Of a stretch of 64,000 bases of DNA, positions 1 to 64,000 are shown piece after piece. Location of the stretch: assembly GCA_016841745.1 (NCBI GenBank), contig JAENYO010000005.1, positions 84,439 to 148,438 of the forward strand. Reading direction: 5' to 3'. Position numbers and translations under genes: made by a program. The notes below the pieces were generated by a model. It searched no databases. It was not told where the DNA came from and saw only the letters and a program-made list of their open reading frames with translations. Source of the stretch: Acetomicrobium hydrogeniformans (GTDB taxonomy: Bacteria; Synergistota; Synergistia; Synergistales; JAFGMB01). Each line of letters opens with the position of its first letter. The first letter of the stretch is position 1.

Positions 1-1117
1 ACCACCCCGGCTTAAAAGCAGCAGCATCTTCTGTCATCTCTAGATTAATTGCCTTTACAGGGCAGGCCATTACGCAGAGTCCGCAGCCGATGCAGCGCAT
101 CTTGTCAAAATGGACTTTGCCATCAGATACGGACAATGCTCCCATGGGGCATGCTGTAACACATTTACCACATTTTATGCAGGTATTCTCCTCGATTTCG
201 GGTATATATCGAGGACTGCTTATGAGGCTGGGAGCATTGAACTGATTTATGGTTTTCATTGCATGGCAGCAGCATCCGCAGCACGAACAGCTGGAGTTTC
301 CATTGGGCTTACCCGTAATGTCGTTCATCATCCAGCTAACGCATCCCTGCTCTTCAGCGTAACGCTTGATGGCAATTATCTCCTCTTTATCGCTTCGGCG
401 CATGAGCCCCCTATCGATGAACCTTACCGCAGTAGGTCCCATAGTGACACAGTTTTCCAGGGGTTTACCGCAACCTTTCCCTTCAAGCTGAGTTGTCATA
501 CGACACTGGCACATACCCACCGCAAAATCATCGTAGGGTTCAATAGCCTCCTCCAGACGATCCGAAGGCAGGGCCATGTAGAGGGTCTTTGCTACTCCTC
601 CCACTGGCAGATAACGAACGATGGGCTGCACTTTGCCCGTATAATCAGCTATGTAGCCATCATCCCATATACTCTCAAAAAGGTTTGCAAAACCCTGATG
701 CCAGTTATTGCGGGTTGATAGATCTGGAGTCATGAGGGCCATTTCAAAGGTTCCGGGCACAATAGGCATAAGGGTGTATTTCCGGGGCTCCCCCCAGGCT
801 AGAACAACCCGTTTATTAAAGGAAAGGAAATCCAGGATCCGCTCAACTTCCCGAAGAGGACGACCGGAACGGGCGGCTACTTTTGCAGCCGTCCGGGGGC
901 GAAGGGGCGGAAGGTACTGTACAAGCTCTGCTTCCTCGACGGAGTACATGTGCATAACCATTGCCAGCAGATCTTCAGAAGGCTCCGGACCCAAAAGCAG
1001 AGGCGAAGCATAGTATTTCAATATCCTGTGATGGGCAGCCGTGGGGACAGTCGCACTCTCAAAACCCGTCATTTTAGCGTTAAGATCTATATTAAGTGTA
1101 ACTATTTTCGATGTCAT
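1..1117 (-). CDS. 4Fe-4S dicluster protein with N-terminal winged-helix region (3' end cut by window edge)
   Basis: The frame is open from an ATG at 1117 to base 1, giving about 372 residues with no stop; the C-terminus lies outside the window. The start has a good ribosome site (GAGGGAGA) six bases upstream. The N-terminal ~120 residues look helical and could be a winged-helix fold. A middle Cys cluster contains CQCRM, and a second run of Cys residues (CSCCGCCC) follows. The C-terminal part has two ferredoxin motifs, CIKCGKCVTACP and CIGCGLCVMACP, so it should bind two [4Fe-4S] clusters. The family is probably a cytoplasmic electron carrier or redox-linked regulator; the exact role is unknown. 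No neighbour gives a pathway. High confidence that it is coding, moderate for the description. Confidence 0.85.
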   Translation of the reverse strand, partial: MTSKIVTLNIDLNAKMTGFESATVPTAAHHRILKYYASPLLLGPEPSEDLLAMVMHMYSVEEAELVQYLPPLRPRTAAKVAARSGRPLREVERILDFLSFNKRVVLAWGEPRKYTLMPIVPGTFEMALMTPDLSTRNNWHQGFANLFESIWDDGYIADYTGKVQPIVRYLPVGGVAKTLYMALPSDRLEEAIEPYDDFAVGMCQCRMTTQLEGKGCGKPLENCVTMGPTAVRFIDRGLMRRSDKEEIIAIKRYAEEQGCVSWMMNDITGKPNGNSSCSCCGCCCHAMKTINQFNAPSLISSPRYIPEIEENTCIKCGKCVTACPMGALSVSDGKVHFDKMRCIGCGLCVMACPVKAINLEMTEDAAAFKPGW

Positions 1118-1142
1118 TGTTCTCCCTCATTCCTGAATAATA

Positions 1143-1182
1143 AATGGGGTCAGACCTTGATTTTAACCGTATGTATACTATT
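1143..1182 (-). repeat. Copy 1 of a ~38-bp RAYT-associated repeat
   Basis: On the minus strand this reads AATAG-TATACATACGG, then TTAAAATCAAGGTCTGACC, then CCATT. The same core recurs at 2995-3034 and 5852-5887. It contains the short palindrome GGTC-N-GACC. This copy is inverted relative to the other two and closes the segment carrying the SecB-like, PC4-like and transposase genes. Confidence 0.85.
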
Positions 1183-1251
1183 GTTCTTTAACGGACAGTC
1201 TGTAATGATCGCAAACATTTACATTCTGAAAGGAGTACTTTTTCTTGCCCG

Positions 1252-1764
1252 TCAGTTCACCAGTCCCTTATCATCAGGGCTTCTCTTTAAATAGATACCT
1301 TTCGGCCTTTTACTGTCTGCCTTCAGGTCAGAGGGGATAAAGCTGTAACTGGTCAGAAGATAGGGTCCATAGGGCCCGGCAGCGGTGATATTTCGCAGGT
1401 ATTCGGTGGCCATTGAATAAAGAAGGGATGATCCCTGAACATAGATTAAGGGTGCAAATTTTTTTCTGTTTTCATCCGATGCTTCTTTCATTCCGGGACA
1501 AACAAAGAAACCTTCAAGACTCAGGGAAAAATCATAGGGTATTTTCGATCTGTCAACCTTATCAGATAAGCCTATCAGTAAACTTACTTTCCATCTGGAT
1601 GGATCTTCCTGATGATTCATCAGGGTGGCTCTTACCTCGATCTGGCCTTCCTGTTTCTCTCCCTTTTTATAACCCGGGGAAGCAGCGCAGAAGGTCCGGG
1701 TATAAAAATAACGTTCAAGCCGGAACAGAGGTGTGATTTTTTTTCCTGATCCTTTATCTGCCAA
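1252..1764 (-). CDS. SecB-like protein-export chaperone
   Basis: Product of 170 residues. The strongest family mark is the C-terminal half, with EYLRNITAAGPYGPYLL followed by TSYSF, which matches the SecB pattern of an EYLR helix, then a Gly-Pro loop and a final strand. SecB holds preproteins unfolded for SecA or, in solitary forms, serves toxin-antitoxin modules. The open frame extends to 1815, but that region has no ribosome site; a TTG at 1764 sits seven bases after GGAGGT and is taken as the start. It lies downstream of the PC4-like gene on the same strand (about 100 bp between this start and that stop). No toxin or antitoxin is visible beside it. SecB fold fairly sure; partner unknown. 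Confidence 0.7.
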   Translation of the reverse strand: MADKGSGKKITPLFRLERYFYTRTFCAASPGYKKGEKQEGQIEVRATLMNHQEDPSRWKVSLLIGLSDKVDRSKIPYDFSLSLEGFFVCPGMKEASDENRKKFAPLIYVQGSSLLYSMATEYLRNITAAGPYGPYLLTSYSFIPSDLKADSKRPKGIYLKRSPDDKGLVN

Positions 1765-1863
1765 GGGGTTACCTCCATGAATAGTTTTTTTATCAACTCT
1801 TTCAGAAAATGGCAAAGATTCGGAGAGGAAATGCCAACTGGTCTCTCCGATGTTTGATCTTAA

Positions 1864-2079
1864 CTAGACATCCTCAAGGAGTTCTTTAAGTTTTTTCATC
1901 TCAATATCAGACAGGGTAACACCCTTACCCATCTTCTGGTGGTCAGGTGACCATTCTCTAATATCGTACTTCGGTTCTCTCTCATTCCAGCTTACAAGAT
2001 TAAGTTCCTTAGTCCATCCTTTGGAAGACTCGGAGATTAAACCAAAACTTTGTGTTATCTCAAATTTGAATTCAGCCAT
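1864..2079 (-). CDS. PC4/YdbC-type single-stranded nucleic acid-binding protein
   Basis: Small protein of 71 residues. Nearly the whole length matches the bacterial YdbC branch of the PC4 (p15 transcription coactivator) fold: a start like KFEITQSFG, then SSKGWTKELNLVSWN, then PKYDIREWSP and HQKMGKGVTLS. Family members form dimers that bind single-stranded DNA or RNA; the cellular job of bacterial YdbC proteins is poorly defined. The ATG follows an AGGAGGAAA ribosome site. It is the first gene of a likely pair with the SecB-like gene and sits just downstream of the transposase. Confidence 0.85.
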   Translation of the reverse strand: MAEFKFEITQSFGLISESSKGWTKELNLVSWNEREPKYDIREWSPDHQKMGKGVTLSDIEMKKLKELLEDV

Positions 2080-2132
2080 TGTATTTCCTCCTGCCTTGAA
2101 AATGCATCAGGGAATTATTGTAACAGAACATA

Positions 2133-2984
2133 CTAATTCCTGAATTCTCTTACTGCTTTGCTTACAGTACTGTAGTGTACGCTGAAATACCTTGCGATCT
2201 CTGCCTGGCTGTAATTACCGGAAAAATATGCCTCTGCCATGGCCTCTTTGCGATTGGAATATTTTGCTTCAAAATCTTCCAGCTCTTTCAGAGGTTTACG
2301 TTTCTGTTCACGGAGAATACCGGAAAAATCCCCTTCAGAAAGAATCTTTTCCTGCATGGCAGATACAAAATCCTCATCTCCAAGGTATATCTGCTGCTGG
2401 ACACTTTTCATCAGGTTCGTTCCTCCTGTTATTCCATCCAGGATATAGGCCCTGTAAAGATCCTGTTTCTTTTTCAAACCTGACTTGCAGTCAGCCACAA
2501 CATTCAGGATCCACTCAGTGTTCAGCCATTCAGGAGAAGGATCCAACCCGACTGTTGATCTGTAACTGCTCCAGAACCAGTCTTCCGGTTTCTCAGCCAG
2601 TTCAGCCCTCACCGGATTCAGGACAACGTACCTGGCCAGTTCAAGGAGGTAATTTTCTTTATCTACAAGAATGGATTTGTACCGGCCCTGGAAAAGATGT
2701 CCAGTTCGGCCATGGGTGTGGTTGAAAGACTGGGTATATATTCCGTTGAGGAGTCTCATTCCCTCAGAAAGAGTAGCTCGAGGTGTTTCAATAACAAAAT
2801 GGTAGTGGTTATCCATAAAACACCATGCATAGGTGATCCATTTCAGCCTGTCATTGATATCACTATAGATCTGAAGAAAACGATTCCGATCGTTGTCATT
2901 CAGAAATATCTGCTGTTTGTTGTCACCCCGTGATATCACATGATAGAGAGCTCCGGGAAACTCTATTCTAAGTGGTCTGGCCAT
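2133..2984 (-). CDS. REP-associated tyrosine transposase (RAYT, Y1_Tnp family)
   Basis: Protein of 283 residues. The N-terminus MARPLRIEFPGALYHV and the following ISRG are typical of RAYT proteins. The HUH metal site is DNHYHFVIE, and the motif ARYVVLNPVRA carries the Tyr expected to be the nucleophile. A C-terminal helix-turn-helix (YSQAEIARYFSVHYSTVSKA) is present. RAYTs nick and move single-stranded DNA at short palindromic repeats and are often domesticated. The frame is open to 3020, but the extra residues are encoded by the repeat itself, so the ATG at 2984 is preferred. A 38-bp repeat begins 11 bp upstream of this start; two more copies lie nearby. It appears intact. Confidence 0.9.
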   Translation of the reverse strand: MARPLRIEFPGALYHVISRGDNKQQIFLNDNDRNRFLQIYSDINDRLKWITYAWCFMDNHYHFVIETPRATLSEGMRLLNGIYTQSFNHTHGRTGHLFQGRYKSILVDKENYLLELARYVVLNPVRAELAEKPEDWFWSSYRSTVGLDPSPEWLNTEWILNVVADCKSGLKKKQDLYRAYILDGITGGTNLMKSVQQQIYLGDEDFVSAMQEKILSEGDFSGILREQKRKPLKELEDFEAKYSNRKEAMAEAYFSGNYSQAEIARYFSVHYSTVSKAVREFRN

Positions 2985-2994
2985 AATTGAGTAT

Positions 2995-3034
2995 AATAGC
3001 ATACATACGGTTAAAATCAAGGTCTGACCCCATT
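2995..3034 (+). repeat. Copy 2 of the RAYT-associated repeat
   Basis: Reads AATAG-CATACATACGG, TTAAAATCAAGGTCTGACC, CCATT. It is identical to copy 1 except for one base (T to C after AATAG) and lies immediately upstream of the transposase start, in inverted orientation to copy 1. Confidence 0.85.
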
Positions 3035-3147
3035 CTTATAGGACCTGAGTCCCTTTATGATGATACACAAGTCCCGATAAAAGATTACGAAATACTGTAT
3101 AGTGATATGTATTATTTTTGTAATTTTTGAAAAATCATTCAACTTTA

Positions 3148-3236
3148 TATGAAGCAAAGGCAAAACCGTCGAAAGGCGGTGACGCAAAGCCACGGATCTA
3201 AAGCCTTAAAAGGCTATGACCGCCGGGCTGCCGACA
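3148..3236 (+). ncRNA. Cyclic di-GMP-I (GEMM-I) riboswitch aptamer
   Basis: The class-I c-di-GMP aptamer landmarks appear in order: GGCAAAACC, a GAAA tetraloop closed by CCGTC and GGCGG, the highly conserved GACGCAAAGCC, then ACGGATCTAAAG, a small hairpin (CCTT/AAGG), CTATGACCGCCGG and the closing GCTGCC that pairs with the 5' GGCA region. It lies about 180 bp upstream of the start of the repeat-rich Synerg-CTERM gene on the same strand and is followed at 3264 by a terminator hairpin, forming a complete ligand-controlled leader. Whether ligand turns the gene on or off cannot be told from the sequence alone. Confidence 0.95.
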
Positions 3237-3263
3237 TTCTTTATTTGCCCTTCTATAACTTAA

Positions 3264-3291
3264 CCCCGGGCAGAAAACCCGGGGTTTTTTT
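3264..3291 (+). terminator. Rho-independent terminator, expression platform of the c-di-GMP riboswitch
   Basis: CCCCGGG, a seven-base loop, CCCGGGG, then seven T. It sits 28 bp after the aptamer and 123 bp before the start codon, so ligand-dependent termination is the likely mechanism. Confidence 0.9.
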
Positions 3292-3413
3292 ATTACCTGA
3301 CCATGAAAGGAGGAATAGTTGCCCTTCTATTAAGAAAAGGGGCCAGTATAGAACATGTAATTGAGAGAGAACATCCAACCTGAGCAGTACATCAAACAAA
3401 GGAGAGATGATCC

Positions 3414-5744
3414 ATGCGCAGATTATGTTTAGCTTTATTATTGTTAATGTTCTTTGTCTTGCCCGTTTCTGCCCTTGAGTTCGTAACAGAAACGGTGGAT
3501 GAAGGAAGTATACAGGGTTATTTCACTTCCCTCGTAATAGATAGTGAAGGCAACCCTCATATTTCCTTCATAGGGAATGATCATAAGTCATTAAAATATG
3601 CCCATTTTAACAGCCAGGACTGGATCGTCCAGACAGTAGATATGGCTGCCGATGATTTATATCGGTTCGGAAACGCTACTTCTATTGCTCTCGACCAGAA
3701 CGGGTATCCCCATATCAGCTACTATGCCGGCTGTAATAACAATGACCTTAAATATGCATGGTTTGACGGTTCTGAATGGCACACAGAGACCGCTGACAGT
3801 AAAGGAAACGTCGGTAAACACTCATCCATAGCCATCGACTCCCTGGGAAACCCCCATATCGGATACCATACATATGATACATATGATTTGAAGTATGCAA
3901 AAAAAATTGACAACAGCTGGATCATTGAAACTGTAGTATCTGACGATGCTTATTGTACACATAGTTCCATGACCCTCGATAACAATGACCACCCCCATTT
4001 CAGCTATAAATATAAAGATAACGATTGCAACCTTTATTACATAGCCTTTAACGGAACAGAATGGATGGAACCGGAACAGGTTGATCCAGACCTTTGCACA
4101 GGGCATCATTCTTCAATTACCCTTGATAGCGATGGAATACCCCATATCAGCTATGAAGACAACAATAACTCCGATCTGAAATATGCTTTTCTTTCCGGAG
4201 ACCAGTGGGTGACGTCTACTGTCAATTCTGAGACTTACGTATACGATGCTACTTCCATAAAGGTCGACTCCGATGGAAAGGTACATATAAGCTACTTCGA
4301 TTCTTCTTATGACGACTTGAAATACGCTTTCTTCAACGGAAATGACTGGACTTTTACCACTGTTGATTCAGATGGGTATGTTGGTCAGGATTCTTCTATT
4401 GCCCTGGATCCTTCAGGTAATCCCTCGATAAGTTACTACGACGGTAGCAACCAGGATCTTAAATATGCCTCTTTTGACGGCCAGGACTGGAATGTCCAGA
4501 CCGTTCCGATCGCAGGAGGACCTCGTGGATACTATCCGGATATAGCTCTTGATTCGGCTGAAAATCCACATATGGTCTATACCTCCCGAACCTACTACTA
4601 CGGTGACGATGATGACGATGACAGTCCTGTCTTCTATGCCTACCATGATGGCACCGAGTGGAAAAAAGAGGTTATTGCTATGGGCGACAGTGATAATGGT
4701 GCATCCCTGGCTATGGATGACAATAACGTTCCCCATGTAGCCTATGGAGACAGCGCTTATTCTCCGGAAACAGGTTCCTATTCCGAGATCAGATATGGTG
4801 TCCTTTCAAACGGTAGCTGGGAATTTGAAACAGTGGCTTTCGGTGACAGCTATACTTCCCTGGCCGTAGAGGGAAATGGAACTCCCCATATCTCTTTTGT
4901 TGGCGGAAGCGATCTCGAACCTGCAGAACTCGGATCTTCCGCATCATATTCTGATATTCTCTGTTACGGTGTAAAAAGTGGAGATTCCTGGAATATCACA
5001 TCTGTAGATAATGCTAATGGAGAATTCAGGCAGAATACCATCGCCCTCGATTCTGACAATAACCCACATATATGCTATTTCAACTATGATTATTACGATA
5101 GCGAATATCAATTAAAGTACGCCGTTGATTTAAATGGCAGCTGGGATATACAAACCGTTATATCCGATATACGGGTTGAGGCATTTGATTTAGCCATAGA
5201 TGAAACTGGTACACCTCATATCGCTCTGGTAAAACCGGTTGAGGACCTTGAAGATAGGTCTTTAGAACCATCTGGGCCAAGTAATTATGAACTTGCCTAC
5301 GCTACCCTGATCGGTGACGAATGGTCAATGGAGACGGTTGAGAGCCTCGGCTATTTTTCTGACGGAAAGATCTCCATGGAACTGGATAGTAATAATAATC
5401 CACACATAACCTATGGCTCAAGACCAATGGATATGCGTAGATCCGAGACTGGTATCGAAGATGGAACTGAACTCAAATATGCCTATTACGATGGGTCATC
5501 CTGGCATACTGCCGTTCTGAACACAGGCTCCGATAGTTATTTCGGCAGATACTCTTCCCTTGTCCTGGACAGTTCAGCTATTCCCCATATCGCATACTTT
5601 ACAGGAACTGGTGTGGGTTACGGGACAGTGGAAGGTCTGGACTTTTCCTCCTCCAGCGGAGGATCCTGTGGAGTTGCTATCTTCACACCCTCCCTGTTAC
5701 TGCTTGTACTGCCTCTAGTGGGGCTAATGAAAAAAAGTAACTAG
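3414..5744 (+). CDS. Exported propeller-type repeat protein with Synerg-CTERM sorting signal
   Basis: Protein of 776 residues. A signal peptide (residues 1-20, ending VSALEF) is followed by about a dozen repeats of ~50 residues. The repeat core is SIALDSxGNPHISYxD, then LKYAxFxGxxW, then a strand ending TVDS. These resemble the BNR/beta-propeller-like repeats of secreted proteins, so the mature protein is probably an all-beta extracellular or surface adhesin-like molecule; no catalytic site is visible. An Asp-rich insertion (six Asp in a row near residue 400) may bind cations. The tail SSSSGGSCGVAIF, a hydrophobic helix and KKSN form the Synerg-CTERM signal. The start has AAAGGAGAG seven bases upstream. 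It is controlled by the upstream c-di-GMP-I riboswitch and has its own terminator. Confidence 0.85.
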   Translation: MRRLCLALLLLMFFVLPVSALEFVTETVDEGSIQGYFTSLVIDSEGNPHISFIGNDHKSLKYAHFNSQDWIVQTVDMAADDLYRFGNATSIALDQNGYPHISYYAGCNNNDLKYAWFDGSEWHTETADSKGNVGKHSSIAIDSLGNPHIGYHTYDTYDLKYAKKIDNSWIIETVVSDDAYCTHSSMTLDNNDHPHFSYKYKDNDCNLYYIAFNGTEWMEPEQVDPDLCTGHHSSITLDSDGIPHISYEDNNNSDLKYAFLSGDQWVTSTVNSETYVYDATSIKVDSDGKVHISYFDSSYDDLKYAFFNGNDWTFTTVDSDGYVGQDSSIALDPSGNPSISYYDGSNQDLKYASFDGQDWNVQTVPIAGGPRGYYPDIALDSAENPHMVYTSRTYYYGDDDDDDSPVFYAYHDGTEWKKEVIAMGDSDNGASLAMDDNNVPHVAYGDSAYSPETGSYSEIRYGVLSNGSWEFETVAFGDSYTSLAVEGNGTPHISFVGGSDLEPAELGSSASYSDILCYGVKSGDSWNITSVDNANGEFRQNTIALDSDNNPHICYFNYDYYDSEYQLKYAVDLNGSWDIQTVISDIRVEAFDLAIDETGTPHIALVKPVEDLEDRSLEPSGPSNYELAYATLIGDEWSMETVESLGYFSDGKISMELDSNNNPHITYGSRPMDMRRSETGIEDGTELKYAYYDGSSWHTAVLNTGSDSYFGRYSSLVLDSSAIPHIAYFTGTGVGYGTVEGLDFSSSSGGSCGVAIFTPSLLLLVLPLVGLMKKSN

Positions 5745-5770
5745 CTTCTAATACAATATATTCGTGTTAA

Positions 5771-5803
5771 ATGAGGGCGGGCAACTTCCGCCCTCATTTT
5801 TAT
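5771..5803 (+). terminator. Rho-independent terminator after the repeat protein gene
   Basis: ATGAGGGCGG, a seven-base loop, CCGCCCTCAT, then a T-rich run. It separates this gene from the peptidase gene, so the two are not obviously cotranscribed. Confidence 0.9.
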
Positions 5804-5851
5804 TTGTCCATGCAGTTTTAGGTGAAAAAGAATGATATCGCAACAGATGTT

Positions 5852-5887
5852 GTATACATACGGTTAAAATCAAGGTCTGACCCCATT
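5852..5887 (+). repeat. Copy 3 of the RAYT-associated repeat (solo copy)
   Basis: GTATACATACGG, TTAAAATCAAGGTCTGACC, CCATT; identical to the core of copies 1 and 2. No transposase lies beside it. It is in direct orientation with copy 2, so the two bracket the riboswitch-controlled gene, and it ends 14 bp before the -35 box of the peptidase promoter. Confidence 0.85.
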
Positions 5888-5900
5888 TTGTTGTTGTATG

Positions 5901-5929
5901 TTGACTCTGAACAGGTATTGTTCTATTCT
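5901..5929 (+). promoter_or_regulatory. Sigma-70-type promoter for the C1 peptidase gene
   Basis: TTGACT, 17 bp, TATTCT, about 60 bp upstream of the start codon chosen for the peptidase. Confidence 0.55.
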
Positions 5930-5991
5930 TCAGAACATACCTTTTGCTTTCACATATACTTATCTTACGTCGAAGGGAGCTTATACCTTAT

Positions 5992-8076
5992 ATGAAGCAT
6001 TATCTCTGGAAAAATATACTTTCTCTCACATTATGTTTAATCCTTCTTCTACTATTATCCTCATCGGCCCTGGCCGGAAGCTTTGCCCCCCTTAACCCGG
6101 CTTTTATCCAATACCAGGAGGAACAGAAATTCAAACCATCAGGTACTGGATTCACCTTTCCTGGAAGAACCCCTTCCCCCGTAGACCTGTCACACCTCAA
6201 AGGTATATCCCTTTCGGCACAGGTTCAGGAATATCCGGCAAGTTACGACCTGAGGGAACTTGGATTTGTATCTCCCATAAGAAACCAGAACCCCTACGGC
6301 TCATGCTGGACCTTCGGTGCCCTTGCCTCCCTGGAATCTACATCCCTAAAACTTATGGGAAAAGAACTCGATCTTTCGGAGCGCTACATGATGTACTTTG
6401 CCTACATCGACGAGCTGGACCTTCCGGGTTTCGACAACTGTACTTCTGCAGACTTTCCATGGACCGCTAATTTCGGGGGAGATGATTACAAGGCCACGGC
6501 ACTTCTTTCTCGATGGACCGGAGCTGTTCTGGAAGAAGATGCTCCCTATGATGATCTGGGATGTATCCCCACAGGCTTTGAGAATGACGCAATTCACCTT
6601 CAACAGGTACTCTATCTGCCCATGGATCAGGAGACCCGATATCCAAAGGCAAACATAAACAATATCAAATATGCCCTCACAAATTACGGAGCTGTGGCAG
6701 TTGGAGTCTATGCCGATGATGCCATGGCAGGATACAGTCCATCTTCTGATTACTACAAGCCTTCAACATGCGCTGCCTACATACCGGAAGACAATCCCGA
6801 TAACCTTACTGTTGGCTGGGCCAACCACGAGGTAAGTATAGTGGGATGGGATGATAATTTTGCATCAGCCGACTTTGCTACCCAGCCTCCGGGAAACGGC
6901 GCATGGATCGTAAGGAACAGCTGGGGAGAGGGCTGGGGAGATAATGGATATTATTACCTTTCATACTATGATGCCCTTCTCGATACCGGTGCTGCCTATA
7001 TTGGAGAAGAGCCCGATAATTACCGAAATATATACCAGTACGACCCCCTGGGGTGGATCATCAGTTATTCACCGGTTGATCAGGGAGATGAAACAGCCTG
7101 GTTCGCAAATGTATTCACTTCACAGCAGACGGAAGTTCTCAAGGCTGTAAGTTTCTACGCCGGCGGAGTGAACAATACTTACGAGATCTACATCTATGAC
7201 AGCATAGGGGGCGAACTGATATACGGCCCCCAGGCAGGAACAATCAATGAACCAGGTTACCACACCATTTCCCTCGATGTTCCCATTCTTTTCGAGGAAG
7301 GATATGACCTTGCTATTGCTGTAAAACTCACAACACCAGGATACGAGTATCCCATAGCCATAGAATTTAACATTTCAGGTTATAGTGATAAAGCTTCTGC
7401 CCTTCCGGGTCAGAGTTACGTAAGCCTGGATGGACAGAACTGGACAGACACCACAACTATCAAAACCTCATTGAATGTCTGCCTGAAGGTTTTTTCGGGA
7501 CCTGTGAATCTTTATATTCCAGGACTGGAGAATATCAGTTATACGGACCTTACTTTAACTTCCTCTGCGGAACCAGCCCTTGAAAAGGCACAGGAAGCTA
7601 TAGAAACCATTCTTCCATCTTCCCTGGGTATTGGGGCGGGCTCTTTCAATATCCTTGGGCTTATGGATTACAGGGTCATCTCCGGGAACCTGGCCTCAAT
7701 CGGGACCGACATCGGGATGGAAAACTCTATCCTTCCTTCCCTGAGCCAGGAAGGCCAGGAAAGGCTCATTTTCCTCCTGGCCTGGAATTATGAAACAGAT
7801 AGTTTTGACCTGCTCTCAATAACCGGATCTGAAACCCTTTCAACATCTGAACAGGTTTCACCGATCCAGATAAACGACGGGGGAACCTACGAATCACCCC
7901 GGGAAGAGGATTTCTTTCTCAGTAACATGAAAGTGATGGAAGTTCTGGTAGAGGGGGTTCCTGTCGAGGATATTCCCACTTCAGGAGGCGGCGGAGGTGG
8001 CTGTTTAACAACTTCTTCTCCAGCTTCTGCAATATTTATTCTCCCTTTACTCATAATCCTGCTGGGGAAAAGGTAA
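5992..8076 (+). CDS. Papain-type (C1) cysteine peptidase with lectin-like domain and Synerg-CTERM signal
   Basis: Counting from the ATG at 5992 (GGGAGC upstream; the open frame reaches back to a TTG at 5944), the 694-residue product has a signal peptide (1-29) and a short pro-region. The C1A catalytic core has oxyanion Gln99, Cys105 in GSCWTFG, His279 in NHEVSIVGWDD and Asn309 in VRNSWGEGWG, so all catalytic residues are present. A beta-rich lectin-like domain often paired with bacterial C1 peptidases follows (from about residue 345). Then comes a less conserved region, and the C-terminus SGGGGGGCLTTSS plus a hydrophobic helix and GKR is a Synerg-CTERM signal. It should act outside the cell or on the surface, degrading peptides or processing surface proteins. 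Confidence 0.92.
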   Translation: MKHYLWKNILSLTLCLILLLLLSSSALAGSFAPLNPAFIQYQEEQKFKPSGTGFTFPGRTPSPVDLSHLKGISLSAQVQEYPASYDLRELGFVSPIRNQNPYGSCWTFGALASLESTSLKLMGKELDLSERYMMYFAYIDELDLPGFDNCTSADFPWTANFGGDDYKATALLSRWTGAVLEEDAPYDDLGCIPTGFENDAIHLQQVLYLPMDQETRYPKANINNIKYALTNYGAVAVGVYADDAMAGYSPSSDYYKPSTCAAYIPEDNPDNLTVGWANHEVSIVGWDDNFASADFATQPPGNGAWIVRNSWGEGWGDNGYYYLSYYDALLDTGAAYIGEEPDNYRNIYQYDPLGWIISYSPVDQGDETAWFANVFTSQQTEVLKAVSFYAGGVNNTYEIYIYDSIGGELIYGPQAGTINEPGYHTISLDVPILFEEGYDLAIAVKLTTPGYEYPIAIEFNISGYSDKASALPGQSYVSLDGQNWTDTTTIKTSLNVCLKVFSGPVNLYIPGLENISYTDLTLTSSAEPALEKAQEAIETILPSSLGIGAGSFNILGLMDYRVISGNLASIGTDIGMENSILPSLSQEGQERLIFLLAWNYETDSFDLLSITGSETLSTSEQVSPIQINDGGTYESPREEDFFLSNMKVMEVLVEGVPVEDIPTSGGGGGGCLTTSSPASAIFILPLLIILLGKR

Positions 8077-8110
8077 TCGAATTTTTACTATTCACGGTCC
8101 GATTCATTCG

Positions 8111-8139
8111 GAGGGTGGGAATTCCCACCCTCTTTTTGT
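8111..8139 (+). terminator. Rho-independent terminator after the peptidase gene
   Basis: Perfect 22-bp palindrome GAGGGTGGGAA/TTCCCACCCTC followed by TTTTTG. Confidence 0.9.
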
Positions 8140-8554
8140 TAACTACTTCACAGAATATTAAAGAATGAAAGAACATTTTCATTGTACACACATATTGATA
8201 AGAACAAATTATAGTTCCATTACTCTCTCTCAGAATCAAAAAAGAAACACTTAAGAAACTTTTAGAGGAGAGATATCCAGTCTTTTGAACTTTCCTTAAT
8301 ATATTTTAACTTGCAATAAATAATCTTTATCCATATAATTAGAGTGTTAGTATTGTAACTATTAAACATATAGAATCGAATGTGTTTTAACTGCTAAACT
8401 ACAATTTCTTCTTATTGCAATTTCACCTTCTGATATCCAACTCCTTATTACAATACAAAAGCCCTTCGTTCTAAAAAGGAAAACTCTAACTTGTTTATTC
8501 CTTTCTTTCCTCACTGTTTTTTCCAGAAAAAATTGTTATGGAAAGGTTGTGAAA
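8140..8554. other. AT-rich intergenic leader, no gene seen
   Basis: About 415 bp without a convincing reading frame. It holds the promoter at 8311-8339 and a ~200-nt transcribed leader. I looked for a second c-di-GMP aptamer or other riboswitch signature and saw none. Confidence 0.6.
8311..8339 (+). promoter_or_regulatory. Sigma-70-type promoter for the third Synerg-CTERM gene
   Basis: TTGCAA, 17 bp, TATAAT. It implies a ~205-nt untranslated leader, long enough to carry regulation. Confidence 0.6.
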
Positions 8555-10444
8555 ATGGTGAAGATGACACAAAAAGTATTTCTATTACTGTTTTTCTCTG
8601 TTTTGTTGCTTCTGGGTGGTGTAAGTACTTCATATTCATTTCTTTCCCCATGTGACAGTCCATTAACTCTTCCAGAAACTGTTAACATATCTGTATTCCT
8701 TCACTCAACAAGCTACCTGAGAACGGTAATTCATGATAACCCTCCAGGAAATTCTCTCGACGAAGGCTCCAGGTGTTACGAGACTTGGAACATCAACATC
8801 AGCAAAACCCTGACCTGTGGACAAAATTACGCTGGATCGGTAATTTCTTCAGATTTCTATCTTTCCTCTGGATGGCCGGAGTACTCCCCACTTCCCGAAG
8901 AACCCGAAAAAGGAACATGGGAACTTATAACATGGCTGCTCAATCATAAAGGATCAGGCAGCCGCGAAGATATCCAGAATGCCATGTGGTATTTCACAAA
9001 TAATGATAATTCAGAAGTAAGAAATTTTATTCGCGGTGATTCTGAAGCTTTCGGACTTGTCCAGGGTGCTTACGAAGCAGTTTATGATACTGTAATTTCT
9101 ACAGACAACATCAGTGATGATATTCTTCCAGGATCTTACCTGGGTTACGATCTTTGTGCCGATACGGACTTGGATTCCAAAGGACGTATTTTCCCATTGA
9201 TCCTTTGCCCAGGAGGCCTTTCTAACGGAGAATGCTCAAATCAGATGCTCATCCTTGAATATTCGAATATCTATTTGCCAGAACTTTTCGTAACAAAGTT
9301 TTATGACTCAAACTTTAATTCATGGCATGATTTGCCTGAAGAACCCTGGCTCAACATGATGCCATGGACATTTCTCCTGAAATGTCCAGAGGGTATCACC
9401 CATTTCAGCTTCGACAACCTTATAGATCCAGATGCCCCTGACGTTCTGACAAATGATAAATGGTATATCCTTTGCCCTGGAAAATATTCCATTGAAGAAC
9501 CCCTGTATCCACCTTATATTTATCCGGAAATGATGGATAAATGGATGGCAACCACTCCGAATCCTCTTGAAATTGAAATTTATGCCAACACCTGCTCTCC
9601 ATCACTACGTTGGGTCTGTTTTGGGAATATTTGTGTCGATGACCCAGGCCATACACCTGGATTCTGGTCAAATTACCCCAAGAACTGGGACAAGGTGGAC
9701 TTTGGATCCATGTCAGGACCCCAAATCCTTGCAGAGCTGGACAAACTGAATCTGAAGTATTTTGACAAGGACACGGATACCCTGATGGAATTTCATCCTT
9801 CTGCCTTTGGAGGAAAGAAGGGGTACGAACCTGTAGAAGGTTCTACTCATAACCTGATCCCCTGGATAAGGAAAAGTAATGCAAAAGCTATGGAATATAA
9901 GCTTTCCTGCCACTTGGTCGCCATGAAACTGAACCTGCTTGCTCAGGACGATAAGAAACAGAATTTTGTGGAATCAGGCAGTCTTATCTATGTTCCTGAT
10001 CTTGAAGGTTACAAAGACTGCATAATAAACTATTTCGGATCACTGGACTACAGCCTTATAGATGGTGAACTGTTTCTGGAGCCAGGCGTCAGATTCAGTC
10101 TGATCATGAAGATCGAGGATCTCATAACCCTGTCAGCAGAAGCCCTGAAAGGAGAACCTTCAGGATGGGATGAAGGCTCATGCGGGAAATACAGCGACTT
10201 TCTCAATGCCCTGCATTTGGCCCTCATGCATGGAAACGAGAATGTATCCAAAGAAGGGGAAACGATTATTTATTTCTGGCCCCTTGAGGAATGCGGATTT
10301 GAAAGTCCATTCCTTTCTGCCGCAGCTCTGAACAATAGCGCACCTATAAGTTCCGGAGGAGGCGGGGGCGGGTGTAATACCGGATCCTCATCACTGGGAT
10401 CCCTTATTCTTCTAATACCCATGATCTTGTTCTTTAAATTCTAA
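8555..10444 (+). CDS. Large exported protein with Synerg-CTERM signal and TPGFW-type domain
   Basis: About 629 residues from the ATG at 8555 (GAAAGG eight bases upstream; GTG 8549 and ATG 8564 are alternatives). A signal peptide covers roughly 1-27. The N-terminal half has a Cys-containing region with ELITWLLNHKGSGSREDIQ and NAMWYF, reminiscent of thioester-type or cell-surface anchor domains. The C-terminal half contains GHTPGFWSNYPKNW and, later, CHLVAMKLNLLAQ, a pattern seen in exported proteins of PEP-CTERM and related bacteria (TPGYWKNHPE...AAKLN). The tail SSGGGGGGCNTGSS, a hydrophobic helix and FKF form the sorting signal. No enzymatic motif was recognised. Surface structural protein is an inference. 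Confidence 0.8.
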   Translation: MVKMTQKVFLLLFFSVLLLLGGVSTSYSFLSPCDSPLTLPETVNISVFLHSTSYLRTVIHDNPPGNSLDEGSRCYETWNINISKTLTCGQNYAGSVISSDFYLSSGWPEYSPLPEEPEKGTWELITWLLNHKGSGSREDIQNAMWYFTNNDNSEVRNFIRGDSEAFGLVQGAYEAVYDTVISTDNISDDILPGSYLGYDLCADTDLDSKGRIFPLILCPGGLSNGECSNQMLILEYSNIYLPELFVTKFYDSNFNSWHDLPEEPWLNMMPWTFLLKCPEGITHFSFDNLIDPDAPDVLTNDKWYILCPGKYSIEEPLYPPYIYPEMMDKWMATTPNPLEIEIYANTCSPSLRWVCFGNICVDDPGHTPGFWSNYPKNWDKVDFGSMSGPQILAELDKLNLKYFDKDTDTLMEFHPSAFGGKKGYEPVEGSTHNLIPWIRKSNAKAMEYKLSCHLVAMKLNLLAQDDKKQNFVESGSLIYVPDLEGYKDCIINYFGSLDYSLIDGELFLEPGVRFSLIMKIEDLITLSAEALKGEPSGWDEGSCGKYSDFLNALHLALMHGNENVSKEGETIIYFWPLEECGFESPFLSAAALNNSAPISSGGGGGGCNTGSSSLGSLILLIPMILFFKF

Positions 10445-10474
10445 AGAAAGCCCAAGATGATATTGGGACGAGTT

Positions 10475-10509
10475 TAAAAAGAATCGGGGGCAGCTTTAAG
10501 CTGCTCCCG
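10475..10509 (-). terminator. Terminator of the minus-strand glycan operon
   Basis: On the minus strand, CGGGAGCAGCTT, one base, AAGCTGCCCCCG (one mismatch), then GATTCTTTTT. It separates the convergent Synerg-CTERM gene and glycosyltransferase operon. Confidence 0.75.
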
Positions 10510-10557
10510 ATTGATGATTATAAGAAAAAACCCCGTGCAACAGCTTCATAGCTGAAG

Positions 10558-11592
10558 TCAAGGTGCCAGATTTCCGACAAAATCAAGGAATTTCCATTTC
10601 TGGATCCTTGCCATTTCAAGAAAATAATTCCTTTTGGCATAAAGAAGATCAACATTCCAGTTTGAAATACAACCTCCCAGGCCTTCTTCCATTTCATAAA
10701 AGAAATTTTCCCCCTCAGGATCAATTTTAAAACCATGATCCAGGGTCTCGGTAAGTGCATGCATAACACTGCCTGAATCCACGATTAAAGGTTTACCGGC
10801 TAACAGGGCCTCATAAAATCTGTTAGGCATTGCCACCTGTTGCATTTTAGCTTTACCGTATGTGGCAATAATAAAATCAGCATGATCATAGATCCTGGCA
10901 ATGTCTTTTTCGTAATTATACGATCCATGATAGATGACCCCTTCCATATAAGCATTGGACGGTAAATTTTCCTGCGGGCCACCCCAGATATGGATCTCCA
11001 CATCGCATCTTGAGTCAGTTTTCCATTCTATTATCTTTTCCAGGCCCTTAATATCCCTAATGTAACCTATATAGGACAGGATATATTTTTCTGAAAAGGG
11101 CCTTGGTTTTAATGAGGCCAGTTGCGAAGCAATTGTCTCTTCAGGATAATTTTCAATGATCACTGTCGGTGCTCTGGTAGATATGAATTGCAGGTATTCT
11201 GCACTGGTCAGAACTACGCCATCTATATCATCAGCTAAATAACGGCTCAGGAGCCAGGTTTTCAATCGCAGAGGAATATATTTGAATTTACAGTGTGGAA
11301 GATCTGCTATTTCCAGTAGATAAAGGGTATGTTTTTTAGGACTTTTCCATGGAAAGGAAAAAGACAGAAAGGCTTTCAGGCTGCTGAAGTATATCAGATC
11401 GAATTCCTGAATTCTCTTAACCAGGTCCTTCAGCTTTATAGAGGGATAATTGTTCTGGAATTTTACATCTGACGCCAGTTTGAAATCATCACCACAGCAT
11501 ATATATATTTCTTCCGAAATATCAGAGAGCCAGATCAGTCTTTTCCTCATGCGAGGATCAAAAGGACTTGTTGAGATAACACATATTCTCAT
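10558..11592 (-). CDS. Glycosyltransferase, GT-B fold (family 4-like)
   Basis: Protein of 344 residues, last gene of the four-gene glycan operon. The N-terminal Rossmann half begins MRICVISTSPFDPRM. The C-terminal half has LSYIGYIRDIKGLEKII and the nucleotide-sugar motif MPNRFYEALLAGKPLIV, with the Glu expected for GT4-type retaining enzymes. It should transfer a sugar from an activated donor at the inner face of the membrane; donor and acceptor are not predictable. The start has GGGAGC upstream. The gene lies 29 bp from the next glycosyltransferase. Confidence 0.8.
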   Translation of the reverse strand: MRICVISTSPFDPRMRKRLIWLSDISEEIYICCGDDFKLASDVKFQNNYPSIKLKDLVKRIQEFDLIYFSSLKAFLSFSFPWKSPKKHTLYLLEIADLPHCKFKYIPLRLKTWLLSRYLADDIDGVVLTSAEYLQFISTRAPTVIIENYPEETIASQLASLKPRPFSEKYILSYIGYIRDIKGLEKIIEWKTDSRCDVEIHIWGGPQENLPSNAYMEGVIYHGSYNYEKDIARIYDHADFIIATYGKAKMQQVAMPNRFYEALLAGKPLIVDSGSVMHALTETLDHGFKIDPEGENFFYEMEEGLGGCISNWNVDLLYAKRNYFLEMARIQKWKFLDFVGNLAP

Positions 11593-11621
11593 GAAAATCG
11601 CTCCCAGTCTAAATTATGACC

Positions 11622-12854
11622 TCAACTCACAAAACTTTTCTTCCTCTGAATTATTTCCTGAAGTAAATCAAAGTATTTAGCGGTACATTTTTTCTGAGAG
11701 TATTTCTTTTTGAAAGAGTTAGTTGCATTTTCAGATAGAGTTTTGTAATATACAGGATCATTCTTCATTTTAAGTACGTTATTTACAAACATGTTAACTG
11801 CGCCATTAGGGCAGACCACTCCAGACCCGTCTTCATTTATGACAAGACCTGTTTCAGAGAATTCGGGAACGATAGCCAGAATGGGCTTTCCTGCACTGAG
11901 ATAGTAATAAAGCTTGCTTGGGACAGATAAACCCTTTGATGTTTCTCTCAGAGTAACAACAAAGGCGGAAGCTCGTCTGAGCAATTCCTGATATTTATCT
12001 TCGGGTAAAAAATCTGAAAAGGTGATATTCCCGATCCCCTTACTCCTCACATAGTCTTCCCAGACAGATTTTTTCCTTCCATTGCCTACAAGGAGAAAAT
12101 GTATGGTTTCATCGATTTTTTCGACCTCTTCTGCCGATCTTAAAAGAGTTTCAAGATCAGCAGCTTCACCAAAATTTCCGGCATATAAGACCAGGAATGA
12201 ATTGTCCATTGGATGACCTTTAAATTGCGTTTTCACTGGCGATTCAGGTAGATCTCGACCCCAATTGGGAATATAGGAGATCTTTTCCGGTATAACGTTA
12301 TATTCTTTAACCAGGTACTGCTCAACATCTCTCCCAAGCGCAACGATCCTGGAAGCATTTTTCAACAAAAATCTAGTCTGGTTTTTTAATAAAATAGCCA
12401 AAGGGTTATATCTCGAAATCTGTTTACGGCGAATAGCAGGATCCGGATCCAGATCATGGAGTATGAGCACAAAAGGTCTGGATCTTCTCAAGCAGACCTT
12501 TAAAACATTAAAAGCTACAAAGAAGGGCGGGAAAACAACGAGGACGGACCTGGCATTCAACTTACACTGGAATTTCTCGGCTTCCCTGGCAAAGATGGAA
12601 TAGATCAGAGACCTCTGCCATGCCCTGTTTTTGTCAAATCTCGGAAGATCAGCTCTGAATACATCACATCCTTTTATATACTCAAAGGATGGGTATTGTT
12701 GATCGGGATCATAGTAAGATCGATTCTGGGTAAAAACAGCAACTCTCAGCCCTTTTTCAGCCAAATCGGTCGCAAGGTCATACATCAGTTTTGCCGTTGC
12801 AGCTATATCAGGGTAAAAATTAAGTGTTACCAGACAGACATCGTACTTATCCAT
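11622..12854 (-). CDS. Glycosyltransferase family 4 (WbuB-like)
   Basis: Protein of 410 residues. It opens VCLVTLNFYPDIAATAKLMY, the donor-loop pattern of WbuB-like GT4 enzymes, and ends with a GT4 C-terminal domain: FLVLYAGNFGEAADLETLL, then LSVPSKLYYYLSAGKPILAI. The motif PSKLYYYLSAGKP is the usual E/K-containing phosphate-binding helix, here with Tyr where many have Glu. The start is supported by GAAGGAGAG. It is in an operon with the deacetylase and ATP-grasp genes, suggesting assembly of an exported polysaccharide. Confidence 0.88.
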   Translation of the reverse strand: MDKYDVCLVTLNFYPDIAATAKLMYDLATDLAEKGLRVAVFTQNRSYYDPDQQYPSFEYIKGCDVFRADLPRFDKNRAWQRSLIYSIFAREAEKFQCKLNARSVLVVFPPFFVAFNVLKVCLRRSRPFVLILHDLDPDPAIRRKQISRYNPLAILLKNQTRFLLKNASRIVALGRDVEQYLVKEYNVIPEKISYIPNWGRDLPESPVKTQFKGHPMDNSFLVLYAGNFGEAADLETLLRSAEEVEKIDETIHFLLVGNGRKKSVWEDYVRSKGIGNITFSDFLPEDKYQELLRRASAFVVTLRETSKGLSVPSKLYYYLSAGKPILAIVPEFSETGLVINEDGSGVVCPNGAVNMFVNNVLKMKNDPVYYKTLSENATNSFKKKYSQKKCTAKYFDLLQEIIQRKKSFVS

Positions 12855-12914
12855 TCATCTCTCCTTCAAATGTTCCCTTGTGATCCGAAATCCCAATCTG
12901 AACGTTACCTATCA

Positions 12915-14075
12915 TCATTTTCTTTTTTCTATTTCCTGCTTGCGTTTCATGATCCCCTGAATTGAAAAAGTAAGAAAAGGGAATGGATCGTCTATTGCAA
13001 AGATCTGATCGTAGGTGTTTTTCATGTTGAACCATGATGGTTTTGACCGGAAACGGTCAGGTGATCTAATGAACCATAGCAGATCTGTATGGATACACCT
13101 TAATCTGATACCTTTGTCATATTCCAGATATTCCGAGACTTCCTCTTCCATTGCCAACTCAATGATCTGTCTGGCAATATTAATCCCCGCCTGAAACAAT
13201 ATCTTTACGCTGGCTGAAACTCTCGGGTTAATTTCCATTACTTTGGCAATGCCATCCCTCGGGTCATAGATCAGATCAATATCGGCACAGCCTCTCCAAC
13301 CAATCTCTCGCAGCAGTCTGCTGCAATTGGCTATGATCTCAGGTTCTTCAACGGTAATATTTAAAGTGCTTGAACCTCCGGTGACAGGGTACCAGCGATT
13401 CTTGGTAAAACACAAAGCCGTTTTGACTGTATTACTGTTATCGAGAAACATGGCCACCTCGTATTGTATGCCCGTCTGTGGAATGTAATCCTGGATAACA
13501 TAATCGGATATATTTTCGTTATTTGCCATTAGGTAACATTTCAAAGCTTGTGCAGAATCAAATCGTTTAAAGCCTATGGCTCCATGACTCTTTCTTGGTT
13601 TGACTACCATGGGATACGTTAATTCACGAAAATTGATCTGATCTGCATCAGTGATGTTGAATAAAGTATGGGGACAGGGGATACCTTTATCCATACATAT
13701 CTTCAGGGTATTCAGTTTGTCATAGGCCAAATTAAAAAGTCCTTCATCTACCACAGCGACTTTTGAATACTTTTCGATCTCTTCCTTGTGGTGAGAAAGC
13801 AGCTCCAGCGTTTCATCTGAAGTACCTATAACAACATCGATTTTCATTGTCTTAACGATAGAACATGTTTTCTCTACAAGATATTCAGGATCACCTTTAA
13901 TTTTCCTGTCCAGGATCTTTCTATGGGCATACCTGGTGTTGAAACCATTATCCAGCCTGGAAGAATTAAGGGTTACCACACGGCAGCCAAGGTCGTGATA
14001 GGCCCTGGCAAAAGGCAAGGTCTGCCTGTCTTTACCATTGATCAGTAATACTACAATATCTTTGTAATCTATCAT
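12915..14075 (-). CDS. ATP-grasp enzyme, carbamoyl-phosphate synthase L-like
   Basis: Protein of 386 residues. The N-terminal pre-ATP-grasp domain (DIVVLLINGKDRQTLPFARA) is followed by the ATP-binding lid YPMVVKPRKSHGAIG and the metal-binding segment GCADIDLIYDPRDG...VMEINPRVSAS, with the E-x-N-P-R signature of ATP-grasp ligases. Such proteins sit in many exopolysaccharide clusters and probably link an amino acid or other carboxylate to a sugar; the substrate is unknown. The frame reaches 14120 (GTG overlapping the deacetylase stop), but the ATG at 14075 with GAGG eight bases upstream is preferred. Confidence 0.85.
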   Translation of the reverse strand: MIDYKDIVVLLINGKDRQTLPFARAYHDLGCRVVTLNSSRLDNGFNTRYAHRKILDRKIKGDPEYLVEKTCSIVKTMKIDVVIGTSDETLELLSHHKEEIEKYSKVAVVDEGLFNLAYDKLNTLKICMDKGIPCPHTLFNITDADQINFRELTYPMVVKPRKSHGAIGFKRFDSAQALKCYLMANNENISDYVIQDYIPQTGIQYEVAMFLDNSNTVKTALCFTKNRWYPVTGGSSTLNITVEEPEIIANCSRLLREIGWRGCADIDLIYDPRDGIAKVMEINPRVSASVKILFQAGINIARQIIELAMEEEVSEYLEYDKGIRLRCIHTDLLWFIRSPDRFRSKPSWFNMKNTYDQIFAIDDPFPFLTFSIQGIMKRKQEIEKRK

Positions 14076-14116
14076 ATAGCTGACCTCATCAATATCCGGA
14101 CTGGGTCCGGGCCAGA

Positions 14117-14962
14117 TCACAAAAGGTCAAGATCTTCCCTGAGAAACAGACCTATAGGTTTAGTAGGAACGGGAAAAGAGGAAAATAACTGTTCCAATTT
14201 ATTGTATGCCCAGGAAAGACCGTAATAATGTCTGAACCTCAAACCCCATTTGACGGTTCTTATGTAAGGCTGATTAGCATCTATTTCCCATGGATGAAAA
14301 TAGAACAGGTAAAATCCGTTTTCTCTAAGATATTTCTCCACAAGAATATGAAAGAGAGGAAATGGAATTAACCTGAAATATCCCCCTCCGGATATGGGAA
14401 TAGTATTTTTTGCAAAGGAGAGAACAGGTAGAGGACATTCAACAACGCCACTCTTGTGGATAAAAGGATTATTACAATCAACAGATTCCAGTTTTCCGTA
14501 TCTGGAATTCCTTTTGAACTGAAGGAAGCTTGAGTCATATTTGAAACCATTTGTATGCAAAACATCCATAACTCCCTCGCTTACAGAAAAACAGGGGGCT
14601 CTGTACCCTATCACATCCTTGTGTATTATATTTTCAAGGATGGATTTACTTTTCACTATATCCTGAACTATCTCCTCCTTACTCATTTTTGAGTTCAGCT
14701 GGTGGGAATAACCATGTGAAGCAATTTCATGTCCTCTTGAATAGATCTCAGCAACAAGTTCCGGTAACCTCTCGGCTATCCACCCCAGAACAAAAAAAGT
14801 TGCCTTGAACTGATATTTATCCAGCAGGTCCAGAAGATCACGTGTATGAGTTTCAACTCTGAGTTTCTGGGCATTCCAGCTTGAAATAGGAAATGCAGCT
14901 CGAAGGTTTTCAACCTGGAACCAGTCTTCAACATCAAACGAAAGACATACTGTTCTTTTCAT
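14117..14962 (-). CDS. Polysaccharide deacetylase, PEP-CTERM/XrtA-associated type
   Basis: Protein of 281 residues in the NodB/CE4 superfamily. The motifs are LSFDVEDWFQ (catalytic and metal Asp pair), FFVLGWIAERLPELV, HEIASHGYSHQ (metal His pair) and GYRAPCFSV. The FDVEDWFQ form and the C-terminal YFHPWEID match the subgroup found beside exosortase/PEP-CTERM exopolysaccharide loci. It should remove acetyl groups from N-acetylated sugars of an exported glycan. The ATG at 14962 lies seven bases after GGAGGA. It is the promoter-proximal gene of the operon; no exosortase is encoded in the window. Confidence 0.9.
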   Translation of the reverse strand: MKRTVCLSFDVEDWFQVENLRAAFPISSWNAQKLRVETHTRDLLDLLDKYQFKATFFVLGWIAERLPELVAEIYSRGHEIASHGYSHQLNSKMSKEEIVQDIVKSKSILENIIHKDVIGYRAPCFSVSEGVMDVLHTNGFKYDSSFLQFKRNSRYGKLESVDCNNPFIHKSGVVECPLPVLSFAKNTIPISGGGYFRLIPFPLFHILVEKYLRENGFYLFYFHPWEIDANQPYIRTVKWGLRFRHYYGLSWAYNKLEQLFSSFPVPTKPIGLFLREDLDLL

Positions 14963-15263
14963 CAAGGCATCCTCCAACAGAGCCTCATAAAATAATACGA
15001 AGGAATGTCTGGAAGATATTTCAATTAACGAAAATAGGGAGAGGTGGCATATTAAAACATATCAGAGGTAAGATATACACTATGTTATGTCAGAAATTGG
15101 AAAGAGCTCTTCTGTTTAGCTGTTTAAAATATCTCATAATTTATACGTTAAGTCAAGAAATTGACAAGTCGATAATTTAAAACTAATACCAGATACCTTT
15201 ATACTATTAACAGAATTGAAGTATTATTCAATTGACAATCCTTCTGAAGGGATGGTTCTGATA
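14963..15263. other. Divergent intergenic region
   Basis: About 300 bp between the glycan operon (leftward) and the macrodomain gene (rightward). The only element I can point to is the rightward promoter at 15161-15189; no further gene or RNA was recognised. Confidence 0.5.
15161..15189 (+). promoter_or_regulatory. Promoter for the macrodomain-homoserine dehydrogenase pair
   Basis: Consensus -35 TTGACA, 17 bp, TAATAC, 74 bp before the start codon. Confidence 0.55.
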
Positions 15264-15770
15264 ATGGATAAAAAAATAGAGGTCATTAAGGGAGACATAA
15301 CAAAGCTGGAGGTGGACGCCATTGTGAACGCTGCCAATACTACCCTTCTGGGGGGAGGCGGTGTTGACGGGGCAATTCATCGGGCTGCAGGACCACAATT
15401 GCTCGAAGAGTGCAAGGCCCTTGGAGGATGCCCTGCGGGCGATGCAAAGATAACCATGGCCTACAACCTGCCCGCCAAATATGTGATCCACACTCCAGGT
15501 CCTGTCTGGAGGGGCGGAAAAGGGGGAGAAGCCACACTTCTTGCATCCTGCTACCGAAAAAGCCTAGCTCTGGCAGTAACCCATGACTGTAAGACCATAG
15601 CCTTTCCAGCCATAAGCTGCGGGGTCTATGGTTACCCACTGGACCAGGCTGTTGAAATAGCGGTCAGGGAAGTAATGGCTTTTCTCGAAAAGGACGATTC
15701 TCTGAAAAAAGTGTACTTCGTCTGCTTCGGCGACGATATCTACAGGGAATATGAACGGGTTCTAAAGTGA
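15264..15770 (+). CDS. Macrodomain ADP-ribose-binding protein (O-acetyl-ADP-ribose deacetylase type)
   Basis: Protein of 168 residues, a stand-alone macrodomain of the YmdB/MacroD class. Visible motifs are [33 protein letters not shown], the Cys-Pro-x-Gly-Asp-Ala segment [21 protein letters not shown], and ISCGVYGYP. These enzymes hydrolyse O-acetyl-ADP-ribose or remove mono-ADP-ribose from proteins. The frame starts at 15216, but the ATG at 15264 has AAGGGATGG nine bases upstream. The stop codon overlaps the start of homoserine dehydrogenase, so the two are translationally coupled. Confidence 0.93.
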
Positions 15771-16798
15771 AGAATAAGGTTATTAAGCTGGCTCTTATAG
15801 GATTTGGTAATGTGGGCAGGGCCCTTGCGAAACTTCTGGTCAGAAAAAAGAAATGGCTGGGAAAAAGGGGACTGGACCTTTCTGTGACCTATGTGATCAG
15901 CAGAAAGGGTGGAGTATATGACCTTGAAGGTATAGACCTGGATAACCTGGTCAGCTTCGTCAGCACCGGGCAAAGGCTCTCTGAATACTCTCATGGCGGA
16001 ACTCCAGATCTTTCCTTTGACCTGATGATAAAAAGAGGCGACTTCGACACCCTGTTTGAGATGTCTCCCACAGATACTGAAACTGGCGACCCTGCCAGGT
16101 ATCATATAACATCAGCCCTTGAGAGAGGCAAAAACGTTATAACCGCCAACAAAGGCCCTATTCTGCTTAAATATGCAGAACTTAAGGAACTGGCAGACTC
16201 AAAGGGGGTATTCCTTGGAATAGGATGCACCACAGGAGGATCACTCCCCTCCATAACGGCAGGAATATACGATCTCGCCGGAGCTGAGATACTTTCCATC
16301 GAGGGTATTCTTAACGGCACCACAAATTACATACTGAATCTCATGGAAAACGAAGGGCTTTCTTATGAAAATGCACTCAAGGCTACCCAGGATACGGGAC
16401 TGGCCGAAAGCGATCCGAGCAAGGATGTTGGGGGATGGGACACGGCAACAAAACTGATCATCCTTTCCAATGCCCTTATGAACAGCGACCTTTCCCTCGA
16501 TGATATTCAGGTAAAGGGAATACAGGGTATTACTCCCAAGGATATCCAGGATGCCGCAAAAAAGGGTAAACGGTACAAACTGATAGGGAAGGCAGAAAAG
16601 ATAAAGGGCACTGTAAAAGCCTCGGTAACCCTGCAAACGATCGGTTCAGACAATTTTCTTTTCGGTATCGAAGGCTCGGGTAAAGCAGTTCTCTACCAGA
16701 CAGATATTTTTGGAGAGCTGCTAGTTGCGAGCAGCGCCTCCGGACCAGGCTATGCTGCCGCTTCCCTGTTAAGGGATCTGATAAATAATGTTAAGTAA
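15767..16798 (+). CDS. hom: Homoserine dehydrogenase (short form, no ACT domain)
   Basis: Protein of 343 residues. It reduces aspartate semialdehyde to homoserine for threonine and methionine synthesis. The NAD(P) site is [15 protein letters not shown]. The catalytic region has [13 protein letters not shown], and the substrate region has [10 protein letters not shown] followed by [15 protein letters not shown]. There is no C-terminal ACT domain, so threonine feedback control through that domain is absent. It starts at GTG 15767, overlapping the macrodomain stop (GTGA). The pairing with a macrodomain gene is unusual. A pair of hairpins follows. Confidence 0.9.
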
Positions 16799-16826
16799 GC
16801 TGTCAGATGATCTGAAGAAACAAAGG

Positions 16827-16902
16827 GGAGGCAATTACATAAAATATGTAATTGCCTCCGATGTATTCTCTCCTGATCCTTAAGGATCAGGAGATCGTTT
16901 TT
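16827..16902. terminator. Double hairpin between convergent hom and livF
   Basis: First hairpin: a perfect 15-bp stem GGAGGCAATTACATA with its complement and a three-base loop (16827-16859). Second: CTCCTGATCC, TTAA, GGATCAGGAG (16870-16893), then ATCGTTTTT on the plus strand. The second overlaps the livF stop codon. It probably terminates hom and may also act on the opposing transcript. Confidence 0.8.
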
Positions 16903-17603
16903 CCCAGATAGGCTTCCTGGACAACGCTACTCTGTAAAAGTTCTTCGGCGCTTCCCTGGAGGACAACATTCCCTCTTTCAAGGACATATCCCCGATGAGC
17001 AACAGATAATGCTATCTCTGCGTTCTGTTCCACGAGAAGGATGGAAATTCCCTGCCTGTTGATGCTGATTATATTATCGAATACTTCGTCCACGATCACC
17101 GGAGCCAGGCCCATGGATGGCTCGTCAAGGAGCAACAGGCTCGGGCGACTCATAAGCCCCCTGGCCATAACAAGCATCTGCTGCTCTCCCCCCGACAGTG
17201 TTCCCGCTACCTGTTTTATTCTTTCTTTCAAACGGGGAAACAGGGAAAAAGCCCTATCCATATCTTCTTCAATTTCAGACCTTTTTTTTCTGGTATATGC
17301 CCCCATTACAAGATTTTCCATAACAGTAAGATCCGAAAAGACATGGCGCCCTTCTGGAACATGGCCAATACCTGATTCCACTATTCTATGTGCAGGTACA
17401 GAAGTGATCTCCTGATCTTTGAAGATAATGCTGCCCGAATGGATAGGGATAATATTCGAGATGGCAGATAATGTACTGGTTTTTCCTGCACCGTTCGCCC
17501 CGAGTAGAGTAACTATCTCCCCGGCTTCAATGTTGAAAGAAATCCCCTGAACCGCATGGATCACGCCATAATACACATTCAGGTCTTTAACTTTGAATAA
17601 CAT
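16887..17603 (-). CDS. livF: Branched-chain amino acid ABC transporter ATP-binding protein LivF
   Basis: Protein of 238 residues. An ABC ATPase with Walker A GANGAGKTS, signature LSGGEQQM and Walker B LLLLDEPSMGLAP; the sequence pattern (LNVYYGVIHAVQGISF, EIALSVAHRGYVLERG) is that of LivF rather than LivG. It forms the cytoplasmic motor with LivG, driving uptake of leucine, isoleucine and valine (or related substrates). It overlaps livG by 17 bp and is the last gene of the panB-ilvE-liv unit. Confidence 0.95.
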   Translation of the reverse strand: MLFKVKDLNVYYGVIHAVQGISFNIEAGEIVTLLGANGAGKTSTLSAISNIIPIHSGSIIFKDQEITSVPAHRIVESGIGHVPEGRHVFSDLTVMENLVMGAYTRKKRSEIEEDMDRAFSLFPRLKERIKQVAGTLSGGEQQMLVMARGLMSRPSLLLLDEPSMGLAPVIVDEVFDNIISINRQGISILLVEQNAEIALSVAHRGYVLERGNVVLQGSAEELLQSSVVQEAYLGKTIS

Positions 17604-18372
17604 GGCTTGATCTCCGTTTTCCTAAATATGCCTCAATTACATTGGGGTCGCTCTGAACATGATCAGGAGATCCCCGGGAAATGATCTTTCCGAAATTCAT
17701 TACTGCGATTCTTTCGCTTAAATTCATTACCAGACCCATTTGATGTTCGATCAATAATATACCAAGAGAAAAATGATCTCTGGAAAATCGGATCAATTCA
17801 ACAAGAGAATGAATTTCTCCAAGGGTCATCCCTGCGGCAGGCTCATCCAGAAGAAGTATCTTTGGTTTGATGGCAAGAGCACGTGCAATTTCAAGTCTTC
17901 GCTGCTGACCATAAGGAAGATTCCCTGCCAGTTCATCAGCGCGACCTTCCAGTCCGAACAGTTCAAGCATATGAAAGACCTTTTCACGGATAAGTTTTTC
18001 CCCTTTTTTGAAGCTGCTATTTCGGATAACCGCGTCCAGGGAGCTGTAATCTGCTAAGCGATGAAAAGCTATTTCCAGATTTCGAAATACGGTCAGATCT
18101 TTAAAGAGTCTTATATTCTGGAAGGTCCTTGCTATGCCCTTTTCAGCTATCCAACTTGTTTTCTGCCCCAGGAGATCTTCTCCATCGAGCACAACTCTTC
18201 CTTTAGAAGGGGGATATATCCCTGTAATTATATTAAAAACAGTTGTTTTACCAGCACCATTGGGACCTATCAAAGCAACTATCTCTCCCGCATCAACATC
18301 CAGGGAAAAATCGCTTACTGCAGTCAGACCTCCAAATTGTATGCTTATATCACTTATCTTCAATAAACTCAA
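17587..18372 (-). CDS. livG: Branched-chain amino acid ABC transporter ATP-binding protein LivG
   Basis: Protein of 261 residues. Walker A GPNGAGKTTVFNIITG, signature LPYGQQRRLEIARALA and Walker B LLLDEPAAGM are typical of LivG, including the characteristic Tyr-Gly-Gln-Gln in place of Ser-Gly-Gly in the signature. It pairs with LivF as the heterodimeric ATPase. The start is 2 bp from the livM stop and the end overlaps livF. Confidence 0.95.
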   Translation of the reverse strand: MSLLKISDISIQFGGLTAVSDFSLDVDAGEIVALIGPNGAGKTTVFNIITGIYPPSKGRVVLDGEDLLGQKTSWIAEKGIARTFQNIRLFKDLTVFRNLEIAFHRLADYSSLDAVIRNSSFKKGEKLIREKVFHMLELFGLEGRADELAGNLPYGQQRRLEIARALAIKPKILLLDEPAAGMTLGEIHSLVELIRFSRDHFSLGILLIEHQMGLVMNLSERIAVMNFGKIISRGSPDHVQSDPNVIEAYLGKRRSSHVIQS

Positions 18373-18373
18373 T

Positions 18374-19351
18374 TTATTCCCCTCCCGCTCTGGTGCGCCA
18401 CAGGGAAAAGCGTCTTTGTAAATACTTCAATGGGTCCCGGCTGATGAAGACGATCAATAAGAGAGGATAAAGGATCAGCCGAAGATCCTGGGAAAACCTT
18501 AATATTTCCGGAAGGACTGTAAGGCCGATTCCCGCAATTACGGACCCGACGATACTTCCCATACCTCCAACAACAACCATAAGGAGAATCTCTATTGACT
18601 TTATAAAGGTATATTGGGTGGGATGGGCCAGCTGGATCAGATGCACAAGCATACCTCCAGCGAGAGCCGCAAAAAAACAGCCGATAACAAGGGCGTGAAG
18701 CTTGACTTTCAAGCTGTCGATACCCAGCGATTCTGCCGCTATTTCATCTCCAAGGATGGCTTCACAGTTCCGCCCCCTTGAAGAATGTATATATCTGCTT
18801 ATGAAGACAACACTTATCCATGCAAGGAAAAGAAGAGTCCAGAGATTGCTGAGTTTTGGTATTCCATAAAATCCCCTTGGACCTCCAATAAAATCCATAT
18901 TGTTCAAAACCACTACTACTATCTGGTTGAAACCCAGGGTTGCAATACAAAGGTAATCACCGGTAAGACGCAGGATTATCAAACCTAAAAAATAAGCAAT
19001 TACGGCAGCAACAAGGGCTCCAATCAGTAGACTCAATATAAATAAAACAGTGCCTGAAAAAAAACCGGCTCCTGGTTTAAGATGGAATACCACTTTAGTC
19101 AGGTAGGCAGAAATATAGGCACCTACTGCCATAAAGCCTGCATGTCCAAGAGAAAACTGACCGGTTATGCCCGTTATCAGGTTCAGGCTGAGGGTAAGGA
19201 TCACATTACATAACCCTACCATTAAAACAAACATGATATATGGCGAAACCACCTGAAATCTGTCTAAAAAGATCAATATGAGGGTTAGTATAAAGGCGCT
19301 CACTGGCCATTTATATTTTGCAAGAAATTGATAATTGAGGGTTGAATCCAT
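18374..19351 (-). CDS. livM: Branched-chain amino acid ABC transporter permease LivM
   Basis: Protein of 325 residues with about nine hydrophobic segments. The conserved LivM signatures LSLNLITGITGQFSLGHAGF and AAVIAYFLGLIILRLTGDYL are present. A coupling-helix EAA-like region (RGRNCEAILGDEIAAESLGI) contacts the ATPases. It is an inner-membrane half of the permease with LivH, with 2 bp between its start and the livH stop. Confidence 0.95.
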   Translation of the reverse strand: MDSTLNYQFLAKYKWPVSAFILTLILIFLDRFQVVSPYIMFVLMVGLCNVILTLSLNLITGITGQFSLGHAGFMAVGAYISAYLTKVVFHLKPGAGFFSGTVLFILSLLIGALVAAVIAYFLGLIILRLTGDYLCIATLGFNQIVVVVLNNMDFIGGPRGFYGIPKLSNLWTLLFLAWISVVFISRYIHSSRGRNCEAILGDEIAAESLGIDSLKVKLHALVIGCFFAALAGGMLVHLIQLAHPTQYTFIKSIEILLMVVVGGMGSIVGSVIAGIGLTVLPEILRFSQDLRLILYPLLLIVFISRDPLKYLQRRFSLWRTRAGGE

Positions 19352-19353
19352 CT

Positions 19354-20235
19354 TTACACCTTCTCTCTCGTTGTCTTGCCAAAAAGACCAAAAGGTCTTA
19401 TCAGCAGTACAACCAGCAACAGAAGGAAAAAGACTCCCTCGGCCATCTGTGAATTAACAGCCGTAGCAGCCGTTTCTATGATTCCCATAAGCATTCCCCC
19501 TACCATGGCTCCGGGAATACTTCCAATTCCTCCAAAAACCGCAGCAATAAATGCCTTTAACCCGGGCATGATTCCCATATAGGGGCTTAAGCGTGGGTAA
19601 GTTATTGCAGTGAGCACCCCCGCGGCACCTGCCAGGGCTCCCCCAAGGGCAAATGTGGCTGAGATGACCCTCTCTACATTTACCCCCATGAGTTTTGCCC
19701 CTTTGGGATCAAGAGATACTGCCCGCATGGCAATACCAAGTTTTGTTTTTTTGATAATGAACCACAGCATGAGCATCAGGCTGATCGCCATTACCAGATT
19801 TATGATCTGAATGTTTGTAATAATAATGTTTTCAGTCAATGAAAAATTTTTTACATTTATTACATCTGGAAACCGCCTGAAACTCGGACCAATGAATGGG
19901 AGAGCCCTGCATCCATTTTCCAGAAGTAAAGAAACACCCATTGCGGTGATCAATGCCTTTAATCTGGGCTGGGACCTAAGGGGTTTATATGCAACTTTAT
20001 CCATGATAATAGCTCCCAGGGCCCCTGTAGCCATGGACGCCACAAAAGCAAGGGGCAAAGGAACATGTAAGTTAACAAGAAAATATGCTACATATGCGGA
20101 GATCATCAAAAGATCACCATGAGCAAAATTTATAAGTTTAAGAATTCCATAGACCATTGTGTATCCCAATGCCATGAGGGCATAAATGGCACCAAGCTGT
20201 ATACCGTTGATAAGCTGAATAATGACTAATTCCAT
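19354..20235 (-). CDS. livH: Branched-chain amino acid ABC transporter permease LivH
   Basis: Protein of 293 residues, polytopic. Markers: QLINGIQLGAIYALMALGYT at the N-terminus, then VYGILKLINFAHGDLLMI and the coupling loop GIAMRAVSLDPKGAKLMGVN. The ATG at 20235 is used because LivH proteins start close to the QLINGIQ motif; the open frame reaches a TTG at 20256. It forms the permease with LivM and follows livJ after a gap containing two hairpins. Confidence 0.93.
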   Translation of the reverse strand: MELVIIQLINGIQLGAIYALMALGYTMVYGILKLINFAHGDLLMISAYVAYFLVNLHVPLPLAFVASMATGALGAIIMDKVAYKPLRSQPRLKALITAMGVSLLLENGCRALPFIGPSFRRFPDVINVKNFSLTENIIITNIQIINLVMAISLMLMLWFIIKKTKLGIAMRAVSLDPKGAKLMGVNVERVISATFALGGALAGAAGVLTAITYPRLSPYMGIMPGLKAFIAAVFGGIGSIPGAMVGGMLMGIIETAATAVNSQMAEGVFFLLLLVVLLIRPFGLFGKTTREKV

Positions 20236-20258
20236 ATGACAAAGCACCATCCTCAAAA

Positions 20259-20359
20259 CCAGGGATCCTGTTTAAGTCCTGGGGAGACAAGTTCAAAAGG
20301 ATCCCTGGATTATTTAATAAATAACCCTTTCCTCATATCCTGAAGGATACAGGGAAAGG
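20259..20359 (-). terminator. Two hairpins in the livJ-livH gap, probable partial terminator or mRNA stabiliser
   Basis: The outer structure pairs CCAGGGATCC (20259-20268) with GGATCCCTGG (20299-20308). The second, just after the livJ stop (20325-20359), pairs CCTTTCCT with AGGGAAAGG around an ATCCT/AGGAT core. This is the usual position for a hairpin that keeps binding-protein mRNA more abundant than permease mRNA. No strong T run is present. Confidence 0.5.
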
Positions 20360-20369
20360 AAGCAACATC

Positions 20370-21503
20370 TTACTGGATAGGCTGGTAACTTTTCATATAA
20401 TTAATTTTGCCGTCTTTGACAACAAGAATAGCAGCCGGCAGGGTCGTGGGATCTCCATTTTCATCAAGGGTAATATCACCCTGGGCGGCTTTTAATCCAT
20501 TCGTTTTTGCGATAGCATCTGCAACTGCTTCCCGATCTTCTTTGCCTGCTGAACGGATACCGTCAATAACCATTAATGCAGCATCATAACCCATAATGGC
20601 TAACAGATCAGGTTCTGCGTTATATTTCTTTTTATATTCATCAACAAAGAATCTGGTCTCAGTACGTGGATCTTCTTTTGAGAAATGGCTGCAGTAATAG
20701 GCTCCATCCAATGATGCCAGATCGAGTTCAGGAGAATCCCAGCCGTCAGAACCTACAAAAACAGCCTCAATACCAAGGTCTTTTGCCTGTCTGGCAATAA
20801 GGTTGGCATCATTGTAGAAATCTGAGAAAAAGAAAACATCAGGTTTTTTTGATTTGATGATGCTTAACTGGGCCCTGAAATCCACTGCCTGGGATGGGTG
20901 GGTCTGAACCGTAATCACAGTTCCTCCCTCGGCTTCAAAGGTCTTGATAAAAACTTCGGCAACACTCTTGGCGTAATCATTTCCAAGGTCATAAAGAACT
21001 GCGGCTGTTTTAGCGGATAATTCGTTTATACAGAATCTTCCCATTACCACTCCCTGAAAATCATCGGTCCAACAGCTTCTTGATACAAAATGTTTATCAG
21101 GAGTAATTGCCGGATTCGTTCCTGTTACAACTGTGGGAACCCCGGCATCCTCCACTATGGAAGAGACTGCCATACCGATAGTGCTCGGAATGGGGCCGAT
21201 AATTGCCAGCACATTGTCCTGTCCGATCAGTTTGAGGGCCGCGCTTGCTCCTGTCACAGGATCTCCCTGGTCGTCCTCATTAAGAAGCCTGATCTGCTTA
21301 CCCAGAACTCCGCCATTCATGTTTGCCTGTTCAACAGCCAGTTCAACACCGTTTCTATGACTCTCTCCATAAGTCGATAAAGGTCCGGTAAGGCACGCAA
21401 TGTTCCCTATTTTGATCACATCATTGGACGCCCACGTGGCACCTGCAGCAAAAATGATCATAAGACTCACCGCAAAAAACATAAAAACTCTCTTACCCTT
21501 CAT
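20370..21503 (-). CDS. livJ: Branched-chain amino acid ABC transporter substrate-binding protein
   Basis: Protein of 377 residues from the ATG at 21503 (AGGAG eight bases upstream; a GTG three codons earlier is possible). A signal peptide covers about 1-26, ending in ATWA. The Leu/Ile/Val-binding fold (Peripla_BP_6) shows KIGNIACLTGPLSTYG, GVELAVEQANMNGGVLG and VLAIIGPIPSTIGMAV. It delivers branched-chain amino acids or a similar ligand to LivHMGF. It lies downstream of ilvE. Confidence 0.93.
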   Translation of the reverse strand: MKGKRVFMFFAVSLMIIFAAGATWASNDVIKIGNIACLTGPLSTYGESHRNGVELAVEQANMNGGVLGKQIRLLNEDDQGDPVTGASAALKLIGQDNVLAIIGPIPSTIGMAVSSIVEDAGVPTVVTGTNPAITPDKHFVSRSCWTDDFQGVVMGRFCINELSAKTAAVLYDLGNDYAKSVAEVFIKTFEAEGGTVITVQTHPSQAVDFRAQLSIIKSKKPDVFFFSDFYNDANLIARQAKDLGIEAVFVGSDGWDSPELDLASLDGAYYCSHFSKEDPRTETRFFVDEYKKKYNAEPDLLAIMGYDAALMVIDGIRSAGKEDREAVADAIAKTNGLKAAQGDITLDENGDPTTLPAAILVVKDGKINYMKSYQPIQ

Positions 21504-21637
21504 TCTGTTCACTCCTCTTATTTTTAATTAATTTGGCATCACATCGTTTGCTATTTCATTTAAGATCATTCATGTCCCTTTCAATAACAGGAAAAGGGAG
21601 CTTATTTCAGGCTGATCTCATCATCAGAAAGAATTAT

Positions 21638-22513
21638 TTAATATACAGGAGTTCCTTCCTTGTGGATCAGGATCTTGAAACATTCGATCAGGGAAGAGGT
21701 TATGGGACCGGCAGTTGAATCGCCAATTTTTCTTCCATCAACCATTCTTACGTGACATATCTCTGCTCCTGTTCCGCAGACAAAGGCTTCGTCACAGGTA
21801 TATACATCTCCCAGAGTAAGATCTTTTTCACAGGTCGGTATCTCCAGTTCCCGGGCCATATCAATTACTGTCTGGCGGGTTATTCCATGGAGGATATTAG
21901 TTCTCCGGGGAGAATAGAGCACTCCATTTTTAACCATAAGGAAGTTCTCTCCCGGTCCCTCTGCAACAAAACCCTGGACATCAAGAAGCAGTGCTTCGTC
22001 ACAACCCGAAGCTGTGGCTTCCTGTTTTGCCATAATACCGTTAACATATGTGCCCACACATTTGGCTCTGGAATCAAAACAGGCGGGGGGAAATTTCCTT
22101 ACAGCAGAAGTCTTCATAGTAATTCCTGATTCTCCGAGGAAGGGCTTCCATGGATGAGCAAACACTATCACAGTAGGCTTATAGTCGGGATCAGGTCCGA
22201 CTCCCAGTCCCATGCCACGGGTAATGATGGGTCTTATATGGGCATCTCTCAGGCTGTTTTCACGAAGGGTCTCTAAAACGATTTCTTTGAATTCATCTTT
22301 TGTCAATGGAATCTTTATTCCCAGGATTCTGGCTGAATCAAAAAGCCTGACTATATGCTCATCCAGCTTGAAAACTTTTCCATCGTATTCTCTGATCCCT
22401 TCAAAAACAGCATCTCCATAGAGGAGTCCCCTATCAAAAGGGGAGATACCCGGCTCTTCAGCAGGAACAAATTTCCCGTTGATATAAACCTTTAATCCTG
22501 ATAAATCGATCAT
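21638..22513 (-). CDS. ilvE: Branched-chain amino acid aminotransferase
   Basis: Protein of 291 residues, a class-IV PLP aminotransferase. Motifs include GLLYGDAVFEGIREY, the lysine region VNGIMAKQEATASGCDEALL with the Schiff-base Lys in MAKQEA, and EGPGENFLMVKNG. It interconverts valine, leucine and isoleucine with their 2-oxo acids. The ATG at 22513 has GGGAGGA eight bases upstream. Placement between panB and livJ ties it to 2-oxoisovalerate, which is both the valine precursor and the PanB substrate. Confidence 0.93.
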   Translation of the reverse strand: MIDLSGLKVYINGKFVPAEEPGISPFDRGLLYGDAVFEGIREYDGKVFKLDEHIVRLFDSARILGIKIPLTKDEFKEIVLETLRENSLRDAHIRPIITRGMGLGVGPDPDYKPTVIVFAHPWKPFLGESGITMKTSAVRKFPPACFDSRAKCVGTYVNGIMAKQEATASGCDEALLLDVQGFVAEGPGENFLMVKNGVLYSPRRTNILHGITRQTVIDMARELEIPTCEKDLTLGDVYTCDEAFVCGTGAEICHVRMVDGRKIGDSTAGPITSSLIECFKILIHKEGTPVY

Positions 22514-22602
22514 CCTTGCATTCCTCCCTGTTTTAAAACTTTGCATCCATTAAAAAGATATCATCCTGATAATGAATGTCCTATACACTTTGCTTTACAG
22601 GT

Positions 22603-23439
22603 TTAACTCAATTTTGAAATTTCTTCAATATCTTCTTTGCTGATCCCTGAAAATACATGTTCTTCTGAAGGGAACTGTTCTTGTTTAACTTCCTCATTAA
22701 AATCTTGAAGAGCCTGTACTATTTCTTCTCCGATCTGTTTATACTGCTTTACAAACCTGGGTACGAACTTGTCAAAAAGCCCGAGCATGTCATGAAAAAC
22801 AAGAACCTGTCCATCGCAATACCGACCCGCCCCTATTCCTATGATCGGGATAGATACAGCTTCAGAGACTGCCCTTCCCAATTCTTCCGGAACACATTCC
22901 AGAACAATAGAAAAGGCCCCCGCATCCTCAAGAGATTTAGCCTCATCAAGAAGTTTCTTCGCAGATTCCAGACTTTTCCCCTGTACTTTGAATCCTCCAA
23001 GTAAGGAAGCTGTCTGAGGAGTAAGACCTATATGACCCTGAACGGGAATACCGGCATCCACTATTGCTCTTACTACCTCCGGCCTTCCTCCTTCCAGTTT
23101 AATGGCATCACATCCTCCTTCTTTCATCAGGCGGTTGGCATTGGAAATAGCCTGGGATATGCTTTCGTTATAGGAGCCGAAGACCATATCTCCAATTATC
23201 ATGGGAGATGGTGCTCCTTTTACTACCGGGCGGATATGATGGATCATTTCGTCAGTAGTAAGAGAAACTGTCCCTTCATTCCCTAACATAGTCATTGACA
23301 GGGAATCACCTACAAGGATAACCTCGATCCCGGCTTTCTCGACAAGAACAGCCTGAGAATAATCATAAGCTGTAATCATTGATATTTTTTCTCCTGATTC
23401 CTTCATTTTCCTCATCTGCTGAATAGTAAATTTTGCCAT
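22603..23439 (-). CDS. panB: 3-methyl-2-oxobutanoate hydroxymethyltransferase
   Basis: Protein of 278 residues. PanB adds a hydroxymethyl group from 5,10-methylene-tetrahydrofolate to 2-oxoisovalerate, giving ketopantoate, the first committed step to pantothenate and CoA. Conserved stretches are ITAYDYSQAVLVEKAGIEVI, LVGDSLSMTMLGNEGT (metal Asp), MIIGDMVFGSY and VQGHIGLTPQ; IVLECVPEELG carries the catalytic Glu. AAAGGAG precedes the ATG. It is the first enzyme gene after the valine-rich leader and attenuator. Confidence 0.96.
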   Translation of the reverse strand: MAKFTIQQMRKMKESGEKISMITAYDYSQAVLVEKAGIEVILVGDSLSMTMLGNEGTVSLTTDEMIHHIRPVVKGAPSPMIIGDMVFGSYNESISQAISNANRLMKEGGCDAIKLEGGRPEVVRAIVDAGIPVQGHIGLTPQTASLLGGFKVQGKSLESAKKLLDEAKSLEDAGAFSIVLECVPEELGRAVSEAVSIPIIGIGAGRYCDGQVLVFHDMLGLFDKFVPRFVKQYKQIGEEIVQALQDFNEEVKQEQFPSEEHVFSGISKEDIEEISKLS

Positions 23440-23468
23440 TCCACCAAAACTCCTTTCTACTTTTCAAT

Positions 23469-23503
23469 AAAAAAAGGCCGGAACCCATTTTCGGGTCCCG
23501 GCC
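23469..23503 (-). terminator. Attenuator terminator ahead of panB
   Basis: On the minus strand: GGCCGGGACCC, a six-base loop, GGGTTCCGGCC, then TTTTTTT. It lies 20 bp after the leader-peptide stop and 30 bp before panB. A segment inside the leader (23549-23554, GGGTCC) can pair with the GGACCC of the 5' arm (23493-23498), offering a short alternative structure. Confidence 0.88.
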
Positions 23504-23522
23504 TGAAGGTTGCGGCTAAAGG

Positions 23523-23624
23523 TTAAACGCCAACATCCACTCCAGGAAGGACCCTGCAGCTTAGGACATCGACTACGACAACAACATCAAAAGATACTCT
23601 TTTTGTAACACGAGAATGTTTCAC
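23523..23624 (-). CDS. Valine-rich leader peptide of the panB-ilvE-liv operon
   Basis: A 33-codon frame starts at GTG 23624 with a very strong ribosome site (GGGAGGG, seven bases upstream) and ends at TAA 23523. The peptide has 12 valines, including five in a row at residues 14-18 and another at 20 (VVVVVDV), plus two leucines. It lies between a promoter and a terminator that precedes panB. This is the classic layout of amino-acid attenuation: slow translation of the Val codons when charged tRNA-Val is scarce would expose an antiterminator. The peptide itself is unlikely to have another function. Attenuation is inferred, not shown. Confidence 0.85.
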   Translation of the reverse strand: MKHSRVTKRVSFDVVVVVDVLSCRVLPGVDVGV

Positions 23625-23671
23625 CGGGCTTCCCTCCCTTTTACGAATGCTGAAAACATGAATTGCTGGTC

Positions 23672-23700
23672 ATTCTATAGAAGATCGGCAAAAAGGTCAA
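23672..23700 (-). promoter_or_regulatory. Promoter of the panB-ilvE-liv operon
   Basis: Minus-strand TTGACC, 17 bp, TAGAAT; each box is one base off consensus. The predicted start near 23665 is about 40 bases before the leader-peptide GTG. Confidence 0.8.
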
Positions 23701-23842
23701 CTCTTTTTCAGAATTTTCATGAAAGATCTTGAAAAAATCTGCAAAACATTCTTAAAAACACCTTTTCCTCCACATCTTAAGAGCTATATCCAACTCTTCA
23801 AGAAATTCCGCAGATTCTGCAATAAACGGAGGATAGGGATAT

Positions 23843-25249
23843 CTATAACATTGCTTCTACGGCCATTCCGCTCTCCTCAAGCACTGACTGGGCGGCGACC
23901 AATCCACTGGAGGCAGCCTGGACAATTCCCCGGCTCACTCCGGCTCCGTCGCCAACTATGTAAAGGTTTCTCACCCCGGGGACTTCGAGGGTATGTTTTA
24001 GCTCAAGCCTGAGCGAATAGAGCTTTATCTCGATACCATAAAGGAGGGTATCGCTATGGTTTACTCCGGGCATGATAATATTCAGGGCATCAAGGAACTC
24101 GACAATATCGACAAGATGTCTGTGGGGCAGCACAAGGCTCAGGTCACCAGGCTGTGCATTAGCCGTTGGCGCTACCATTCCCCTCTTGATACGGGCCTCT
24201 GTGGATCTTCTTCCATCCCTGAGATCGCCAAGCCTCTGAAGTAGTATGCCTCCCCCGGCCAGCATGTTGGCCAGTTTGCCTATATGGGTAGCATAACCTA
24301 TGGGATTGCTGAAGGGCTGTGTGAAATTCTTGGTCACCAGGATAGCAAAGTTGGTATTCCTGGACTTTGTCTTTTTGAGACTATGTCCATTTACTGTAAC
24401 CAGATTATGGGACCGGCTGTATTCTGTTACAACAAACCCGGATGGGTTCATGCAGAAGGTCCGGCAGCGGTCATCGAAGGTTGGAGTATTATAAAGACAC
24501 TTCACCTCATAGAAATGTTCCGTAAGATCCTCACATACGCTATCCGGAACCTCTACCCGGACTCCGATATCCACGGGCATGGAAGCGATGGGCAGCTGAA
24601 GTCTGTTAACTATGTTCTCGAGCCAGGAAGCCCCATCTCTGCCTGGAGCTACTATTACACTGTCAGCATGGTAAATTCCATCATCCTTTAAAACTACACC
24701 TCTGGCTTCCCCGTTTTCAACTATTATGTCCTTGACAAAGGTGTTCAGCATGATGTCACATTTTTCTTTAAGGTCAAGATACATGTTATTGAGAACTTCT
24801 CTGGAAGCATCGGTACCTATGTGACGGATCCTTGCAGGAAGGACCTTTATCCCAACACTGGCCGCTTTGCGTATGGTTTCCTTGACTATGGCACCGCTGG
24901 GTTCATAACAGTGGTTGTCTGCACCGAAACTTACAAAGGTTCTGTCAACCCTGTCAATATACTGATCCAGTTTCCCCTCACCGATATATTCCTCGAGGTT
25001 ACCTCCGAATCCGGTGGTGAGGGTAAGTTTGCCGTCAGAGGCAGAGCCTGCTCCTCCCCAGCCTGATACCACACTGCAGACGGCACAATTGACGCAGGTT
25101 TTGGCCTTTCCCTCAAGGACAGGGCAATGCCTTTCCTTGATCACCTTTCCCTTGTCGATTATGAGCACTTTTTTTTTGTGCTTCACAAGTTCTGTGGCGG
25201 CAAATATTCCCGCAGGTCCTGAACCGACAATTATGGCATCGTATTTCAT
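23843..25249 (-). CDS. FAD-dependent dehydrogenase (COG2509-type)
   Basis: Protein of 468 residues. The N-terminal dinucleotide-binding motif is YDAIIVGSGPAGIFAATEL. A Cys-rich loop CVNCAVCSVVSGWGGAGS follows, then SDGKLTLT. Late in the chain, YIVGDGAGVSRGIVQAASSG is the second FAD-contact motif. This family of cytoplasmic flavoproteins is widespread in anaerobes, and its substrate is not established; the paired Cys residues suggest thiol or metal chemistry. The ATG follows GGAGAATGAAGTT (GGAG nine bases upstream). It is a single gene, separated from panB by the promoter region and from tag by about 200 bp. Confidence 0.85.
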   Translation of the reverse strand: MKYDAIIVGSGPAGIFAATELVKHKKKVLIIDKGKVIKERHCPVLEGKAKTCVNCAVCSVVSGWGGAGSASDGKLTLTTGFGGNLEEYIGEGKLDQYIDRVDRTFVSFGADNHCYEPSGAIVKETIRKAASVGIKVLPARIRHIGTDASREVLNNMYLDLKEKCDIMLNTFVKDIIVENGEARGVVLKDDGIYHADSVIVAPGRDGASWLENIVNRLQLPIASMPVDIGVRVEVPDSVCEDLTEHFYEVKCLYNTPTFDDRCRTFCMNPSGFVVTEYSRSHNLVTVNGHSLKKTKSRNTNFAILVTKNFTQPFSNPIGYATHIGKLANMLAGGGILLQRLGDLRDGRRSTEARIKRGMVAPTANAQPGDLSLVLPHRHLVDIVEFLDALNIIMPGVNHSDTLLYGIEIKLYSLRLELKHTLEVPGVRNLYIVGDGAGVSRGIVQAASSGLVAAQSVLEESGMAVEAML

Positions 25250-25459
25250 AACTTCATTCTCCTTTAGAAGAATTGGGGGGTTCTTTATTCAGTATAACCT
25301 TAGACTCTCCAAAATGCATATTCCCCCAAACGAGGGATTATCTCACTAAGGTCAGACAAAATCAAATGATCATTTCATAGAAGGAAAATCCACCCCAAGG
25401 TGCTTTATTCTCACTTTTGGCTTGAATGTTTTTCAATCCAAAATCCGCAACCCGGCGAT

Positions 25460-26035
25460 CTAAAATTGACTGTCTTTCAGTTCTGCATGGCGGAAGCAGA
25501 CTGTTATATGATCATTTACCATCCCCACGGCCTGCATGAAAGAGTAGACTATGGTGGGCCCCACAAAGTTGAAACCCTGTTTTTTGAGGTCTTTGCTTAT
25601 CCTTTCACCCAGGGAAGTGTAGGGCGGCAGTTCTGAAACGTTTTCCCACGAATTCTGGATGGGAGTCCCGTCCACAAAATTCCATATATAGGCGTTGAAA
25701 CTACCGTACTTTTCCTGTACTTCGAGAAACTGCCCGGCGTTCCTGACGGCCGACTCCAGCTTTCTTCGATTGCGGATTATGCCTTTGTTGTCAAGAAGCT
25801 GGCCGATCTTTTTTTCATCATATCTGGCCACTATGCGGGGATCAAAGTTATCAAAGGCCTCCCTGTAGGCCTCCCTCTTTCTCAGAATGGTGATCCAGCT
25901 CAGACCTGCCTGGGCTCCTTCAAGAACAAGAAATTCAAAAAGGGTCCTGTCATCATGGACCGGGACACCCCATTCCTCATCATGGTAAGCCACATAAAGG
26001 GGGTCAGTTCCGGCCCAGTCGCAACGAGTCAGCAC
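25460..26035 (-). CDS. tag: DNA-3-methyladenine glycosylase I
   Basis: Protein of 191 residues. It excises 3-methyladenine from alkylated DNA. The zinc site is visible as Cys5 (LTRCDW), His18 (VAYHDEEWGVP) and the C-terminal pair in NDHITVCFRH. The catalytic region has LVLEGAQAGLSWITILRKR, including the conserved Glu. The GTG start at 26035 shares one base with the stop of the upstream ketopantoate-reductase-like gene, so tag ends a translationally coupled four-gene operon with three oxidoreductases, an odd partner for a repair enzyme. Confidence 0.95.
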   Translation of the reverse strand: MLTRCDWAGTDPLYVAYHDEEWGVPVHDDRTLFEFLVLEGAQAGLSWITILRKREAYREAFDNFDPRIVARYDEKKIGQLLDNKGIIRNRRKLESAVRNAGQFLEVQEKYGSFNAYIWNFVDGTPIQNSWENVSELPPYTSLGERISKDLKKQGFNFVGPTIVYSFMQAVGMVNDHITVCFRHAELKDSQF

Positions 26036-26952
26036 TAGTCGAAACCCCGGCTTGTATCAATGGCTTTTAGAAGGGCATACAGAGTTCTTGTGCAGGGAAA
26101 ATCACTGTCATCCACGGCGTATTGCAGAACCCCTCCAGGTATACTATCAACTTCCATTTTCCTGCCTGCCAGGTTATCCTGAAGCATGGAAGGAATATTG
26201 GTAGCAGTTTTGCGGATATTTTCCATAAAAATGGGCCAGAGTTCATCCAGATCGATAACGAAACCTGCCCTTCGGGCGGCTTCAACTGCTTCTTTGCCTA
26301 TCTCTTTCATAAGTTTAACAAGAAGAGGGCTGGCCAGGAGACCTTCGTTATCCAGGCCTGTAAGGGCAGCCGTCGTATTTACCATTGAATTGACAATGAG
26401 CTTTTTCCAGATGAAGATCCTCGGATCATCTACATAAGCAACATTGAAACAGGCTTTCTCAAGAACACCCGCCACCCATTCCATGCTGACGCCTTTTTTC
26501 CACGGACCAATGACAATAGACGCTCCACCAGCCTCCTGAACCACACCGGGTGATCGTTTGATGGCCCCATAATGGGCTACACCCACCCCTGTTTTTTCTT
26601 CTCCAAATATTGAAGAAAGGATTTCGGCATTACCAAGTCCGTTCTGAAGGGTAAGTATCACTCCATCTTCTTCCAGGATGGCCTTAACCGGCGCCACTTC
26701 TTCTGTACTGAAGGACTTAACCAGAACTATTATCAGTTTCGAGGGCTTTAGTTCCCTGACATCGCTGGATAGGGCAAGAAGGTTGTATATTCTGGAGGAA
26801 CTCCTGTCCTCGGACTCAATTGTGAGTCCCTTTTTCAATGCATCAAAGGTTTCGCCCTTTCTCTGGAATGCCTGAACCTGGAACCCGGCATCCATAAGTT
26901 TAGAGGCGAAGATGCTTCCGAGGGCTCCGCACCCTGCTATTGTAACTATCAG
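26035..26952 (-). CDS. Ketopantoate reductase-family protein, tandem copy 1
   Basis: About 305 residues in the PanE/ApbA family, which reduces 2-dehydropantoate with NADPH. It has the N-terminal VTIAGCGALGSIFASKLMDA, the catalytic-Lys region FIWKKLIVNSMVNTTAALTG and the C-terminal SMLQDNLAGRKMEVDSIPGG with the substrate Glu. The open frame extends to an ATG at 27078, but that part lies inside copy 2. Alignment with the paralogues and the SD GGGAGAGG point to a start near 26952, where the codon is CTG. It is coupled to tag downstream. Which of the three copies makes pantoate cannot be told. Confidence 0.85.
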   Translation of the reverse strand: MIVTIAGCGALGSIFASKLMDAGFQVQAFQRKGETFDALKKGLTIESEDRSSSRIYNLLALSSDVRELKPSKLIIVLVKSFSTEEVAPVKAILEEDGVILTLQNGLGNAEILSSIFGEEKTGVGVAHYGAIKRSPGVVQEAGGASIVIGPWKKGVSMEWVAGVLEKACFNVAYVDDPRIFIWKKLIVNSMVNTTAALTGLDNEGLLASPLLVKLMKEIGKEAVEAARRAGFVIDLDELWPIFMENIRKTATNIPSMLQDNLAGRKMEVDSIPGGVLQYAVDDSDFPCTRTLYALLKAIDTSRGFD

Positions 26953-26989
26953 GATTACCTCTCCCTTCTGCGAAAACTCAAATTTTCTA

Positions 26990-27931
26990 TCATGTATTTT
27001 TGTCTTCTCCTGCGGGATTTTGATCAATTGACCGGATAAGGGAATATAGGGTTCTCGTATAGGGAAACTCTGCCCCATTCCTTGAAAGCTTCAGGATTTC
27101 ACCTGCTATGCTTTCTATCTCAGTCTTTCTCCTCTTTTCAACATCCTCCAGCATTGACGAACGATTCCGGGTTGTCATTTTCATGGTTGCCTTAACCATT
27201 TTCCAGAGTTCTTCTTCATCAAGGACAATGCCCTTGCGCTCCGCAGCCATACGGGTTTCTTCACATATCTTCCGCATCATTGCAAGGACGGGCTCAGTTT
27301 TGAGAAGTTCTCCATTTTTCAGCCTGGTCAATGCTGTTATGGTATTTATGGTGGCATTGACGGCAACCTTTTTCCAGAGAAAAGGCCTGGGATCAGAAAC
27401 ACAACTTACGTTAAGACCAGCTTCTTTGAGGAGATCACACACCCAGCCCATATCCATGGCCTTCTTCCATGGTCCGGAATAGATATGGCCATCTCCTCCC
27501 CAGCCGATCACTCCGGGAGAGATTCGAAAGGCCGCATAATTGGTTATTCCTGCCGCTACTTTTTTTTCTCCGAAACCCTTTACAAGGGTTTCGGCATTAC
27601 CCAATCCGTTCTGGAGAGTAAGAACAACGCCGTCTTCTTCAAGAACCTCTCTTACAGGAAAGATCTGCCCTGTATCATAGGATTTCACCAGAACCAGTAC
27701 CAGTCGTGTCTTTTCAAGATCTGAAGGGTCATCAGATATTCTCTTTAAAGAAAAGGTCCTGGTGCTTCCGTCTTTATCTCCATTTATGGTGATACCTCTG
27801 TCTCTGAGGATATCAAAGTGGGAACCCCTTCTCTGGAAGGCCTGGACTTCAAGGCCTCCTTCTATCATTCTGGCTGCAAGGAGACTTCCAAGGGCACCGC
27901 AGCCCGCTATGGTAACTAACATAGGCTTCAC
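26990..27931 (-). CDS. Ketopantoate reductase-family protein, tandem copy 2
   Basis: Protein of 313 residues. NADPH-binding VTIAGCGALGSLLAARMIEG, catalytic region FLWKKVAVNATINTITALT, and SMLEDVEKRRKTEIESIAGE near the C-terminus. It has the full set of family residues, so it should be an active reductase of ketopantoate or a related 2-oxo acid. Compared with copies 1 and 3, its active-site strand SGVRQ-equivalent reads SRNRSSM and its NAD loop differs, suggesting some substrate divergence (inference). It lies 20 bp after copy 3. Confidence 0.9.
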   Translation of the reverse strand: MKPMLVTIAGCGALGSLLAARMIEGGLEVQAFQRRGSHFDILRDRGITINGDKDGSTRTFSLKRISDDPSDLEKTRLVLVLVKSYDTGQIFPVREVLEEDGVVLTLQNGLGNAETLVKGFGEKKVAAGITNYAAFRISPGVIGWGGDGHIYSGPWKKAMDMGWVCDLLKEAGLNVSCVSDPRPFLWKKVAVNATINTITALTRLKNGELLKTEPVLAMMRKICEETRMAAERKGIVLDEEELWKMVKATMKMTTRNRSSMLEDVEKRRKTEIESIAGEILKLSRNGAEFPYTRTLYSLIRSIDQNPAGEDKNT

Positions 27932-27951
27932 TCCTCAGGAGAAGGTCTGAG

Positions 27952-28878
27952 CTAGATGTTTCCCCTACTCAGATCAATGGCTTTAAGCAGGGAGTACATG
28001 GTCCTGATACATGGAAAATCATTTTCATCCCGTCCATATTTCAGGATCTCCCCTGCAATACTGTCTATTTCCATTTTCCTTCCAGCTTCCATATCCTGAA
28101 GCATGGAAGGTTTGTGATCAGGTGCCTTTTTCAGATTTTCCATGAAAAAAGTCCACATCTGGTCAAGTTCCAGATCTACACCTGCTCTTTTTGCCGCCTT
28201 GACTGCCTCTGAACCTATTCTTTTCATGAGTTCCAGAGAAAGATCGCTTTTATAGATCTCTCGGGGAGACATGCGGGTGAGGGCAAATGTGGGATTTGCC
28301 ATTACATTCATTACCAGTTTCTTCCATATAAGAGGTCTGGGATCCTCGACGTAATCGATCCGAAGGCCTGCATTTTTGAGAACCCCGGCTATCCAGGTCA
28401 TATCTGTTTTTCCGGACTTCGACCAGGGACCGAAGGTTATGGCTCCCTTAAGCCCCTCCTTAACCACTCCAGGAGACATACTTACCCCTCCATAGGTGGT
28501 TATTCCAGCTGCTACTTGTTCTTCTCCGAAGATATCTGAAAGTTTTTCGGCATTTCCAAGTCCATTCTGGATGGTCAGGACAACTCCGTCAAAATCCAGT
28601 ATCTCCTTGAGCGGAAAGATATCCGAAGTGCTGTAGGATTTCACGAGAACAAGGATCAGCTTTGATGGAGACAGTTTCCATGCTTTATCCGAAACTGCGG
28701 CAAGAGGGAAAGTTATCCCCTCCATATTCTCTTCGGACACAAGGGTAATTCCCTTATATTTCAGTACTTCCAGGGTTTTACCTTTCCGCTGCAGGACCTG
28801 TACCTGTAATCCCCCTCCGATCATATGGGCCGCCAGAAGACCTCCAAGGGCACCACAGCCCGCTATGGTAATCAGCAT
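27952..28878 (-). CDS. Ketopantoate reductase-family protein, tandem copy 3
   Basis: Protein of 308 residues, first of the operon. MLITIAGCGALGGLLAAHMI at the N-terminus, IWKKLVMNVMANPTFALT at the catalytic Lys, and PSMLQDMEAGRKMEIDSIAG at the C-terminal Glu motif. The three copies share gene length, motifs and spacing and clearly arose by tandem duplication. With panB 4 kb away, at least one may supply pantoate. Confidence 0.9.
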   Translation of the reverse strand: MLITIAGCGALGGLLAAHMIGGGLQVQVLQRKGKTLEVLKYKGITLVSEENMEGITFPLAAVSDKAWKLSPSKLILVLVKSYSTSDIFPLKEILDFDGVVLTIQNGLGNAEKLSDIFGEEQVAAGITTYGGVSMSPGVVKEGLKGAITFGPWSKSGKTDMTWIAGVLKNAGLRIDYVEDPRPLIWKKLVMNVMANPTFALTRMSPREIYKSDLSLELMKRIGSEAVKAAKRAGVDLELDQMWTFFMENLKKAPDHKPSMLQDMEAGRKMEIDSIAGEILKYGRDENDFPCIRTMYSLLKAIDLSRGNI

Positions 28879-28920
28879 TTTCCTGCCCCCTCTAAAAACA
28901 GGCTATGAAAACACGAAAGT

Positions 28921-28942
28921 CCCCGAGCATAAAAACCCGGGG
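28921..28942 (-). terminator. Weak hairpin between the hypothetical gene and the reductase operon
   Basis: CCCCG / CGGGG stem with an AT-rich loop; the minus strand continues ACTTTCGTGTTTTC, a poor T run. It may reduce read-through from the 29 kb genes. Confidence 0.45.
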
Positions 28943-28979
28943 ATCCATTTTAAATTCCGATATTAAGGTTACCATAAAA

Positions 28980-29471
28980 TCAGTCGATAAATTCACGTAT
29001 GAAAGATTCCATAGCTTGATCAAGAATACCTGCGTGTTTCAACAACTTGAGTTCAGGATCATTAATAAAGGTTCCAGCGAAGAAAAGGGCAGAGTTTATT
29101 ATGAGGTTTCCATCCTCAATTCCCATGAGGTAGCCCACATAATGGAGATTGGACGGGTAAAAGCGGTTCCTGAAATCTTCCAGTTCGTTGCCTGTATCCA
29201 GAGGAGCTTCGTATACCCCTCCATCCATACATTCCACGAATCTGTCAACACAGGGAGCTGTAAAACTGAAAAACACAAGTTTTCCTTCCCTTTTCATCTG
29301 TTCAAAAACGGAGCTCCGGCTGATATCGATGGATACAGGCTGATCCCCAAGTTTTCCAACAATGTAGACGGAGCTGAAGGGATCAACGAACTGATCTACC
29401 TCAAAATCTACAAGACTATCGATAAATCCCTCAAGGTCAAATTTTTCAAGGGAAACTTTTAAAAGTTCCAT
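28980..29471 (-). CDS. Uncharacterised acidic protein
   Basis: Protein of 163 residues that I do not recognise. It is acidic, has no signal peptide or membrane helix, and appears to be a mixed alpha/beta domain with strands VYIVGKLGDQPVSIDIS and KLVFFSFTAP. It lies 27 bp downstream of the AlbA-type gene on the same strand, so the two are probably cotranscribed and may share a role. A ribosome site (AGGAGGGAGC) precedes the ATG. Confidence 0.7.
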   Translation of the reverse strand: MELLKVSLEKFDLEGFIDSLVDFEVDQFVDPFSSVYIVGKLGDQPVSIDISRSSVFEQMKREGKLVFFSFTAPCVDRFVECMDGGVYEAPLDTGNELEDFRNRFYPSNLHYVGYLMGIEDGNLIINSALFFAGTFINDPELKLLKHAGILDQAMESFIREFID

Positions 29472-29498
29472 CCATTGCTCCCTCCTTTAACGGCGATA

Positions 29499-31028
29499 TC
29501 AGAAAAGCAGGGTCTGCCTGTCTTTCTGCTCTGCAGCAAGCTGATAGGTACTCCATCTTGCAGAACCGAACCTGTCAAGAAGCCTGTAATTCACAAGGTC
29601 TGAAAGTTCTCTCGTCGCGACCCGTGAATCAACTCCTGTAAGCCTGCAATAATCACTGTTATTGATCCATCCCGTGTGTTTGATATGGGCAAGGGCATAT
29701 CTCTGGCTCTCCGTAAGGGTTTTCCCCCTGTTCACTATATCCAGCCATTCCAGGGTTGGTCCATCGAAAAGGGTCCTGTTTGAAAGGACCAGCCGGAAAC
29801 GGGCAAGGTCCACCTTGAAACCTGGAGGAGAAAGGCGATCTTTCCTGCATGAGGTCATTACGGCCGCAAGTCCCGATCCCCTGTTCTCACAGAGAGGTCT
29901 GGACTCACCGGATGGAGCAAGATTTTCCAGGATGTTCATAAGGATCTCGTTCCTGGAGGACTGTACACCCACCTGTCCAAGGCTATCGGGGAGGATAGCC
30001 CCGTAAATGCCGCCCGGACTTATTATTTCAAGCCTTTCGGGGAATATAAGCATCTGGACCTGACATACCCTGGCCTGGGGTGAATAATCCCTGTGACCCA
30101 GGGCATTTATGATTCCTTCGCGTATGACTTCTTCGGGATATTCCCAGCGCTCTTCCCGAAACATTCCCCTTATGATGTCCCTTCTCTGCATATTTCTCTT
30201 TGCGGTTTTTATAGTCTGAAAAACAATTTCGGGAATTGGACCTTCAATTTTGACATTATCGAGGAATCTCTCTCCCTCAGGGCCAGTCTCTCCTGCAACA
30301 GGTGTTGGAAATCTCATCAGTGTAACGCAAAGAGATGGGAAGAATTTCTGGGGATAGGGGGCAAAACATAACCATCCCGCAAGGGATACAACATATTTCC
30401 CGTATCTGTCTCTAACCAGGACCTTGGAGGCCTCAAGGATCTCCTGGTCAGTCCACTTTGAAAAGGGCGTACCGGGGCGGTTTTTCATTCTCTCCAGAAA
30501 TCCCTTTAACAGGATCGGATCCAGGTCCTTAAGGGAAGTACCTTCCATGGGTTCCCCATCATACCGGGGGCTGGAGGAGCTTTCTTTTATGGACTGTATC
30601 TCGTAGGAAGAAAGGACCCGCTCTCCATCACCTGCGCGAATATAGGATCCCGTAAATATTCCCTTTCCCCTGTAATAACAAGGTTTATCTTCTGGTGGGA
30701 GCTCTCCGATCTCAACAAGAAGGACGTCCTTGTCAAGGATGCTGAATTCCTGAACAAGGGGATCGAGCCTCGGTGACATCTGGGAACAGAGCACGTTTAT
30801 TTCTTCCTGAAGATAGTGGATCCTCCTCACTCCTGAAACCTCGAAACTCTTTCCTTCGTCCAGACCAAGTATAATGGCCCCTCCTCCTGGTGAATTGGCA
30901 AAGGCAGAAAAGGTTTTCCAAAGATCCTTCGGAAGTTCCTTTGTCCCTTCTATTGTCTGTACAGGTATCTTCTCGGAGGTTCCTGTCTGAAGGTTCTTGA
31001 TTAGGTCAAGCAATTCATACCGTGTCAT
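29499..31028 (-). CDS. Schlafen/AlbA_2-domain regulator with GHKL-type C-terminal region
   Basis: Protein of 509 residues. The N-terminal ~130 residues match the divergent AlbA (Schlafen) nucleic-acid-binding domain: KDLWKTFSAFANSPGGGAII and LGLDEGKSFEV. The central part has an HATPase-like segment, YPEEVIREGIINALGHRDYS, then SPGGIYG and the glycine motif CENRGSGLAAVM. The C-terminal ~80 residues look like a winged helix (ALAHIKHTGWINNSDYCRLTG). Such proteins are called RecG-like helicases or transcriptional regulators in annotations, but they have no helicase motifs, and some relatives are defence-linked. The promoter is at 31071-31099. Confidence 0.82.
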   Translation of the reverse strand: MTRYELLDLIKNLQTGTSEKIPVQTIEGTKELPKDLWKTFSAFANSPGGGAIILGLDEGKSFEVSGVRRIHYLQEEINVLCSQMSPRLDPLVQEFSILDKDVLLVEIGELPPEDKPCYYRGKGIFTGSYIRAGDGERVLSSYEIQSIKESSSSPRYDGEPMEGTSLKDLDPILLKGFLERMKNRPGTPFSKWTDQEILEASKVLVRDRYGKYVVSLAGWLCFAPYPQKFFPSLCVTLMRFPTPVAGETGPEGERFLDNVKIEGPIPEIVFQTIKTAKRNMQRRDIIRGMFREERWEYPEEVIREGIINALGHRDYSPQARVCQVQMLIFPERLEIISPGGIYGAILPDSLGQVGVQSSRNEILMNILENLAPSGESRPLCENRGSGLAAVMTSCRKDRLSPPGFKVDLARFRLVLSNRTLFDGPTLEWLDIVNRGKTLTESQRYALAHIKHTGWINNSDYCRLTGVDSRVATRELSDLVNYRLLDRFGSARWSTYQLAAEQKDRQTLLF

Positions 31029-31070
31029 GGCTGATCGGCTCCTTCACAGGTTGAATTATCCTTTTAAATA

Positions 31071-31099
31071 ATTATCTCATTTCTTGACAGGTACATCAA
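31071..31099 (-). promoter_or_regulatory. Promoter of the AlbA-type gene
   Basis: Minus-strand TTGATG, 17 bp, GATAAT, about 40 bp before the start codon. Confidence 0.5.
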
Positions 31100-31152
31100 T
31101 TCAACCTTGAGATTCAAAAAACAAAAAGGTGTTCACCCGAAAGTTACAGATA

Positions 31153-31252
31153 TTATCCAAAAGAAACAAAGGTACAAAATTGTGGAAAAGTTATACACCA
31201 TTGTGGAAGTCTTTCAGCGTGATAAAGTGATATTGAATATTATTGTGGACAA
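31153..31252. promoter_or_regulatory. Cluster of DnaA-box-like nonamers away from oriC
   Basis: Within 100 bp: TTATCCAAA (31153), TGTGGAAAA (31181), TTATACACC (31191), TGTGGAAGT (31202) and TGTGGACAA (31244). The form TGTGGAAAA is also found in the dnaA-dnaN gap, and TTATACACC is one base from the TTATACACA there. It sits between the divergent AlbA-type and ferredoxin genes; no gene is seen in this ~300-bp gap. Confidence 0.45.
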
Positions 31253-31275
31253 ATAGACATATTCCTTTAATGCAG

Positions 31276-31304
31276 GAGACATCTGAACGCTGACTGTGTA
31301 TAAT
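31276..31304 (+). promoter_or_regulatory. Promoter of the ferredoxin gene
   Basis: GAGACA, 17 bp, perfect TATAAT, 28 bp upstream of the ATG. Confidence 0.5.
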
Positions 31305-31332
31305 TTGACCTGTAAAACGGAAGGGGGGCAAT

Positions 31333-31539
31333 ATGATCTGGCCCTTTGGCAAAAAGGAAGAACATAAAGGAAAGGCCCGGGTGGATCCTGAGAAATGCAC
31401 AGGCTGTGCAATTTGCCTTGCCGTGTGCCCTGTAAAGGGAATTAAACTGGACGGGCATATTGCCAGGGTTGTGGCCTCAAAATGCATCAACTGCGGCTTA
31501 TGCTGTATAGCATGTCCCGAGAAGGCCATAAAAATGTAA
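31333..31539 (+). CDS. 2[4Fe-4S] ferredoxin
   Basis: Small protein of 68 residues with a basic N-terminus (MIWPFGKKEEHKGKARV). It has two complete cluster motifs, CTGCAICLAVCP and CINCGLCCIACP, each supplying ligands across two [4Fe-4S] clusters. It is a soluble low-potential electron carrier typical of anaerobes. GGGGGG precedes the ATG. It is a single gene, converging on the HD-GYP gene 35 bp downstream. Confidence 0.95.
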   Translation: MIWPFGKKEEHKGKARVDPEKCTGCAICLAVCPVKGIKLDGHIARVVASKCINCGLCCIACPEKAIKM

Positions 31540-31574
31540 AGGGAATCTTTCTTCCTGATCGTTACAGTGATTTA

Positions 31575-33218
31575 TCAGGCAAGGAAATCCCTGATCTCCC
31601 TGAAGGTAAAACCCCTTTTCTCCAGAAGGATCAGACATGCATCGACAACATCTTCTTCGTAGAGAATACCCCTGTTATTCTTCAGTTCTGAAATGGTTCT
31701 TTCCATTCCAAGGCTTGATCGGTAGGGCCTGTGGGAAAGCATGGCCTCCACCACATCGGCCACTGCCAGTATCTTTGCTTCCACCATTATCTCCGAAGCC
31801 TTGAGCCCCCTGGGGTAACCTGATCCATCCAGCCTTTCATGATGCTGGTATATCATCTCGGAAAGGGGCCACGGAAACTCCACAGTCTTCAGGATCTCTT
31901 TTCCATAGTAGGAATGGGTCCTGATCATGTCCATTTCAGTTCCAGTGATTTTTCCAGGTTTGATAAGTATGGATGACGGGATCTTGATCTTCCCAACATC
32001 ATGAACAAGGGCAGCGTACCTGATGGGAATGATCTTTTCCTCAGAAAAATTCATTTCCTCAGCAATGGCAACAGCCAGCTGGGATACCCGCTGCTGATGG
32101 CCTCCTGTGTAGGGATCTCCCACTTCAATTATCTTTCCAAGGACTTTGATCATGTCTTCCACATTGCTCAGAAGCTGCATGTTTCTTATCTCGAGCTCCT
32201 CTTCAATTTTTTTTCTGAGAAGGACAGCTCCCAGGAGGTTACAGTAAAGTCTCAGATCTTCAATATCCCTCTGTTTCCATAAAAAAACATCTCTTAAGTT
32301 CCTGACACTTACAAATCCCACAGGCCTTTCTTCCATGAAAAAGGGAATATTGATCATGGATACAATATTGTTTGCCTGGAAAATGGATTTTTCCCTGAAA
32401 CCTTCCTTCGGGATAAGGGATACATCCTCCACAATAAACTGCTTTTCCGTGATTATCTTTTGATAGAACCAGGGAAGATCCGAAAGGTCATATTCCCTTG
32501 AAGGTGAAAGATCTTCGGCATTTTCTTCAGCAGAATACTCGTGGCTGCAGTACATACTGTTATCATCCATATTGAAGAGAAAAACAGATACATAACTGGA
32601 TCTGAAAAAATAACATATTTCTTTCAGTGATTTTGAGATGCTGAGGTCAACATCTTCGGAGGTCATGAAGGTTGAAGATATATTCGCTATAAGGGATTCA
32701 AAACCAATCCTCAGTTCAAGGTTACGTTCTGCATTCCGGATCTGGGAAAGATCCCTGTATATGGCATAGGCCGAAGCCCCTTCCATACCCTTGGCCAGGG
32801 GCATGGCAAGTATGGAAACAGGGAAAAGGCTTCCGTCTTTCCTTCTCCGAACAGTTTCAATAATGCTTCCTCTGCCCGAACGGGCTTTAAGTGTAACTTC
32901 GCAGGCTTCTTCCTTCAGGCCTGGAGAGCGGGTTATAATCTGATCCAGATCTTTACCCTCAAGTTCTTCCCTGAAATAGCCGAACATCTCGCAAAATTTT
33001 TGGTTCACCCTGCATATTAAACAGTTTTCATCGACCATTACAACGCCCTCGGGAAAGGTATCGAAAAAACACCGCAAGTAATTTTCTCTCTTTTCAAGCT
33101 GTATATTTTCTCTCAAAATTCCACAACCGGAAAGATCTTTATCTTCCATGATAAAAAGCTGTCCCGGTTCCAACGCTATCTCCTCTTCTCCTGCTATAAC
33201 GTCATGTTTCCTTAACAT
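31575..33218 (-). CDS. PAS-GAF-HD-GYP protein, probable c-di-GMP phosphodiesterase
   Basis: Protein of 547 residues. Order: a PAS domain at about 45-160 (FPEGVVMVDENCLICRVNQK), a GAF domain at about 170-335, a short coiled linker, and an HD-GYP domain from about 350. Catalytic motifs are complete: HDVGK (His406, Asp407) and HHERLDGSGYPRGL (459-472). HD-GYP enzymes hydrolyse c-di-GMP to GMP. No membrane segment is seen, so it should be a soluble sensor tuned by PAS/GAF ligands. It is single-gene. A c-di-GMP riboswitch in the same window gives its product a visible target. Confidence 0.92.
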   Translation of the reverse strand: MLRKHDVIAGEEEIALEPGQLFIMEDKDLSGCGILRENIQLEKRENYLRCFFDTFPEGVVMVDENCLICRVNQKFCEMFGYFREELEGKDLDQIITRSPGLKEEACEVTLKARSGRGSIIETVRRRKDGSLFPVSILAMPLAKGMEGASAYAIYRDLSQIRNAERNLELRIGFESLIANISSTFMTSEDVDLSISKSLKEICYFFRSSYVSVFLFNMDDNSMYCSHEYSAEENAEDLSPSREYDLSDLPWFYQKIITEKQFIVEDVSLIPKEGFREKSIFQANNIVSMINIPFFMEERPVGFVSVRNLRDVFLWKQRDIEDLRLYCNLLGAVLLRKKIEEELEIRNMQLLSNVEDMIKVLGKIIEVGDPYTGGHQQRVSQLAVAIAEEMNFSEEKIIPIRYAALVHDVGKIKIPSSILIKPGKITGTEMDMIRTHSYYGKEILKTVEFPWPLSEMIYQHHERLDGSGYPRGLKASEIMVEAKILAVADVVEAMLSHRPYRSSLGMERTISELKNNRGILYEEDVVDACLILLEKRGFTFREIRDFLA

Positions 33219-33322
33219 GAAGGCCTCCGCCAGTTAATAGAATAGGGGAACTAAATCGCTCTATGGTACACTCTCTACACTCTAATCGACAAAGTTTATC
33301 ATAGTTTAATGTTTATTCCCAA

Positions 33323-33370
33323 CAAAAAAGGGCTCCAGTCCCTGTCGGGAACTGGAGCCCTCATCTTTTT
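33323..33370. terminator. Terminator after the peptidyl-prolyl isomerase gene
   Basis: GGGCTCCAGTCCC, four bases, GGGAACTGGAGCCC (33330-33360), flanked by A/T runs that suit either strand; TTTTTT follows on the minus strand. Confidence 0.88.
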
Positions 33371-33393
33371 AGAAGACAAACACAGGATGTTGA

Positions 33394-34314
33394 TTAATTT
33401 TTGGCTTCGGGAGCCTTGTCTCCGCTCTCTTCTTTCTGTCCTTCCACTTTTTCCTCAAAGAACTCGGCAGGATGCTTCGTCTTCAGTTCTGTAAGGGTGT
33501 CATCATATTTCTTGAACTGTTTCTCATTGAGAAGCTTCTCATTGATCTGATCATTGACCTCGGTAAGTTCCTTGATTCTTTCAGGTTTCTTTTCATCAAC
33601 CCGGATGATGTGCCATCCGTATTCAGTCTTGACAGGTTCGCTCATGTTTCCTGCCTCAAGGGCAAAGGCCGCTTCCTCAAATTCTTTTACCATCTGTCCC
33701 CTGGCAAAAAATCCAAGTTCGCCTCCCTTTTCCTTTGAAGGACAGTTTGAAAATTCTTTGGCTGCCTCTTCAAAGGTCTTTTCTCCACCCTCAAGCATGG
33801 CAAGGATCTCTATGGCCTGGTCCTCACTGGCTACAAGGATATGGGAAGCCTTGACCTGTTCCGGTTCCCTGAACTCATCCTTGTGTTCCTCAAAATACTT
33901 TGCAACCTCTTCTTCGCTTACAGTGATATCCTTCATTATCTCTTTCATGGCATAGTTACTCATCAGGTTTTTACGGATATTTTCAAGGTCAGCCTTGAAA
34001 TCGTCCTTTTCTGCAACCTTGTTATCCTCTGCCCAGAGGTAAAAGAGTTCCTTGTTAACAAGCTCGTTGAGGATTCGCTTTCTTCCGTAATCAGTATTGA
34101 ACATCAAAGACTGCTGGGGAGGAAGCTGGGAAATTACCGCATCTACATCTTTAACCCTGATCTCCACATCGCCGATTTTAGCAAGGACCTTTTCTACATC
34201 CCTCTGCTCTTTTTCGGCAGGGACCTTTTCCTGCGCGAAGGCAACAACACTGAAGACCATTACAAAAACAAGAACGAGAAGTACTAATCTGGAATATCTA
34301 GAAGATCTTGACAT
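33394..34314 (-). CDS. Exported parvulin-type peptidyl-prolyl isomerase (PrsA/SurA-like)
   Basis: Protein of 306 residues. Signal peptide to about residue 28 (VFSVVAFAQ). A SurA-N-like helical chaperone region is followed by one parvulin domain: VKASHILVASEDQAIEIL, then FEEAAKEFSNCPSKEKGGEL, GFFARGQMVKEFEEAAFAL and VKTEYGWHIIRVD. No lipobox is seen. It should catalyse prolyl isomerisation and aid folding of exported proteins in the periplasm. TTAGGAGGAA precedes the ATG. It is single-gene with its own terminator. Confidence 0.93.
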   Translation of the reverse strand: MSRSSRYSRLVLLVLVFVMVFSVVAFAQEKVPAEKEQRDVEKVLAKIGDVEIRVKDVDAVISQLPPQQSLMFNTDYGRKRILNELVNKELFYLWAEDNKVAEKDDFKADLENIRKNLMSNYAMKEIMKDITVSEEEVAKYFEEHKDEFREPEQVKASHILVASEDQAIEILAMLEGGEKTFEEAAKEFSNCPSKEKGGELGFFARGQMVKEFEEAAFALEAGNMSEPVKTEYGWHIIRVDEKKPERIKELTEVNDQINEKLLNEKQFKKYDDTLTELKTKHPAEFFEEKVEGQKEESGDKAPEAKN

Positions 34315-34406
34315 TTACATTCCTCCTAAAGGGAAATTTAAATTACCCGACCAGTCTATCATAAAGATAAATAACCAGATGGGGTGGAACAAAAAAACAG
34401 GTAATA

Positions 34407-35438
34407 TTACTTACCGGAATTATGATAGCTGTTGTAAAAATCCTCGTAATCGGCAAGCATGGTTTTCAGCAGGGCAGGCGTATCAAGACCATAGGGACAT
34501 CTGGTTGTACACTGACCACAGTTCCTGCATTCCTTTATCGTTTCCATTTTATTCTTCCATTCTTCTGTCATGTACTGCTGGTAGGGTGCACGTCTCAGAA
34601 GAAAAGCCATGCGAGCCGCCTGGGGGATATCTATACCGGCCGGACAGGGCATGCAGTACCCGCAGCTGCGGCAGAAATTGCCTGCAAGGTCCTTTCGGTC
34701 CTTTTCTATCTTTTTGAACATATCTTCATCCAGTTCGGGAGGATCTTCCTCAAGGGCCAGGAACTGATCCAGTTCCCACTCCCTCTGGATTCCCCAGATG
34801 GGAACCACATTATCAAACTGCCTGAAGAAAGCAAAGGGTATGGATGCATCGGTCACAAGACCGCCCGACAATCCCTTCATTGCTATTACGCCCACATCAT
34901 GCTTTTTACAAAGGGATATGAGTTCAAGGTCCTTGTCTGCTGAAAGATGGTTCAGCGGAAACTGTATCGTATCGTACAATTCGGAGGCTGCCGCCTCCAG
35001 GGCCACATCCAGTGTATGGCTGGTCAGCCCTATAAAACGTATTTTACCTTCTTCCCTTGCTTTTAGGACCTCATCGTAAAGACCGTTTTCATCACCGGGC
35101 CTGGGAACTCTTTTGGCATTATGGAACTGATATATGTCAATATAGTCAGTTTTTATATTATCGAGGCTGGTCTCAAGGTGTTCCCTTAGTTCCAGACCAT
35201 TTTTGCCATGGCTTTTAGTGGAAATTACGATATCTTCCCTTAAATGAGCAAGGGAATAACCTATTTTTTCCTCACTGTCCGTATAACTTCTGGCGGTATC
35301 AAAATAATTGATACCCCCTTCATAGGCTTTCTGAAGCAGATACTTTGCCTCATCAAAGGTGACCCGCTGTATGGGTAGAGCTCCAAAGGAACTTTTTGTG
35401 ACCATAAGCCCCGTTCTTCCAAGCCGCATCTTATCCAA
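34407..35438 (-). CDS. Aldo-keto reductase with C-terminal iron-sulfur region (COG1453-type)
   Basis: Protein of 343 residues. The N-terminal aldo-keto reductase barrel has GRTGLMVTKSSFGALP, GINYFDTARSY with the catalytic Asp/Tyr, and DIVISTKSHGKN. The C-terminal ~90 residues carry two Cys groups, CRSCGYCMPCPAGIDI and CRNCGQCTTRCPYG, expected to hold 4Fe-4S clusters. Members are common in anaerobes and probably couple ferredoxin-like electrons to carbonyl reduction; the substrate is unknown. The TTG at 35438 is chosen because AGGAGG lies eight bases upstream; the ATG three codons on is too far away. Confidence 0.92.
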   Translation of the reverse strand: MDKMRLGRTGLMVTKSSFGALPIQRVTFDEAKYLLQKAYEGGINYFDTARSYTDSEEKIGYSLAHLREDIVISTKSHGKNGLELREHLETSLDNIKTDYIDIYQFHNAKRVPRPGDENGLYDEVLKAREEGKIRFIGLTSHTLDVALEAAASELYDTIQFPLNHLSADKDLELISLCKKHDVGVIAMKGLSGGLVTDASIPFAFFRQFDNVVPIWGIQREWELDQFLALEEDPPELDEDMFKKIEKDRKDLAGNFCRSCGYCMPCPAGIDIPQAARMAFLLRRAPYQQYMTEEWKNKMETIKECRNCGQCTTRCPYGLDTPALLKTMLADYEDFYNSYHNSGK

Positions 35439-35574
35439 TACTGTTCCCTCCTTTACTGTAATGACAAACCTATTATACCTTCATTTCTCCAGGGAAAAAA
35501 CATGAATATCAGTTGACCCTGGAAACAGATCAAAGGAAGAAAAACAACTGGTGTATAAATGATAAAGGGAAAGT

Positions 35575-37710
35575 CTAGTAATCGCACATCCTGTAGTTAC
35601 CACTCAGATAGTCATAAAGACTGTAGACCTTGCCTGTAACAGGAAGTTCTTTTCCAGAAATTTCACAACAGATACCGGCAAGGGAAAAATAAAGGTCACC
35701 TCTGAGCCTTTCTGGCTGTAACTGGCCCCAGAGCTGTTCAGGCGTTTTCCATGCCCCTGGCTGACGGGCGGCATAATAGTTCCATTTGGACAAAAGGGAA
35801 AATTCCCTTTCCTGGCTATAGGAAAGGCTGCTCCCCCAAAGGGCTCCGGGGGGTATATTCAGATACATGCCGAGGTTGCTGTAATCCCGACCCCGGGTAA
35901 GTTCATCTGTCTTTGCTATCCAGAAACCGATGCCTAGATCATTCCACCATCTTGTAGCGGTAAGCTTGATCCCTTCATCCCCATCGATGAAACGGCCCCA
36001 CTCCGCCATGAGGTCCAGGTTATAGACCGGATCGGAGTAACCTGCCTGAAGCCACCAGGCCCATTCCCAATCATCACTCCGGTAACTGCCTGGTTCAGTC
36101 TCAACTCTTCCTCCTCCGCCGATCTCAACGGGACCATCCGCAAGGGAACCGAAGCTTTCCGGATCCCGCTCATGAAAAAGGCTCACCCTGGCACCAGTCC
36201 ACCATCTTCCGTCCTTTCCATAGAACCTTGCCCAGGCATTTACACCAAACCATTGGTCATCCAGCCAGCCTGCTTCCATAAGGAAAGCGCTGTCGTTTCC
36301 CGGAAGGACAAAACTGGCAACTCCTTTATAGATTCGGGTATAGTCATTGATTTCCGGTTCCCATGGTATGTCAATATCATTAATCAGGGGCTGACGAATA
36401 TCAAGAAAGACCTCCCATCCACAGGAAGATCTCATCCGGTAAATCCAATCCACACTCCATCGGTCCATGTAGGAATCGTCATCAACGACGTCTATCCTCG
36501 GCTCATAAGAGATCATGGCCCGGAACTCGGAGACACCCTTCACTTTGGTATCTCCAGGACCTGTACAGAAGAACCATTTTTCCCCATCTTCCACCAGCCC
36601 GTCCATGAACCATGTGACCTCTGTTTCCCGGCTGTCATTCACAAGTATCTCTCCCATTCTCAGGAGGGCCACATGTGAGCCAGGAACATCCACCCGTGCC
36701 ACCGGGTCTCCCCGGACCTTCACAACCAGGGTCATGACCTTTACATCCCATGGCAGAAGAAATGAGGTATGGTAGATCACCCTCGCCATGGCCTCTGCCT
36801 GTGAAGAATAACCGATGTTTTCATAAGCCAGAAGGATCTTTCTTTCGCCTATAAGGACTTCAACATCCCTTACCCCCAGGTTCTCTCCAAGTTCATCGAC
36901 AAGCCTGGAAGAGAGCTTTTTCAGGTCTGTCCTTTCCCAGTCAGGCAATAGAACATCTTCGTCAGGAGGCCTGGAACATCTTTTCTTTCTCCCGCCCAGA
37001 AGAGGCCTGGAAAAATCGAAGTTATATGAAACTGAAAAACACCATTCTTCACCTCTCTGCCTGCTTATACCAAAATCCAGTCCCAGGTCCGTTCTGGCAT
37101 GTATTCCATAGTTCCAGTTTTCATCAGATCCATCGGAGGCTATCCGAAATAGTTCTTTTTCCTCCTCACTTCGGTCCAGATCACAATACTCCGCCTTCAG
37201 TTCAAGACTATCACTGGGCATCCATGAAAGGCCTCCGAAAAAACCGTTGTAACGGTCAGTACCATAACCTGCAGAAAGGGCCAGTTTTTCCCATTGCCAG
37301 GTAGCTACTGCATAATAGGCTTCCTGTATCCCATCTTCGAGAAGATCGGTTCCTCCGACAGCCAGGAATGGAGTCCAGCCATTACCGGTCAACAAAAGGA
37401 GTTTGAGATCTACCCCTCTTTCCTTAGACATTTCGTACCCTCCGGATGAGAAGGGGTCATTGGAAAAACTTGTAAGTCTCAGGTTGAACTCCATCCAGGG
37501 AAGATAGCCCATGTCAACATACCAGGAATTATAGGGCTCATACCAGGAATGACCGAACCATCCCCTCCCATCTCCTGGCATCTGGGCAGTAGGACATTCA
37601 TAGAGGCCAGTAAAACCTGCATTGGAAGGGGATTCCGCCTCCAGTCGATATGGAACCATAAAAAGGAAAAGGCTCAGCACCGCAAAAAGGACCATCTTTA
37701 ACCTTGTCAA
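35575..37710 (-). CDS. YjbH-family outer-membrane exopolysaccharide protein
   Basis: Protein of 711 residues. A signal peptide ends about residue 25 (YRLEAES). Then come NAGFTGLYECPTAQM and the following Gly-rich start of a beta barrel, the hallmark of YjbH proteins. The rest is a long series of alternating-hydrophobicity strands rich in Trp, Tyr and Gly. YjbH proteins are outer-membrane barrels thought to pass polysaccharide, usually encoded with YjbEFG or other exopolysaccharide genes. Here it is divergent to the SLBB export gene. TTG at 37710 follows GGAGGTGG. It shows that the host has an outer membrane. Confidence 0.85.
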   Translation of the reverse strand: MTRLKMVLFAVLSLFLFMVPYRLEAESPSNAGFTGLYECPTAQMPGDGRGWFGHSWYEPYNSWYVDMGYLPWMEFNLRLTSFSNDPFSSGGYEMSKERGVDLKLLLLTGNGWTPFLAVGGTDLLEDGIQEAYYAVATWQWEKLALSAGYGTDRYNGFFGGLSWMPSDSLELKAEYCDLDRSEEEKELFRIASDGSDENWNYGIHARTDLGLDFGISRQRGEEWCFSVSYNFDFSRPLLGGRKKRCSRPPDEDVLLPDWERTDLKKLSSRLVDELGENLGVRDVEVLIGERKILLAYENIGYSSQAEAMARVIYHTSFLLPWDVKVMTLVVKVRGDPVARVDVPGSHVALLRMGEILVNDSRETEVTWFMDGLVEDGEKWFFCTGPGDTKVKGVSEFRAMISYEPRIDVVDDDSYMDRWSVDWIYRMRSSCGWEVFLDIRQPLINDIDIPWEPEINDYTRIYKGVASFVLPGNDSAFLMEAGWLDDQWFGVNAWARFYGKDGRWWTGARVSLFHERDPESFGSLADGPVEIGGGGRVETEPGSYRSDDWEWAWWLQAGYSDPVYNLDLMAEWGRFIDGDEGIKLTATRWWNDLGIGFWIAKTDELTRGRDYSNLGMYLNIPPGALWGSSLSYSQEREFSLLSKWNYYAARQPGAWKTPEQLWGQLQPERLRGDLYFSLAGICCEISGKELPVTGKVYSLYDYLSGNYRMCDY

Positions 37711-38132
37711 GATCTAGTCCACCTCCAGCGGAGGATCCGGTGAGTCTGGATCATCTCAGGAACAGTTTCAGTTGTGGTAGATGGGCTATTAAGGAACCAG
37801 CTCTGCGGTCTGGAAAGGGAAATTCTTATCTGAAGTAAGGAAAAACAATTCGACATCATTTATTAAGAATATTTCTCAAAAATAAGATTACAACATCTTT
37901 ACATATAAAGCAATGTAGTAATATAATGAAGCGTAAAGCTCATTTATTTAACACTTTCCTTCAATAAATAACTATTCAGATTTCCATTTCAGCCCCTTTT
38001 ACCCAAGTACATTTTAAATTGCATTCCCTCTTTATATTTCTAAAGAATTACCACTAATCATCAATATTTTTCAATCCAGAGTAAGTAAATGACTCTACAT
38101 CACGAAAAACCTTATTAAAAGGAGGTATTTCT
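37711..38132. other. Divergent control region of the exopolysaccharide locus
   Basis: About 420 bp between the yjbH-like gene and the SLBB gene. It contains the rightward promoter at 37898-37927 and a ~200-nt AT-rich leader with no aptamer that I recognise. Nothing else is supported. Confidence 0.55.
37898..37927 (+). promoter_or_regulatory. Promoter of the exopolysaccharide export operon
   Basis: TTTACA, 18 bp, perfect TATAAT (or TTACAT with 17 bp); the leader to the SLBB start is about 200 nt. Confidence 0.6.
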
Positions 38133-40322
38133 ATGAAGCCTCGACTGCAGATAATTATTTACGTATTTCTTTCATTTTTTCTCCTTTTCTCATGCCTTGC
38201 CCTTCTTGCCCCTGCGGCTCCATTCAGTAACAACATCCCCCAGCAGGGACCGGGTATGTACATACCGGCCAAACCTGGAGAGGAAGGATTTCAACAGTTT
38301 CCCTGGGAAACACTGTCACCTGATCGGAGCTCAGGATATACTCTCCCGGAAATACAAACTCCACCATCGCCTCCGATCCAGCTACCTCAAGGACAGATAG
38401 CTTCAGTTGCAAGTCCGGATATTCAGGACTTCATTTCAGGAGCCCATCCTTCCGAGATCACAAAGATGCTCCCCCGCTTTGGATACTCTTTTTTCAGTAA
38501 TCCCCCAACTACCTTTGCCCCCCTGCAGGATATCCCGGTAGGCCCTGATTATATTCTGGGACCGGGTGACAGTCTTCGTATATCCATATGGGGATTCCAG
38601 GAAGGTCAGTACACTCTTGAAGTTGACAGGAACGGTAATATATCCCTGCCTGGAGCCGGAGTGATAGGAGTGGCAGGACTGACTTTCGAGCAGGCAAAAT
38701 GGGCAATAGAAAAGGCATATTCACAGTATTTCACAAATTTTGAGCTCAACGTCACCATGGGCCAGCTACGTACAATAACCATTTATGTGGTTGGTCATTC
38801 CAACCGGCCCGGAGCCTATTCCATATCTTCACTTTCCACCATCATAAACGGACTGATAGCAGCAGGAGGACCAGGCTATTCGGGAACATTACGGAATATA
38901 CAGCTCAAACGGAACGACAGGGTGGTCAGTACCTTCGACAGCTATGACCTTCTCTTAAAGGGTAATAAAAGGAATGACAGGAGGTTAATGCCTGGAGATG
39001 TAATATTTATTCCTCCCGTCGGAGCTCTTGCCGGAATAACTGGAGATGTTAAAAAACCCGCCTATTACGAGCTTAAGGGAGCAACCAGACTCTCTGATCT
39101 GGTTGAAATGGCTGGAGGATTCACCAGCAGTTACTTCAGGGGCAGGGTTCAGATAGACCGCACAATGGGCCATGAATACCGAACGGCCATTGAAAATGAC
39201 CTTAAGGGACTGAAAGGTGATCCAGAAAGAAATGTACTTATTCAGAACGGAGACCTTGTAAAGGTATTTCCTGTACATGAAAAGGACTCCTTCGCCTTCC
39301 TCTCAGGTGCTATCTCAAGACCGGGCAGATATGCTATTCAGCCCGGCTCCACCAGAGTGGGTGAGCTTCTGAGGAGGGCTGGAGGCCCCCTTTACATGGC
39401 TTCTGAAACTGGGGAGATAACAAGGGTCCATGTGACCCAGGCCGGACCGCAGACCGAGAGATTCACCTTCAATGTGGGAAGGGCTATGAACGGAGATCCT
39501 AATCATGATTTCAGGCTTGAACTTAATGACTATATCACTGTAAGAACTGTCCCCGAATGGGACCTTTATAGAACAGTGAGGATCCTGGGAGAAGTCAGAT
39601 ATCCAGGGATTTACTCTGTTCAGAAAGGTGAAAGACTTTCGGATCTTCTGGAACGGTCAGGGGGGTACACCTCCAGCGCCTTTCTTAAAGGAGCCTATCT
39701 GGCAAGAAAAAGCGTTATGAACAAACAGCAGAGGGAAATTAACAAAATGCTTGAAAGATTACAGACAAGTCTCTACGGAAATGCAGTTGAGGGAGTTTCG
39801 ACAGCATTGAACCCCGGGGATGCTGAGTTGAGTGTTCTTGAAAGGGAGCAGAGACAGAAATTTCTCACGGCCCTCAGTCAGATCAAACCATCGGGACGAA
39901 TGGTTGTCAATCTCCCCGAAAATTACCGTCTACTCAAAGGGACCCCCTACGATGTTGAGCTTGAACAGGGCGATTCCTTCTATATACCCAAACCACCGGA
40001 GTCCGTGAACGTTGTGGGATCCGTTTTCAATCCTACATCCTTCACCTACAGGCCCAATCAGAAATTCACCGAATACATAAAGCAGGCAGGTGGATACACC
40101 ATAAATGCAGATCAGAAGAGGGTCTACCTCGTGCGCGCCGATGGAACATCGGCAAGAGCCTTTGAGAAAAAGAGACCCCTTCTGGTTAAGGATGGGGACA
40201 CCATCGTTGTTCCCGAAAAAATCTACGTAAAGAGCAACAAGCGGGATACCGCATACGTGATAGACATGCTCTACAAGCTATCCATAAGCGTTGCGGTGGT
40301 TACAGACGCTTTCAATGACTAG
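38133..40322 (+). CDS. Polysaccharide export protein with multiple SLBB domains (Wza-like)
   Basis: Protein of 729 residues. A hydrophobic signal (1-30) is followed by a Pro-rich stretch to about residue 135. The Poly_export domain begins at PDYILGPGDSLRISIWGFQE, and several SLBB units follow, each with a GxVxxPG-type strand pair: VVGHSNRPGAYSI, ITGDVKKPAYYEL, LSGAISRPGRYAI, ILGEVRYPGIYSV and VVGSVFNPTSFTY. This is the periplasmic/outer-membrane channel component for exopolysaccharide secretion, longer than E. coli Wza because of extra SLBB units. AAAGGAGGT precedes the ATG. It is the first gene of the plus-strand operon. Confidence 0.93.
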   Translation: MKPRLQIIIYVFLSFFLLFSCLALLAPAAPFSNNIPQQGPGMYIPAKPGEEGFQQFPWETLSPDRSSGYTLPEIQTPPSPPIQLPQGQIASVASPDIQDFISGAHPSEITKMLPRFGYSFFSNPPTTFAPLQDIPVGPDYILGPGDSLRISIWGFQEGQYTLEVDRNGNISLPGAGVIGVAGLTFEQAKWAIEKAYSQYFTNFELNVTMGQLRTITIYVVGHSNRPGAYSISSLSTIINGLIAAGGPGYSGTLRNIQLKRNDRVVSTFDSYDLLLKGNKRNDRRLMPGDVIFIPPVGALAGITGDVKKPAYYELKGATRLSDLVEMAGGFTSSYFRGRVQIDRTMGHEYRTAIENDLKGLKGDPERNVLIQNGDLVKVFPVHEKDSFAFLSGAISRPGRYAIQPGSTRVGELLRRAGGPLYMASETGEITRVHVTQAGPQTERFTFNVGRAMNGDPNHDFRLELNDYITVRTVPEWDLYRTVRILGEVRYPGIYSVQKGERLSDLLERSGGYTSSAFLKGAYLARKSVMNKQQREINKMLERLQTSLYGNAVEGVSTALNPGDAELSVLEREQRQKFLTALSQIKPSGRMVVNLPENYRLLKGTPYDVELEQGDSFYIPKPPESVNVVGSVFNPTSFTYRPNQKFTEYIKQAGGYTINADQKRVYLVRADGTSARAFEKKRPLLVKDGDTIVVPEKIYVKSNKRDTAYVIDMLYKLSISVAVVTDAFND

Positions 40323-40350
40323 CTGAGCAGACAGGAATGGAGGAAGAAAA

Positions 40351-41535
40351 ATGCCTGAAAATTGGAATGATCCTCCTGAATCAGGGCAACCCGGAAAGGG
40401 AAAAAGAATTCCGGTCCATGATCACTTATCCCAGAATATGGATCTTCTGAAATTTCTGAGAGAGAATCTTGGGAAAATCCTGGTTTTTACCGTTTTATGC
40501 TCTTTGATCGCTTTTGTGATCATTTCGTCAATTCCCCCTAAATATAAAGCTCATACTTCCATTCTGCCAGTTAAGATGAATCCCCAGGCTGAGGATTTTT
40601 TCCAGGACATGGGAGTCCAGAAAGCAAGGAATAATGAAAAAGCCTCTATTGATGACGTCGTACTGGGCATTCTTCAAAGCAGAACTATAAAAGACAAGAT
40701 CATAAAAAGATTCGATCTTATGACCGAATTCGAAACAGACAAACAGGACAAAACCAGGAAAGCGCTGGCCAATATGATCCAGGTGAATTCTGAAGCAACG
40801 ACAGGAATAATAACCATTTCTGCAATTCATCATGACCCTGAGAAAGCATCGAAACTTGCAAACGGGTATGTGTCTGCACTGGAGGACCTACTCCAGGAAC
40901 TTGCCATAACTCAAGCCTCCAGAGAGAGACTTTTCCTTGAAAAACAACTCGGGGAAACCCAGGAGAAACTTATAAAAGCAGAAAATGAGCTGAAAGAATG
41001 CCAGAAAGAAATGGGCATTCTTGACGTTGAAAAACAGGCAGCCACTATTGTTCAGTCCATGTCAAGTCTTAAAGCCGCCCTCTGTGAAAAGGAGGTGGAA
41101 CTTAGTGCTGCAATGACCTATGCAACACGGAAAAATTATTTGGTCCGAAGCCTTGAGGCTGAGGTACATGAAATAAAAGATCAGCTTCGCAAAATTGAAG
41201 TTGAAGCAACTGATAATGAACCTTACGCCGATACCCTTCAATTCCTTCCTGATGCGGGAATGGAATATCTAAGGAAAGTAAGAACTCTGGAGTTTTATGA
41301 AACTCTCTACAATACGGTTCTATCTCAATACCAGAATGCAAGGATGGCTGAGGCAAAAGAGACCCTTATGGTCCAAATACTTGACAGGGCAGTTCCACCC
41401 GATTCAACAGAAGGCCCCGGAACCATTATCGTCGTATTTTTTGCAGGTATTACCGCTGCATTCTTCTCTTTTTCCTTCCTTTTCCTGAAAAAGATGTTTA
41501 TCGGACGATCAGAGGAAAAACACAGGGCAAGTTAA
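40351..41535 (+). CDS. Polysaccharide chain-length determinant (Wzz/GNVR family)
   Basis: Protein of 394 residues. One membrane helix lies near residues 43-63 (ILVFTVLCSLIAFVIIS), followed by PPKYKAHTSILPV, a long coiled-coil region (about 190-290) and a second helix near 360-380. This is the Wzz co-polymerase topology, with a periplasmic loop and both ends in the cytoplasm; no tyrosine-kinase domain is attached. It controls the chain length made by the Wzy polymerase and bridges to the SLBB channel. It lies 28 bp after the SLBB gene. Confidence 0.9.
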   Translation: MPENWNDPPESGQPGKGKRIPVHDHLSQNMDLLKFLRENLGKILVFTVLCSLIAFVIISSIPPKYKAHTSILPVKMNPQAEDFFQDMGVQKARNNEKASIDDVVLGILQSRTIKDKIIKRFDLMTEFETDKQDKTRKALANMIQVNSEATTGIITISAIHHDPEKASKLANGYVSALEDLLQELAITQASRERLFLEKQLGETQEKLIKAENELKECQKEMGILDVEKQAATIVQSMSSLKAALCEKEVELSAAMTYATRKNYLVRSLEAEVHEIKDQLRKIEVEATDNEPYADTLQFLPDAGMEYLRKVRTLEFYETLYNTVLSQYQNARMAEAKETLMVQILDRAVPPDSTEGPGTIIVVFFAGITAAFFSFSFLFLKKMFIGRSEEKHRAS

Positions 41536-41574
41536 CCATATTATCAGAATATAAGAACAGGGAGGAGAGTAATT

Positions 41575-42939
41575 TTGAGGCGTAAACTTAGATCTCCCAT
41601 GATTATCATGTTCATCCTTGATACAATATTTATATGGCTGGTTATCATACTTTACGGCCATCCGGCATCAGTCATGGAAATATTCCACTCTCTCATGGTC
41701 TATCTTATATACATCTGTTCACTCTATTCGTTCCGTTCCTACGAATTTCTAAGATTCATGAAACCCTACGACTGCATATCAGGTACTTTTAAAGGTGCTT
41801 TAATCGGTGGATCTGTTAATTATCTTATTTCTATCTTCTCTATAAGCTATATAACCATTAATCTCAATCTCCTGCTTCTCCTGGGAGGAATGGTATTCTT
41901 CCCCCTTGAAAGATTCGTTATCTGGCAGATCTATGATCGTTTTATTGAACCTGTCCCCATGATGGTAGTGGGCTCCAGAGATAAATGGGAAAAAATACTT
42001 TGTGAAATGATCTCAACCATAAATAACAAGATCTTGATAGTGGGGTATTGTGATCCGGAAATATATAAATTTGAAGAATTCCTTAAACTGAATCCTCATA
42101 TTTCCCTGGCCCTCATTACTGAAGAACGTTTTTTAAATGAACCTCTCGTAAGAAAAAAATGCCTTTTCCTGCTGAAAAAAAATATTGATATCATGTTTCT
42201 TCCTCATTTTGCAGAAAATCTCATCAATCGAATTCCTCTTGATATCGCCATAGAATTCAACAATTATTACGAATTGATATTCAACCAGAAAGAAGATGAT
42301 CCCAGGAAAAGGATCTTTGAAGTTGTCTTCTCGATTTTTGCAATAATTGCCGCATCACCTCTGATGCTTATGATATCTCTTATAATCCTGCTTGAATCGG
42401 GATTACCGATCATTTTTTCCCAGCAAAGAACCGGGCTTGATGATAAGCCTTTCGTTATGCATAAATTCAGGACCATGTCCAAACCCCAAGGCCGCCACAA
42501 ACCGGATTTTGCAACAAACGAAGTTTTCAGAATAACAAGATCAGGTCATTTCATAAGGGCCACCCATATGGATGAATTACCCCAGCTCTTTGACGTTCTT
42601 CTGGGAAATATGAGCCTTATTGCGCCAAGACCCGAACAGGTAGAATTTGCAACGGAATACTCTGACAAGATCCCCTTTTACCACTACCGTCACAGAATGC
42701 CGCCTGGTATAACCGGTTGGGCTCAGATCAACTATCAGTATTCTTCATGTCTGGCAGAAACAATATCCAAAGTTGAATATGATCTCTTCTATATCAAGAA
42801 CCATACCTTGTTCCTGGATATGAAGATCCTGTTAAAAACTGTTGAAACTGTCCTCTCCATCAGGGGACTTGAAATAACTGTGCCCCCTAAAGAGCCGGAG
42901 AATATGAGAAAAGGACTTTCCGATGAAAAATCAGGTTGA
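41575..42939 (+). CDS. Polyprenyl-phosphate sugar-1-phosphate transferase (initiating, WcaJ/WbaP-like)
   Basis: Protein of 454 residues. It has several N-terminal membrane helices and a cytoplasmic region. The C-terminal catalytic domain contains the membrane re-entrant helix, FSQQRTGLDDKPFVMHKFRT, THMDELPQLFDVLLGNMSLI and PRPEQVEF, the fingerprint of bacterial sugar transferases. It loads the first sugar onto undecaprenyl phosphate. The start is TTG 41575 after GGAGGAG. The gene is single-purpose and marks the start of repeat-unit assembly. Confidence 0.93.
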   Translation: MRRKLRSPMIIMFILDTIFIWLVIILYGHPASVMEIFHSLMVYLIYICSLYSFRSYEFLRFMKPYDCISGTFKGALIGGSVNYLISIFSISYITINLNLLLLLGGMVFFPLERFVIWQIYDRFIEPVPMMVVGSRDKWEKILCEMISTINNKILIVGYCDPEIYKFEEFLKLNPHISLALITEERFLNEPLVRKKCLFLLKKNIDIMFLPHFAENLINRIPLDIAIEFNNYYELIFNQKEDDPRKRIFEVVFSIFAIIAASPLMLMISLIILLESGLPIIFSQQRTGLDDKPFVMHKFRTMSKPQGRHKPDFATNEVFRITRSGHFIRATHMDELPQLFDVLLGNMSLIAPRPEQVEFATEYSDKIPFYHYRHRMPPGITGWAQINYQYSSCLAETISKVEYDLFYIKNHTLFLDMKILLKTVETVLSIRGLEITVPPKEPENMRKGLSDEKSG

Positions 42940-43075
42940 TTACCTGAAGTATGAGGGAGTCACAGTTGTTCCAGAACCGGGATGAAACCTGCATAAGACC
43001 TTGACTGCATTTATACAGACTCGATCCATGATATTTTGATCTTTTCCCCGGATCATAAACCTTTTCATTCCCCCT

Positions 43076-44455
43076 ATGAACCTCACACAGGAAACATTCT
43101 CTGATTACTGTAAAAATGCTCACAATGCTTTCCACCCAACCACCTTTCATTCTCATAAACTGAAAAAAGGAGGAATTTCAATTAATTACGACCATAATAT
43201 CAGCTACCCTCAGGAGAACATATCTGATCAGGACCGGACAGGGTTCCTGAAATACGCAAACGATCTGGCATGGATAATTATTATTCTCAGCATGCATATC
43301 ATGTATTTCAACCTTGGAAATATCCTGGGAACAAAAATCACTTCTTCATTGGCCTTGCGGATCATCGGCATGACCATGTTCATCATTCTCAATATCAGGC
43401 TTCGAAATTCCCAGTTGAATCTCCTTCTAGTGCCGATCACCTTTTTCTGGTTATTTTTCCTGTTTAATCTGAATCTGTTCTGGCTGTGGAATAGAGGATG
43501 GAATATTTTCGAGGTCTTTAAACAGTTAGTTCTCCTATCCCTGAGCCTCTTCTCTGTTTTTGCAGCGACACAGAGAAGCACCCTCAAGAACAGACATTCA
43601 TTTCTCAATATATATTTCTGGTTTTTACGCCTGAATATTCTATTTATCGTTCTCCAACTTGTACTGAACCACTGTTTCAATATTAATCTTATCTTTCCGT
43701 GGCAGGGAAAACCTTTGCTTGCCGGGTCTTTCAGACCTTGTGGATTATTGGGAGAACCAGCCCACGCAGGTATTTTTTTCATGGGGATCCTTTTTTTAAA
43801 AATCCCGCAGATCAGGGAAAGAAGATCTCTCTTGATATGGAGCATATTGGCTCTTTTCTTTACGTTCTCCCTGATCTCCATAATCGTAGCCTCAGCCCTT
43901 ACTGTAAAAATGTACTTTTCTCTGGATAAGGTATCCAGAAAATACCCTCTGCTTATCTCCATCGCAGTGCTGTCCATATTCATAATCTACAGGGACCACC
44001 CAAGAATAATAAGGATACAGGGCTCTCTTTCATTTTCAGGAGGATCGGCATACCCCAGGGTAATACAGGGATTACAGATCTATAGCGGGTTAGATCTGAA
44101 AGAAAAGTTCTTCGGTATCTCTCCCGGGAACGATCTTGTAAAATCAGAAAAACTGGCCCGGCAAATGCGAAACAGGCCATATTTTGACGATTTTATAAGC
44201 GGGATGATGGGCGAACTTATCTCCTACGGTTTAATTCCTTCTATTATGATCAACCTCCTGATTCTCCAGTGTCTTTATTTCAACAGACATTCAAAATGGA
44301 TAATGTTGTTTGTCATATTAATGCGTTTCGGGACTCAATTAGGCATTGATAATCCTTTTCTTCCATTTATTCTCATGCTTTCTCTCTTCAGCAGCTCAGA
44401 ATCAGATATTAACTCAGGAGGAACAGCAGCGCCTGGAAAGGATGTCACAAATTGA
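43076..44455 (+). CDS. O-antigen/exopolysaccharide polymerase-like membrane protein (Wzy)
   Basis: Protein of up to 459 residues with about ten membrane helices and a large extracytoplasmic loop near residues 310-370. The sequence is weakly conserved but fits the Wzy/O-antigen-ligase class, including a GLLGEPAHAG loop as in capsule polymerases. It should join lipid-linked repeat units in the periplasm. The ATG at 43076 has no ribosome site, whereas a strong AAAGGAGG at 43166-43173 lies seven bases before an in-frame ATT (43181), so the true start may be that rare codon. The stop overlaps the next gene. Confidence 0.75.
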   Translation: MNLTQETFSDYCKNAHNAFHPTTFHSHKLKKGGISINYDHNISYPQENISDQDRTGFLKYANDLAWIIIILSMHIMYFNLGNILGTKITSSLALRIIGMTMFIILNIRLRNSQLNLLLVPITFFWLFFLFNLNLFWLWNRGWNIFEVFKQLVLLSLSLFSVFAATQRSTLKNRHSFLNIYFWFLRLNILFIVLQLVLNHCFNINLIFPWQGKPLLAGSFRPCGLLGEPAHAGIFFMGILFLKIPQIRERRSLLIWSILALFFTFSLISIIVASALTVKMYFSLDKVSRKYPLLISIAVLSIFIIYRDHPRIIRIQGSLSFSGGSAYPRVIQGLQIYSGLDLKEKFFGISPGNDLVKSEKLARQMRNRPYFDDFISGMMGELISYGLIPSIMINLLILQCLYFNRHSKWIMLFVILMRFGTQLGIDNPFLPFILMLSLFSSSESDINSGGTAAPGKDVTN

Positions 44456-45591
44456 AAGTGGCGCTTATAGATCCCTTTAAACGAGGCCATCACAGAAGTT
44501 ATTCCACCATTCTCTCCGAAGGGCTGTTGGAGAAAGGTATTGAAACAGTGTATATGGGCAATAAGGAAGTAGCTGACTATTTAACTGAAAAAGGAATTCA
44601 GACCCATCCTTTGGATTTATGGGATCACAAAAACCCCATTGTCCGAGAGGGCGCAAAGTTCGCATTTGTAAAAAAGGCCTTATCATTAAGCAGAGGAAAT
44701 GTAGATATTGTCCATTTCCTTTACGTTGACAGGTTCATCAGGTCCCTGGGATTTTTCAGTAACCCTGAATATGATCCCCCCTTATGTGCGACCATTCACT
44801 GGGGATATCTGCTCCCGGAGTTCTCAACAGAAAAAACATTGGATCGGATCAAATGTTTTTCTGAAAACAGGGCCCTTGGAAAAATTGTCAGAAACGGTTC
44901 CAGGATAATGGTTCATTCAGAAATTCTTTCGGAAAGGTTCGCCCAATGTAATGGAACTGACTCTTTTGATCCTGTTCCATATCCGATCGAGATAGACCCG
45001 CACGACACTTTTTCTTCTGAAGGATTCAGAAAGCAGATGGACATCCCTCAAAACTGCATCCTCATACTTTGTTTCGGGGAAGCACGATACGAAAAAGGTT
45101 TTGACCTTGCCATCAGATCTCTTCCCCATCTTCCTCAATATTTTCATCTCGCCATATGCGGCCCGGAAAAGGACCTCAAAGAGGATGACCTTTTCAATCT
45201 TGGACAAAAAATGGCTGTATCCGACAGGGTTCATCTGAACCTTCACTATGTATCTGAAAATGAGATGATATCGTGGTTCATGGCATCAGATCTTGTTCTC
45301 ATACCTTACAGGCCGCCCTTTTCCGGCCAGAGCGGTCCCCTGATAAACGCGGCAAATCTTGGGCTTCCGGTAATTGTCTCAGATCTTCCCGTTTTGAGAG
45401 AAACGGTTGAAAAATATGCACTTGGGGAAATTTTTGAAGAGGGAAACCTGAACTCTCTGGTTAACACCACCCTGGCCATATCCAAAGACCTATCAAAGGT
45501 CAGGAACCTTACCTTTATAAAAGATCATTCTCCTGAAAAATTCGTTGCTTCTGTTATCAGAAGCTATATCAGAACTCTTTCTAAAAAATAA
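44452..45591 (+). CDS. Glycosyltransferase family 4
   Basis: Protein of 379 residues with a GT-B fold. The N-terminus KVALIDPFKRGHHRSYSTIL is the acceptor side. The C-terminal donor domain has ILCFGEARYEKGFDLAIRSL and SDLVLIPYRPPFSGQSGPLI, then AANLGLPVIVSD. It adds a sugar to the lipid-linked repeat unit. TTG 44452 overlaps the polymerase stop (TTGA), so translation is coupled. It is the last gene of the plus-strand operon and ends 11 bp from the convergent flippase gene, with no terminator in between. Confidence 0.88.
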   Translation: MKVALIDPFKRGHHRSYSTILSEGLLEKGIETVYMGNKEVADYLTEKGIQTHPLDLWDHKNPIVREGAKFAFVKKALSLSRGNVDIVHFLYVDRFIRSLGFFSNPEYDPPLCATIHWGYLLPEFSTEKTLDRIKCFSENRALGKIVRNGSRIMVHSEILSERFAQCNGTDSFDPVPYPIEIDPHDTFSSEGFRKQMDIPQNCILILCFGEARYEKGFDLAIRSLPHLPQYFHLAICGPEKDLKEDDLFNLGQKMAVSDRVHLNLHYVSENEMISWFMASDLVLIPYRPPFSGQSGPLINAANLGLPVIVSDLPVLRETVEKYALGEIFEEGNLNSLVNTTLAISKDLSKVRNLTFIKDHSPEKFVASVIRSYIRTLSKK

Positions 45592-45602
45592 GGGCAATAA
45601 TG

Positions 45603-46949
45603 TCACTTGTGGACGTTTATCGTCGAAATGATCATGGTTTTCCTGTTTATCACATAAATTGTTGATGGGATAACAGAAACAAGAGATATGAATGCCACAT
45701 ATGTAACGGATAGGTCCAATCCTGAAAAGATCAGGCCTGTTAGGAGTATGACATTACCTCCTGTCTGGATAAGATTGAACATAAAGCAGTAACTTACCTT
45801 TCCCATTCCGAGAATAAAATAATAGGAGGGGACCCCCAGAAGGCTGAAGAATGTCGCACCAAGGAACAGGCGGAAAACCGGCAGAAGGATATACTCAAAG
45901 CTGCTCCCAAGCCAGATCCTCAGAAGCTGCTCACATAAAATAAAAAGAGGAAGATAAAGAAAACACCCTGCAACAACAATAATCCGGTTAGCTCTTTCAT
46001 TGATGTCTTTGAGATGCTTTATTTCTTCGTGAGAATATAAGGCTGAAAGTTTACTGACCTCAGGAACAAAAGCCCTGAATCCACTTTCCACCAGACTTCT
46101 TATCTGCATGGATCCATTAAAGGCAATTTCATATACAGGGACAAAGCTCAGCCCGATATAACGTGTAATTATGAGCTTGTTGAAAGGATTGACAATGATA
46201 TTCAAAAGCATGGTTCCGAACATGCCGCTTCCAAAAGTCAATAATCTTTTAAAACAGGATGGGTCCCGGAAATCCAGCATGAAAGGGAATAAACCGGTTA
46301 TCCTTACAAAAATAAACAGAGTCACTCCGCAAACAAGTAAATATGATAGGGATGCTCCCACAAAAAGGGCTTTTATGCCGAATCCCATGTAAAGGCCTAT
46401 AACAGATAGGCTCACTGTCAGGATCCGGTTTATTAACAACATATAATTTGACAGATCCATTCTTCCCAGACCGGAAATACCGGCATTAAGGCTTTCAACA
46501 AGCATGACAAAGATCGAAAGGATACCTATGGGAACAAGGAACGTTGACACGATCTGAGAATTCTTCGAACTTAGATTGAACAGGGAAACAATATCTGAAT
46601 TTCCAACATGTACTATGAAGACCATAAAAACTCCCATCAATATGAGCAATATGCATGAATTGGTCATATAGATCCTTACCTTACGGATATTGTTCCGTCC
46701 AAACTCTTCTGCCACAAGCTTTATAAGAGCAGGCTTGATTCCTAGATTGCCTATCTGGGCGAGACTTAGAACAATGGTAAGGATCAACCAGATACCATAT
46801 TGCTCAAAGCCAAGAAATTTCAGATAGAGAGGATAGGAAAGGACCGAAACAACAACATTGACAGCCGTACAACCTACCCCTGAGAGAAAATTTCTTCCAA
46901 GCTGATCTGTATGAAATGCCTTGAATAAGACATTTGTAATTTTTTTCAT
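45603..46949 (-). CDS. Polysaccharide flippase (Wzx, MOP superfamily)
   Basis: Protein of 448 residues with about 12 hydrophobic helices. The N-terminal GCTAVNVVVSVLSYPLYLKF and the following FGIWLILTIV-like segment fit the PST/Wzx flippase family. It moves undecaprenyl-linked repeat units to the outer face of the inner membrane. It lies on the opposite strand to the polymerase but completes the Wzx/Wzy set of this locus. The ATG has only a weak ribosome site, and it may be coupled to the preceding gene. Confidence 0.88.
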   Translation of the reverse strand: MKKITNVLFKAFHTDQLGRNFLSGVGCTAVNVVVSVLSYPLYLKFLGFEQYGIWLILTIVLSLAQIGNLGIKPALIKLVAEEFGRNNIRKVRIYMTNSCILLILMGVFMVFIVHVGNSDIVSLFNLSSKNSQIVSTFLVPIGILSIFVMLVESLNAGISGLGRMDLSNYMLLINRILTVSLSVIGLYMGFGIKALFVGASLSYLLVCGVTLFIFVRITGLFPFMLDFRDPSCFKRLLTFGSGMFGTMLLNIIVNPFNKLIITRYIGLSFVPVYEIAFNGSMQIRSLVESGFRAFVPEVSKLSALYSHEEIKHLKDINERANRIIVVAGCFLYLPLFILCEQLLRIWLGSSFEYILLPVFRLFLGATFFSLLGVPSYYFILGMGKVSYCFMFNLIQTGGNVILLTGLIFSGLDLSVTYVAFISLVSVIPSTIYVINRKTMIISTINVHK

Positions 46950-47011
46950 TTTGAGGCAATGTATATTTGAGAAAAATGCAAACCTGAAGTCTGAAGCATA
47001 ACAAAGCTCCT

Positions 47012-47761
47012 TTATGTTGCATATATGTGCTGTCTGATCTTATGCTTGATAGAACGAAAAATCCTTTTCATTGGAGAAAGACCGAGAGAAGTATTGGAAG
47101 TTCCCATAAATCCTTCAATATCTGGTACAACAGGAGGGAGAGACCACTTTCTATCCTGAGACAACCCAAGATGAACCGCCCTGGCCAGGACGTGTTCAAA
47201 GAAAACTCCTCTTGTATCATCAATATTTTCAGAAAGGGGAAAAAGATAGTTAAGGAAAAAATATCTGGAACCCGCAAAAACCTGGCTGTCAGAATACCGA
47301 AGATTCTCTCTGAAGGTACATACCGCATCAAGATCAGGATTATTTCTCAAAAAATCTGTAAGGAGATACATATTTTTTACAAAATATCTTCCATTCACTT
47401 TTATTAAAAAGGAGTTCTCCCACTTATCCACCATACTGGAATGCTCAAGAATATACTTGAGAGTTAACATCTCCCCATACCCTTTACCCAGGGAACGGGG
47501 AAAGTCCTGTCCGTAAAAGCTCATAAATTCCGTCTCCGTTCCTCCGGCTGCTGCAGCCAGATCTTCCAGTTCAGAAAGATCGGCTCCCGAATTCTCACAG
47601 AATATTATCCCGTCAAGACCATCCGTTCTCAGCCATTTGGCCAGGGCCTGTTTGTAATCCTGATATCGCTGTTCCTTATCGGTCCTTTTCATGAAAGAAA
47701 TACCCGACGGATCCACAGTGGCTGTAAGGATCAGACATACTGCCTTTTTCCCGTCATTCAT
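47012..47761 (-). CDS. Uncharacterised glycan-locus protein, possible GT-A-like enzyme
   Basis: Protein of 249 residues without membrane helices or signal. It opens KAVCLILTATVDPSGISFM and has a central FLIKVNGRYFVKNMYLLTDF. The segments FCENSGADLSELEDLA and KVNGRYF resemble small nucleotide-sugar-dependent enzymes found in O-antigen loci, but no DxD motif stands out. It is in the same direction as the flippase and dideoxysugar genes. GGGGGGAGC precedes the ATG. Glycosyltransferase activity is only a guess from context. Confidence 0.6.
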   Translation of the reverse strand: MNDGKKAVCLILTATVDPSGISFMKRTDKEQRYQDYKQALAKWLRTDGLDGIIFCENSGADLSELEDLAAAAGGTETEFMSFYGQDFPRSLGKGYGEMLTLKYILEHSSMVDKWENSFLIKVNGRYFVKNMYLLTDFLRNNPDLDAVCTFRENLRYSDSQVFAGSRYFFLNYLFPLSENIDDTRGVFFEHVLARAVHLGLSQDRKWSLPPVVPDIEGFMGTSNTSLGLSPMKRIFRSIKHKIRQHIYAT

Positions 47762-47793
47762 TTTTGCTCCCCCCTTTTGATGGCCCTGAAGAT

Positions 47794-47831
47794 CCTTTTA
47801 CCTATCGGGATTACTCCCGATAGGTAAAAGG
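47794..47831 (-). terminator. Strong hairpin spanning the end of the epimerase gene
   Basis: Perfect 17-bp stem (47794-47810 with 47815-47831; arm CCTTTTACCTATCGGGA) and a four-base loop that contains the stop codon region. No T run follows, so it is more likely an mRNA-stabilising or processing element than a full terminator. Confidence 0.5.
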
Positions 47832-48362
47832 AGTTATGAACTGTTCAAAAGAAATGAACTTCCCATCCCTTTCCGATAGCACCGGATCAGGGTCGGGCCA
47901 ATCCATATTTATGGAACTCCACAAAATTCCAGAATCGCTCTCGGGATGATGAACAGTGGAGGCCCTGTACATTACAATGGCCTCATCGCTGAGGGTATAG
48001 AAACCATGGCCAACTCCGGGAGGTAGATAGAGCATTCCGGCCCTCTCCGGATCTATCTCAACCGAAAATACCCTTCTGTAGGAAGGAGACCCCTTTCTGA
48101 GATCCACTATTACGTCCAGGATCTTCCCCATTGGACAGAATACCGTTTTAAAATGCTCATGGGGAGGTACCTGGAAATGAATTCCCCTGAGGACCCCTTT
48201 CATGGAAACGGAATAATACCCCTCAGCGATCCTGAAATCCAGACCTCTTTCTTTCAGAAGATCCCGGTTGAGATGTTTCACTAACCTTCCCCTCTCATCC
48301 CGGAAAATATCCGGAAAGATGATGTAAACCCCGGGAATCTCTGTGTTCCTTATATCCACCAT
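47811..48362 (-). CDS. rfbC: RmlC/RfbC-type sugar-nucleotide epimerase
   Basis: Protein of 183 residues, a cupin-fold 3,5-epimerase of 4-keto-6-deoxyhexose nucleotides. Motifs are DIFRDERGRLVKHLNRD, SMKGVLRGIHFQVPP (catalytic His) and KILDVIVDLRKGSPSYR, then YLPPGVGHGFYTLSDEA with the catalytic Tyr. No dTDP-rhamnose genes (rmlA, B or D) are in the window; it directly follows the CDP-sugar module, so it may act as the CDP-linked 5-epimerase of an ascarylose-type route (AscE) rather than in rhamnose synthesis. The ATG at 48362 is chosen over an upstream in-frame start at 48449 that lies inside rfbH. Confidence 0.85.
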   Translation of the reverse strand: MVDIRNTEIPGVYIIFPDIFRDERGRLVKHLNRDLLKERGLDFRIAEGYYSVSMKGVLRGIHFQVPPHEHFKTVFCPMGKILDVIVDLRKGSPSYRRVFSVEIDPERAGMLYLPPGVGHGFYTLSDEAIVMYRASTVHHPESDSGILWSSINMDWPDPDPVLSERDGKFISFEQFITPFTYRE

Positions 48363-48367
48363 CCCTG

Positions 48368-49675
48368 TCACCCTCTGAAATAGGAACGAACTGTATTTAT
48401 CATGTGATCCAGCATCTCCCGGGTAAGTCCAGGATATACCCCGATCCACAAGAGGTTGTTCATTACGTAATCAGTATTTACAAGTTCCCGGGGAACACGA
48501 TGGACCTGTCCCATGAAGGCGGGCTGCTTGACCAGGTTCCCTCCGAAAAGAAGCCTGGTACCTATCCTGTTTTTCTCCAGATGATCCACCAGTGCATTTC
48601 TTGAAGAATAACTCCCCTCCCTTAACCCCATGGGAAAGCCAAACCAGGATGGTTCTGACCGTCTTTCAGCATCTGTAAAAAGTAACACATCTTCCAGATC
48701 TGCAAGGCCCTCCCTCAGAAAAGAATAGTTCTCCCTTCTCTTCTTTATGAACATGGGGAGCTTCTTCATCTGGGAACATCCCACAGCCGCCTGCATATCA
48801 GTAACTTTAAGGTTATATCCCATGTGGGAATAGACGTATTTGTGATCATAGCCGAAGGGTAAATCTCCATGCTGTTGACCGAACCTTTTCCCACAAAGAT
48901 TTGACTGACCGGGTCGGCATCGGCAATCCCTCCCCCAGTCCCGGATGGAACGAACTATTTCGGCCATTTCAGGATCATCAGTGACCACCGCTCCGCCTTC
49001 TCCCATGGTTATATGGTGGGCAGGATAGAAGCTGAAGGTGGAGAGATCACCAAAAGTCCCCGTCTTCTTAGAATTATAAAGGGATCCCAGGGCATCACAG
49101 CAGTCCTCCACCAGCCATAGTCCGTTGTCCCTGCAGAAGGAATATATCCTTTCCACATTGAAAGGATTACCCAGGGTATGGGCTAACACAACTGCTCTGG
49201 TCCTGGGAGAAAGGACCTTCTCCAGATTTTCAGGATCAACGTTATAGGAAGGAATAGATACATCAACATACACCGGAACTAATCCATTCTGGTAAATAGG
49301 GCTTACTGTGGTGGGAAACCCTGCAGCCACAGTTATTACCTCATCCCCTTCCTTAAGGGAACGGCTTCCAAGCCGGGGAGATCGAAGGGCGCTTATGGCT
49401 ACAAGATTTGCGGAGGATCCCGAATTGACCAAAAGGCAGTTTGACACAGCCATATATTCTGCAAATTTTTTCTCGAACCGCTCAGCGTATGGGCCACTTG
49501 TAAGCCAGAAATCCAGGGACGCTTCCACAAGAAGGGAAATATCCTCATCATCGAAAACTCTACCACTCACTGGTACAGGGGTCTTTCCAGGGATGAAATC
49601 ACCAGGAGGAAAGGAAGATAAATAATACTGTTTTACCATTTCCAGTATCCTATTTCTGATATCCGTACAATCCAT
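48368..49675 (-). CDS. rfbH: CDP-4-keto-6-deoxy-D-glucose-3-dehydrase (E1, RfbH/AscC)
   Basis: Protein of 435 residues in the DegT/DnrJ aminotransferase fold. The residue that would be the PLP Lys is His in FYPAHHITMGEGGAVV, the mark of the PMP-dependent dehydrase. The Cys-rich loop RDCRCRPGQSNLCG supplies ligands to the [2Fe-2S] cluster. It removes the C3 hydroxyl of CDP-4-keto-6-deoxyglucose, opening the route to 3,6-dideoxyhexoses. It normally needs a separate flavin/iron-sulfur reductase, which is not encoded nearby. It overlaps the end of rfbG by 26 bp. Confidence 0.95.
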   Translation of the reverse strand: MDCTDIRNRILEMVKQYYLSSFPPGDFIPGKTPVPVSGRVFDDEDISLLVEASLDFWLTSGPYAERFEKKFAEYMAVSNCLLVNSGSSANLVAISALRSPRLGSRSLKEGDEVITVAAGFPTTVSPIYQNGLVPVYVDVSIPSYNVDPENLEKVLSPRTRAVVLAHTLGNPFNVERIYSFCRDNGLWLVEDCCDALGSLYNSKKTGTFGDLSTFSFYPAHHITMGEGGAVVTDDPEMAEIVRSIRDWGRDCRCRPGQSNLCGKRFGQQHGDLPFGYDHKYVYSHMGYNLKVTDMQAAVGCSQMKKLPMFIKKRRENYSFLREGLADLEDVLLFTDAERRSEPSWFGFPMGLREGSYSSRNALVDHLEKNRIGTRLLFGGNLVKQPAFMGQVHRVPRELVNTDYVMNNLLWIGVYPGLTREMLDHMINTVRSYFRG

Positions 49676-50747
49676 TGGCTCGCTCCATAAATTCGTTTAC
49701 CTGCCCCAGACCGAACTGGTACATATCCCCACCTCTATAAAGGGTTTTAACCCAGTCTATGGTGTATTCAAAGGCATTCTCAATATCCAGAGATGATCGC
49801 CATCCAAGGATGGACCTGACTTTACTTGTATCCAGGGAAAGAAATGAAGTTTCATGGAATTGATCAGGAGACGAAGCATCAACCCATGAACCGCTACCCC
49901 ATTTCTGGATGATCAGTTCCACACATTCCTTCACCGTCATGGGGCTATCCTCTGTGGGACCGAAGTTCCAGGCTCCGTTAAGCACCCCCCCGCTCTTGTA
50001 CATCTTTGAAGCTAACAGAAGGTAGCCTCCCAGAGGATCAAGCACATGCTGCCATGGCCTCACAGCATGAGGGTGCCTTATACTTATGGATCTTCCCTCC
50101 AGGAGAGATCCCATACAGTCCGGAATCAGCCTGTATTTCGACCAGTCCCCGCCGCCTATTACATTTCCCGCTCTCACTGTAGCTACAGAAGGCCTGATAC
50201 AACCTTTCTGAGGATCAAAAAAGGAGGCTATGTAGCTTTCCACTATCTTTTCGACACAGGCTTTACTTGAACTGTAAGGGTCCTCCCCTCCAAGAATATC
50301 GTTCTCCCTGTAGCCCCAATCCCACTCCATGTTCCTGTAACACTTATCGCTGGTTATAATGAGGACCACCTCAATAGAAGATGTCTTCCGAACGGATTCG
50401 AGAAGATTGACAGTACCCATAATGTTGGTCTCAAAGGTCTCTCTCGGGTCCTCATAAGATGGTATGACAAGAGCCTGTGCAGCCAGATGGAATATGAATG
50501 TTGGCCTGTAGTACAGAATAACCTCTTCCAGTCGGGAAGAATCTCTAACATCACCTCTTATATCAACCATCCGACCAGACAATCCGGAAACCGCAAAGTT
50601 ATCCTTTTCTGTGGAAACATGATCGGAATAACCCACCACTTCTGCACCAAGGAAAAGGAGCCACATGGAAAGCCAGGACCCCTTGAACCCCGTATGACCT
50701 GTTACCAGAACCCTTTTCCCTCTGAAAAGATCTTCAAAAGACTTCAT
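49650..50747 (-). CDS. rfbG: CDP-glucose 4,6-dehydratase
   Basis: Protein of 365 residues in the extended short-chain dehydrogenase family. NAD motif GKRVLVTGHTGFKGSWLSMW, catalytic region LIITSDKCYRN and YREND in the expected order, and a C-terminal LDTSKVRSILGW. It converts CDP-glucose to CDP-4-keto-6-deoxyglucose. The ATG at 50747 lies one base past the rfbF stop, so the two genes are tightly coupled. Confidence 0.95.
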   Translation of the reverse strand: MKSFEDLFRGKRVLVTGHTGFKGSWLSMWLLFLGAEVVGYSDHVSTEKDNFAVSGLSGRMVDIRGDVRDSSRLEEVILYYRPTFIFHLAAQALVIPSYEDPRETFETNIMGTVNLLESVRKTSSIEVVLIITSDKCYRNMEWDWGYRENDILGGEDPYSSSKACVEKIVESYIASFFDPQKGCIRPSVATVRAGNVIGGGDWSKYRLIPDCMGSLLEGRSISIRHPHAVRPWQHVLDPLGGYLLLASKMYKSGGVLNGAWNFGPTEDSPMTVKECVELIIQKWGSGSWVDASSPDQFHETSFLSLDTSKVRSILGWRSSLDIENAFEYTIDWVKTLYRGGDMYQFGLGQVNEFMERANGLYGYQK

Positions 50748-50748
50748 G

Positions 50749-51522
50749 CTACCAGACCTTCCAGAAAGCCTTTCCGCTGTTCCATAGCTCATTCAGGTAG
50801 TTAACGTCCCTCTCGTGATCCATACAGGCCCACTGACCTCCATGACGGTAAACCGCGATTTCTCCTTTTCCTGCAAGCTCCTGAAGGGGACCTCGCTCAA
50901 AATCGCAGTTTTCATCTACGGTCAGATAATTCATAAGTTCCATGTTGAAAACCATGAACCCTCCGTTTATAAATCCCTGGGAGGTCTGGGGCTTTTCCTC
51001 AAAACAGCGGACCCCATTGCCTTCGATCACAAGTTCACCGAACCTTGAGGGAGGATGGACTCCGGTAAGGGTAAAAATTTTTCCCTGATCCTTATGAAAC
51101 CTGATGAGATCATCAACACGTATGTTACCCACTCCGTCACCATAAGTAAGAAGGTTGATCCCCGGATCCAGAAAGGGTTCTACCCTCTTGATCCTTCCTC
51201 CCTTGAGAGTATTGAGTCCCGTGGTGATAAGGGTGACCTTCCAGTTATTCTCTTCTTGACCATTTATAAAATCCACAGAATCATTTTCCAGGTCTATGGT
51301 GAAATCGTTGTTGCAGCTCCTGTAATGAAGAAAATAATTCTTTATGACCTCTCCCTTATATCCAAGACATATGATGAATCTGGTTATTCCGAAGAAGGAG
51401 AAGATCTTCATGATATGCCACAGGATAGGTTTGTCTCCAATGCAGACCATGGGCTTTGGAATTACACTTGTTCTCTGCCCGAGTCGGGTTCCGAAACCAC
51501 CTGCCAGAATTATTACCTTCAT
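50749..51522 (-). CDS. rfbF: Glucose-1-phosphate cytidylyltransferase
   Basis: Protein of 257 residues. The nucleotidyltransferase start MKVIILAGGFGTRLGQRTSV is followed by PKPMVCIGDKPILWHIMK and a later LLTYGDGVGNI, which together mark RfbF. It makes CDP-glucose from CTP and glucose-1-phosphate. The ATG at 51522 has AAAGGGG upstream; the open frame extends to 51549. First gene of the leftward dideoxysugar block. Confidence 0.95.
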   Translation of the reverse strand: MKVIILAGGFGTRLGQRTSVIPKPMVCIGDKPILWHIMKIFSFFGITRFIICLGYKGEVIKNYFLHYRSCNNDFTIDLENDSVDFINGQEENNWKVTLITTGLNTLKGGRIKRVEPFLDPGINLLTYGDGVGNIRVDDLIRFHKDQGKIFTLTGVHPPSRFGELVIEGNGVRCFEEKPQTSQGFINGGFMVFNMELMNYLTVDENCDFERGPLQELAGKGEIAVYRHGGQWACMDHERDVNYLNELWNSGKAFWKVW

Positions 51523-51635
51523 AGATAGCCCCTTTCGCCAAAAAAGCAAATTAACATGAATAAGATCCTATTTTCACTTTTTCGCTACATAAAAGGTATC
51601 CCCGGAAAAAACTTATTAAGGAGGATGGTTCGTAT

Positions 51636-51734
51636 ATGGTTGGTCTTAAAACTGGATATGGAAGGAGAAAAGTACTATGCAACTATGTAATGTATTATAA
51701 TAATAAAAGAATGATATTTCAACTTAATAGATGA
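51636..51734 (+). CDS. Possible 32-residue peptide (weak)
   Basis: ATG 51636 to TGA 51734, with AAGGAGG eleven bases upstream. The product is basic and Tyr/Asn-rich, with no recognisable feature. It is the only frame with a ribosome site in the gap between rfbF and the VanZ-like gene and may be chance. Confidence 0.2.
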   Translation: MVGLKTGYGRRKVLCNYVMYYNNKRMIFQLNR

Positions 51735-51772
51735 TATCTTGGTATCCTAAATATCTGCAAGGAGAAGAGATC

Positions 51773-52168
51773 ATGAAAAAGAGCAAGCTGTTATTTGGTT
51801 TCTTGTGGTTGATAGCTCTCATACTAATCGTATTTGTTTCGATCATAAAGGGGTTTAGGGAAGTACATTTGTTATGCTTCCTGGAAAACTGGATACCCTT
51901 CGCTGACAAGGCAGCACATCTTGTTGCATACATGTTCATGGCTTTTACCGTTACACTTTTTTTCAGGAAGAGGAAAATATGGGGGGTATATTCTACCCTG
52001 ACTCTCTGTTTTCTTGGAACAGTCCTGGAGATAGGCCAGATATACGTCGCCGGGAGAACCTTTTCGATCATGGACCTGATTGCCAACGTGGCCGGTGTTA
52101 TTATTGGATTCTCTCTGGCCTGGATTGTAATTTCACTTTTGTGGAAAAAACAGATCCCTGCGGAATGA
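51773..52168 (+). CDS. VanZ-like membrane protein
   Basis: Protein of 131 residues with four predicted helices: LLFGFLWLIALILIVFV, a middle pair, and IANVAGVIIGFSLAWIVI. The VanZ signatures are DKAAHLVAYMFMAF and GTVLEIGQIYVAGRTFSIMD, then the Asn-x-x-Gly segment IANVAG. VanZ-like proteins are small inner-membrane proteins of unclear chemistry; the name comes from a teicoplanin-resistance cluster and does not imply resistance here. AAGGAGAAG precedes the ATG. Single gene with a following hairpin. Confidence 0.85.
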   Translation: MKKSKLLFGFLWLIALILIVFVSIIKGFREVHLLCFLENWIPFADKAAHLVAYMFMAFTVTLFFRKRKIWGVYSTLTLCFLGTVLEIGQIYVAGRTFSIMDLIANVAGVIIGFSLAWIVISLLWKKQIPAE

Positions 52169-52195
52169 ACATGATCTGTTAATTCCGCAGGGATC
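52153..52195. terminator. Hairpin between the convergent VanZ-like and ProS-like genes
   Basis: 14-bp perfect stem GATCCCTGCGGAAT / ATTCCGCAGGGATC around a 15-base loop. It overlaps the VanZ-like stop region; the T runs are weak on both sides. Confidence 0.6.
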
Positions 52196-52225
52196 AGATT
52201 ATATTCAGATCTGCTTGTACTTGAT

Positions 52226-53755
52226 TCAGGGATTCTTAGTAACTATTTCCAGGGCAAGGTCCACGTCCACTTCCTCCCGCTTGCCCTTTCCGAGCCACAG
52301 TTCCACCTTGCCTTCAGAAGCTCCCCTGCCAACCACAATAGTAAAGGGAAGATCCAGTATTTCCGCATCGGCAAATTTAACCCCGCCTCTCATTTCCCTG
52401 TCATCGAGCAATGCGGAACATCCCTGCTTCTCCAAGGTCTCCATTATTCTTTCTGCAAGGTTTGATGCCTCATTATTTTTCATCGAGGGAACAGTGACAA
52501 GAGCATGGAAAGGAGCCAATAAAGAGGAGAGGGAACCTTTCTGTCTGAAGCTGGCCATCATGAATGATACCGGATGAATCATTCCCTTCCAGAAAGCAGC
52601 TGGTACAGAATCGTTTGACTCATCGAGATATGTAATGTCATTTATCCTGCTCTTTGGACCAACTTTAAGGTAAAATTCACAGAGACTTGTGAAATGGGTA
52701 TCCTTCAATTGGTTTCCGCACCTGGGACATTTGTCTCCTGCCTCAAGATTTGAAAGGTCTGCCATGGAATGGACATGAAAATCCCTTCCCCAGCAGGCAC
52801 CTCTAAGATGAAAATCCTTTTTGTTTGCCCCTATAATTACATCTGAAGCTCCTTCCACACTTTTATCTGCAACTATCAGTATATTTTCCGGCAAGCCTGC
52901 CGGGCCAAGAAAACCTTCCACATCCCCGAGAGAATCAGCTATCTCCTGTGAAGTGGCAGGTCTAACATCTGTAACTCCAAGATGAGCGGCGAGCTTGGTC
53001 TCATTCACGTTCCTGTCGCCTCTTACAAGAACCGCAACAATTGAGCCTTTTTCAGAAGATGGGATAAAGAGCATGGTCTTGACACTCTGGTAAGGCTTTA
53101 TATCCAGAAAGCTGCAGAGATCTGCTATGGTCTTTATTCCCGGCGTGTGAGCTTCCTTCATCTCCCCAGGAGAAGGGTTGGGATATTCGGTAAAAGGAAT
53201 AAAGGATTCCGCTGTGCCATGCCAGCCGCAGTTGCTGTTCAAACAGGCGAGACCCTTCTTGGAGCAGTAATACCCTTTGTCGGATTTTACTCCAAGAACA
53301 TACCTCTGACCACTAAGGGAAACATCTTTCCACGAAAAGACTTCTATCCCAATACCGGTAACAAGAATATCCAGTTTTTTCCAGAGATTCTTTAATTCTT
53401 CCTCAGCAGTGTAGAAGTCAAGGGAATAACCTGCCAGCAATATTTCACCGTTGTTCTCTTCAAAAAGGAGAAAGGGAAGATGGCGGTAACTCTGAATAAC
53501 TCCTCTTCCTATCGAAATACCTCCATCGTAAGCAAGGGAGGAACTGACGGGTTGAAATGACATATTCATAAGATTTTTCCTTAACAGCTTCAGGAGTCTG
53601 TTCATGCTTATAACTCCCAGGGGCAGGAGAGAAAGCCGGTTCCCATCGTTTGAGAAAGAAGCATATCCCCTTCTTATCATTGCCGTCAGGCCGGGATCTG
53701 TAATCTGGGCAGGATCTTCCTTCATGGTAGGAACAAGGAGAGAAGACATTTTCAT
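52226..53755 (-). CDS. Prolyl-tRNA synthetase paralogue lacking catalytic motifs, editing (INS) domain intact
   Basis: Protein of about 509 residues (ATG 53755 after GGAAGGG; GTG 53764 possible). The N-terminus (SSLLVPTMKEDP, then RRGYASF...LLPLG) aligns with bacterial ProS. The ~80-residue block with class-II motif 2 (the RDE...RPR region) is missing or unrecognisable, and motif 3 (normally GIGVSR) reads WKGMIHPVSFM with no Arg. The YbaK-like INS editing domain at about 205-330 keeps VLVRGDRNVNETKL, GFLGPAGLP and IIGANKKDFHL with the catalytic Lys. A CPRC zinc pair (~345) and the anticodon-binding domain (~420-509) follow. Probably a trans-editing or tRNA-binding factor, not a synthetase. 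Confidence 0.8.
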   Translation of the reverse strand: MKMSSLLVPTMKEDPAQITDPGLTAMIRRGYASFSNDGNRLSLLPLGVISMNRLLKLLRKNLMNMSFQPVSSSLAYDGGISIGRGVIQSYRHLPFLLFEENNGEILLAGYSLDFYTAEEELKNLWKKLDILVTGIGIEVFSWKDVSLSGQRYVLGVKSDKGYYCSKKGLACLNSNCGWHGTAESFIPFTEYPNPSPGEMKEAHTPGIKTIADLCSFLDIKPYQSVKTMLFIPSSEKGSIVAVLVRGDRNVNETKLAAHLGVTDVRPATSQEIADSLGDVEGFLGPAGLPENILIVADKSVEGASDVIIGANKKDFHLRGACWGRDFHVHSMADLSNLEAGDKCPRCGNQLKDTHFTSLCEFYLKVGPKSRINDITYLDESNDSVPAAFWKGMIHPVSFMMASFRQKGSLSSLLAPFHALVTVPSMKNNEASNLAERIMETLEKQGCSALLDDREMRGGVKFADAEILDLPFTIVVGRGASEGKVELWLGKGKREEVDVDLALEIVTKNP

Positions 53756-54289
53756 TTTTATCACCCTTCCAATCTGGAATTACGGATCTGAATTTAAGCG
53801 TAATGAGGTTATTCAGAACAAATCAGACATAAACATTTTTATTATAGATCAGCACAGAGAATAATCAGATCATATTTTCATTTAGTCATTAATAGTCAGT
53901 CATTAAACACACTTTTTTCGATATATTTTTCCTGAATGTCATATAACAAACTCAAAAATTTCAGAATATATTTTTATGTTTCAGGGGTAACACAAAACAG
54001 GCCCGTAAAACCAGGCCTGTTTTGTGTAAATCGGACAGTATTTATTATGGAACCAGAATATTTTGATGTTTATGTGTTCCTGAACCTCATATTCCCGGTC
54101 ATTTTTTGAAGATTTAATGGCTTAAAATCCAAAATTCCCAATTGTTACAGTGGCATTTCTCCCGGCCTGTATATAAGGACTGAATAATGGGCACATCCTG
54201 CAATATTTATGGATGTACTTACTGTAAATATCTGTTTTATGGGACTATCATCATGATAACCGGCTATTTTAAGGTTATTTTCATTTTTT
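53756..54289. other. Long non-coding stretch with a strong hairpin
   Basis: About 530 bp upstream of the ProS-like gene. The only clear element is the hairpin at 53990-54027. A 98-codon minus-strand frame running across 54145-54441 has no ribosome site and overlaps the more protein-like fragment at 54290, so I leave it out. Confidence 0.5.
53990..54027. terminator. 14-bp perfect hairpin, bidirectional terminator-like
   Basis: ACACAAAACAGGCC, ten bases, GGCCTGTTTTGTGT. It ends in T-rich arms on both strands. It lies in a gene-free area and may stop leftward transcription from the 54-55 kb genes. Confidence 0.65.
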
Positions 54290-54535
54290 TTAGCCTTCTT
54301 TGTAACCTGATCGGCTGGATTTACCTTCTTCAATAAAAAGCTGATGTTCAGGAGGAAGCTCTCCCGGATATTTTTCCTCAGCCTCCTCCAGCCACTTCTT
54401 AACCTTGTATCTACAGGCCTTGATCGCATCTTTAAGACCATAATCAGGAATGCATGTTCTATATCCCTTCAAGGGAATGGATGGAGTTTCCAGAAGATGG
54501 ATAAAAAGGCTAATTTCATGTGCAATTTTATGGCT
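54290..54535 (-). pseudogene. Unrecognised ORF fragment, probably degenerate
   Basis: An open minus-strand frame of 81 codons with protein-like composition (HEISLFIHLLETPSIPLKGY, then AIKACRYKVKKWLEEAEEK, then YPGELPPEHQLFIEEG). It has no ATG in frame before the middle of the segment; the first usable start is a TTG at 54472. The same frame continues upstream of a single TAA (54536-54538) for at least another 25 codons that also look coding (GRVVRPGTVLFAIGVNDRSK). This suggests a gene broken by a stop codon or a relic of a mobile element. I cannot name the family. Confidence 0.35.
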
Positions 54536-54662
54536 TTAAGCGAGAAGTTCCTTTGATCGATCATTGACTCCTATGGCAAAAAGTACCGTTCCTGGTCTTA
54601 CTACCCTTCCTTGAAAAAAAGATCTGCCAAAAAAACATGTGTTACTTATATAGAATAATATT

Positions 54663-55154
54663 TTACTTTGATATATATTTTTCTATCTCCTTCTGGCAGT
54701 TCTCCCTTATACGACGGCACATGGAACCAAAGGTTTTCATCTCTTCCAGAGAAAAATCCCTGAATGCCACATCGACAAGTTCCTCAAAAACCGGCTCCAT
54801 TGCCAGTATCATCTTTTCGGCCCTTGGTGTAAGAAATACATTGGATACCCTTCTGTCCTCTGCACTTCTTTTACGAACCACTATCTCCTGTTTTTCCATA
54901 TTATCAAGGATCCTGGTCATTCCCGGATTATCCTTGCCTGATAATTCTGCCAGTTTAGCCTGGGATATTCCATCCTCTACTACAAGATGCCTGAGTACCA
55001 TGGATTGGACCGGGGTCAGTTTGGGACACTTCCTGTTTATCTCCGGATGATTGTCCAGAGCTTTTTTTATTATAAGAAAAGCATAATGTGTAGCCTGTTT
55101 CAGGTGATAAAAAGGTCTTTCTTTTATTCGATGAGATACATTCTTAGAATTCAT
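54663..55154 (-). CDS. MarR-family transcriptional regulator
   Basis: Protein of 163 residues. The winged helix-turn-helix is clear: KLTPVQSMVLRHLVVEDGIS, QAKLAELSGKDNPGMTRILD, NMEKQEIVVRKRSAEDRRVS and VFLTPRAEKMI. MarR dimers bind short palindromes and often repress themselves and a neighbour in response to small ligands. Here a palindrome AGACAA-TGA-TTGTTT lies just upstream of the ribosome site (GGAGGGAA), and a near-identical one sits at the start of the divergent small exported gene, which is its probable target. Confidence 0.93.
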   Translation of the reverse strand: MNSKNVSHRIKERPFYHLKQATHYAFLIIKKALDNHPEINRKCPKLTPVQSMVLRHLVVEDGISQAKLAELSGKDNPGMTRILDNMEKQEIVVRKRSAEDRRVSNVFLTPRAEKMILAMEPVFEELVDVAFRDFSLEEMKTFGSMCRRIRENCQKEIEKYISK

Positions 55155-55168
55155 GAGCTATTCCCTCC

Positions 55169-55183
55169 AGACAATGATTGTTT
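55169..55183. promoter_or_regulatory. Operator-like palindrome 1, upstream of marR
   Basis: AGACAA-TGA-TTGTTT, two bases from the marR ribosome site. It matches site 2 (AAACAA-AGA-TTGTTT) in 13 of 15 positions when the second is read on the same strand; autorepression is inferred. Confidence 0.6.
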
Positions 55184-55265
55184 AGACAAAGATCGGGATT
55201 TTTTTATTTTATTCCTATTTTCAAAAATTTCATACCTCCTTAACTGAGAGAGACTATATTTGCAG

Positions 55266-55280
55266 CAACAACGGTTGTTG
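55266..55280. promoter_or_regulatory. Additional 15-bp palindrome in the marR intergenic region
   Basis: CAACAAC-G-GTTGTTG, perfect. It is related in composition (ACAA/TTGT arms) to the two operators but has different spacing; it could be a third binding site. Confidence 0.4.
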
Positions 55281-55305
55281 TAACAAATATGATTCTTAAG
55301 ACCCA

Positions 55306-55333
55306 TTGTATTTTTATAAAATGGATCTATAAT
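55306..55333 (+). promoter_or_regulatory. Promoter of the small exported repeat protein gene
   Basis: TTGTAT, 16 bp, perfect TATAAT. The expected transcription start (~55340) abuts operator 2, so regulator binding would block initiation. Confidence 0.65.
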
Positions 55334-55342
55334 CCGTTGTGT

Positions 55343-55357
55343 AAACAAAGATTGTTT
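55343..55357. promoter_or_regulatory. Operator-like palindrome 2, at the start site of the small exported gene
   Basis: AAACAA-AGA-TTGTTT, perfect six-base arms, directly after the -10 box at 55328-55333. Confidence 0.65.
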
Positions 55358-55402
55358 ATGCAATTATAACTAAAACAACTATTTTGAAAGGTGGTAATTG
55401 AA

Positions 55403-55708
55403 ATGAAATTGAAAAAAAGTTTGTCTGTTCTTTTCGCAGTAGTTTTCCTGGTAGCTTTTGGTTCGGCAGCCTTTGCAGGAGATCTTCACCTGAGCACACC
55501 TCCCGAATATATCCATGCCGGTGCTGTTCCTGTCGTTGAAGCTTCTTCAGAAGAATATTCACATCTCTCAGGTCAGCCAATGTACACTCAGGCAGGTGCT
55601 GTACCCATTATTGAGGCTTCCTCAGTGGAATACTCACATCTTGAAAGCCAGCCAATGTACACTCATGCAGGTGCCGTACCCATTATCGAAGTCCCTGTGT
55701 TCATGTAA
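55403..55708 (+). CDS. Small exported protein with three 25-residue repeats
   Basis: Protein of 101 residues. The signal peptide has a KLKKS start, a hydrophobic core and a site near AAFAGDL (about residue 26). The mature ~75 residues are nearly all repeats: each unit has a PxYxxAGAVPxxEASSxEYSHL core, with QPMYTQAGAVPIIEASSVEY as the second copy and a third, shortened copy ending VPVFM. There are no Cys residues or catalytic motifs. Function unknown; similar small repeat proteins are sometimes envelope-stress or metal-binding factors, but nothing here proves that. AAAGGTGG precedes the ATG. It is divergent from marR and ends at a strong terminator. Confidence 0.85.
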   Translation: MKLKKSLSVLFAVVFLVAFGSAAFAGDLHLSTPPEYIHAGAVPVVEASSEEYSHLSGQPMYTQAGAVPIIEASSVEYSHLESQPMYTHAGAVPIIEVPVFM

Positions 55709-55806
55709 CAGGAATTGGCAACATAAGCTTTAAAATATGTTATGGAGAAGAAATAGATCATACTGTAAAACCTGATCACTTTATGAACACAGACAAAGTT
55801 TATTCT

Positions 55807-55853
55807 CCAAACAAAAGCCTCAGCCTGATATAAGGGCTGAGGCTTTTGTTTGG
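55807..55853. terminator. Strong bidirectional terminator
   Basis: 19-bp perfect stem (55807-55825 with 55835-55853; CCAAACAAAAGCCTCAGCC arm) and a nine-base loop. It separates the convergent repeat-protein gene and the exported paralogue gene. Confidence 0.9.
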
Positions 55854-55871
55854 ATTACGCGTTTCTTTCCC

Positions 55872-56666
55872 TTAGTAGAGCACATCTTTTCTCCACTGCC
55901 ATCTTGGCGATAAAAATCCTCCGTCTCCTTCAGAAAGTCTTATCCTGTAAAGCTTTCCTCCCTCCCTGTCCCAGGCAAAAGAGCCTCCTGATGAAGGAAC
56001 TCCATAGGCATCAAGGGAAAAATATCCCCTTGAACCAGCTGCATTCTCACTAATTATTCCCATAACAGGATTAGCAAGGGGTAGGTTCCCCTGAACAGAA
56101 GCATCGGGCCATCTTCCAAAAGGGGGCCTGATGGACATTGATTCAAATCTCTCTCTGATCTGAATATATTCGGAGGGGCATTGAGAAACAAAATAAAATT
56201 TTGCCCGAGAGGATGATATAAGGGCTCCAAACAGATCCCTTGCAAGCCAGTGGGCAGAAGATTCAGGTTTTTCAAGGAGATTAAGTACCGCTACATATAC
56301 GGCATCTACAGCAGCCAAAGATTTAGGCACCTGTGAGGGATTCCAGAATCCGCTCACATCATCCCACCTTGATGGATCACCCTCAGGATAAAGGGAATGA
56401 ATGATCGAAAGGGCATTGGCTATTTTTATCTCTGGTAAAGTATCAGATTCCCATAAAGAATCCCATAATATCTTGTCTTCAAGAGGATCTGCCTTCTGAA
56501 GAAGCTCTGTCTCAAGTTTTTTCCCAGCTTCACTCAATTCTCCAGACCTGATATACCCTGAAAGAATATCTGAGTAGCTTTCCTGTGCCACACCATAAGA
56601 GGAAATTAAGAGAAGGGAAAATATAAATGAACCGGCCAGGAATGTTTTCATGATCTTACTGAACAT
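55872..56666 (-). CDS. Exported protein of unknown function, paralogue A
   Basis: Protein of 264 residues with a signal peptide (MFSKIMKTFLAGSFIFSLLL, cut near YGVAQES). The mature part is a helical domain followed by a beta region. Shared with paralogue B: ADPL..(I/Y)..LW.SLW at 65-85, RW.D..GFW.P..VPK.LAA(V/I)DAVYVA near the centre, a WLAR...SSRAKF motif, and a C-terminal beta tail with (F/Y)AWDR..G..YRI. No known family. The ATG at 56666 follows GGGGTG. Promoter at 56751-56779. Confidence 0.75.
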   Translation of the reverse strand: MFSKIMKTFLAGSFIFSLLLISSYGVAQESYSDILSGYIRSGELSEAGKKLETELLQKADPLEDKILWDSLWESDTLPEIKIANALSIIHSLYPEGDPSRWDDVSGFWNPSQVPKSLAAVDAVYVAVLNLLEKPESSAHWLARDLFGALISSSRAKFYFVSQCPSEYIQIRERFESMSIRPPFGRWPDASVQGNLPLANPVMGIISENAAGSRGYFSLDAYGVPSSGGSFAWDREGGKLYRIRLSEGDGGFLSPRWQWRKDVLY

Positions 56667-56750
56667 TATTGACACCCCCTGCAATATATTATTCATAATG
56701 TAGTAGTTACATCTTTTCTGTATTTTATCATACTATTAAATAGATGAATT

Positions 56751-56779
56751 AGTATATTGATGAATTGTTTCCATTTCAA
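56751..56779 (-). promoter_or_regulatory. Promoter of exported paralogue A
   Basis: Minus-strand TTGAAA, 17 bp, TATACT. It lies just after the terminator of paralogue B, so the two are transcribed separately. Confidence 0.55.
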
Positions 56780-56780
56780 T

Positions 56781-56816
56781 AATAAAGGGGGAGGCCCCAT
56801 GGCCTCCCCCTTTATT
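56781..56816 (-). terminator. Terminator of exported paralogue B
   Basis: 16-bp perfect stem AATAAAGGGGGAGGCC with its complement and a four-base loop, 15 bp after the stop codon. Confidence 0.88.
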
Positions 56817-56831
56817 CAGTTTATCAAACTA

Positions 56832-57614
56832 TTACTGTATGGGAAAGTAAATAACGTGTGATCCACCGTTCCTTTCACGATCGATTATTCTGTATATCCT
56901 GCCCCTGATCCTGTCCCATGCATAATTTCCCATATTCACGATCTGCCCTGAACCATTAAGAAAGGTGTAATTCATGCTCACTGCCCAGTTATTTCCAACA
57001 TAACCTCTAACTGGTACAGCAAGGGGAAGCTTTCCCTTCACTTCTGGCTCGGTCCAGTTTCCAATAACAGGATTCATTCCCTTATCCCTAAGCATATTGA
57101 TGATTGTGAGATATTCAGCTGGAGCAGTTTTCATAAAATGGAATTTTGCCCTGGAAGACCGGGAAAGATCGTTTACAAAGTTTCTGGCAAGCCATGCTGA
57201 ACCATTACTGTCCATCTGAATCAACTCAAGGGATGCAACATATACTGCATCAATGGCTGCAAGAGGTTTTGGAACTATTCCCGGGTACCAGAAACCTTCA
57301 ATATCGTTCCATCTCCTTATATCCGAATCCGGATACAGCTCATCGATCAATTTGATGGCGTTAGCAGCTCTTTTTTCTGGATCTATACTTTCATTCCAGA
57401 GAGATCTCCATAGATCGTAACCTGTTAAAGGGTCTGCCCCAGACCTCAGCTCAAATAGTAATTCCTCTGCATCTTTTTCCCATTTTGAAGAATTAAGGTA
57501 ATCTGAATAAATATCATCAAAAGATCTTTCAGAAGCATTTATAAGCGGTACATAAAGAGAAAATACAAGGGAAAATGCAAGGAAATAAAACATTATTTTT
57601 TTGAAATACTTCAT
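56832..57614 (-). CDS. Exported protein of unknown function, paralogue B
   Basis: Protein of 260 residues with a signal peptide cut near LINASER. It is a clear paralogue of the next gene: GADPLTGYDLWRSLWNES, then RRWNDIEGFWYPGIVPKPLA, AIDAVYVASLEL, SAWLARNF and SRSSRAKFHF, with a beta-rich C-terminus ending in NYAWDRIRGRIYRI. Identity over the shared core is around one third by eye. Function unknown; probably periplasmic or surface. The ATG at 57614 follows GAGGTGAGG. Confidence 0.75.
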   Translation of the reverse strand: MKYFKKIMFYFLAFSLVFSLYVPLINASERSFDDIYSDYLNSSKWEKDAEELLFELRSGADPLTGYDLWRSLWNESIDPEKRAANAIKLIDELYPDSDIRRWNDIEGFWYPGIVPKPLAAIDAVYVASLELIQMDSNGSAWLARNFVNDLSRSSRAKFHFMKTAPAEYLTIINMLRDKGMNPVIGNWTEPEVKGKLPLAVPVRGYVGNNWAVSMNYTFLNGSGQIVNMGNYAWDRIRGRIYRIIDRERNGGSHVIYFPIQ

Positions 57615-57710
57615 TTTCCTCACCTCACAATTTTTTTTTTTACCATGAAGGCATTATGTAATGTCAAGGAAAGTTTTAAAAGTTAGTACATATAAACAAT
57701 AACTATGATA

Positions 57711-57738
57711 ATTATAACTTTTATTATCTATATGTAAA
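57711..57738 (-). promoter_or_regulatory. Promoter of exported paralogue B
   Basis: Minus-strand TTTACA, 16 bp, perfect TATAAT, about 100 bp before the start codon. Confidence 0.6.
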
Positions 57739-57805
57739 GAACCCTTGTAAAGGAATAAAACCGGTGGGGGAATAATATAGCTACTTAATTGGTAAAATAG
57801 ATGAA

Positions 57806-58306
57806 TTAAGAGGATTTTCTGCTGTTTTCGTCAGATCCGAACCTTTTTCTGTATGTAGCCTTCAGATTGGCAAGGGCCCTGGCAAGTTTTTCATCATCCA
57901 GCCTTTTTTCCATATATTCGAGTTCCCTTTTAATATCTTGAGGGGAAGGATTTATTCTTATATCATTCCTAGTCTGTTGAGATGAAGAGTTTTTTCTTTC
58001 CTGTCGTCCAACGTAAACCTTAACGCCTGATATATCAAGGTTCCATATTGATTTTATCCTCTCTCTGACTGTACCTGCCCTCATTTTTATCTGTTGTGCA
58101 ACGGAAGAACTTGAAGCCATAACTACAAGATGATCTTCTTCCAGACCTGAAACACTGCTTTTTCCAGCAAGAAGGGGTCCTACAACCTCAACCCAGTTCT
58201 GACCTATTTCAGAAACCTTCATCCTCCTTAACACATTCGGATGAAGGGCACCTGTTATAAGTCCTGAAAGTTTCCTTGGTTTACTCCTGAACCTTTTCTT
58301 CGCCAT
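57806..58306 (-). CDS. dciA: DciA-family (DUF721) helicase-loading protein
   Basis: Protein of 166 residues. The N-terminal DUF721 region has IGQNWVEVVGPLLAGKSSVS, LEEDHLVVMASSSSVAQQIK and a following helix; the C-terminal ~60 residues are charged and probably disordered or coiled. DciA recruits the replicative helicase DnaB in most bacteria lacking DnaC. It overlaps the end of mnmG by 26 bp. Location by recF, dnaN and dnaA supports the assignment. Confidence 0.85.
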   Translation of the reverse strand: MAKKRFRSKPRKLSGLITGALHPNVLRRMKVSEIGQNWVEVVGPLLAGKSSVSGLEEDHLVVMASSSSVAQQIKMRAGTVRERIKSIWNLDISGVKVYVGRQERKNSSSQQTRNDIRINPSPQDIKRELEYMEKRLDDEKLARALANLKATYRKRFGSDENSRKSS

Positions 58307-60188
58307 TTTTTACCTTCTTCCTCTGTCTCTGGGCATGAAGGACTACTGATAGCAATTGGAGGTCCGTAGGAGTAACTCCAGATATGCGGCTTGCCTGTCC
58401 AAAGGTACCAGGTCTCACCTTTTCAAGCTTCTGGCGGCTTTCCGAAAGTAATCCCGGCACTGTCCCGTAATCAAAATCCTCGGGTATTCTGACCGTTTCC
58501 ATCTTATTGAGTCTTTTGACCTGTCTGTACTGTCTTTCAATATATCCTTTGTATTTTATCTCTATTGAAACAGTATTTATTTCTTCATCACTTAAAGTCT
58601 GCGAAGAAGGGGAAAAAAGTGAAATAAGCTTATAATCAACCCCGGGTCTGCTTAAAAGTGTCGAGGCCGGCACAGATTCAGAAAGGGGTGCTGATCCCAC
58701 CTCCGCAAGCTTGTTGTTGACCTCTTCTGAAGATCTTATCCTGGCCTTGTATATCCTTTCTATTTCATCATCTATTTTCTTCCATTTGGAAGTCAGGATT
58801 TTCCATTTTTCATCATTCAGAAGACCTATTCTTCTTCCGATCGGGCAAAGCCTCCTGTCAACATTATCATGCCTCAGGAGGAGGCGATATTCGCATCTGC
58901 TGGTAAGCATTCGGTAAGGTTCTTTGGTACCCTTGGTCACAAGGTCATCGATAAGAACACCTATGTATGCCTCTGATCTGTCAAGAACCACAGGCTCCTC
59001 TGCTCTAAGGGAAAGAACCGCATTTATGGCTGCCATAAGACCCTGGGCTCCTGCTTCCTCATAACCGGATGTCCCGTTTATCTGTCCGGCACAGTAAAGT
59101 CCCTTTACCCTTTTGGTTTCAAGACTGGGTTTAAGCTGGGTGGGAGGCATAAAATCATACTCGATAGCATAACCGGGCCTTATGATCTTTGCATTCTGGC
59201 ATCCTGGAAGGGAATGTGTCATTTTAACCTGTACATCAAAGGGAAGGCTTGTAGAAAAATTCTGCATGTAAATTTCTTTACTGTTCCTTGCCACAGGTTC
59301 AAGAAAAACCAGATGGCTGGATTTATCGGGAAATCCCACTACCTTGGATTCTATTGACGGACAGTACCTGGGGCCAACTCCTTCTATTCTTCCCGAGTAA
59401 AGGGGCGAACGGTTGAGGTTGTTCATTATTATTTCGTGGGTCTGGGGATTGCTTCTGGTTATATAACATGCGATCCCTTCATGGACCTTTTTTTCTCCCC
59501 AGATGTCAAAACAGAGGGGTTCATCAGAGCTGTCCTGCCTCTGAAGGGAATCCCAGTCAACCGTGTCTGCATGGATACGAGGGGTGGTACCCGTCTTCAT
59601 TCTCCCTACCTCAAAACCTGCGTCCCTCAGAGACGACGTAAGTTCTGTGGCTGCAACCTGTCCCAGGGGTCCGGATGGAAATGATGTCATACCGATATGG
59701 ACAGCCCCTCCCAGGTAGGTTCCGGTAGTCAGGATAACTGCGGGAGCATTAAATACAAGGCCAAGTCTCGTTTCTACTCCTTTTATGCAGTTCTTTTCTA
59801 CAATGATCCTGGTCACAATATCCTGAAAAACATCCAGGTTGGCTGTATTTTCGAGGGCTAGAATGTAATGATCATGATATTCATGAAGGTCACACTGGGC
59901 ACGAAGAGCCTGAACGGCAGGACCCTTTGATGTATTAAGCCATCTTATGTGCATGGTCGAAGCATCGGCAGCCCTTGCCTGTTCTCCTCCAAGGGCGCAT
60001 ATCTCCCTTGTAAGGTTCGCCTTTGCCGGACTACCTATTGAAGGATTACATGCCATGAGGGCCACATTGTCATGATAAAGGTTTATCATAAGAGTCCTGG
60101 AACCCATCCTTGCTGCCGCAAGGGATGCCTCGCATCCAGCATGTCCTCCGCCTACGACAATAACATCATAATCTGAACTTGTATCCAT
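58281..60188 (-). CDS. mnmG: tRNA uridine-5-carboxymethylaminomethyl modification enzyme MnmG
   Basis: Protein of 635 residues. FAD motif DVIVVGGGHAGCEASLAAAR, MALMACNPSIGSPAKANLTR, NTSKGPAVQALRAQCDLHEY and GLYCAGQINGTSGYEEAGAQ are the family hallmarks; the C-terminal part carries the GidA-associated helical domain. With MnmE it modifies wobble uridine U34 of several tRNAs. The ATG at 60188 is preferred to the GTG at 60197. It is commonly found near the origin, as here. Confidence 0.97.
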   Translation of the reverse strand: MDTSSDYDVIVVGGGHAGCEASLAAARMGSRTLMINLYHDNVALMACNPSIGSPAKANLTREICALGGEQARAADASTMHIRWLNTSKGPAVQALRAQCDLHEYHDHYILALENTANLDVFQDIVTRIIVEKNCIKGVETRLGLVFNAPAVILTTGTYLGGAVHIGMTSFPSGPLGQVAATELTSSLRDAGFEVGRMKTGTTPRIHADTVDWDSLQRQDSSDEPLCFDIWGEKKVHEGIACYITRSNPQTHEIIMNNLNRSPLYSGRIEGVGPRYCPSIESKVVGFPDKSSHLVFLEPVARNSKEIYMQNFSTSLPFDVQVKMTHSLPGCQNAKIIRPGYAIEYDFMPPTQLKPSLETKRVKGLYCAGQINGTSGYEEAGAQGLMAAINAVLSLRAEEPVVLDRSEAYIGVLIDDLVTKGTKEPYRMLTSRCEYRLLLRHDNVDRRLCPIGRRIGLLNDEKWKILTSKWKKIDDEIERIYKARIRSSEEVNNKLAEVGSAPLSESVPASTLLSRPGVDYKLISLFSPSSQTLSDEEINTVSIEIKYKGYIERQYRQVKRLNKMETVRIPEDFDYGTVPGLLSESRQKLEKVRPGTFGQASRISGVTPTDLQLLSVVLHAQRQRKKVKNGEEKVQE

Positions 60189-60259
60189 GGTCCTCACCTT
60201 TTATTCCGGATTTACATCCTCTTATCCTGATCTGAATTATATATCAACTGACCGTAAGG

Positions 60260-61054
60260 CTAAATGATCTCAAACTCTATTATTCCCAATTTACCGTAAT
60301 CTGCCCTGTAATTTCCCTTTTCAGCTAATACCATGGAACCCATAGCACCTGTCAGGAGAAAGTGACCCTTCCTGATGGTATATCCATCTTCAATTATCCT
60401 GTTGACAAGCCAGAGGGCAGACTCCCACTGGTCATCTTTCCATGTATTGCGCCCAACTCCGGTGTCCATTATCTTACCTTCATGATAAAGGCATACTTCT
60501 GCAGTATTGATATCGAATTTATCGGAAGAAATCCTTATTCCTTCCAGAGAACCGGAAGCTATTACGTTACAGGCAATCAGGTCCACCACTCTGTAATTAT
60601 CCAGGTCAGCAAAATTATGATCGGGAAATTCAATAGCAGGCATTACCTCTGCTATTAAATCTTTCATTTCCTTAACGCTACTGACTGGACTGGAAATATC
60701 TGATCCTGGAACAAGTCCTATCTCGGTCTCAATGATCATCTGCCCTGAAAGATAATGGGGAACCCTCCTTTCAGAACAATTTCCCGAAGAATAAAGAACC
60801 CCCGAAAGGGGTTCATCATAGTCAAATTTATTCTGGGCACCAGAAGTACATAATCCTGCTTTAAAACCGCATATATTATCTGAAGCAAGTCTTGAATTGA
60901 GATATTCCTTCTGAACCTCATAGGCTTCTGAGGGAGTAATTCCGGGTTTTAGCACCGAAACAAGAGGAATTTTTTCCCGCTCCCTATATGCTTTAAATAT
61001 GATTTCTGCAACTCTCTTGATATCTTTCATTGGAATGCTTTCGTTTAAGATCAT
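60260..61054 (-). CDS. FAH/MhpD-family hydratase-like enzyme
   Basis: Protein of 264 residues related to 2-keto-4-pentenoate hydratase (MhpD) and the 4-oxalocrotonate decarboxylase branch. Features are SEAYEVQKEYLNSRLASD, GFKAGLCT, then IIETEIGLVPGSDI and VMPAIEFPDHNF, with acidic residues (Glu-x-Glu) expected to bind Mg. The family hydrates or decarboxylates 2-oxo acids in aromatic breakdown. No other degradation gene is near; instead the ATG overlaps the recF stop (ATGA), embedding it in the replication gene cluster. Confidence 0.85.
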   Translation of the reverse strand: MILNESIPMKDIKRVAEIIFKAYREREKIPLVSVLKPGITPSEAYEVQKEYLNSRLASDNICGFKAGLCTSGAQNKFDYDEPLSGVLYSSGNCSERRVPHYLSGQMIIETEIGLVPGSDISSPVSSVKEMKDLIAEVMPAIEFPDHNFADLDNYRVVDLIACNVIASGSLEGIRISSDKFDINTAEVCLYHEGKIMDTGVGRNTWKDDQWESALWLVNRIIEDGYTIRKGHFLLTGAMGSMVLAEKGNYRADYGKLGIIEFEII

Positions 61055-62136
61055 ATCTTCCCTCCAGGGTCAGGTATTGTGCTTTTCTCAATTCTGCCAT
61101 TCTTTACTTCCCACACTACTCCGGGCCAATTCTTTATGTTATTCTCAGCTGTTGCCGCAAATACCTGCCATGAACATCCAGAAAGGGATTTTACCATTAC
61201 TTCCCTTCCTCTTTCATCAAGTTCTGCCGCTATTTCATCAAGGATGAGGATGGGTTTGCGTCTTAAACGCCTTTCAACTGCCCAGGCAGCAGCCAGCATC
61301 AAGGCAACAGAAGCCCTTCTTCTATGCCCCCTGCTGAATTTTTCAGAAGCATTCTGATCTCCGCAGGTCATAATTATATCGTCCCTCTGTGGACCAACCA
61401 GGGGTATCCTGTATTTCTGCTCTTCCTTCCTTCTAAGCTCAATGGATTCCCAGAAATCCTGGAGGGGGTCTTCCACACCAACTGAACCTCCCCTTATGTG
61501 TTTAAGCTCCAGCTTTCCCGGAAGGAGATCAGGAAAGGAAGAAAGACCAGCACAGACAAGATCCATGGCAGTTATCCTGGATGACCATATCCAGGATACA
61601 AGAGGAGCCAGGACCTTTGAAGTAATACCCGTATCCCTGCCCTGCTTCAGAAGTACAGTACGATGTCTTAATGCCCTTTTGCAGTCATTCAATCTGCTGG
61701 CATAAAGGGGAAAAATAAGAGCACATATTCTGTCCATATATCTTCTTCTTCCTGAAGGAGAACCATCTATAAGGGAAAGATCTCCCGGGAGAAAAGCAAG
61801 GGCCGGTATTCTGGACCTTACCGATGAAAAGTTGGATCTTTTTCCATCACAGCTGATCAGATTACTGGAACCCATAACAGTATAGATCTCAATATGTTCC
61901 TCTCCTGCAAAAAATCCCTTCATAAGAGTCTGTTCGGAAGGCTGGTTCCAGTTAACAAGAGATGATTTTCGAAGTGACCTGAAAGGACCCCATCCAGTAA
62001 GAAGGTGCAGAGTTTCAAGGGTATTTGTCTTCCCTGAACCGTTCTCACCGATAAGAAGATTAAGCCCCATGGACCATTCAAGTCTCTGGGGCTTAAGATT
62101 TCTGAAATTACGGTTTGCAGAAGATATGCAATACAT
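61051..62136 (-). CDS. recF: DNA replication and repair protein RecF
   Basis: Protein of 361 residues. It begins MYCISSANRNFRNLKPQRLE, has Walker A GENGSGKTNTLETLHL, the SMC-like signature region KFSRGHRRRASVALMLAAAW and Walker B ILILDEIAAELDERG. It loads RecA at gaps with RecO and RecR. The start at ATG 62136, four bases after the dnaN stop, fits the usual RecF N-terminus; the longer frame (TTG 62166) would overlap dnaN. The sequence is divergent but complete. Confidence 0.95.
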   Translation of the reverse strand: MYCISSANRNFRNLKPQRLEWSMGLNLLIGENGSGKTNTLETLHLLTGWGPFRSLRKSSLVNWNQPSEQTLMKGFFAGEEHIEIYTVMGSSNLISCDGKRSNFSSVRSRIPALAFLPGDLSLIDGSPSGRRRYMDRICALIFPLYASRLNDCKRALRHRTVLLKQGRDTGITSKVLAPLVSWIWSSRITAMDLVCAGLSSFPDLLPGKLELKHIRGGSVGVEDPLQDFWESIELRRKEEQKYRIPLVGPQRDDIIMTCGDQNASEKFSRGHRRRASVALMLAAAWAVERRLRRKPILILDEIAAELDERGREVMVKSLSGCSWQVFAATAENNIKNWPGVVWEVKNGRIEKSTIPDPGGKI

Positions 62137-62140
62137 CTTC

Positions 62141-63319
62141 CTATTCTGAAACTTCTCCTTCTTCAATGTCTTCTTCTATGGAGGAAATATCGCTGTCAGT
62201 AAGTTTAATTGGCATAAGCATGTAAAGGAAATCATCCTTATTGGGTCTTAACATGGTCATCTGGCCTTCAGGTCCGTTAAATGTAAGATATACCCTTTCA
62301 CCCTGTACAGCCTTCAGACCATCGACAAGGTAGCCAACGTTGAAGGCTATAACAAGGGGTTCACCATCGATGGCTGCATCTAGTACTTCCCTTGCCTCTC
62401 CTATTTCGGGAGCCCTTCCGCTGAGAGTAAGGTCTCCTTCGGGAGACATTTTCATAAGTACCATTCTACTGAAATCTCTTACAACAATATCAACTCTCTC
62501 AAGTGCTGATATGAATTCAGATCTCTTAATTTCCATACTGGAAGTGGTAAGAGGATTAAGTATCTTCTCATAATTGGGGAAAGAAGATTCTATCCTTCGA
62601 ATGGAAAACTCAATTCCATCAAGCTGAAAATAAGCGAGAGAATTATCTATAAGGATCCTTACAGGAGCCTTTTCATCAATACTTCCAGCTATCCTGAGAA
62701 GCTCCTTCAACCCGGTAAGGGGAAGGAGCATTTCACTATTATCGCCACATTCTTCAACCATGCATTTTGATAAAGATAATCGTCTGCCATCCGTGGATAC
62801 TACCCTGACTTCTTTCTCCTTCAGCTGAATCAGGGCAGAACCAAGGTACTTTGGAAATTCTTCTCCTACTGAACCTGCAACAGTACCTTCGGTGAATATT
62901 CTGATAAGCTCTGAAACTTTAATATCACAAAAAAGGTCTGCACTTTCGGATGAAGGAAGATTAGGAAATTCTTCAGGGGAATATGTGGTAAAACGGTATC
63001 TGTTCCTCCCGGCAATAAGAGTTCCCCTGCCATCCTTGTTTATATCGACTGAAAATGTCTGGGTAGGAGCTTTCTTGAAAAGCTCACCAACTACTTTTAT
63101 TGGAAAAACTATATCTCCCGCTTCTTCCACAACCACACCGGAGGCCCTGCATTTTACAGATGTTTTAAGGTCTGTAGCTTCAAGGGTCACTTCAGAAGCG
63201 TTTTTGTTGGCCCTGCAAAATATTCCGGCCAGACTGTTTATGGTACTTTTTGAGCTTGTTGCCCTTTCTGCAATCTGCCAACTTTTCATGAACGATGATC
63301 TTTCAACCTGGAGTTTCAT
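62141..63319 (-). CDS. dnaN: DNA polymerase III beta sliding clamp
   Basis: Protein of 392 residues with three clamp domains. Diagnostic segments: N-terminal MKLQVERSSFMKSWQIAERA, YRFTTYSPEEFPNLPS, VVSTDGRRLSLSKCMVE and the C-terminal LYMLMPIKL. As a ring dimer it tethers the polymerase to DNA. AGGGAGGGG precedes the ATG. A short acidic tail (EEDIEEGE) is extra compared with most family members. Confidence 0.97.
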   Translation of the reverse strand: MKLQVERSSFMKSWQIAERATSSKSTINSLAGIFCRANKNASEVTLEATDLKTSVKCRASGVVVEEAGDIVFPIKVVGELFKKAPTQTFSVDINKDGRGTLIAGRNRYRFTTYSPEEFPNLPSSESADLFCDIKVSELIRIFTEGTVAGSVGEEFPKYLGSALIQLKEKEVRVVSTDGRRLSLSKCMVEECGDNSEMLLPLTGLKELLRIAGSIDEKAPVRILIDNSLAYFQLDGIEFSIRRIESSFPNYEKILNPLTTSSMEIKRSEFISALERVDIVVRDFSRMVLMKMSPEGDLTLSGRAPEIGEAREVLDAAIDGEPLVIAFNVGYLVDGLKAVQGERVYLTFNGPEGQMTMLRPNKDDFLYMLMPIKLTDSDISSIEEDIEEGEVSE

Positions 63320-63584
63320 GTTATCCCCTCCCTTATTGCTTCTTTATCTTTTAAATATAAGTAAAATAGTAGTTCTAGTAGTAAGGTATGTGTATTTGTG
63401 GAAAACTATTGTTTCATATTGGTGTTACACGCTTTTTACTGTGAATAAATTTGTGATGAACCCTGCCGGGTTATACACACTATCCACATAGGAATTGTGA
63501 AAAAGTAAGTATTTCTTTAGTGTCCACAATCTATTTCCAGTAGAATCACCCTTAAATCACAGTTTTTCCTCTATGTTATCCACA
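63320..63584. other. Candidate replication origin (oriC) between dnaA and dnaN
   Basis: DnaA-box-like nonamers: TGTGGAAAA (63397), TTATACACA (63471), CTATCCACA (63480), GTGTCCACA (63520) and a perfect TTATCCACA (63576, inside the end of dnaA). An AT-rich stretch near 63341-63375 could be the unwinding element. The dnaA-dnaN gap is a standard oriC location. The dnaN promoter also lies in this gap. Confidence 0.65.
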
Positions 63585-64000
63585 ATTTTTTTAACTCTGG
63601 GCTGCTCCACCAGGAGTTTGTCCACTTTTCTCTGGGCATGGAGAACCGTGGTATGGTCCTTCTTGTTAAAGGCAAATCCTATCTGCTGAAGACTTGATTC
63701 AGTATGCTTTCTCGAAAGATACATGGCTATCTGTCTTGCAAAAGCTATCTGAGATGTTCTTTTGCTGCTTTTCAGGTCTTCTACAGTAAAGCTGAAATTC
63801 TCTGCAACTATCTGCTGAATTGTTTCAACACTTACCGGACCATGAGATACATGGCGGATAACATCTTTAAGCCATATGGCGGCATTATCCACAGTCATAG
63901 GTTCACTGTTGAGGGCAGAACAGGCTATTATCCTGTTCAGGGCTCCCTCAAGTTCTCTGATATTACTGGGAACATTGTTTGCCAGGAAATCTATTATTTC
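63557..64000 (-). CDS. dnaA: Chromosomal replication initiator DnaA (C-terminal part, cut by window edge)
   Basis: 147 codons in frame to base 64000, running off the right edge. The start of this part, EIIDFLANNVPSNIRELEGA, is the sensor-2 region of the AAA+ domain. Domain IV follows, with QIAFARQIAMYLSRKHTESS and the DnaA signature FNKKDHTTVLHAQRKV that contacts DnaA boxes. A perfect DnaA box overlaps the 3' end of the gene. Confidence 0.97.
   Translation of the reverse strand, partial: EIIDFLANNVPSNIRELEGALNRIIACSALNSEPMTVDNAAIWLKDVIRHVSHGPVSVETIQQIVAENFSFTVEDLKSSKRTSQIAFARQIAMYLSRKHTESSLQQIGFAFNKKDHTTVLHAQRKVDKLLVEQPRVKKIVDNIEEKL

Follow-up and report, generated by a model that had tools for sequence, protein, structure and literature searches.

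The gene at 3414-5744 of the window (by which we mean the whole 64-kb stretch of DNA that was analysed) is preceded by a complete c-di-GMP-I (GEMM-I) aptamer and an intrinsic terminator. On balance, we favour the reading that together these form a transcriptional c-di-GMP-I riboswitch governing one monocistronic surface-protein gene, that the switch is of the ON type, and that its product is a propeller protein that would be held by its C-terminal tail and bind a partner. The unit does not stand alone in its genome; its leader cassette occurs there in five copies, and the broader result is a regulon comprising 19 GEMM-I aptamers. The mechanism is a known one in a new place. The aptamer itself is no different from the rest of the RF01051 family, and what is lineage-specific, among the genomes searched, is the leader cassette standing before several Synerg-CTERM-like proteins.

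Aptamer, terminator and switching elements of the leader

The elements of the leader, all on the forward strand, are as follows.
3044-3075 (+): conserved upstream element, CCTGAGTCCC ... GTCCC, partly dyad-symmetric and cassette-wide; a candidate regulator site or promoter part
3145-3164 (+): 5' strand of an alternative (anti-aptamer) helix, made up of UUAUA, GAAG and GGCAAA (GGCAAA also belongs to the aptamer core); base-paired to 3244-3258 in the fold of minimum energy
3149-3235 (+): c-di-GMP-I (GEMM-I) riboswitch aptamer, RF01051, full length
3244-3250 (+): switching element UUUGCCC, whose partner is either GGCAAA (3159-3164) or the terminator's GGGCAGA, as seen in the folding of growing transcripts
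3262-3286 (+): intrinsic leader terminator with a 9-bp stem, 7 GC pairs and the loop CAGAAAA, followed by T residues to 3291
3268-3274 (+): GGGCAGA, covering terminator 5' arm and loop, the 3' strand of the proposed antiterminator; an identical GGGCAGAA is found in four of the five cassettes

A preliminary description of this DNA had named a GEMM-I aptamer and proposed a covariance-model scan as the check. The scan matched the c-di-GMP-I model, RF01051, at 3149-3235 (+) from model position 1 to 87 of 87, with 88.2 bits and an E-value of 3.9e-16 against a gathering cut-off of 35 bits, and so bears the claim out. This was the sole Rfam match at gathering level within the 64-kb window. GEMM-I variants with specificity for 3',3'-cGAMP (GEMM-Ib) exist, but it is very improbable that the present aptamer senses that ligand: c-di-GMP-I was the best Rfam family of its clan for 3149-3235, and position 3160 is a G and 3231 a C, which we take to be the counterparts of G20 and C92 of Vc2.

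The expression platform is the terminator at 3262-3286, lying in the leader of the ORF 3414-5744 and found likewise in the paralogous cassettes. The preliminary description had placed a terminator 28 bp past the aptamer; the terminator is indeed there, and the gap between aptamer and terminator stem is 26 nt. Terminator-like sites are not rare by themselves, with 9 observed vs 7.1 expected in this region. This one is present in all five cassettes, being recognisable in four of the four paralogous copies, and one of its stem pairs is A-T in the window and T-A in other cassettes, with both sides changed. The leader (3124-3296) was more stable than all 200 of 200 dinucleotide shuffles (z -3.98). 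Ten proteins with GGDEF domains are encoded in the window's genome. Taken together, the aptamer, the terminator, the cassette paralogues and these 10 GGDEF proteins lend good support to the earlier claim that c-di-GMP would exert control through a terminator-type GEMM-I switch.

In the minimum-energy fold of the leader, UUUGCC-CUUC-UAUAA (3244-3258) lies on 3145-3164; this disrupts the aptamer core, and the terminator is formed. When the aptamer pairs were enforced in a transcript extending up to the terminator 5' arm, UUUGCCC paired with GGGCAGA to give an antiterminator. In the mechanism that we propose, at low c-di-GMP UUUGCC-CUUC-UAUAA would pair with UUAUA-GAAG-GGCAAA and break the aptamer core, the terminator at 3262-3286 would form and RNA polymerase would halt. 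At high c-di-GMP, GGCAAA would be kept within the ligand-bound aptamer and UUUGCCC would be released; the latter could then pair with the GGGCAGA of the terminator 5' arm, resulting in read-through, the behaviour of an ON switch.

Folding of growing transcripts does not settle the direction of the switch thermodynamically. For the window leader with the transcript ending at +46 past the aptamer, the probability of the antiterminator was 0.09 in the free ensemble vs 0.75 in the bound-shape ensemble, and that of the terminator was 0.91 free vs 0.24 bound-shape; at +36 the antiterminator reached 0.69 in the bound-shape ensemble vs 0.11 in the free one. This difference between bound and free at intermediate lengths is clear in the window only (+36 and +46) and is negligible in the three other cassettes folded. 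In the window leader the terminator is favoured from +48 on, free and bound-shape alike, and therefore switching must be kinetic; at full length it is favoured thermodynamically in both ensembles of all four cassettes folded. Between +38 and +44 the free ensemble of the window leader, too, favours the antiterminator (0.93-0.98), which speaks for the possible but less probable alternative of an OFF switch. Here the ligand would stabilise the aptamer together with an extended P1 (GAAGCAAA with UUUGC..UUC), sequestering UUUGCCC from the antiterminator; the terminator would then form, and the protein would be made at low c-di-GMP. That aptamer-compatible helix does appear in bound-shape folds at end +29, before the terminator arm, and again at full length, and the seven functional class I c-di-GMP switches of Clostridioides difficile are all OFF according to the cited part of PMC6366702. 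On the other side, at +36 and +46 the antiterminator is more strongly favoured in the bound-shape ensemble of the window leader than in the free one, and the best-matching known arrangement of class I aptamer, terminator and anchored adhesin is an ON switch. This is the Bc2 RNA before cap, the gene for a collagen adhesion protein in Bacillus thuringiensis BMB171, a c-di-GMP-I riboswitch that was tested and found to be ON by way of an antiterminator (cited part of PMC4933901).

We prefer ON to OFF with moderate confidence, because UUYGCCC and GGGCAGAA are both kept in four of the five cassettes, because of the +46 probabilities in the window and because of the tested precedent of Bc2/cap. The fifth cassette (C4:237273) is without UUYGCCC. 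The GGCAAA/UUUGCC pairing of the window is not kept in the paralogous cassettes, which have UUCGCC or AGCAAA instead.

A consensus scan (at least 9 of 12) detected no sigma-70-like promoter ahead of the aptamer. The pattern CCTGAGTCMC...GTCYC, describing the upstream element at 3044-3075, has four forward matches across the 3.04-Mb genome, every one of them upstream of a cassette aptamer, while the reversed pattern, used as a control, has one forward and one reverse match in the genome. The fifth cassette carries a variant form of the element. Conserved AT-rich blocks were also seen upstream of the aptamer in the aligned cassettes.

It might be argued that the aptamer, though genuine, has decayed or is idle, the leader being a duplicate that has lost its switching and whose gene is driven from elsewhere or is constitutively terminated. 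The cassette duplication is recent, the sister-genus homologue manages without an aptamer, and only 11 of 16 c-di-GMP riboswitches of C. difficile are functional (cited part of PMC6366702). We nevertheless regard an idle leader as unlikely here, as the aptamer has the highest GEMM-I score among the 19 of its genome (88.2 bits) with all core positions intact, the switching elements are conserved in four of the five copies, and no promoter-like site was found by the consensus scan between the terminator and the start codon at 3414.

The controlled protein and its C-terminal tail

The gene behind the leader and the elements belonging to it are as follows.
3414-5744 (+): controlled gene, an ORF for a 776-aa signal-peptide-like protein with about 13 propeller-like repeats (BNR_4-like, from Pfam and a motif count)
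5646-5741 (+): Synerg-CTERM-like tail, consisting of SSSSGGSCGVA, a hydrophobic stretch and KK; identified with a genome-specific profile, TIGR04564 being below cut-off
5769-5799 (+): terminator past the gene, a 13-pair stem followed by TTATTT

AGGAG stands at 3400-3404, upstream of the start codon at 3414, and the terminator at 5769-5799 after the gene suggests that the unit is monocistronic. The 776-aa protein begins with an N-terminal stretch that, by eye, is signal-peptide-like; it has 13 PHISY-like motifs spaced mostly by 47-62 residues (about 50), and it matches Pfam BNR_4 with an E-value of 4.2e-15. A PDB sequence search with the protein gave no match. A single-sequence AlphaFold2 model consists of all-beta repeats and is of poor quality (mean pLDDT 63.5, pTM 0.48). 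The top Foldseek matches for that poor model are the fucose-binding propeller lectins PLL/PHL of Photorhabdus, with an E-value of 2.6e-13 and TM-scores by query of 0.19-0.27. These analyses support a predicted propeller fold and give only a hint of possible sugar binding. The preliminary description had called the product a likely adhesin or matrix protein, a role towards which the beta-propeller-like repeats and the lectins among the top matches point weakly, given the poor model and the low TM-scores. We propose that the exported protein would be held at the cell surface via its Synerg-CTERM-like tail, and that the displayed propeller domain would bind a partner, perhaps a glycan.

The tail itself, SSSSGGSCGVAIFTPSLLLLVLPLVGLMKKSN, has the layout of Gly-Cys, hydrophobic stretch and Lys. 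It was not matched in an NCBIfam hmmscan of the window protein, and in a genome search with TIGR04564 it scored 14.2 bits (E 0.22), the cut-off being 22.5 bits. A profile of 27 tails, all taken from other proteins encoded in this genome, gave it 27.8 bits, and the best of 2000 shuffles scored 9.4. In addition, canonical tails end the paralogue at C4:234717 (GGGGCNVG) and the sister-genus homologue (GGGSCNVG). The earlier assignment of the protein to the Synerg-CTERM group is thus plausible from its sequence: it is right in kind, by the genome-specific profile and the canonical tails of the two relatives, although the curated cut-off is missed. The next ORF, 5944-8076, also carries a tail (30.2 bits with the 27-tail profile), and the one after that, 8549-10444, scores 18.2 bits with TIGR04564; no Rfam match was found in front of either. 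A CPBP-family protease encoded inside a Synerg-CTERM gene array (C8:172405-173259) was rejected as a general sorting enzyme, since it occurs in only 2 of the 41 genomes searched in the order, vs 23 of 41 with the tail.

The paralogue at C4:234717 (P234) is 42% identical to the window protein, or 39% when aligned over most of the length of the two, and the sister genus has a homologue (G001:C24:1967) with 40% identity. No homologues of the window protein were found in the other 39 of the 41 genomes searched in the order. An archaeal MAG contig encoding a 33% identical propeller was the single match of one contig scan and is uninformative on regulation.

A regulon of 19 aptamers and a copied leader cassette

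The window's genome contains 18 GEMM-I matches over the cut-off and one more at C3:248632, an aptamer with a 60-nt insert in P3 that scores 50.9 bits once the insert is spanned, making 19. The DNA downstream of all 19 was read for controlled genes, and ten of the aptamers stand before nine genes for tailed proteins. The controlled genes are distributed as follows.
Window, 3414-5744: one tailed gene
C4:228-237 kb: four tailed genes
C1:13-19 kb: three tailed genes, one of them behind two aptamers in tandem
C7:674 kb: one tailed gene
The other nine aptamers: a PAS/GAF histidine kinase, a MASE3-GGDEF protein, a PALP-family enzyme, and proteins that are small or secreted and have no Pfam match; after C3:248632, no same-strand gene was found for about 2 kb

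At E up to 1 the genome has 36 tail matches. Of these, 14 exceed the cut-off, and GEMM-I-controlled genes account for 9 of the 36 and 5 of the 14. Finding nine tailed genes among 17 controlled genes has a hypergeometric P of ~5e-14, or ~1.6e-7 when the cassette paralogues are counted once; these values are rough, because 2900 genes were assumed and because of gene relatedness.

An alignment of the window gene's leader with those of the four C4 genes starts ~100 nt before the aptamer and extends through the terminator. Over the aptamer and its 60-nt flanks, the four C4 copies are 84, 82, 79 and 73% identical to the window leader, and the remaining 14 aptamers of the 18 compared are at most 61% identical to it. 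All four C4 copies precede tailed proteins, three of which are unrelated to the window protein in their main parts: P228 and P231 form a homologous pair (38%), with a match to the Chlam_PMP repeat in P228, and P237 has only its C-terminal parts in common with other cassette proteins. Since the cassette proteins are not all related, the shared leader and the shared tail enclose proteins of different kinds. It may be, although we hold this more tentatively than our reading of the window unit, that c-di-GMP riboswitches are the main controller of the Synerg-CTERM surface-protein repertoire in this family, by means of a movable promoter-aptamer-terminator cassette copied before secreted proteins that are not related to one another (a propeller, a Pmp-like beta-helix protein and others). 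If so, the choice of sorted proteins that coat the cell would be made by one second messenger. What a specialist would look at here is the regulon and the copied cassette. The 19 aptamers and the cassette copies in one 3-Mb genome form a natural series in which to ask how expression platforms diverge with a fixed aptamer.

Distribution in the order and relation to known systems

The sister genus, the one other genus of the family examined, is represented by a genome (G001) that is 86% complete. It contains 14 GEMM-I matches, one pair of which is apparently a single site split by the end of a contig. Of the 17 genes under GEMM-I control in the window's genome, 10 have a homologue there with GEMM-I in front, four of them tailed. 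The C4 cassette group has no GEMM-I-preceded homologue in this genome, and no Rfam family, the aptamer included, gave a significant match before the sister homologue of the window gene (L091 1200-2000). Order-wide, GEMM-I occurs in 19 of 120 genomes and Synerg-CTERM in 23 of 41. Outside the family, both features are found in five genomes (G017, G025, G032, G033 and G039), which have 14 aptamers and 30 tails. For the 28 of these 30 tails that could be checked, no aptamer was found near the tail, a result limited by contig breaks in G025 and G032, and the nearest aptamer-tail pair sharing a contig is about 13 kb apart and on opposite strands. Because the two features are unlinked in these five other genomes of the order, the association of GEMM-I with Synerg-CTERM appears, within the sampled genomes, to be a property of the window's family, and it does not extend to the phylum. 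The preliminary description, which had spoken of such a protein "in this phylum", was accordingly too broad; even the sister homologue is without an aptamer.

The arrangement closest to ours, Bc2/cap, likewise has a class I aptamer, an intrinsic terminator in the leader and a downstream signal-peptide repeat protein with a C-terminal sorting tail (cited part of PMC4933901). There, the tail is of the LPXTG type for sortase A and the wall is Gram-positive, and the target of Bc2 is a Cna-like adhesin (PMC4933901, same part). Our protein has the unrelated Gly-Cys/hydrophobic tail and is a predicted propeller. In C. difficile, too, the display of anchored surface proteins is set by c-di-GMP riboswitches: CD2831 and CD3246 are under class II riboswitches, and ZmpI/PPEP-1 is under a class I riboswitch (cited part of PMC6366702). 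That system differs in the class II aptamers for CD2831 and CD3246, in class I being OFF, in the proteins being sortase substrates and in including a releasing protease (PMC6366702, same part).

The present switches would link c-di-GMP, in a Gram-negative-type lineage, with a large class of C-terminally sorted surface proteins that has been little studied. The mechanism is one known from Gram-positive sortase substrates, and the switches offer a testable handle on the timing of Synerg-CTERM protein display. No mention of Synerg-CTERM was found in the papers searched. The one paper found on c-di-GMP riboswitches in Synergistetes does not describe the arrangement of GEMM-I with tailed proteins, and in a search on GEMM in Synergistetes all were unrelated among the matches listed.

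GlyGly-CTERM, which is paired with rhombosortase, has the same layout of short motif, hydrophobic helix and basic end, with many secreted proteins per genome. MYXO-CTERM, the counterpart of myxosortase, resembles the Synerg-CTERM tail in its short Cys/Gly motif, hydrophobic helix and basic end and in the many secreted proteins per genome that carry it (cited part of PMC11980579). Synerg-CTERM differs from both in having a motif of its own, GGGCN, and neither it nor a sorting enzyme for it is named in the cited part of PMC11980579. Finally, the SLH motif is a riboswitch candidate of Synergistaceae and Firmicutes for which its authors suggested c-di-GMP as a possible ligand (cited part of PMC6429828). 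It is a separate RNA, its ligand is not established, and it lies mostly ahead of SLH-domain genes; it resembles the present leaders as a candidate RNA switch before surface-layer genes with Synergistetes among its hosts (PMC6429828, same part).

Immediate surroundings of the riboswitch leader

Inspection of the leader that carries the c-di-GMP-I (GEMM-I) aptamer revealed a 12-mer, TTGCCCTTCTAT, which occurs twice in the window (3245-3256 and 3319-3330) where shuffles of the whole window gave an expectation of 0. This 12-mer contains the proposed switching element, and its two copies flank the terminator, one on the 5' side and one on the 3' side, the second lying inside the read-through part of the leader. 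Upstream, the riboswitch adjoins a transposase-like gene, from which the leader is separated by one copy of a 24-nt repeat:

2133-3020, minus strand: gene resembling REP-associated tyrosine transposases (Y1_Tnp; NF047646 at 76.3 bits, slightly below the cut-off of 80 bits)
1145-1168 (minus), 3009-3032 (plus) and 5862-5885 (plus): three exact copies of the 24-nt repeat

Immediately 3' of the riboswitch-controlled gene lies a gene (5944-8076) whose product, a C1 (papain-family) protease, combines a Lectin_like domain with a GGGGGGC tail; no RNA switch of its own was found in front of it.

Aptamer architectures and expression platforms

Three GEMM-I aptamers, two in the window's own genome (C8:269065 and C3:248632) and one in that of the sister genus (G001:C243), carry an insert of 53-60 nt in P3, with the flanks ACUAMAACGG ... 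CAGUCAGGCC in common. In each genus, a PALP-family enzyme gene lies behind one such aptamer; one of the three is followed by about 2 kb devoid of same-strand genes. In both genera, two GEMM-I aptamers also stand in series ahead of a single Synerg-CTERM protein:

G000 (window's own genome), C1:18018 and 18644: tandem pair
G001 (sister genus), C143:4878 and 4487: tandem pair

Closely spaced pairs were likewise seen in other families of the order (genomes G017, G039, G008 and G010). Judged by eye, GEMM-I leaders of the window's own genome at C7:674030, C1:13648 and C1:15856 lack a terminator and place a short hairpin (for example CCUAU...AUAGGGGAGG) beside the ribosome-binding site. Transcriptional-looking and translational-looking platforms thus appear to coexist.

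Genes for a GGDEF protein and Synerg-CTERM-like proteins

A GEMM-I aptamer precedes the gene for a MASE3-GGDEF protein (G000:C14:411753; Pfam domains read in G000), and the 45% identical homologue in the sister genus is likewise preceded by one (G001:C223:4505). This arrangement could possibly provide feedback on c-di-GMP synthesis. A further locus comprises an array of Synerg-CTERM-like genes:

G000:C8:168000-186000: at least five Synerg-CTERM-like genes and, within the array, a CPBP-family protease

This protease has a match in only 2 of the 41 genomes of the order.

Follow-up and report, generated by a model that had tools for sequence, protein, structure and literature searches.

Upstream of panB in the window (the whole stretch of 64,000 nucleotides of Acetomicrobium hydrogeniformans DNA analysed here) lies an element that we read, with a probability of about 0.87, as a ribosome-mediated transcription attenuator sensing charged tRNA-Val and as a member of a homologous, phylum-wide family in which a constant RNA chassis is combined with an exchangeable codon run. 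This reading draws on what is visible in the sequences themselves, i.e., the elements of the leader, two covarying structures, the homology of the family, the agreement between codon run and downstream gene, and the placement of the run. We also consider it likely, with somewhat less assurance, that the Synergistota govern their amino-acid metabolism largely via one ancestral attenuator RNA, which would have duplicated and relocated, its run being rewritten for Val, Ile, Leu, Phe/Tyr/Trp, Met(/Cys), Thr and perhaps Ala.

The valine leader and its alternative structures

All features of the element are on the minus strand. A sigma-70-like promoter, TTGACC-17-TAGAAT (23672-23700), matches the consensus at 10 of 12 positions and is the top-scoring promoter site on this strand within the range 16800-23720; no other promoter-like site was found on the minus strand between the terminator and panB. 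Downstream of the promoter, a strong ribosome site, GGGAGGG, precedes the GTG start of a predicted leader frame (23523-23624), which has homologous leaders elsewhere and encodes MKHSRVTKRVSFDVVVVVDVLSCRVLPGVDVGV; 12 of its 33 residues are Val, including five encoded in succession by GTT GTT GTC GTA GTC (23571-23585). Five-Val runs are rare in the host genome, and GTNGTNGTNGTNGT has just three other sites in its 3.04 Mb (two overlapping matches being taken as one). The fold energy of the leader RNA is 2.8 sd below that of dinucleotide shuffles.

The leader can adopt two mutually exclusive structures. One is an intrinsic terminator, the attenuator proper, formed by a hairpin and a T run (23469-23504; the hairpin itself at 23504-23475), with a 12-bp stem, a 6-nt loop and an energy of about -25 to -25.6 kcal/mol, 30 nt upstream of panB. 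The other, supported by folding and by covariation, is an antiterminator of 13 pairs in two helices with an inner hairpin (total -29.5 kcal/mol, by folding). In helix 1, GGGTCC (23549-23554) is exactly complementary to GGACCC (23493-23498), which lies within the 5' arm of the terminator; in helix 2, CCTGGAG (23540-23546) pairs with CTTCAGG (23502-23508), which overlaps the start of the terminator. The inner hairpin encloses the stop codon of the leader. Folding also gives a protector-type hairpin, GTCGATGTCC...GGATGTTGGC, with a short inner stem GCTGCAGG/CCTGGAGT (23529-23573; the inner stem is 86.8% paired, n = 20 sequences). Its 5' side falls within the end of the Val run and pairs with GGATGTTGGC, and in this it resembles the 1:2 hairpin of classical attenuators.

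A first-pass annotation of this DNA had described part of this layout. Its promoter and its 33-codon frame, with a strong ribosome site, 12 Val residues and a five-Val run, are borne out by the minus-strand reading (23700-23672 and 23624-23523). The strong terminator with a T run is also present, but its stem has 12 bp and not the 11 bp claimed; likewise, the short GGGTCC/GGACCC antiterminator had been recognized as an exact complement, but the structure is larger, its second helix and inner hairpin having been missed.

Transcription would start near 23665, with the leader translated behind RNA polymerase. When Val-tRNA is ample, the ribosome would pass the Val run and reach the stop codon inside the antiterminator, where it would cover the antiterminator 5' strands; the terminator would then form, and transcription would stop after some 195 nt. 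Under a shortage of Val-tRNA, the ribosome would stall in the run; its front edge, roughly 12 nt beyond the A site, would leave the arm GGGTCC-TT-CCTGGAG free to pair with CTTCAGG-CCG-GGACCC before the 3' arm of the terminator is synthesised, and polymerase would continue into panB-ilvE-livJHMGF. We infer that termination, stalling and the direction of the response follow this scheme in vivo. The minimum-energy fold with the ribosome stalled still prefers the terminator (-44.0 kcal/mol vs -29.5 kcal/mol for the antiterminator alone). Switching by thermodynamics alone was therefore rejected, because a stalled ribosome does not tip the equilibrium away from the terminator; a kinetic mechanism of the classical kind, decided by the order of synthesis, is needed.

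A family of leaders with exchangeable codon runs

A blastn search with the leader DNA detected leaders homologous to it in 23 of the 188 Synergistota genomes, the host genome included. Nearly all of those inspected have a hydrophobic codon run, a terminator and a peptide tail like SCGSLPGVxVG, which is encoded by the 5' strand of the antiterminator. A covariance model built from 20 homologous leaders (R1) has matches in 113 of the 188 genomes, with 14 copies in the host, and a broader model (R2) places 15 copies in the host. R1 found no match in 50 genomes fetched as non-Synergistota, a small sample searched with strict filters; these genomes were reached via panB loci from other taxa and carry their names as deposited. 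The whole conserved chassis of the window (23469-23567) scores 84.5 bits with R1 and 74.8 bits with R2 (E 6e-15); the window was in the training set of both models and these scores are not independent, whereas the plain blastn finding of homologous leaders is. The window element shares with the family both the chassis, by R1, R2 and blastn, and the enclosed stop codon. In an Rfam scan of the window stretch and of the leaders in 20 family loci nothing scored above its gathering score, and a match to SdsR_RyeB in the window (22.5 bits vs a gathering score of 38) was dismissed as due to chance. A T-box riboswitch was likewise rejected, there being no RF00230 match in the same stretch and leaders.

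Both structures covary across the family. In an alignment of 105 sequences fitted to the covariance model, 11 of the 13 antiterminator pairs show double changes; double-change cells number 122 vs 30.8 +/- 7.8 after shuffling, and the covariation score is 0.367 vs at most 0.117 for slid partners. Independent of that fit are a MAFFT alignment (n = 20), in which the terminator is 99.5% paired with three double-change pairs, and an arm-swap test, in which cognate duplexes average -25.8 vs -20.8 kcal/mol for swapped ones and are the stronger in 81% of swaps (Wilcoxon p about 2e-20, indicative only, related sequences not being independent). Family counts throughout take related sequences as independent.

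The position of the run relative to the antiterminator arm also fits a stalling ribosome. In the window, the Val run starts 31 nt ahead of the arm, and its fifth codon 19 nt ahead. In a set of 100 leaders, the share of cognate residues is 94-95% at 3-4 codons upstream of the arm, 63-87% at 5-10 codons and at most 4% at 0-2 codons, the sharp fall at 0-2 being due in part to codons fixed by the RNA stem itself. A ribosome with its A site on codons 3-10 upstream would end just before the arm, in keeping with the logic of its footprint. At the other end of the leader, in 134 of 135 cases, the stop codon is enclosed by eight or more antiterminator pairs, so that a finishing ribosome must disrupt the antiterminator. 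Nearly all family copies have a ribosome-binding site and frame. The leader frame is open in 124 of 125 cases (vs 29 and 46 in the other frames), a count that we do not take as evidence because the leaders were selected by open frame. The window element shows the features of attenuators in general: a leader frame with its ribosome site, a cognate run, exclusive structures and a run placed at the appropriate distance.

Leaders and their downstream genes were tabulated for 138 copies and then for 41 further matches, including a few repeats. In the host genome, besides the Val run ahead of panB-ilvE-liv, IIIIAIII precedes an ACT-domain protein gene and ilvC, LLGLL precedes leuC, MFGMGTMTT precedes hom-lysC-thrC, and FFFSFFF precedes genes for a cyclohexadienyl dehydratase (pheC; match to PDB 8cq4, E 1e-64) and a DAHP synthase and a gene read as aroA. 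In relatives, LLLL runs are found before leuA, MMMCM before metN/metQ, VTTTTTMTT before hom, RFFF or FFEYYYA before paaK, IIII before a threonine-dehydratase-like gene and AAAAAM before an aminotransferase-linked operon. Across the family, I/V/L runs stand before ilv genes and M runs before met genes. The run agrees with the amino-acid group of the downstream gene in 86 of 87 distinct leaders, the sole mismatch being a leader upstream of lysC in which Thr and Met tie. The downstream genes were assigned here by their homology to annotated references; the matching statistic is 64.4, and the highest value among 20,000 label shuffles is 0.3.

Several individual copies were also recorded. An Ile-rich leader occurs twice in tandem before the ACT-domain gene and ilvC (G000:C8:513413-513516 and 513653-513756; L143:2414-2757); the T run of the second copy reads as N, and the arrangement may represent either a genuine tandem attenuator or an artefact of an assembly gap. 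One permease family, the L188 member of which gave no Pfam or NCBIfam match, carries family leaders with differing runs, Ile, Phe/Trp/Tyr, Tyr-rich and Met (L188:2022-3428, L148:3697-5052, L310:457-1841 and L313:2392-3838), a hydrolase gene coming next in several cases; the differing runs may predict differing substrates. AAAAM runs before an aminotransferase gene (L322:662-2191, and L270:2236-3625, there after an unannotated gene) suggest an alanine-sensing version. Finally, YYFYYWF or FYFYFWF runs (L302:624-728, i.e., G000:C14:72523; L316:669-2260; L339:2122-3774; L191:4190-4291) stand, in two genomes, directly before a sodium/solute symporter-like gene; the copy at G000:C14:72523, in the host genome, has no clear gene directly downstream.

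The panB operon and rival readings

The genes that the attenuator would control are all on the minus strand: panB, for 3-methyl-2-oxobutanoate hydroxymethyltransferase (22603-23439; TIGR00222, 320.8 bits); ilvE, for a branched-chain aminotransferase (21638-22546; TIGR01122, 305.8 bits); a gene for a livJ-like substrate-binding protein (20370-21512; best model NF011933, below its cut-off); and livH, livM, livG and livF (16887-20256), named from position and resemblance. We found no strong terminator between panB and livF, and a 15-bp hairpin 3' of livF (16827-16859) is the probable end of the operon, which would extend this far. Upstream of it, also on the minus strand, are three tandem paralogs resembling ketopantoate reductase (panE; window 26035-28878).

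The first-pass annotation had proposed conservation of the leader upstream of panB in relatives as a test, and this test fails: the closest panB orthologs (65-80% identity) all lack a Val leader immediately upstream. A conserved, panB-specific valine attenuator is rejected on the same ground; as related panB genes do not have the leader, control of panB by it would be lineage-specific. The panB-ilvE-livJ order is common to one other genome (L012), the contig of which has no covariance-model match and no Val leader before these genes. The host genome has three panB genes; the paralogs at G000:C12:13715-14509 and C8:80513-81319 (L002 and L003; 47% and 44-45% identity) are without Val leaders. 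In the genus designated g4 (e.g., G003, G012 and G036), the listed genomes are without the attenuator and several are also without panB, which suggests a joint loss. To judge from these comparisons, conservation resides in the RNA element, placed before different operons in different genomes. Valine control of panB would be physiologically odd, as more PanB under valine shortage would drain ketoisovalerate, the valine precursor; valine control of ilvE and of liv uptake would make ready sense, and panB may come under it simply as the gene that opens an ilvE-liv unit. The earlier proposal of a valine-leader attenuator thus draws strong comparative support from the covarying stems, the enclosed stop codon and the gene-matched runs, but not from conservation at panB; and the leader that it recognized before panB is real, but belongs to a set of 14-15 related leaders in the host genome, with other amino-acid specificities among them, which had been overlooked.

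The missing Val leaders before related panB genes, together with the rarity of five-Val runs in the host genome, are what would be expected of an isolated, lineage-specific, ivbL-like leader that arose on its own before panB. We regard such an origin as very unlikely, because the sequence, the structure and the C-terminal codons are homologous to those of leaders that stand elsewhere in this genome and in the phylum before ilvN, ilvC, leuA and further genes. The same conservation and covariation of the RNA chassis could instead point to a small-molecule riboswitch or a protein-binding element in which the reading frame is incidental; this is highly improbable, given that a ribosome-binding site and frame come with nearly every copy, that the runs (F, M, T, L, V) vary by gene on a constant chassis and sit at ribosome-footprint distance, and that no Rfam riboswitch or T-box matches.

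It is less probable still that the hairpin is the ordinary terminator of an upstream transcript, with panB driven by another promoter. A strong terminator 30 nt upstream of the gene could serve such a purpose, but a promoter and a leader immediately precede this one, the interval between it and panB has no further promoter-like site on this strand, and the conserved alternative pairing would stay unexplained. PPG is a slow, EF-P-dependent motif, and many leaders of the family have the C-terminal SCGS(P/L)PG motif; the leader could in principle encode an arrest peptide, its conserved SCGxPPG tail, and not the codon run, pausing the ribosome on the antiterminator arm. Of the readings considered, we give this one the least credence: the motif is encoded by the 5' strand of the antiterminator and varies with it (SCRVLPGV, SVGPPLGT, RRSHPGS), and a peptide-only mechanism would have no need of gene-matched codon runs. 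Attenuation through charged tRNA-Val, within a family of homologous leaders, is the reading that we retain.

Comparison with known attenuation systems

The usual view is that leader-peptide attenuators arise independently, operon by operon. In enterobacteria, the leaders of ivbL/ilvB and ilvGMEDA combine a short peptide having Val/Ile/Leu runs with mutually exclusive antiterminator and terminator structures ahead of branched-chain genes, and the Synergistota element resembles them in all of these respects. The ivbL/ilv-type layout claimed by the first-pass annotation holds for this logic only, as no Rfam leader family matches; the Synergistota element differs, moreover, in that one homologous chassis serves many amino acids and, in the window, in that the stop codon lies inside the antiterminator and the operon begins with panB.

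Leader attenuators for single amino acids have been described in Proteobacteria, Actinobacteria and Firmicutes (PMC1262725; PMC2965389; PMC9413887; PMC10272879), and a survey of attenuators from 2010 argued for convergence between phyla (PMC2965389). The ilvBNC leader, or ilvB-II motif, of Corynebacterium is a conserved upstream ORF with an attenuator before ilvB in one genus (PMC10272879; PMC11857589); unlike the Synergistota element, which has no match in Rfam scans, it is described only before the ilv operon. The His-leader attenuators of Firmicutes, with the hisS/hisZ leaders, provide a case outside Proteobacteria of paralogous copies before two genes (PMC9413887; PMC2965389), but they concern a single amino acid, in few copies, and form no cross-amino-acid family. 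A survey of intergenic regions that included Thermovirga lienii (Synergistota) reported an S-layer riboswitch candidate, uORF candidates and mostly unnamed regions (PMC6429828); it is the sole earlier survey of intergenic RNA motifs in Synergistota that we found, and its main text does not describe the family. The Synergistota family is previously unlisted: it is absent from Rfam, and no paper describing it, or any multi-amino-acid attenuator family, was found in the open-access literature, a report that we have not seen being possible.

A single homologous RNA appears to serve six or more amino-acid groups and to pass from one operon to another, which would make the evolution of attenuator specificity directly traceable. 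For this phylum of amino-acid fermenters, which has been little studied, it would also supply a ready-made regulon, and replacing the codon run alone would be a way to probe the specificity of the chassis; if the reading is correct, the run could predict the substrates of uncharacterised downstream transporters and enzymes. A parallel is the T-box, in which one conserved scaffold is likewise reused before many amino-acid genes and codon identity sets the specificity. The T-box, however, binds uncharged tRNA via its specifier loop, whereas the Synergistota family uses a translated codon run and would thus be the translation-based counterpart of the T-box.
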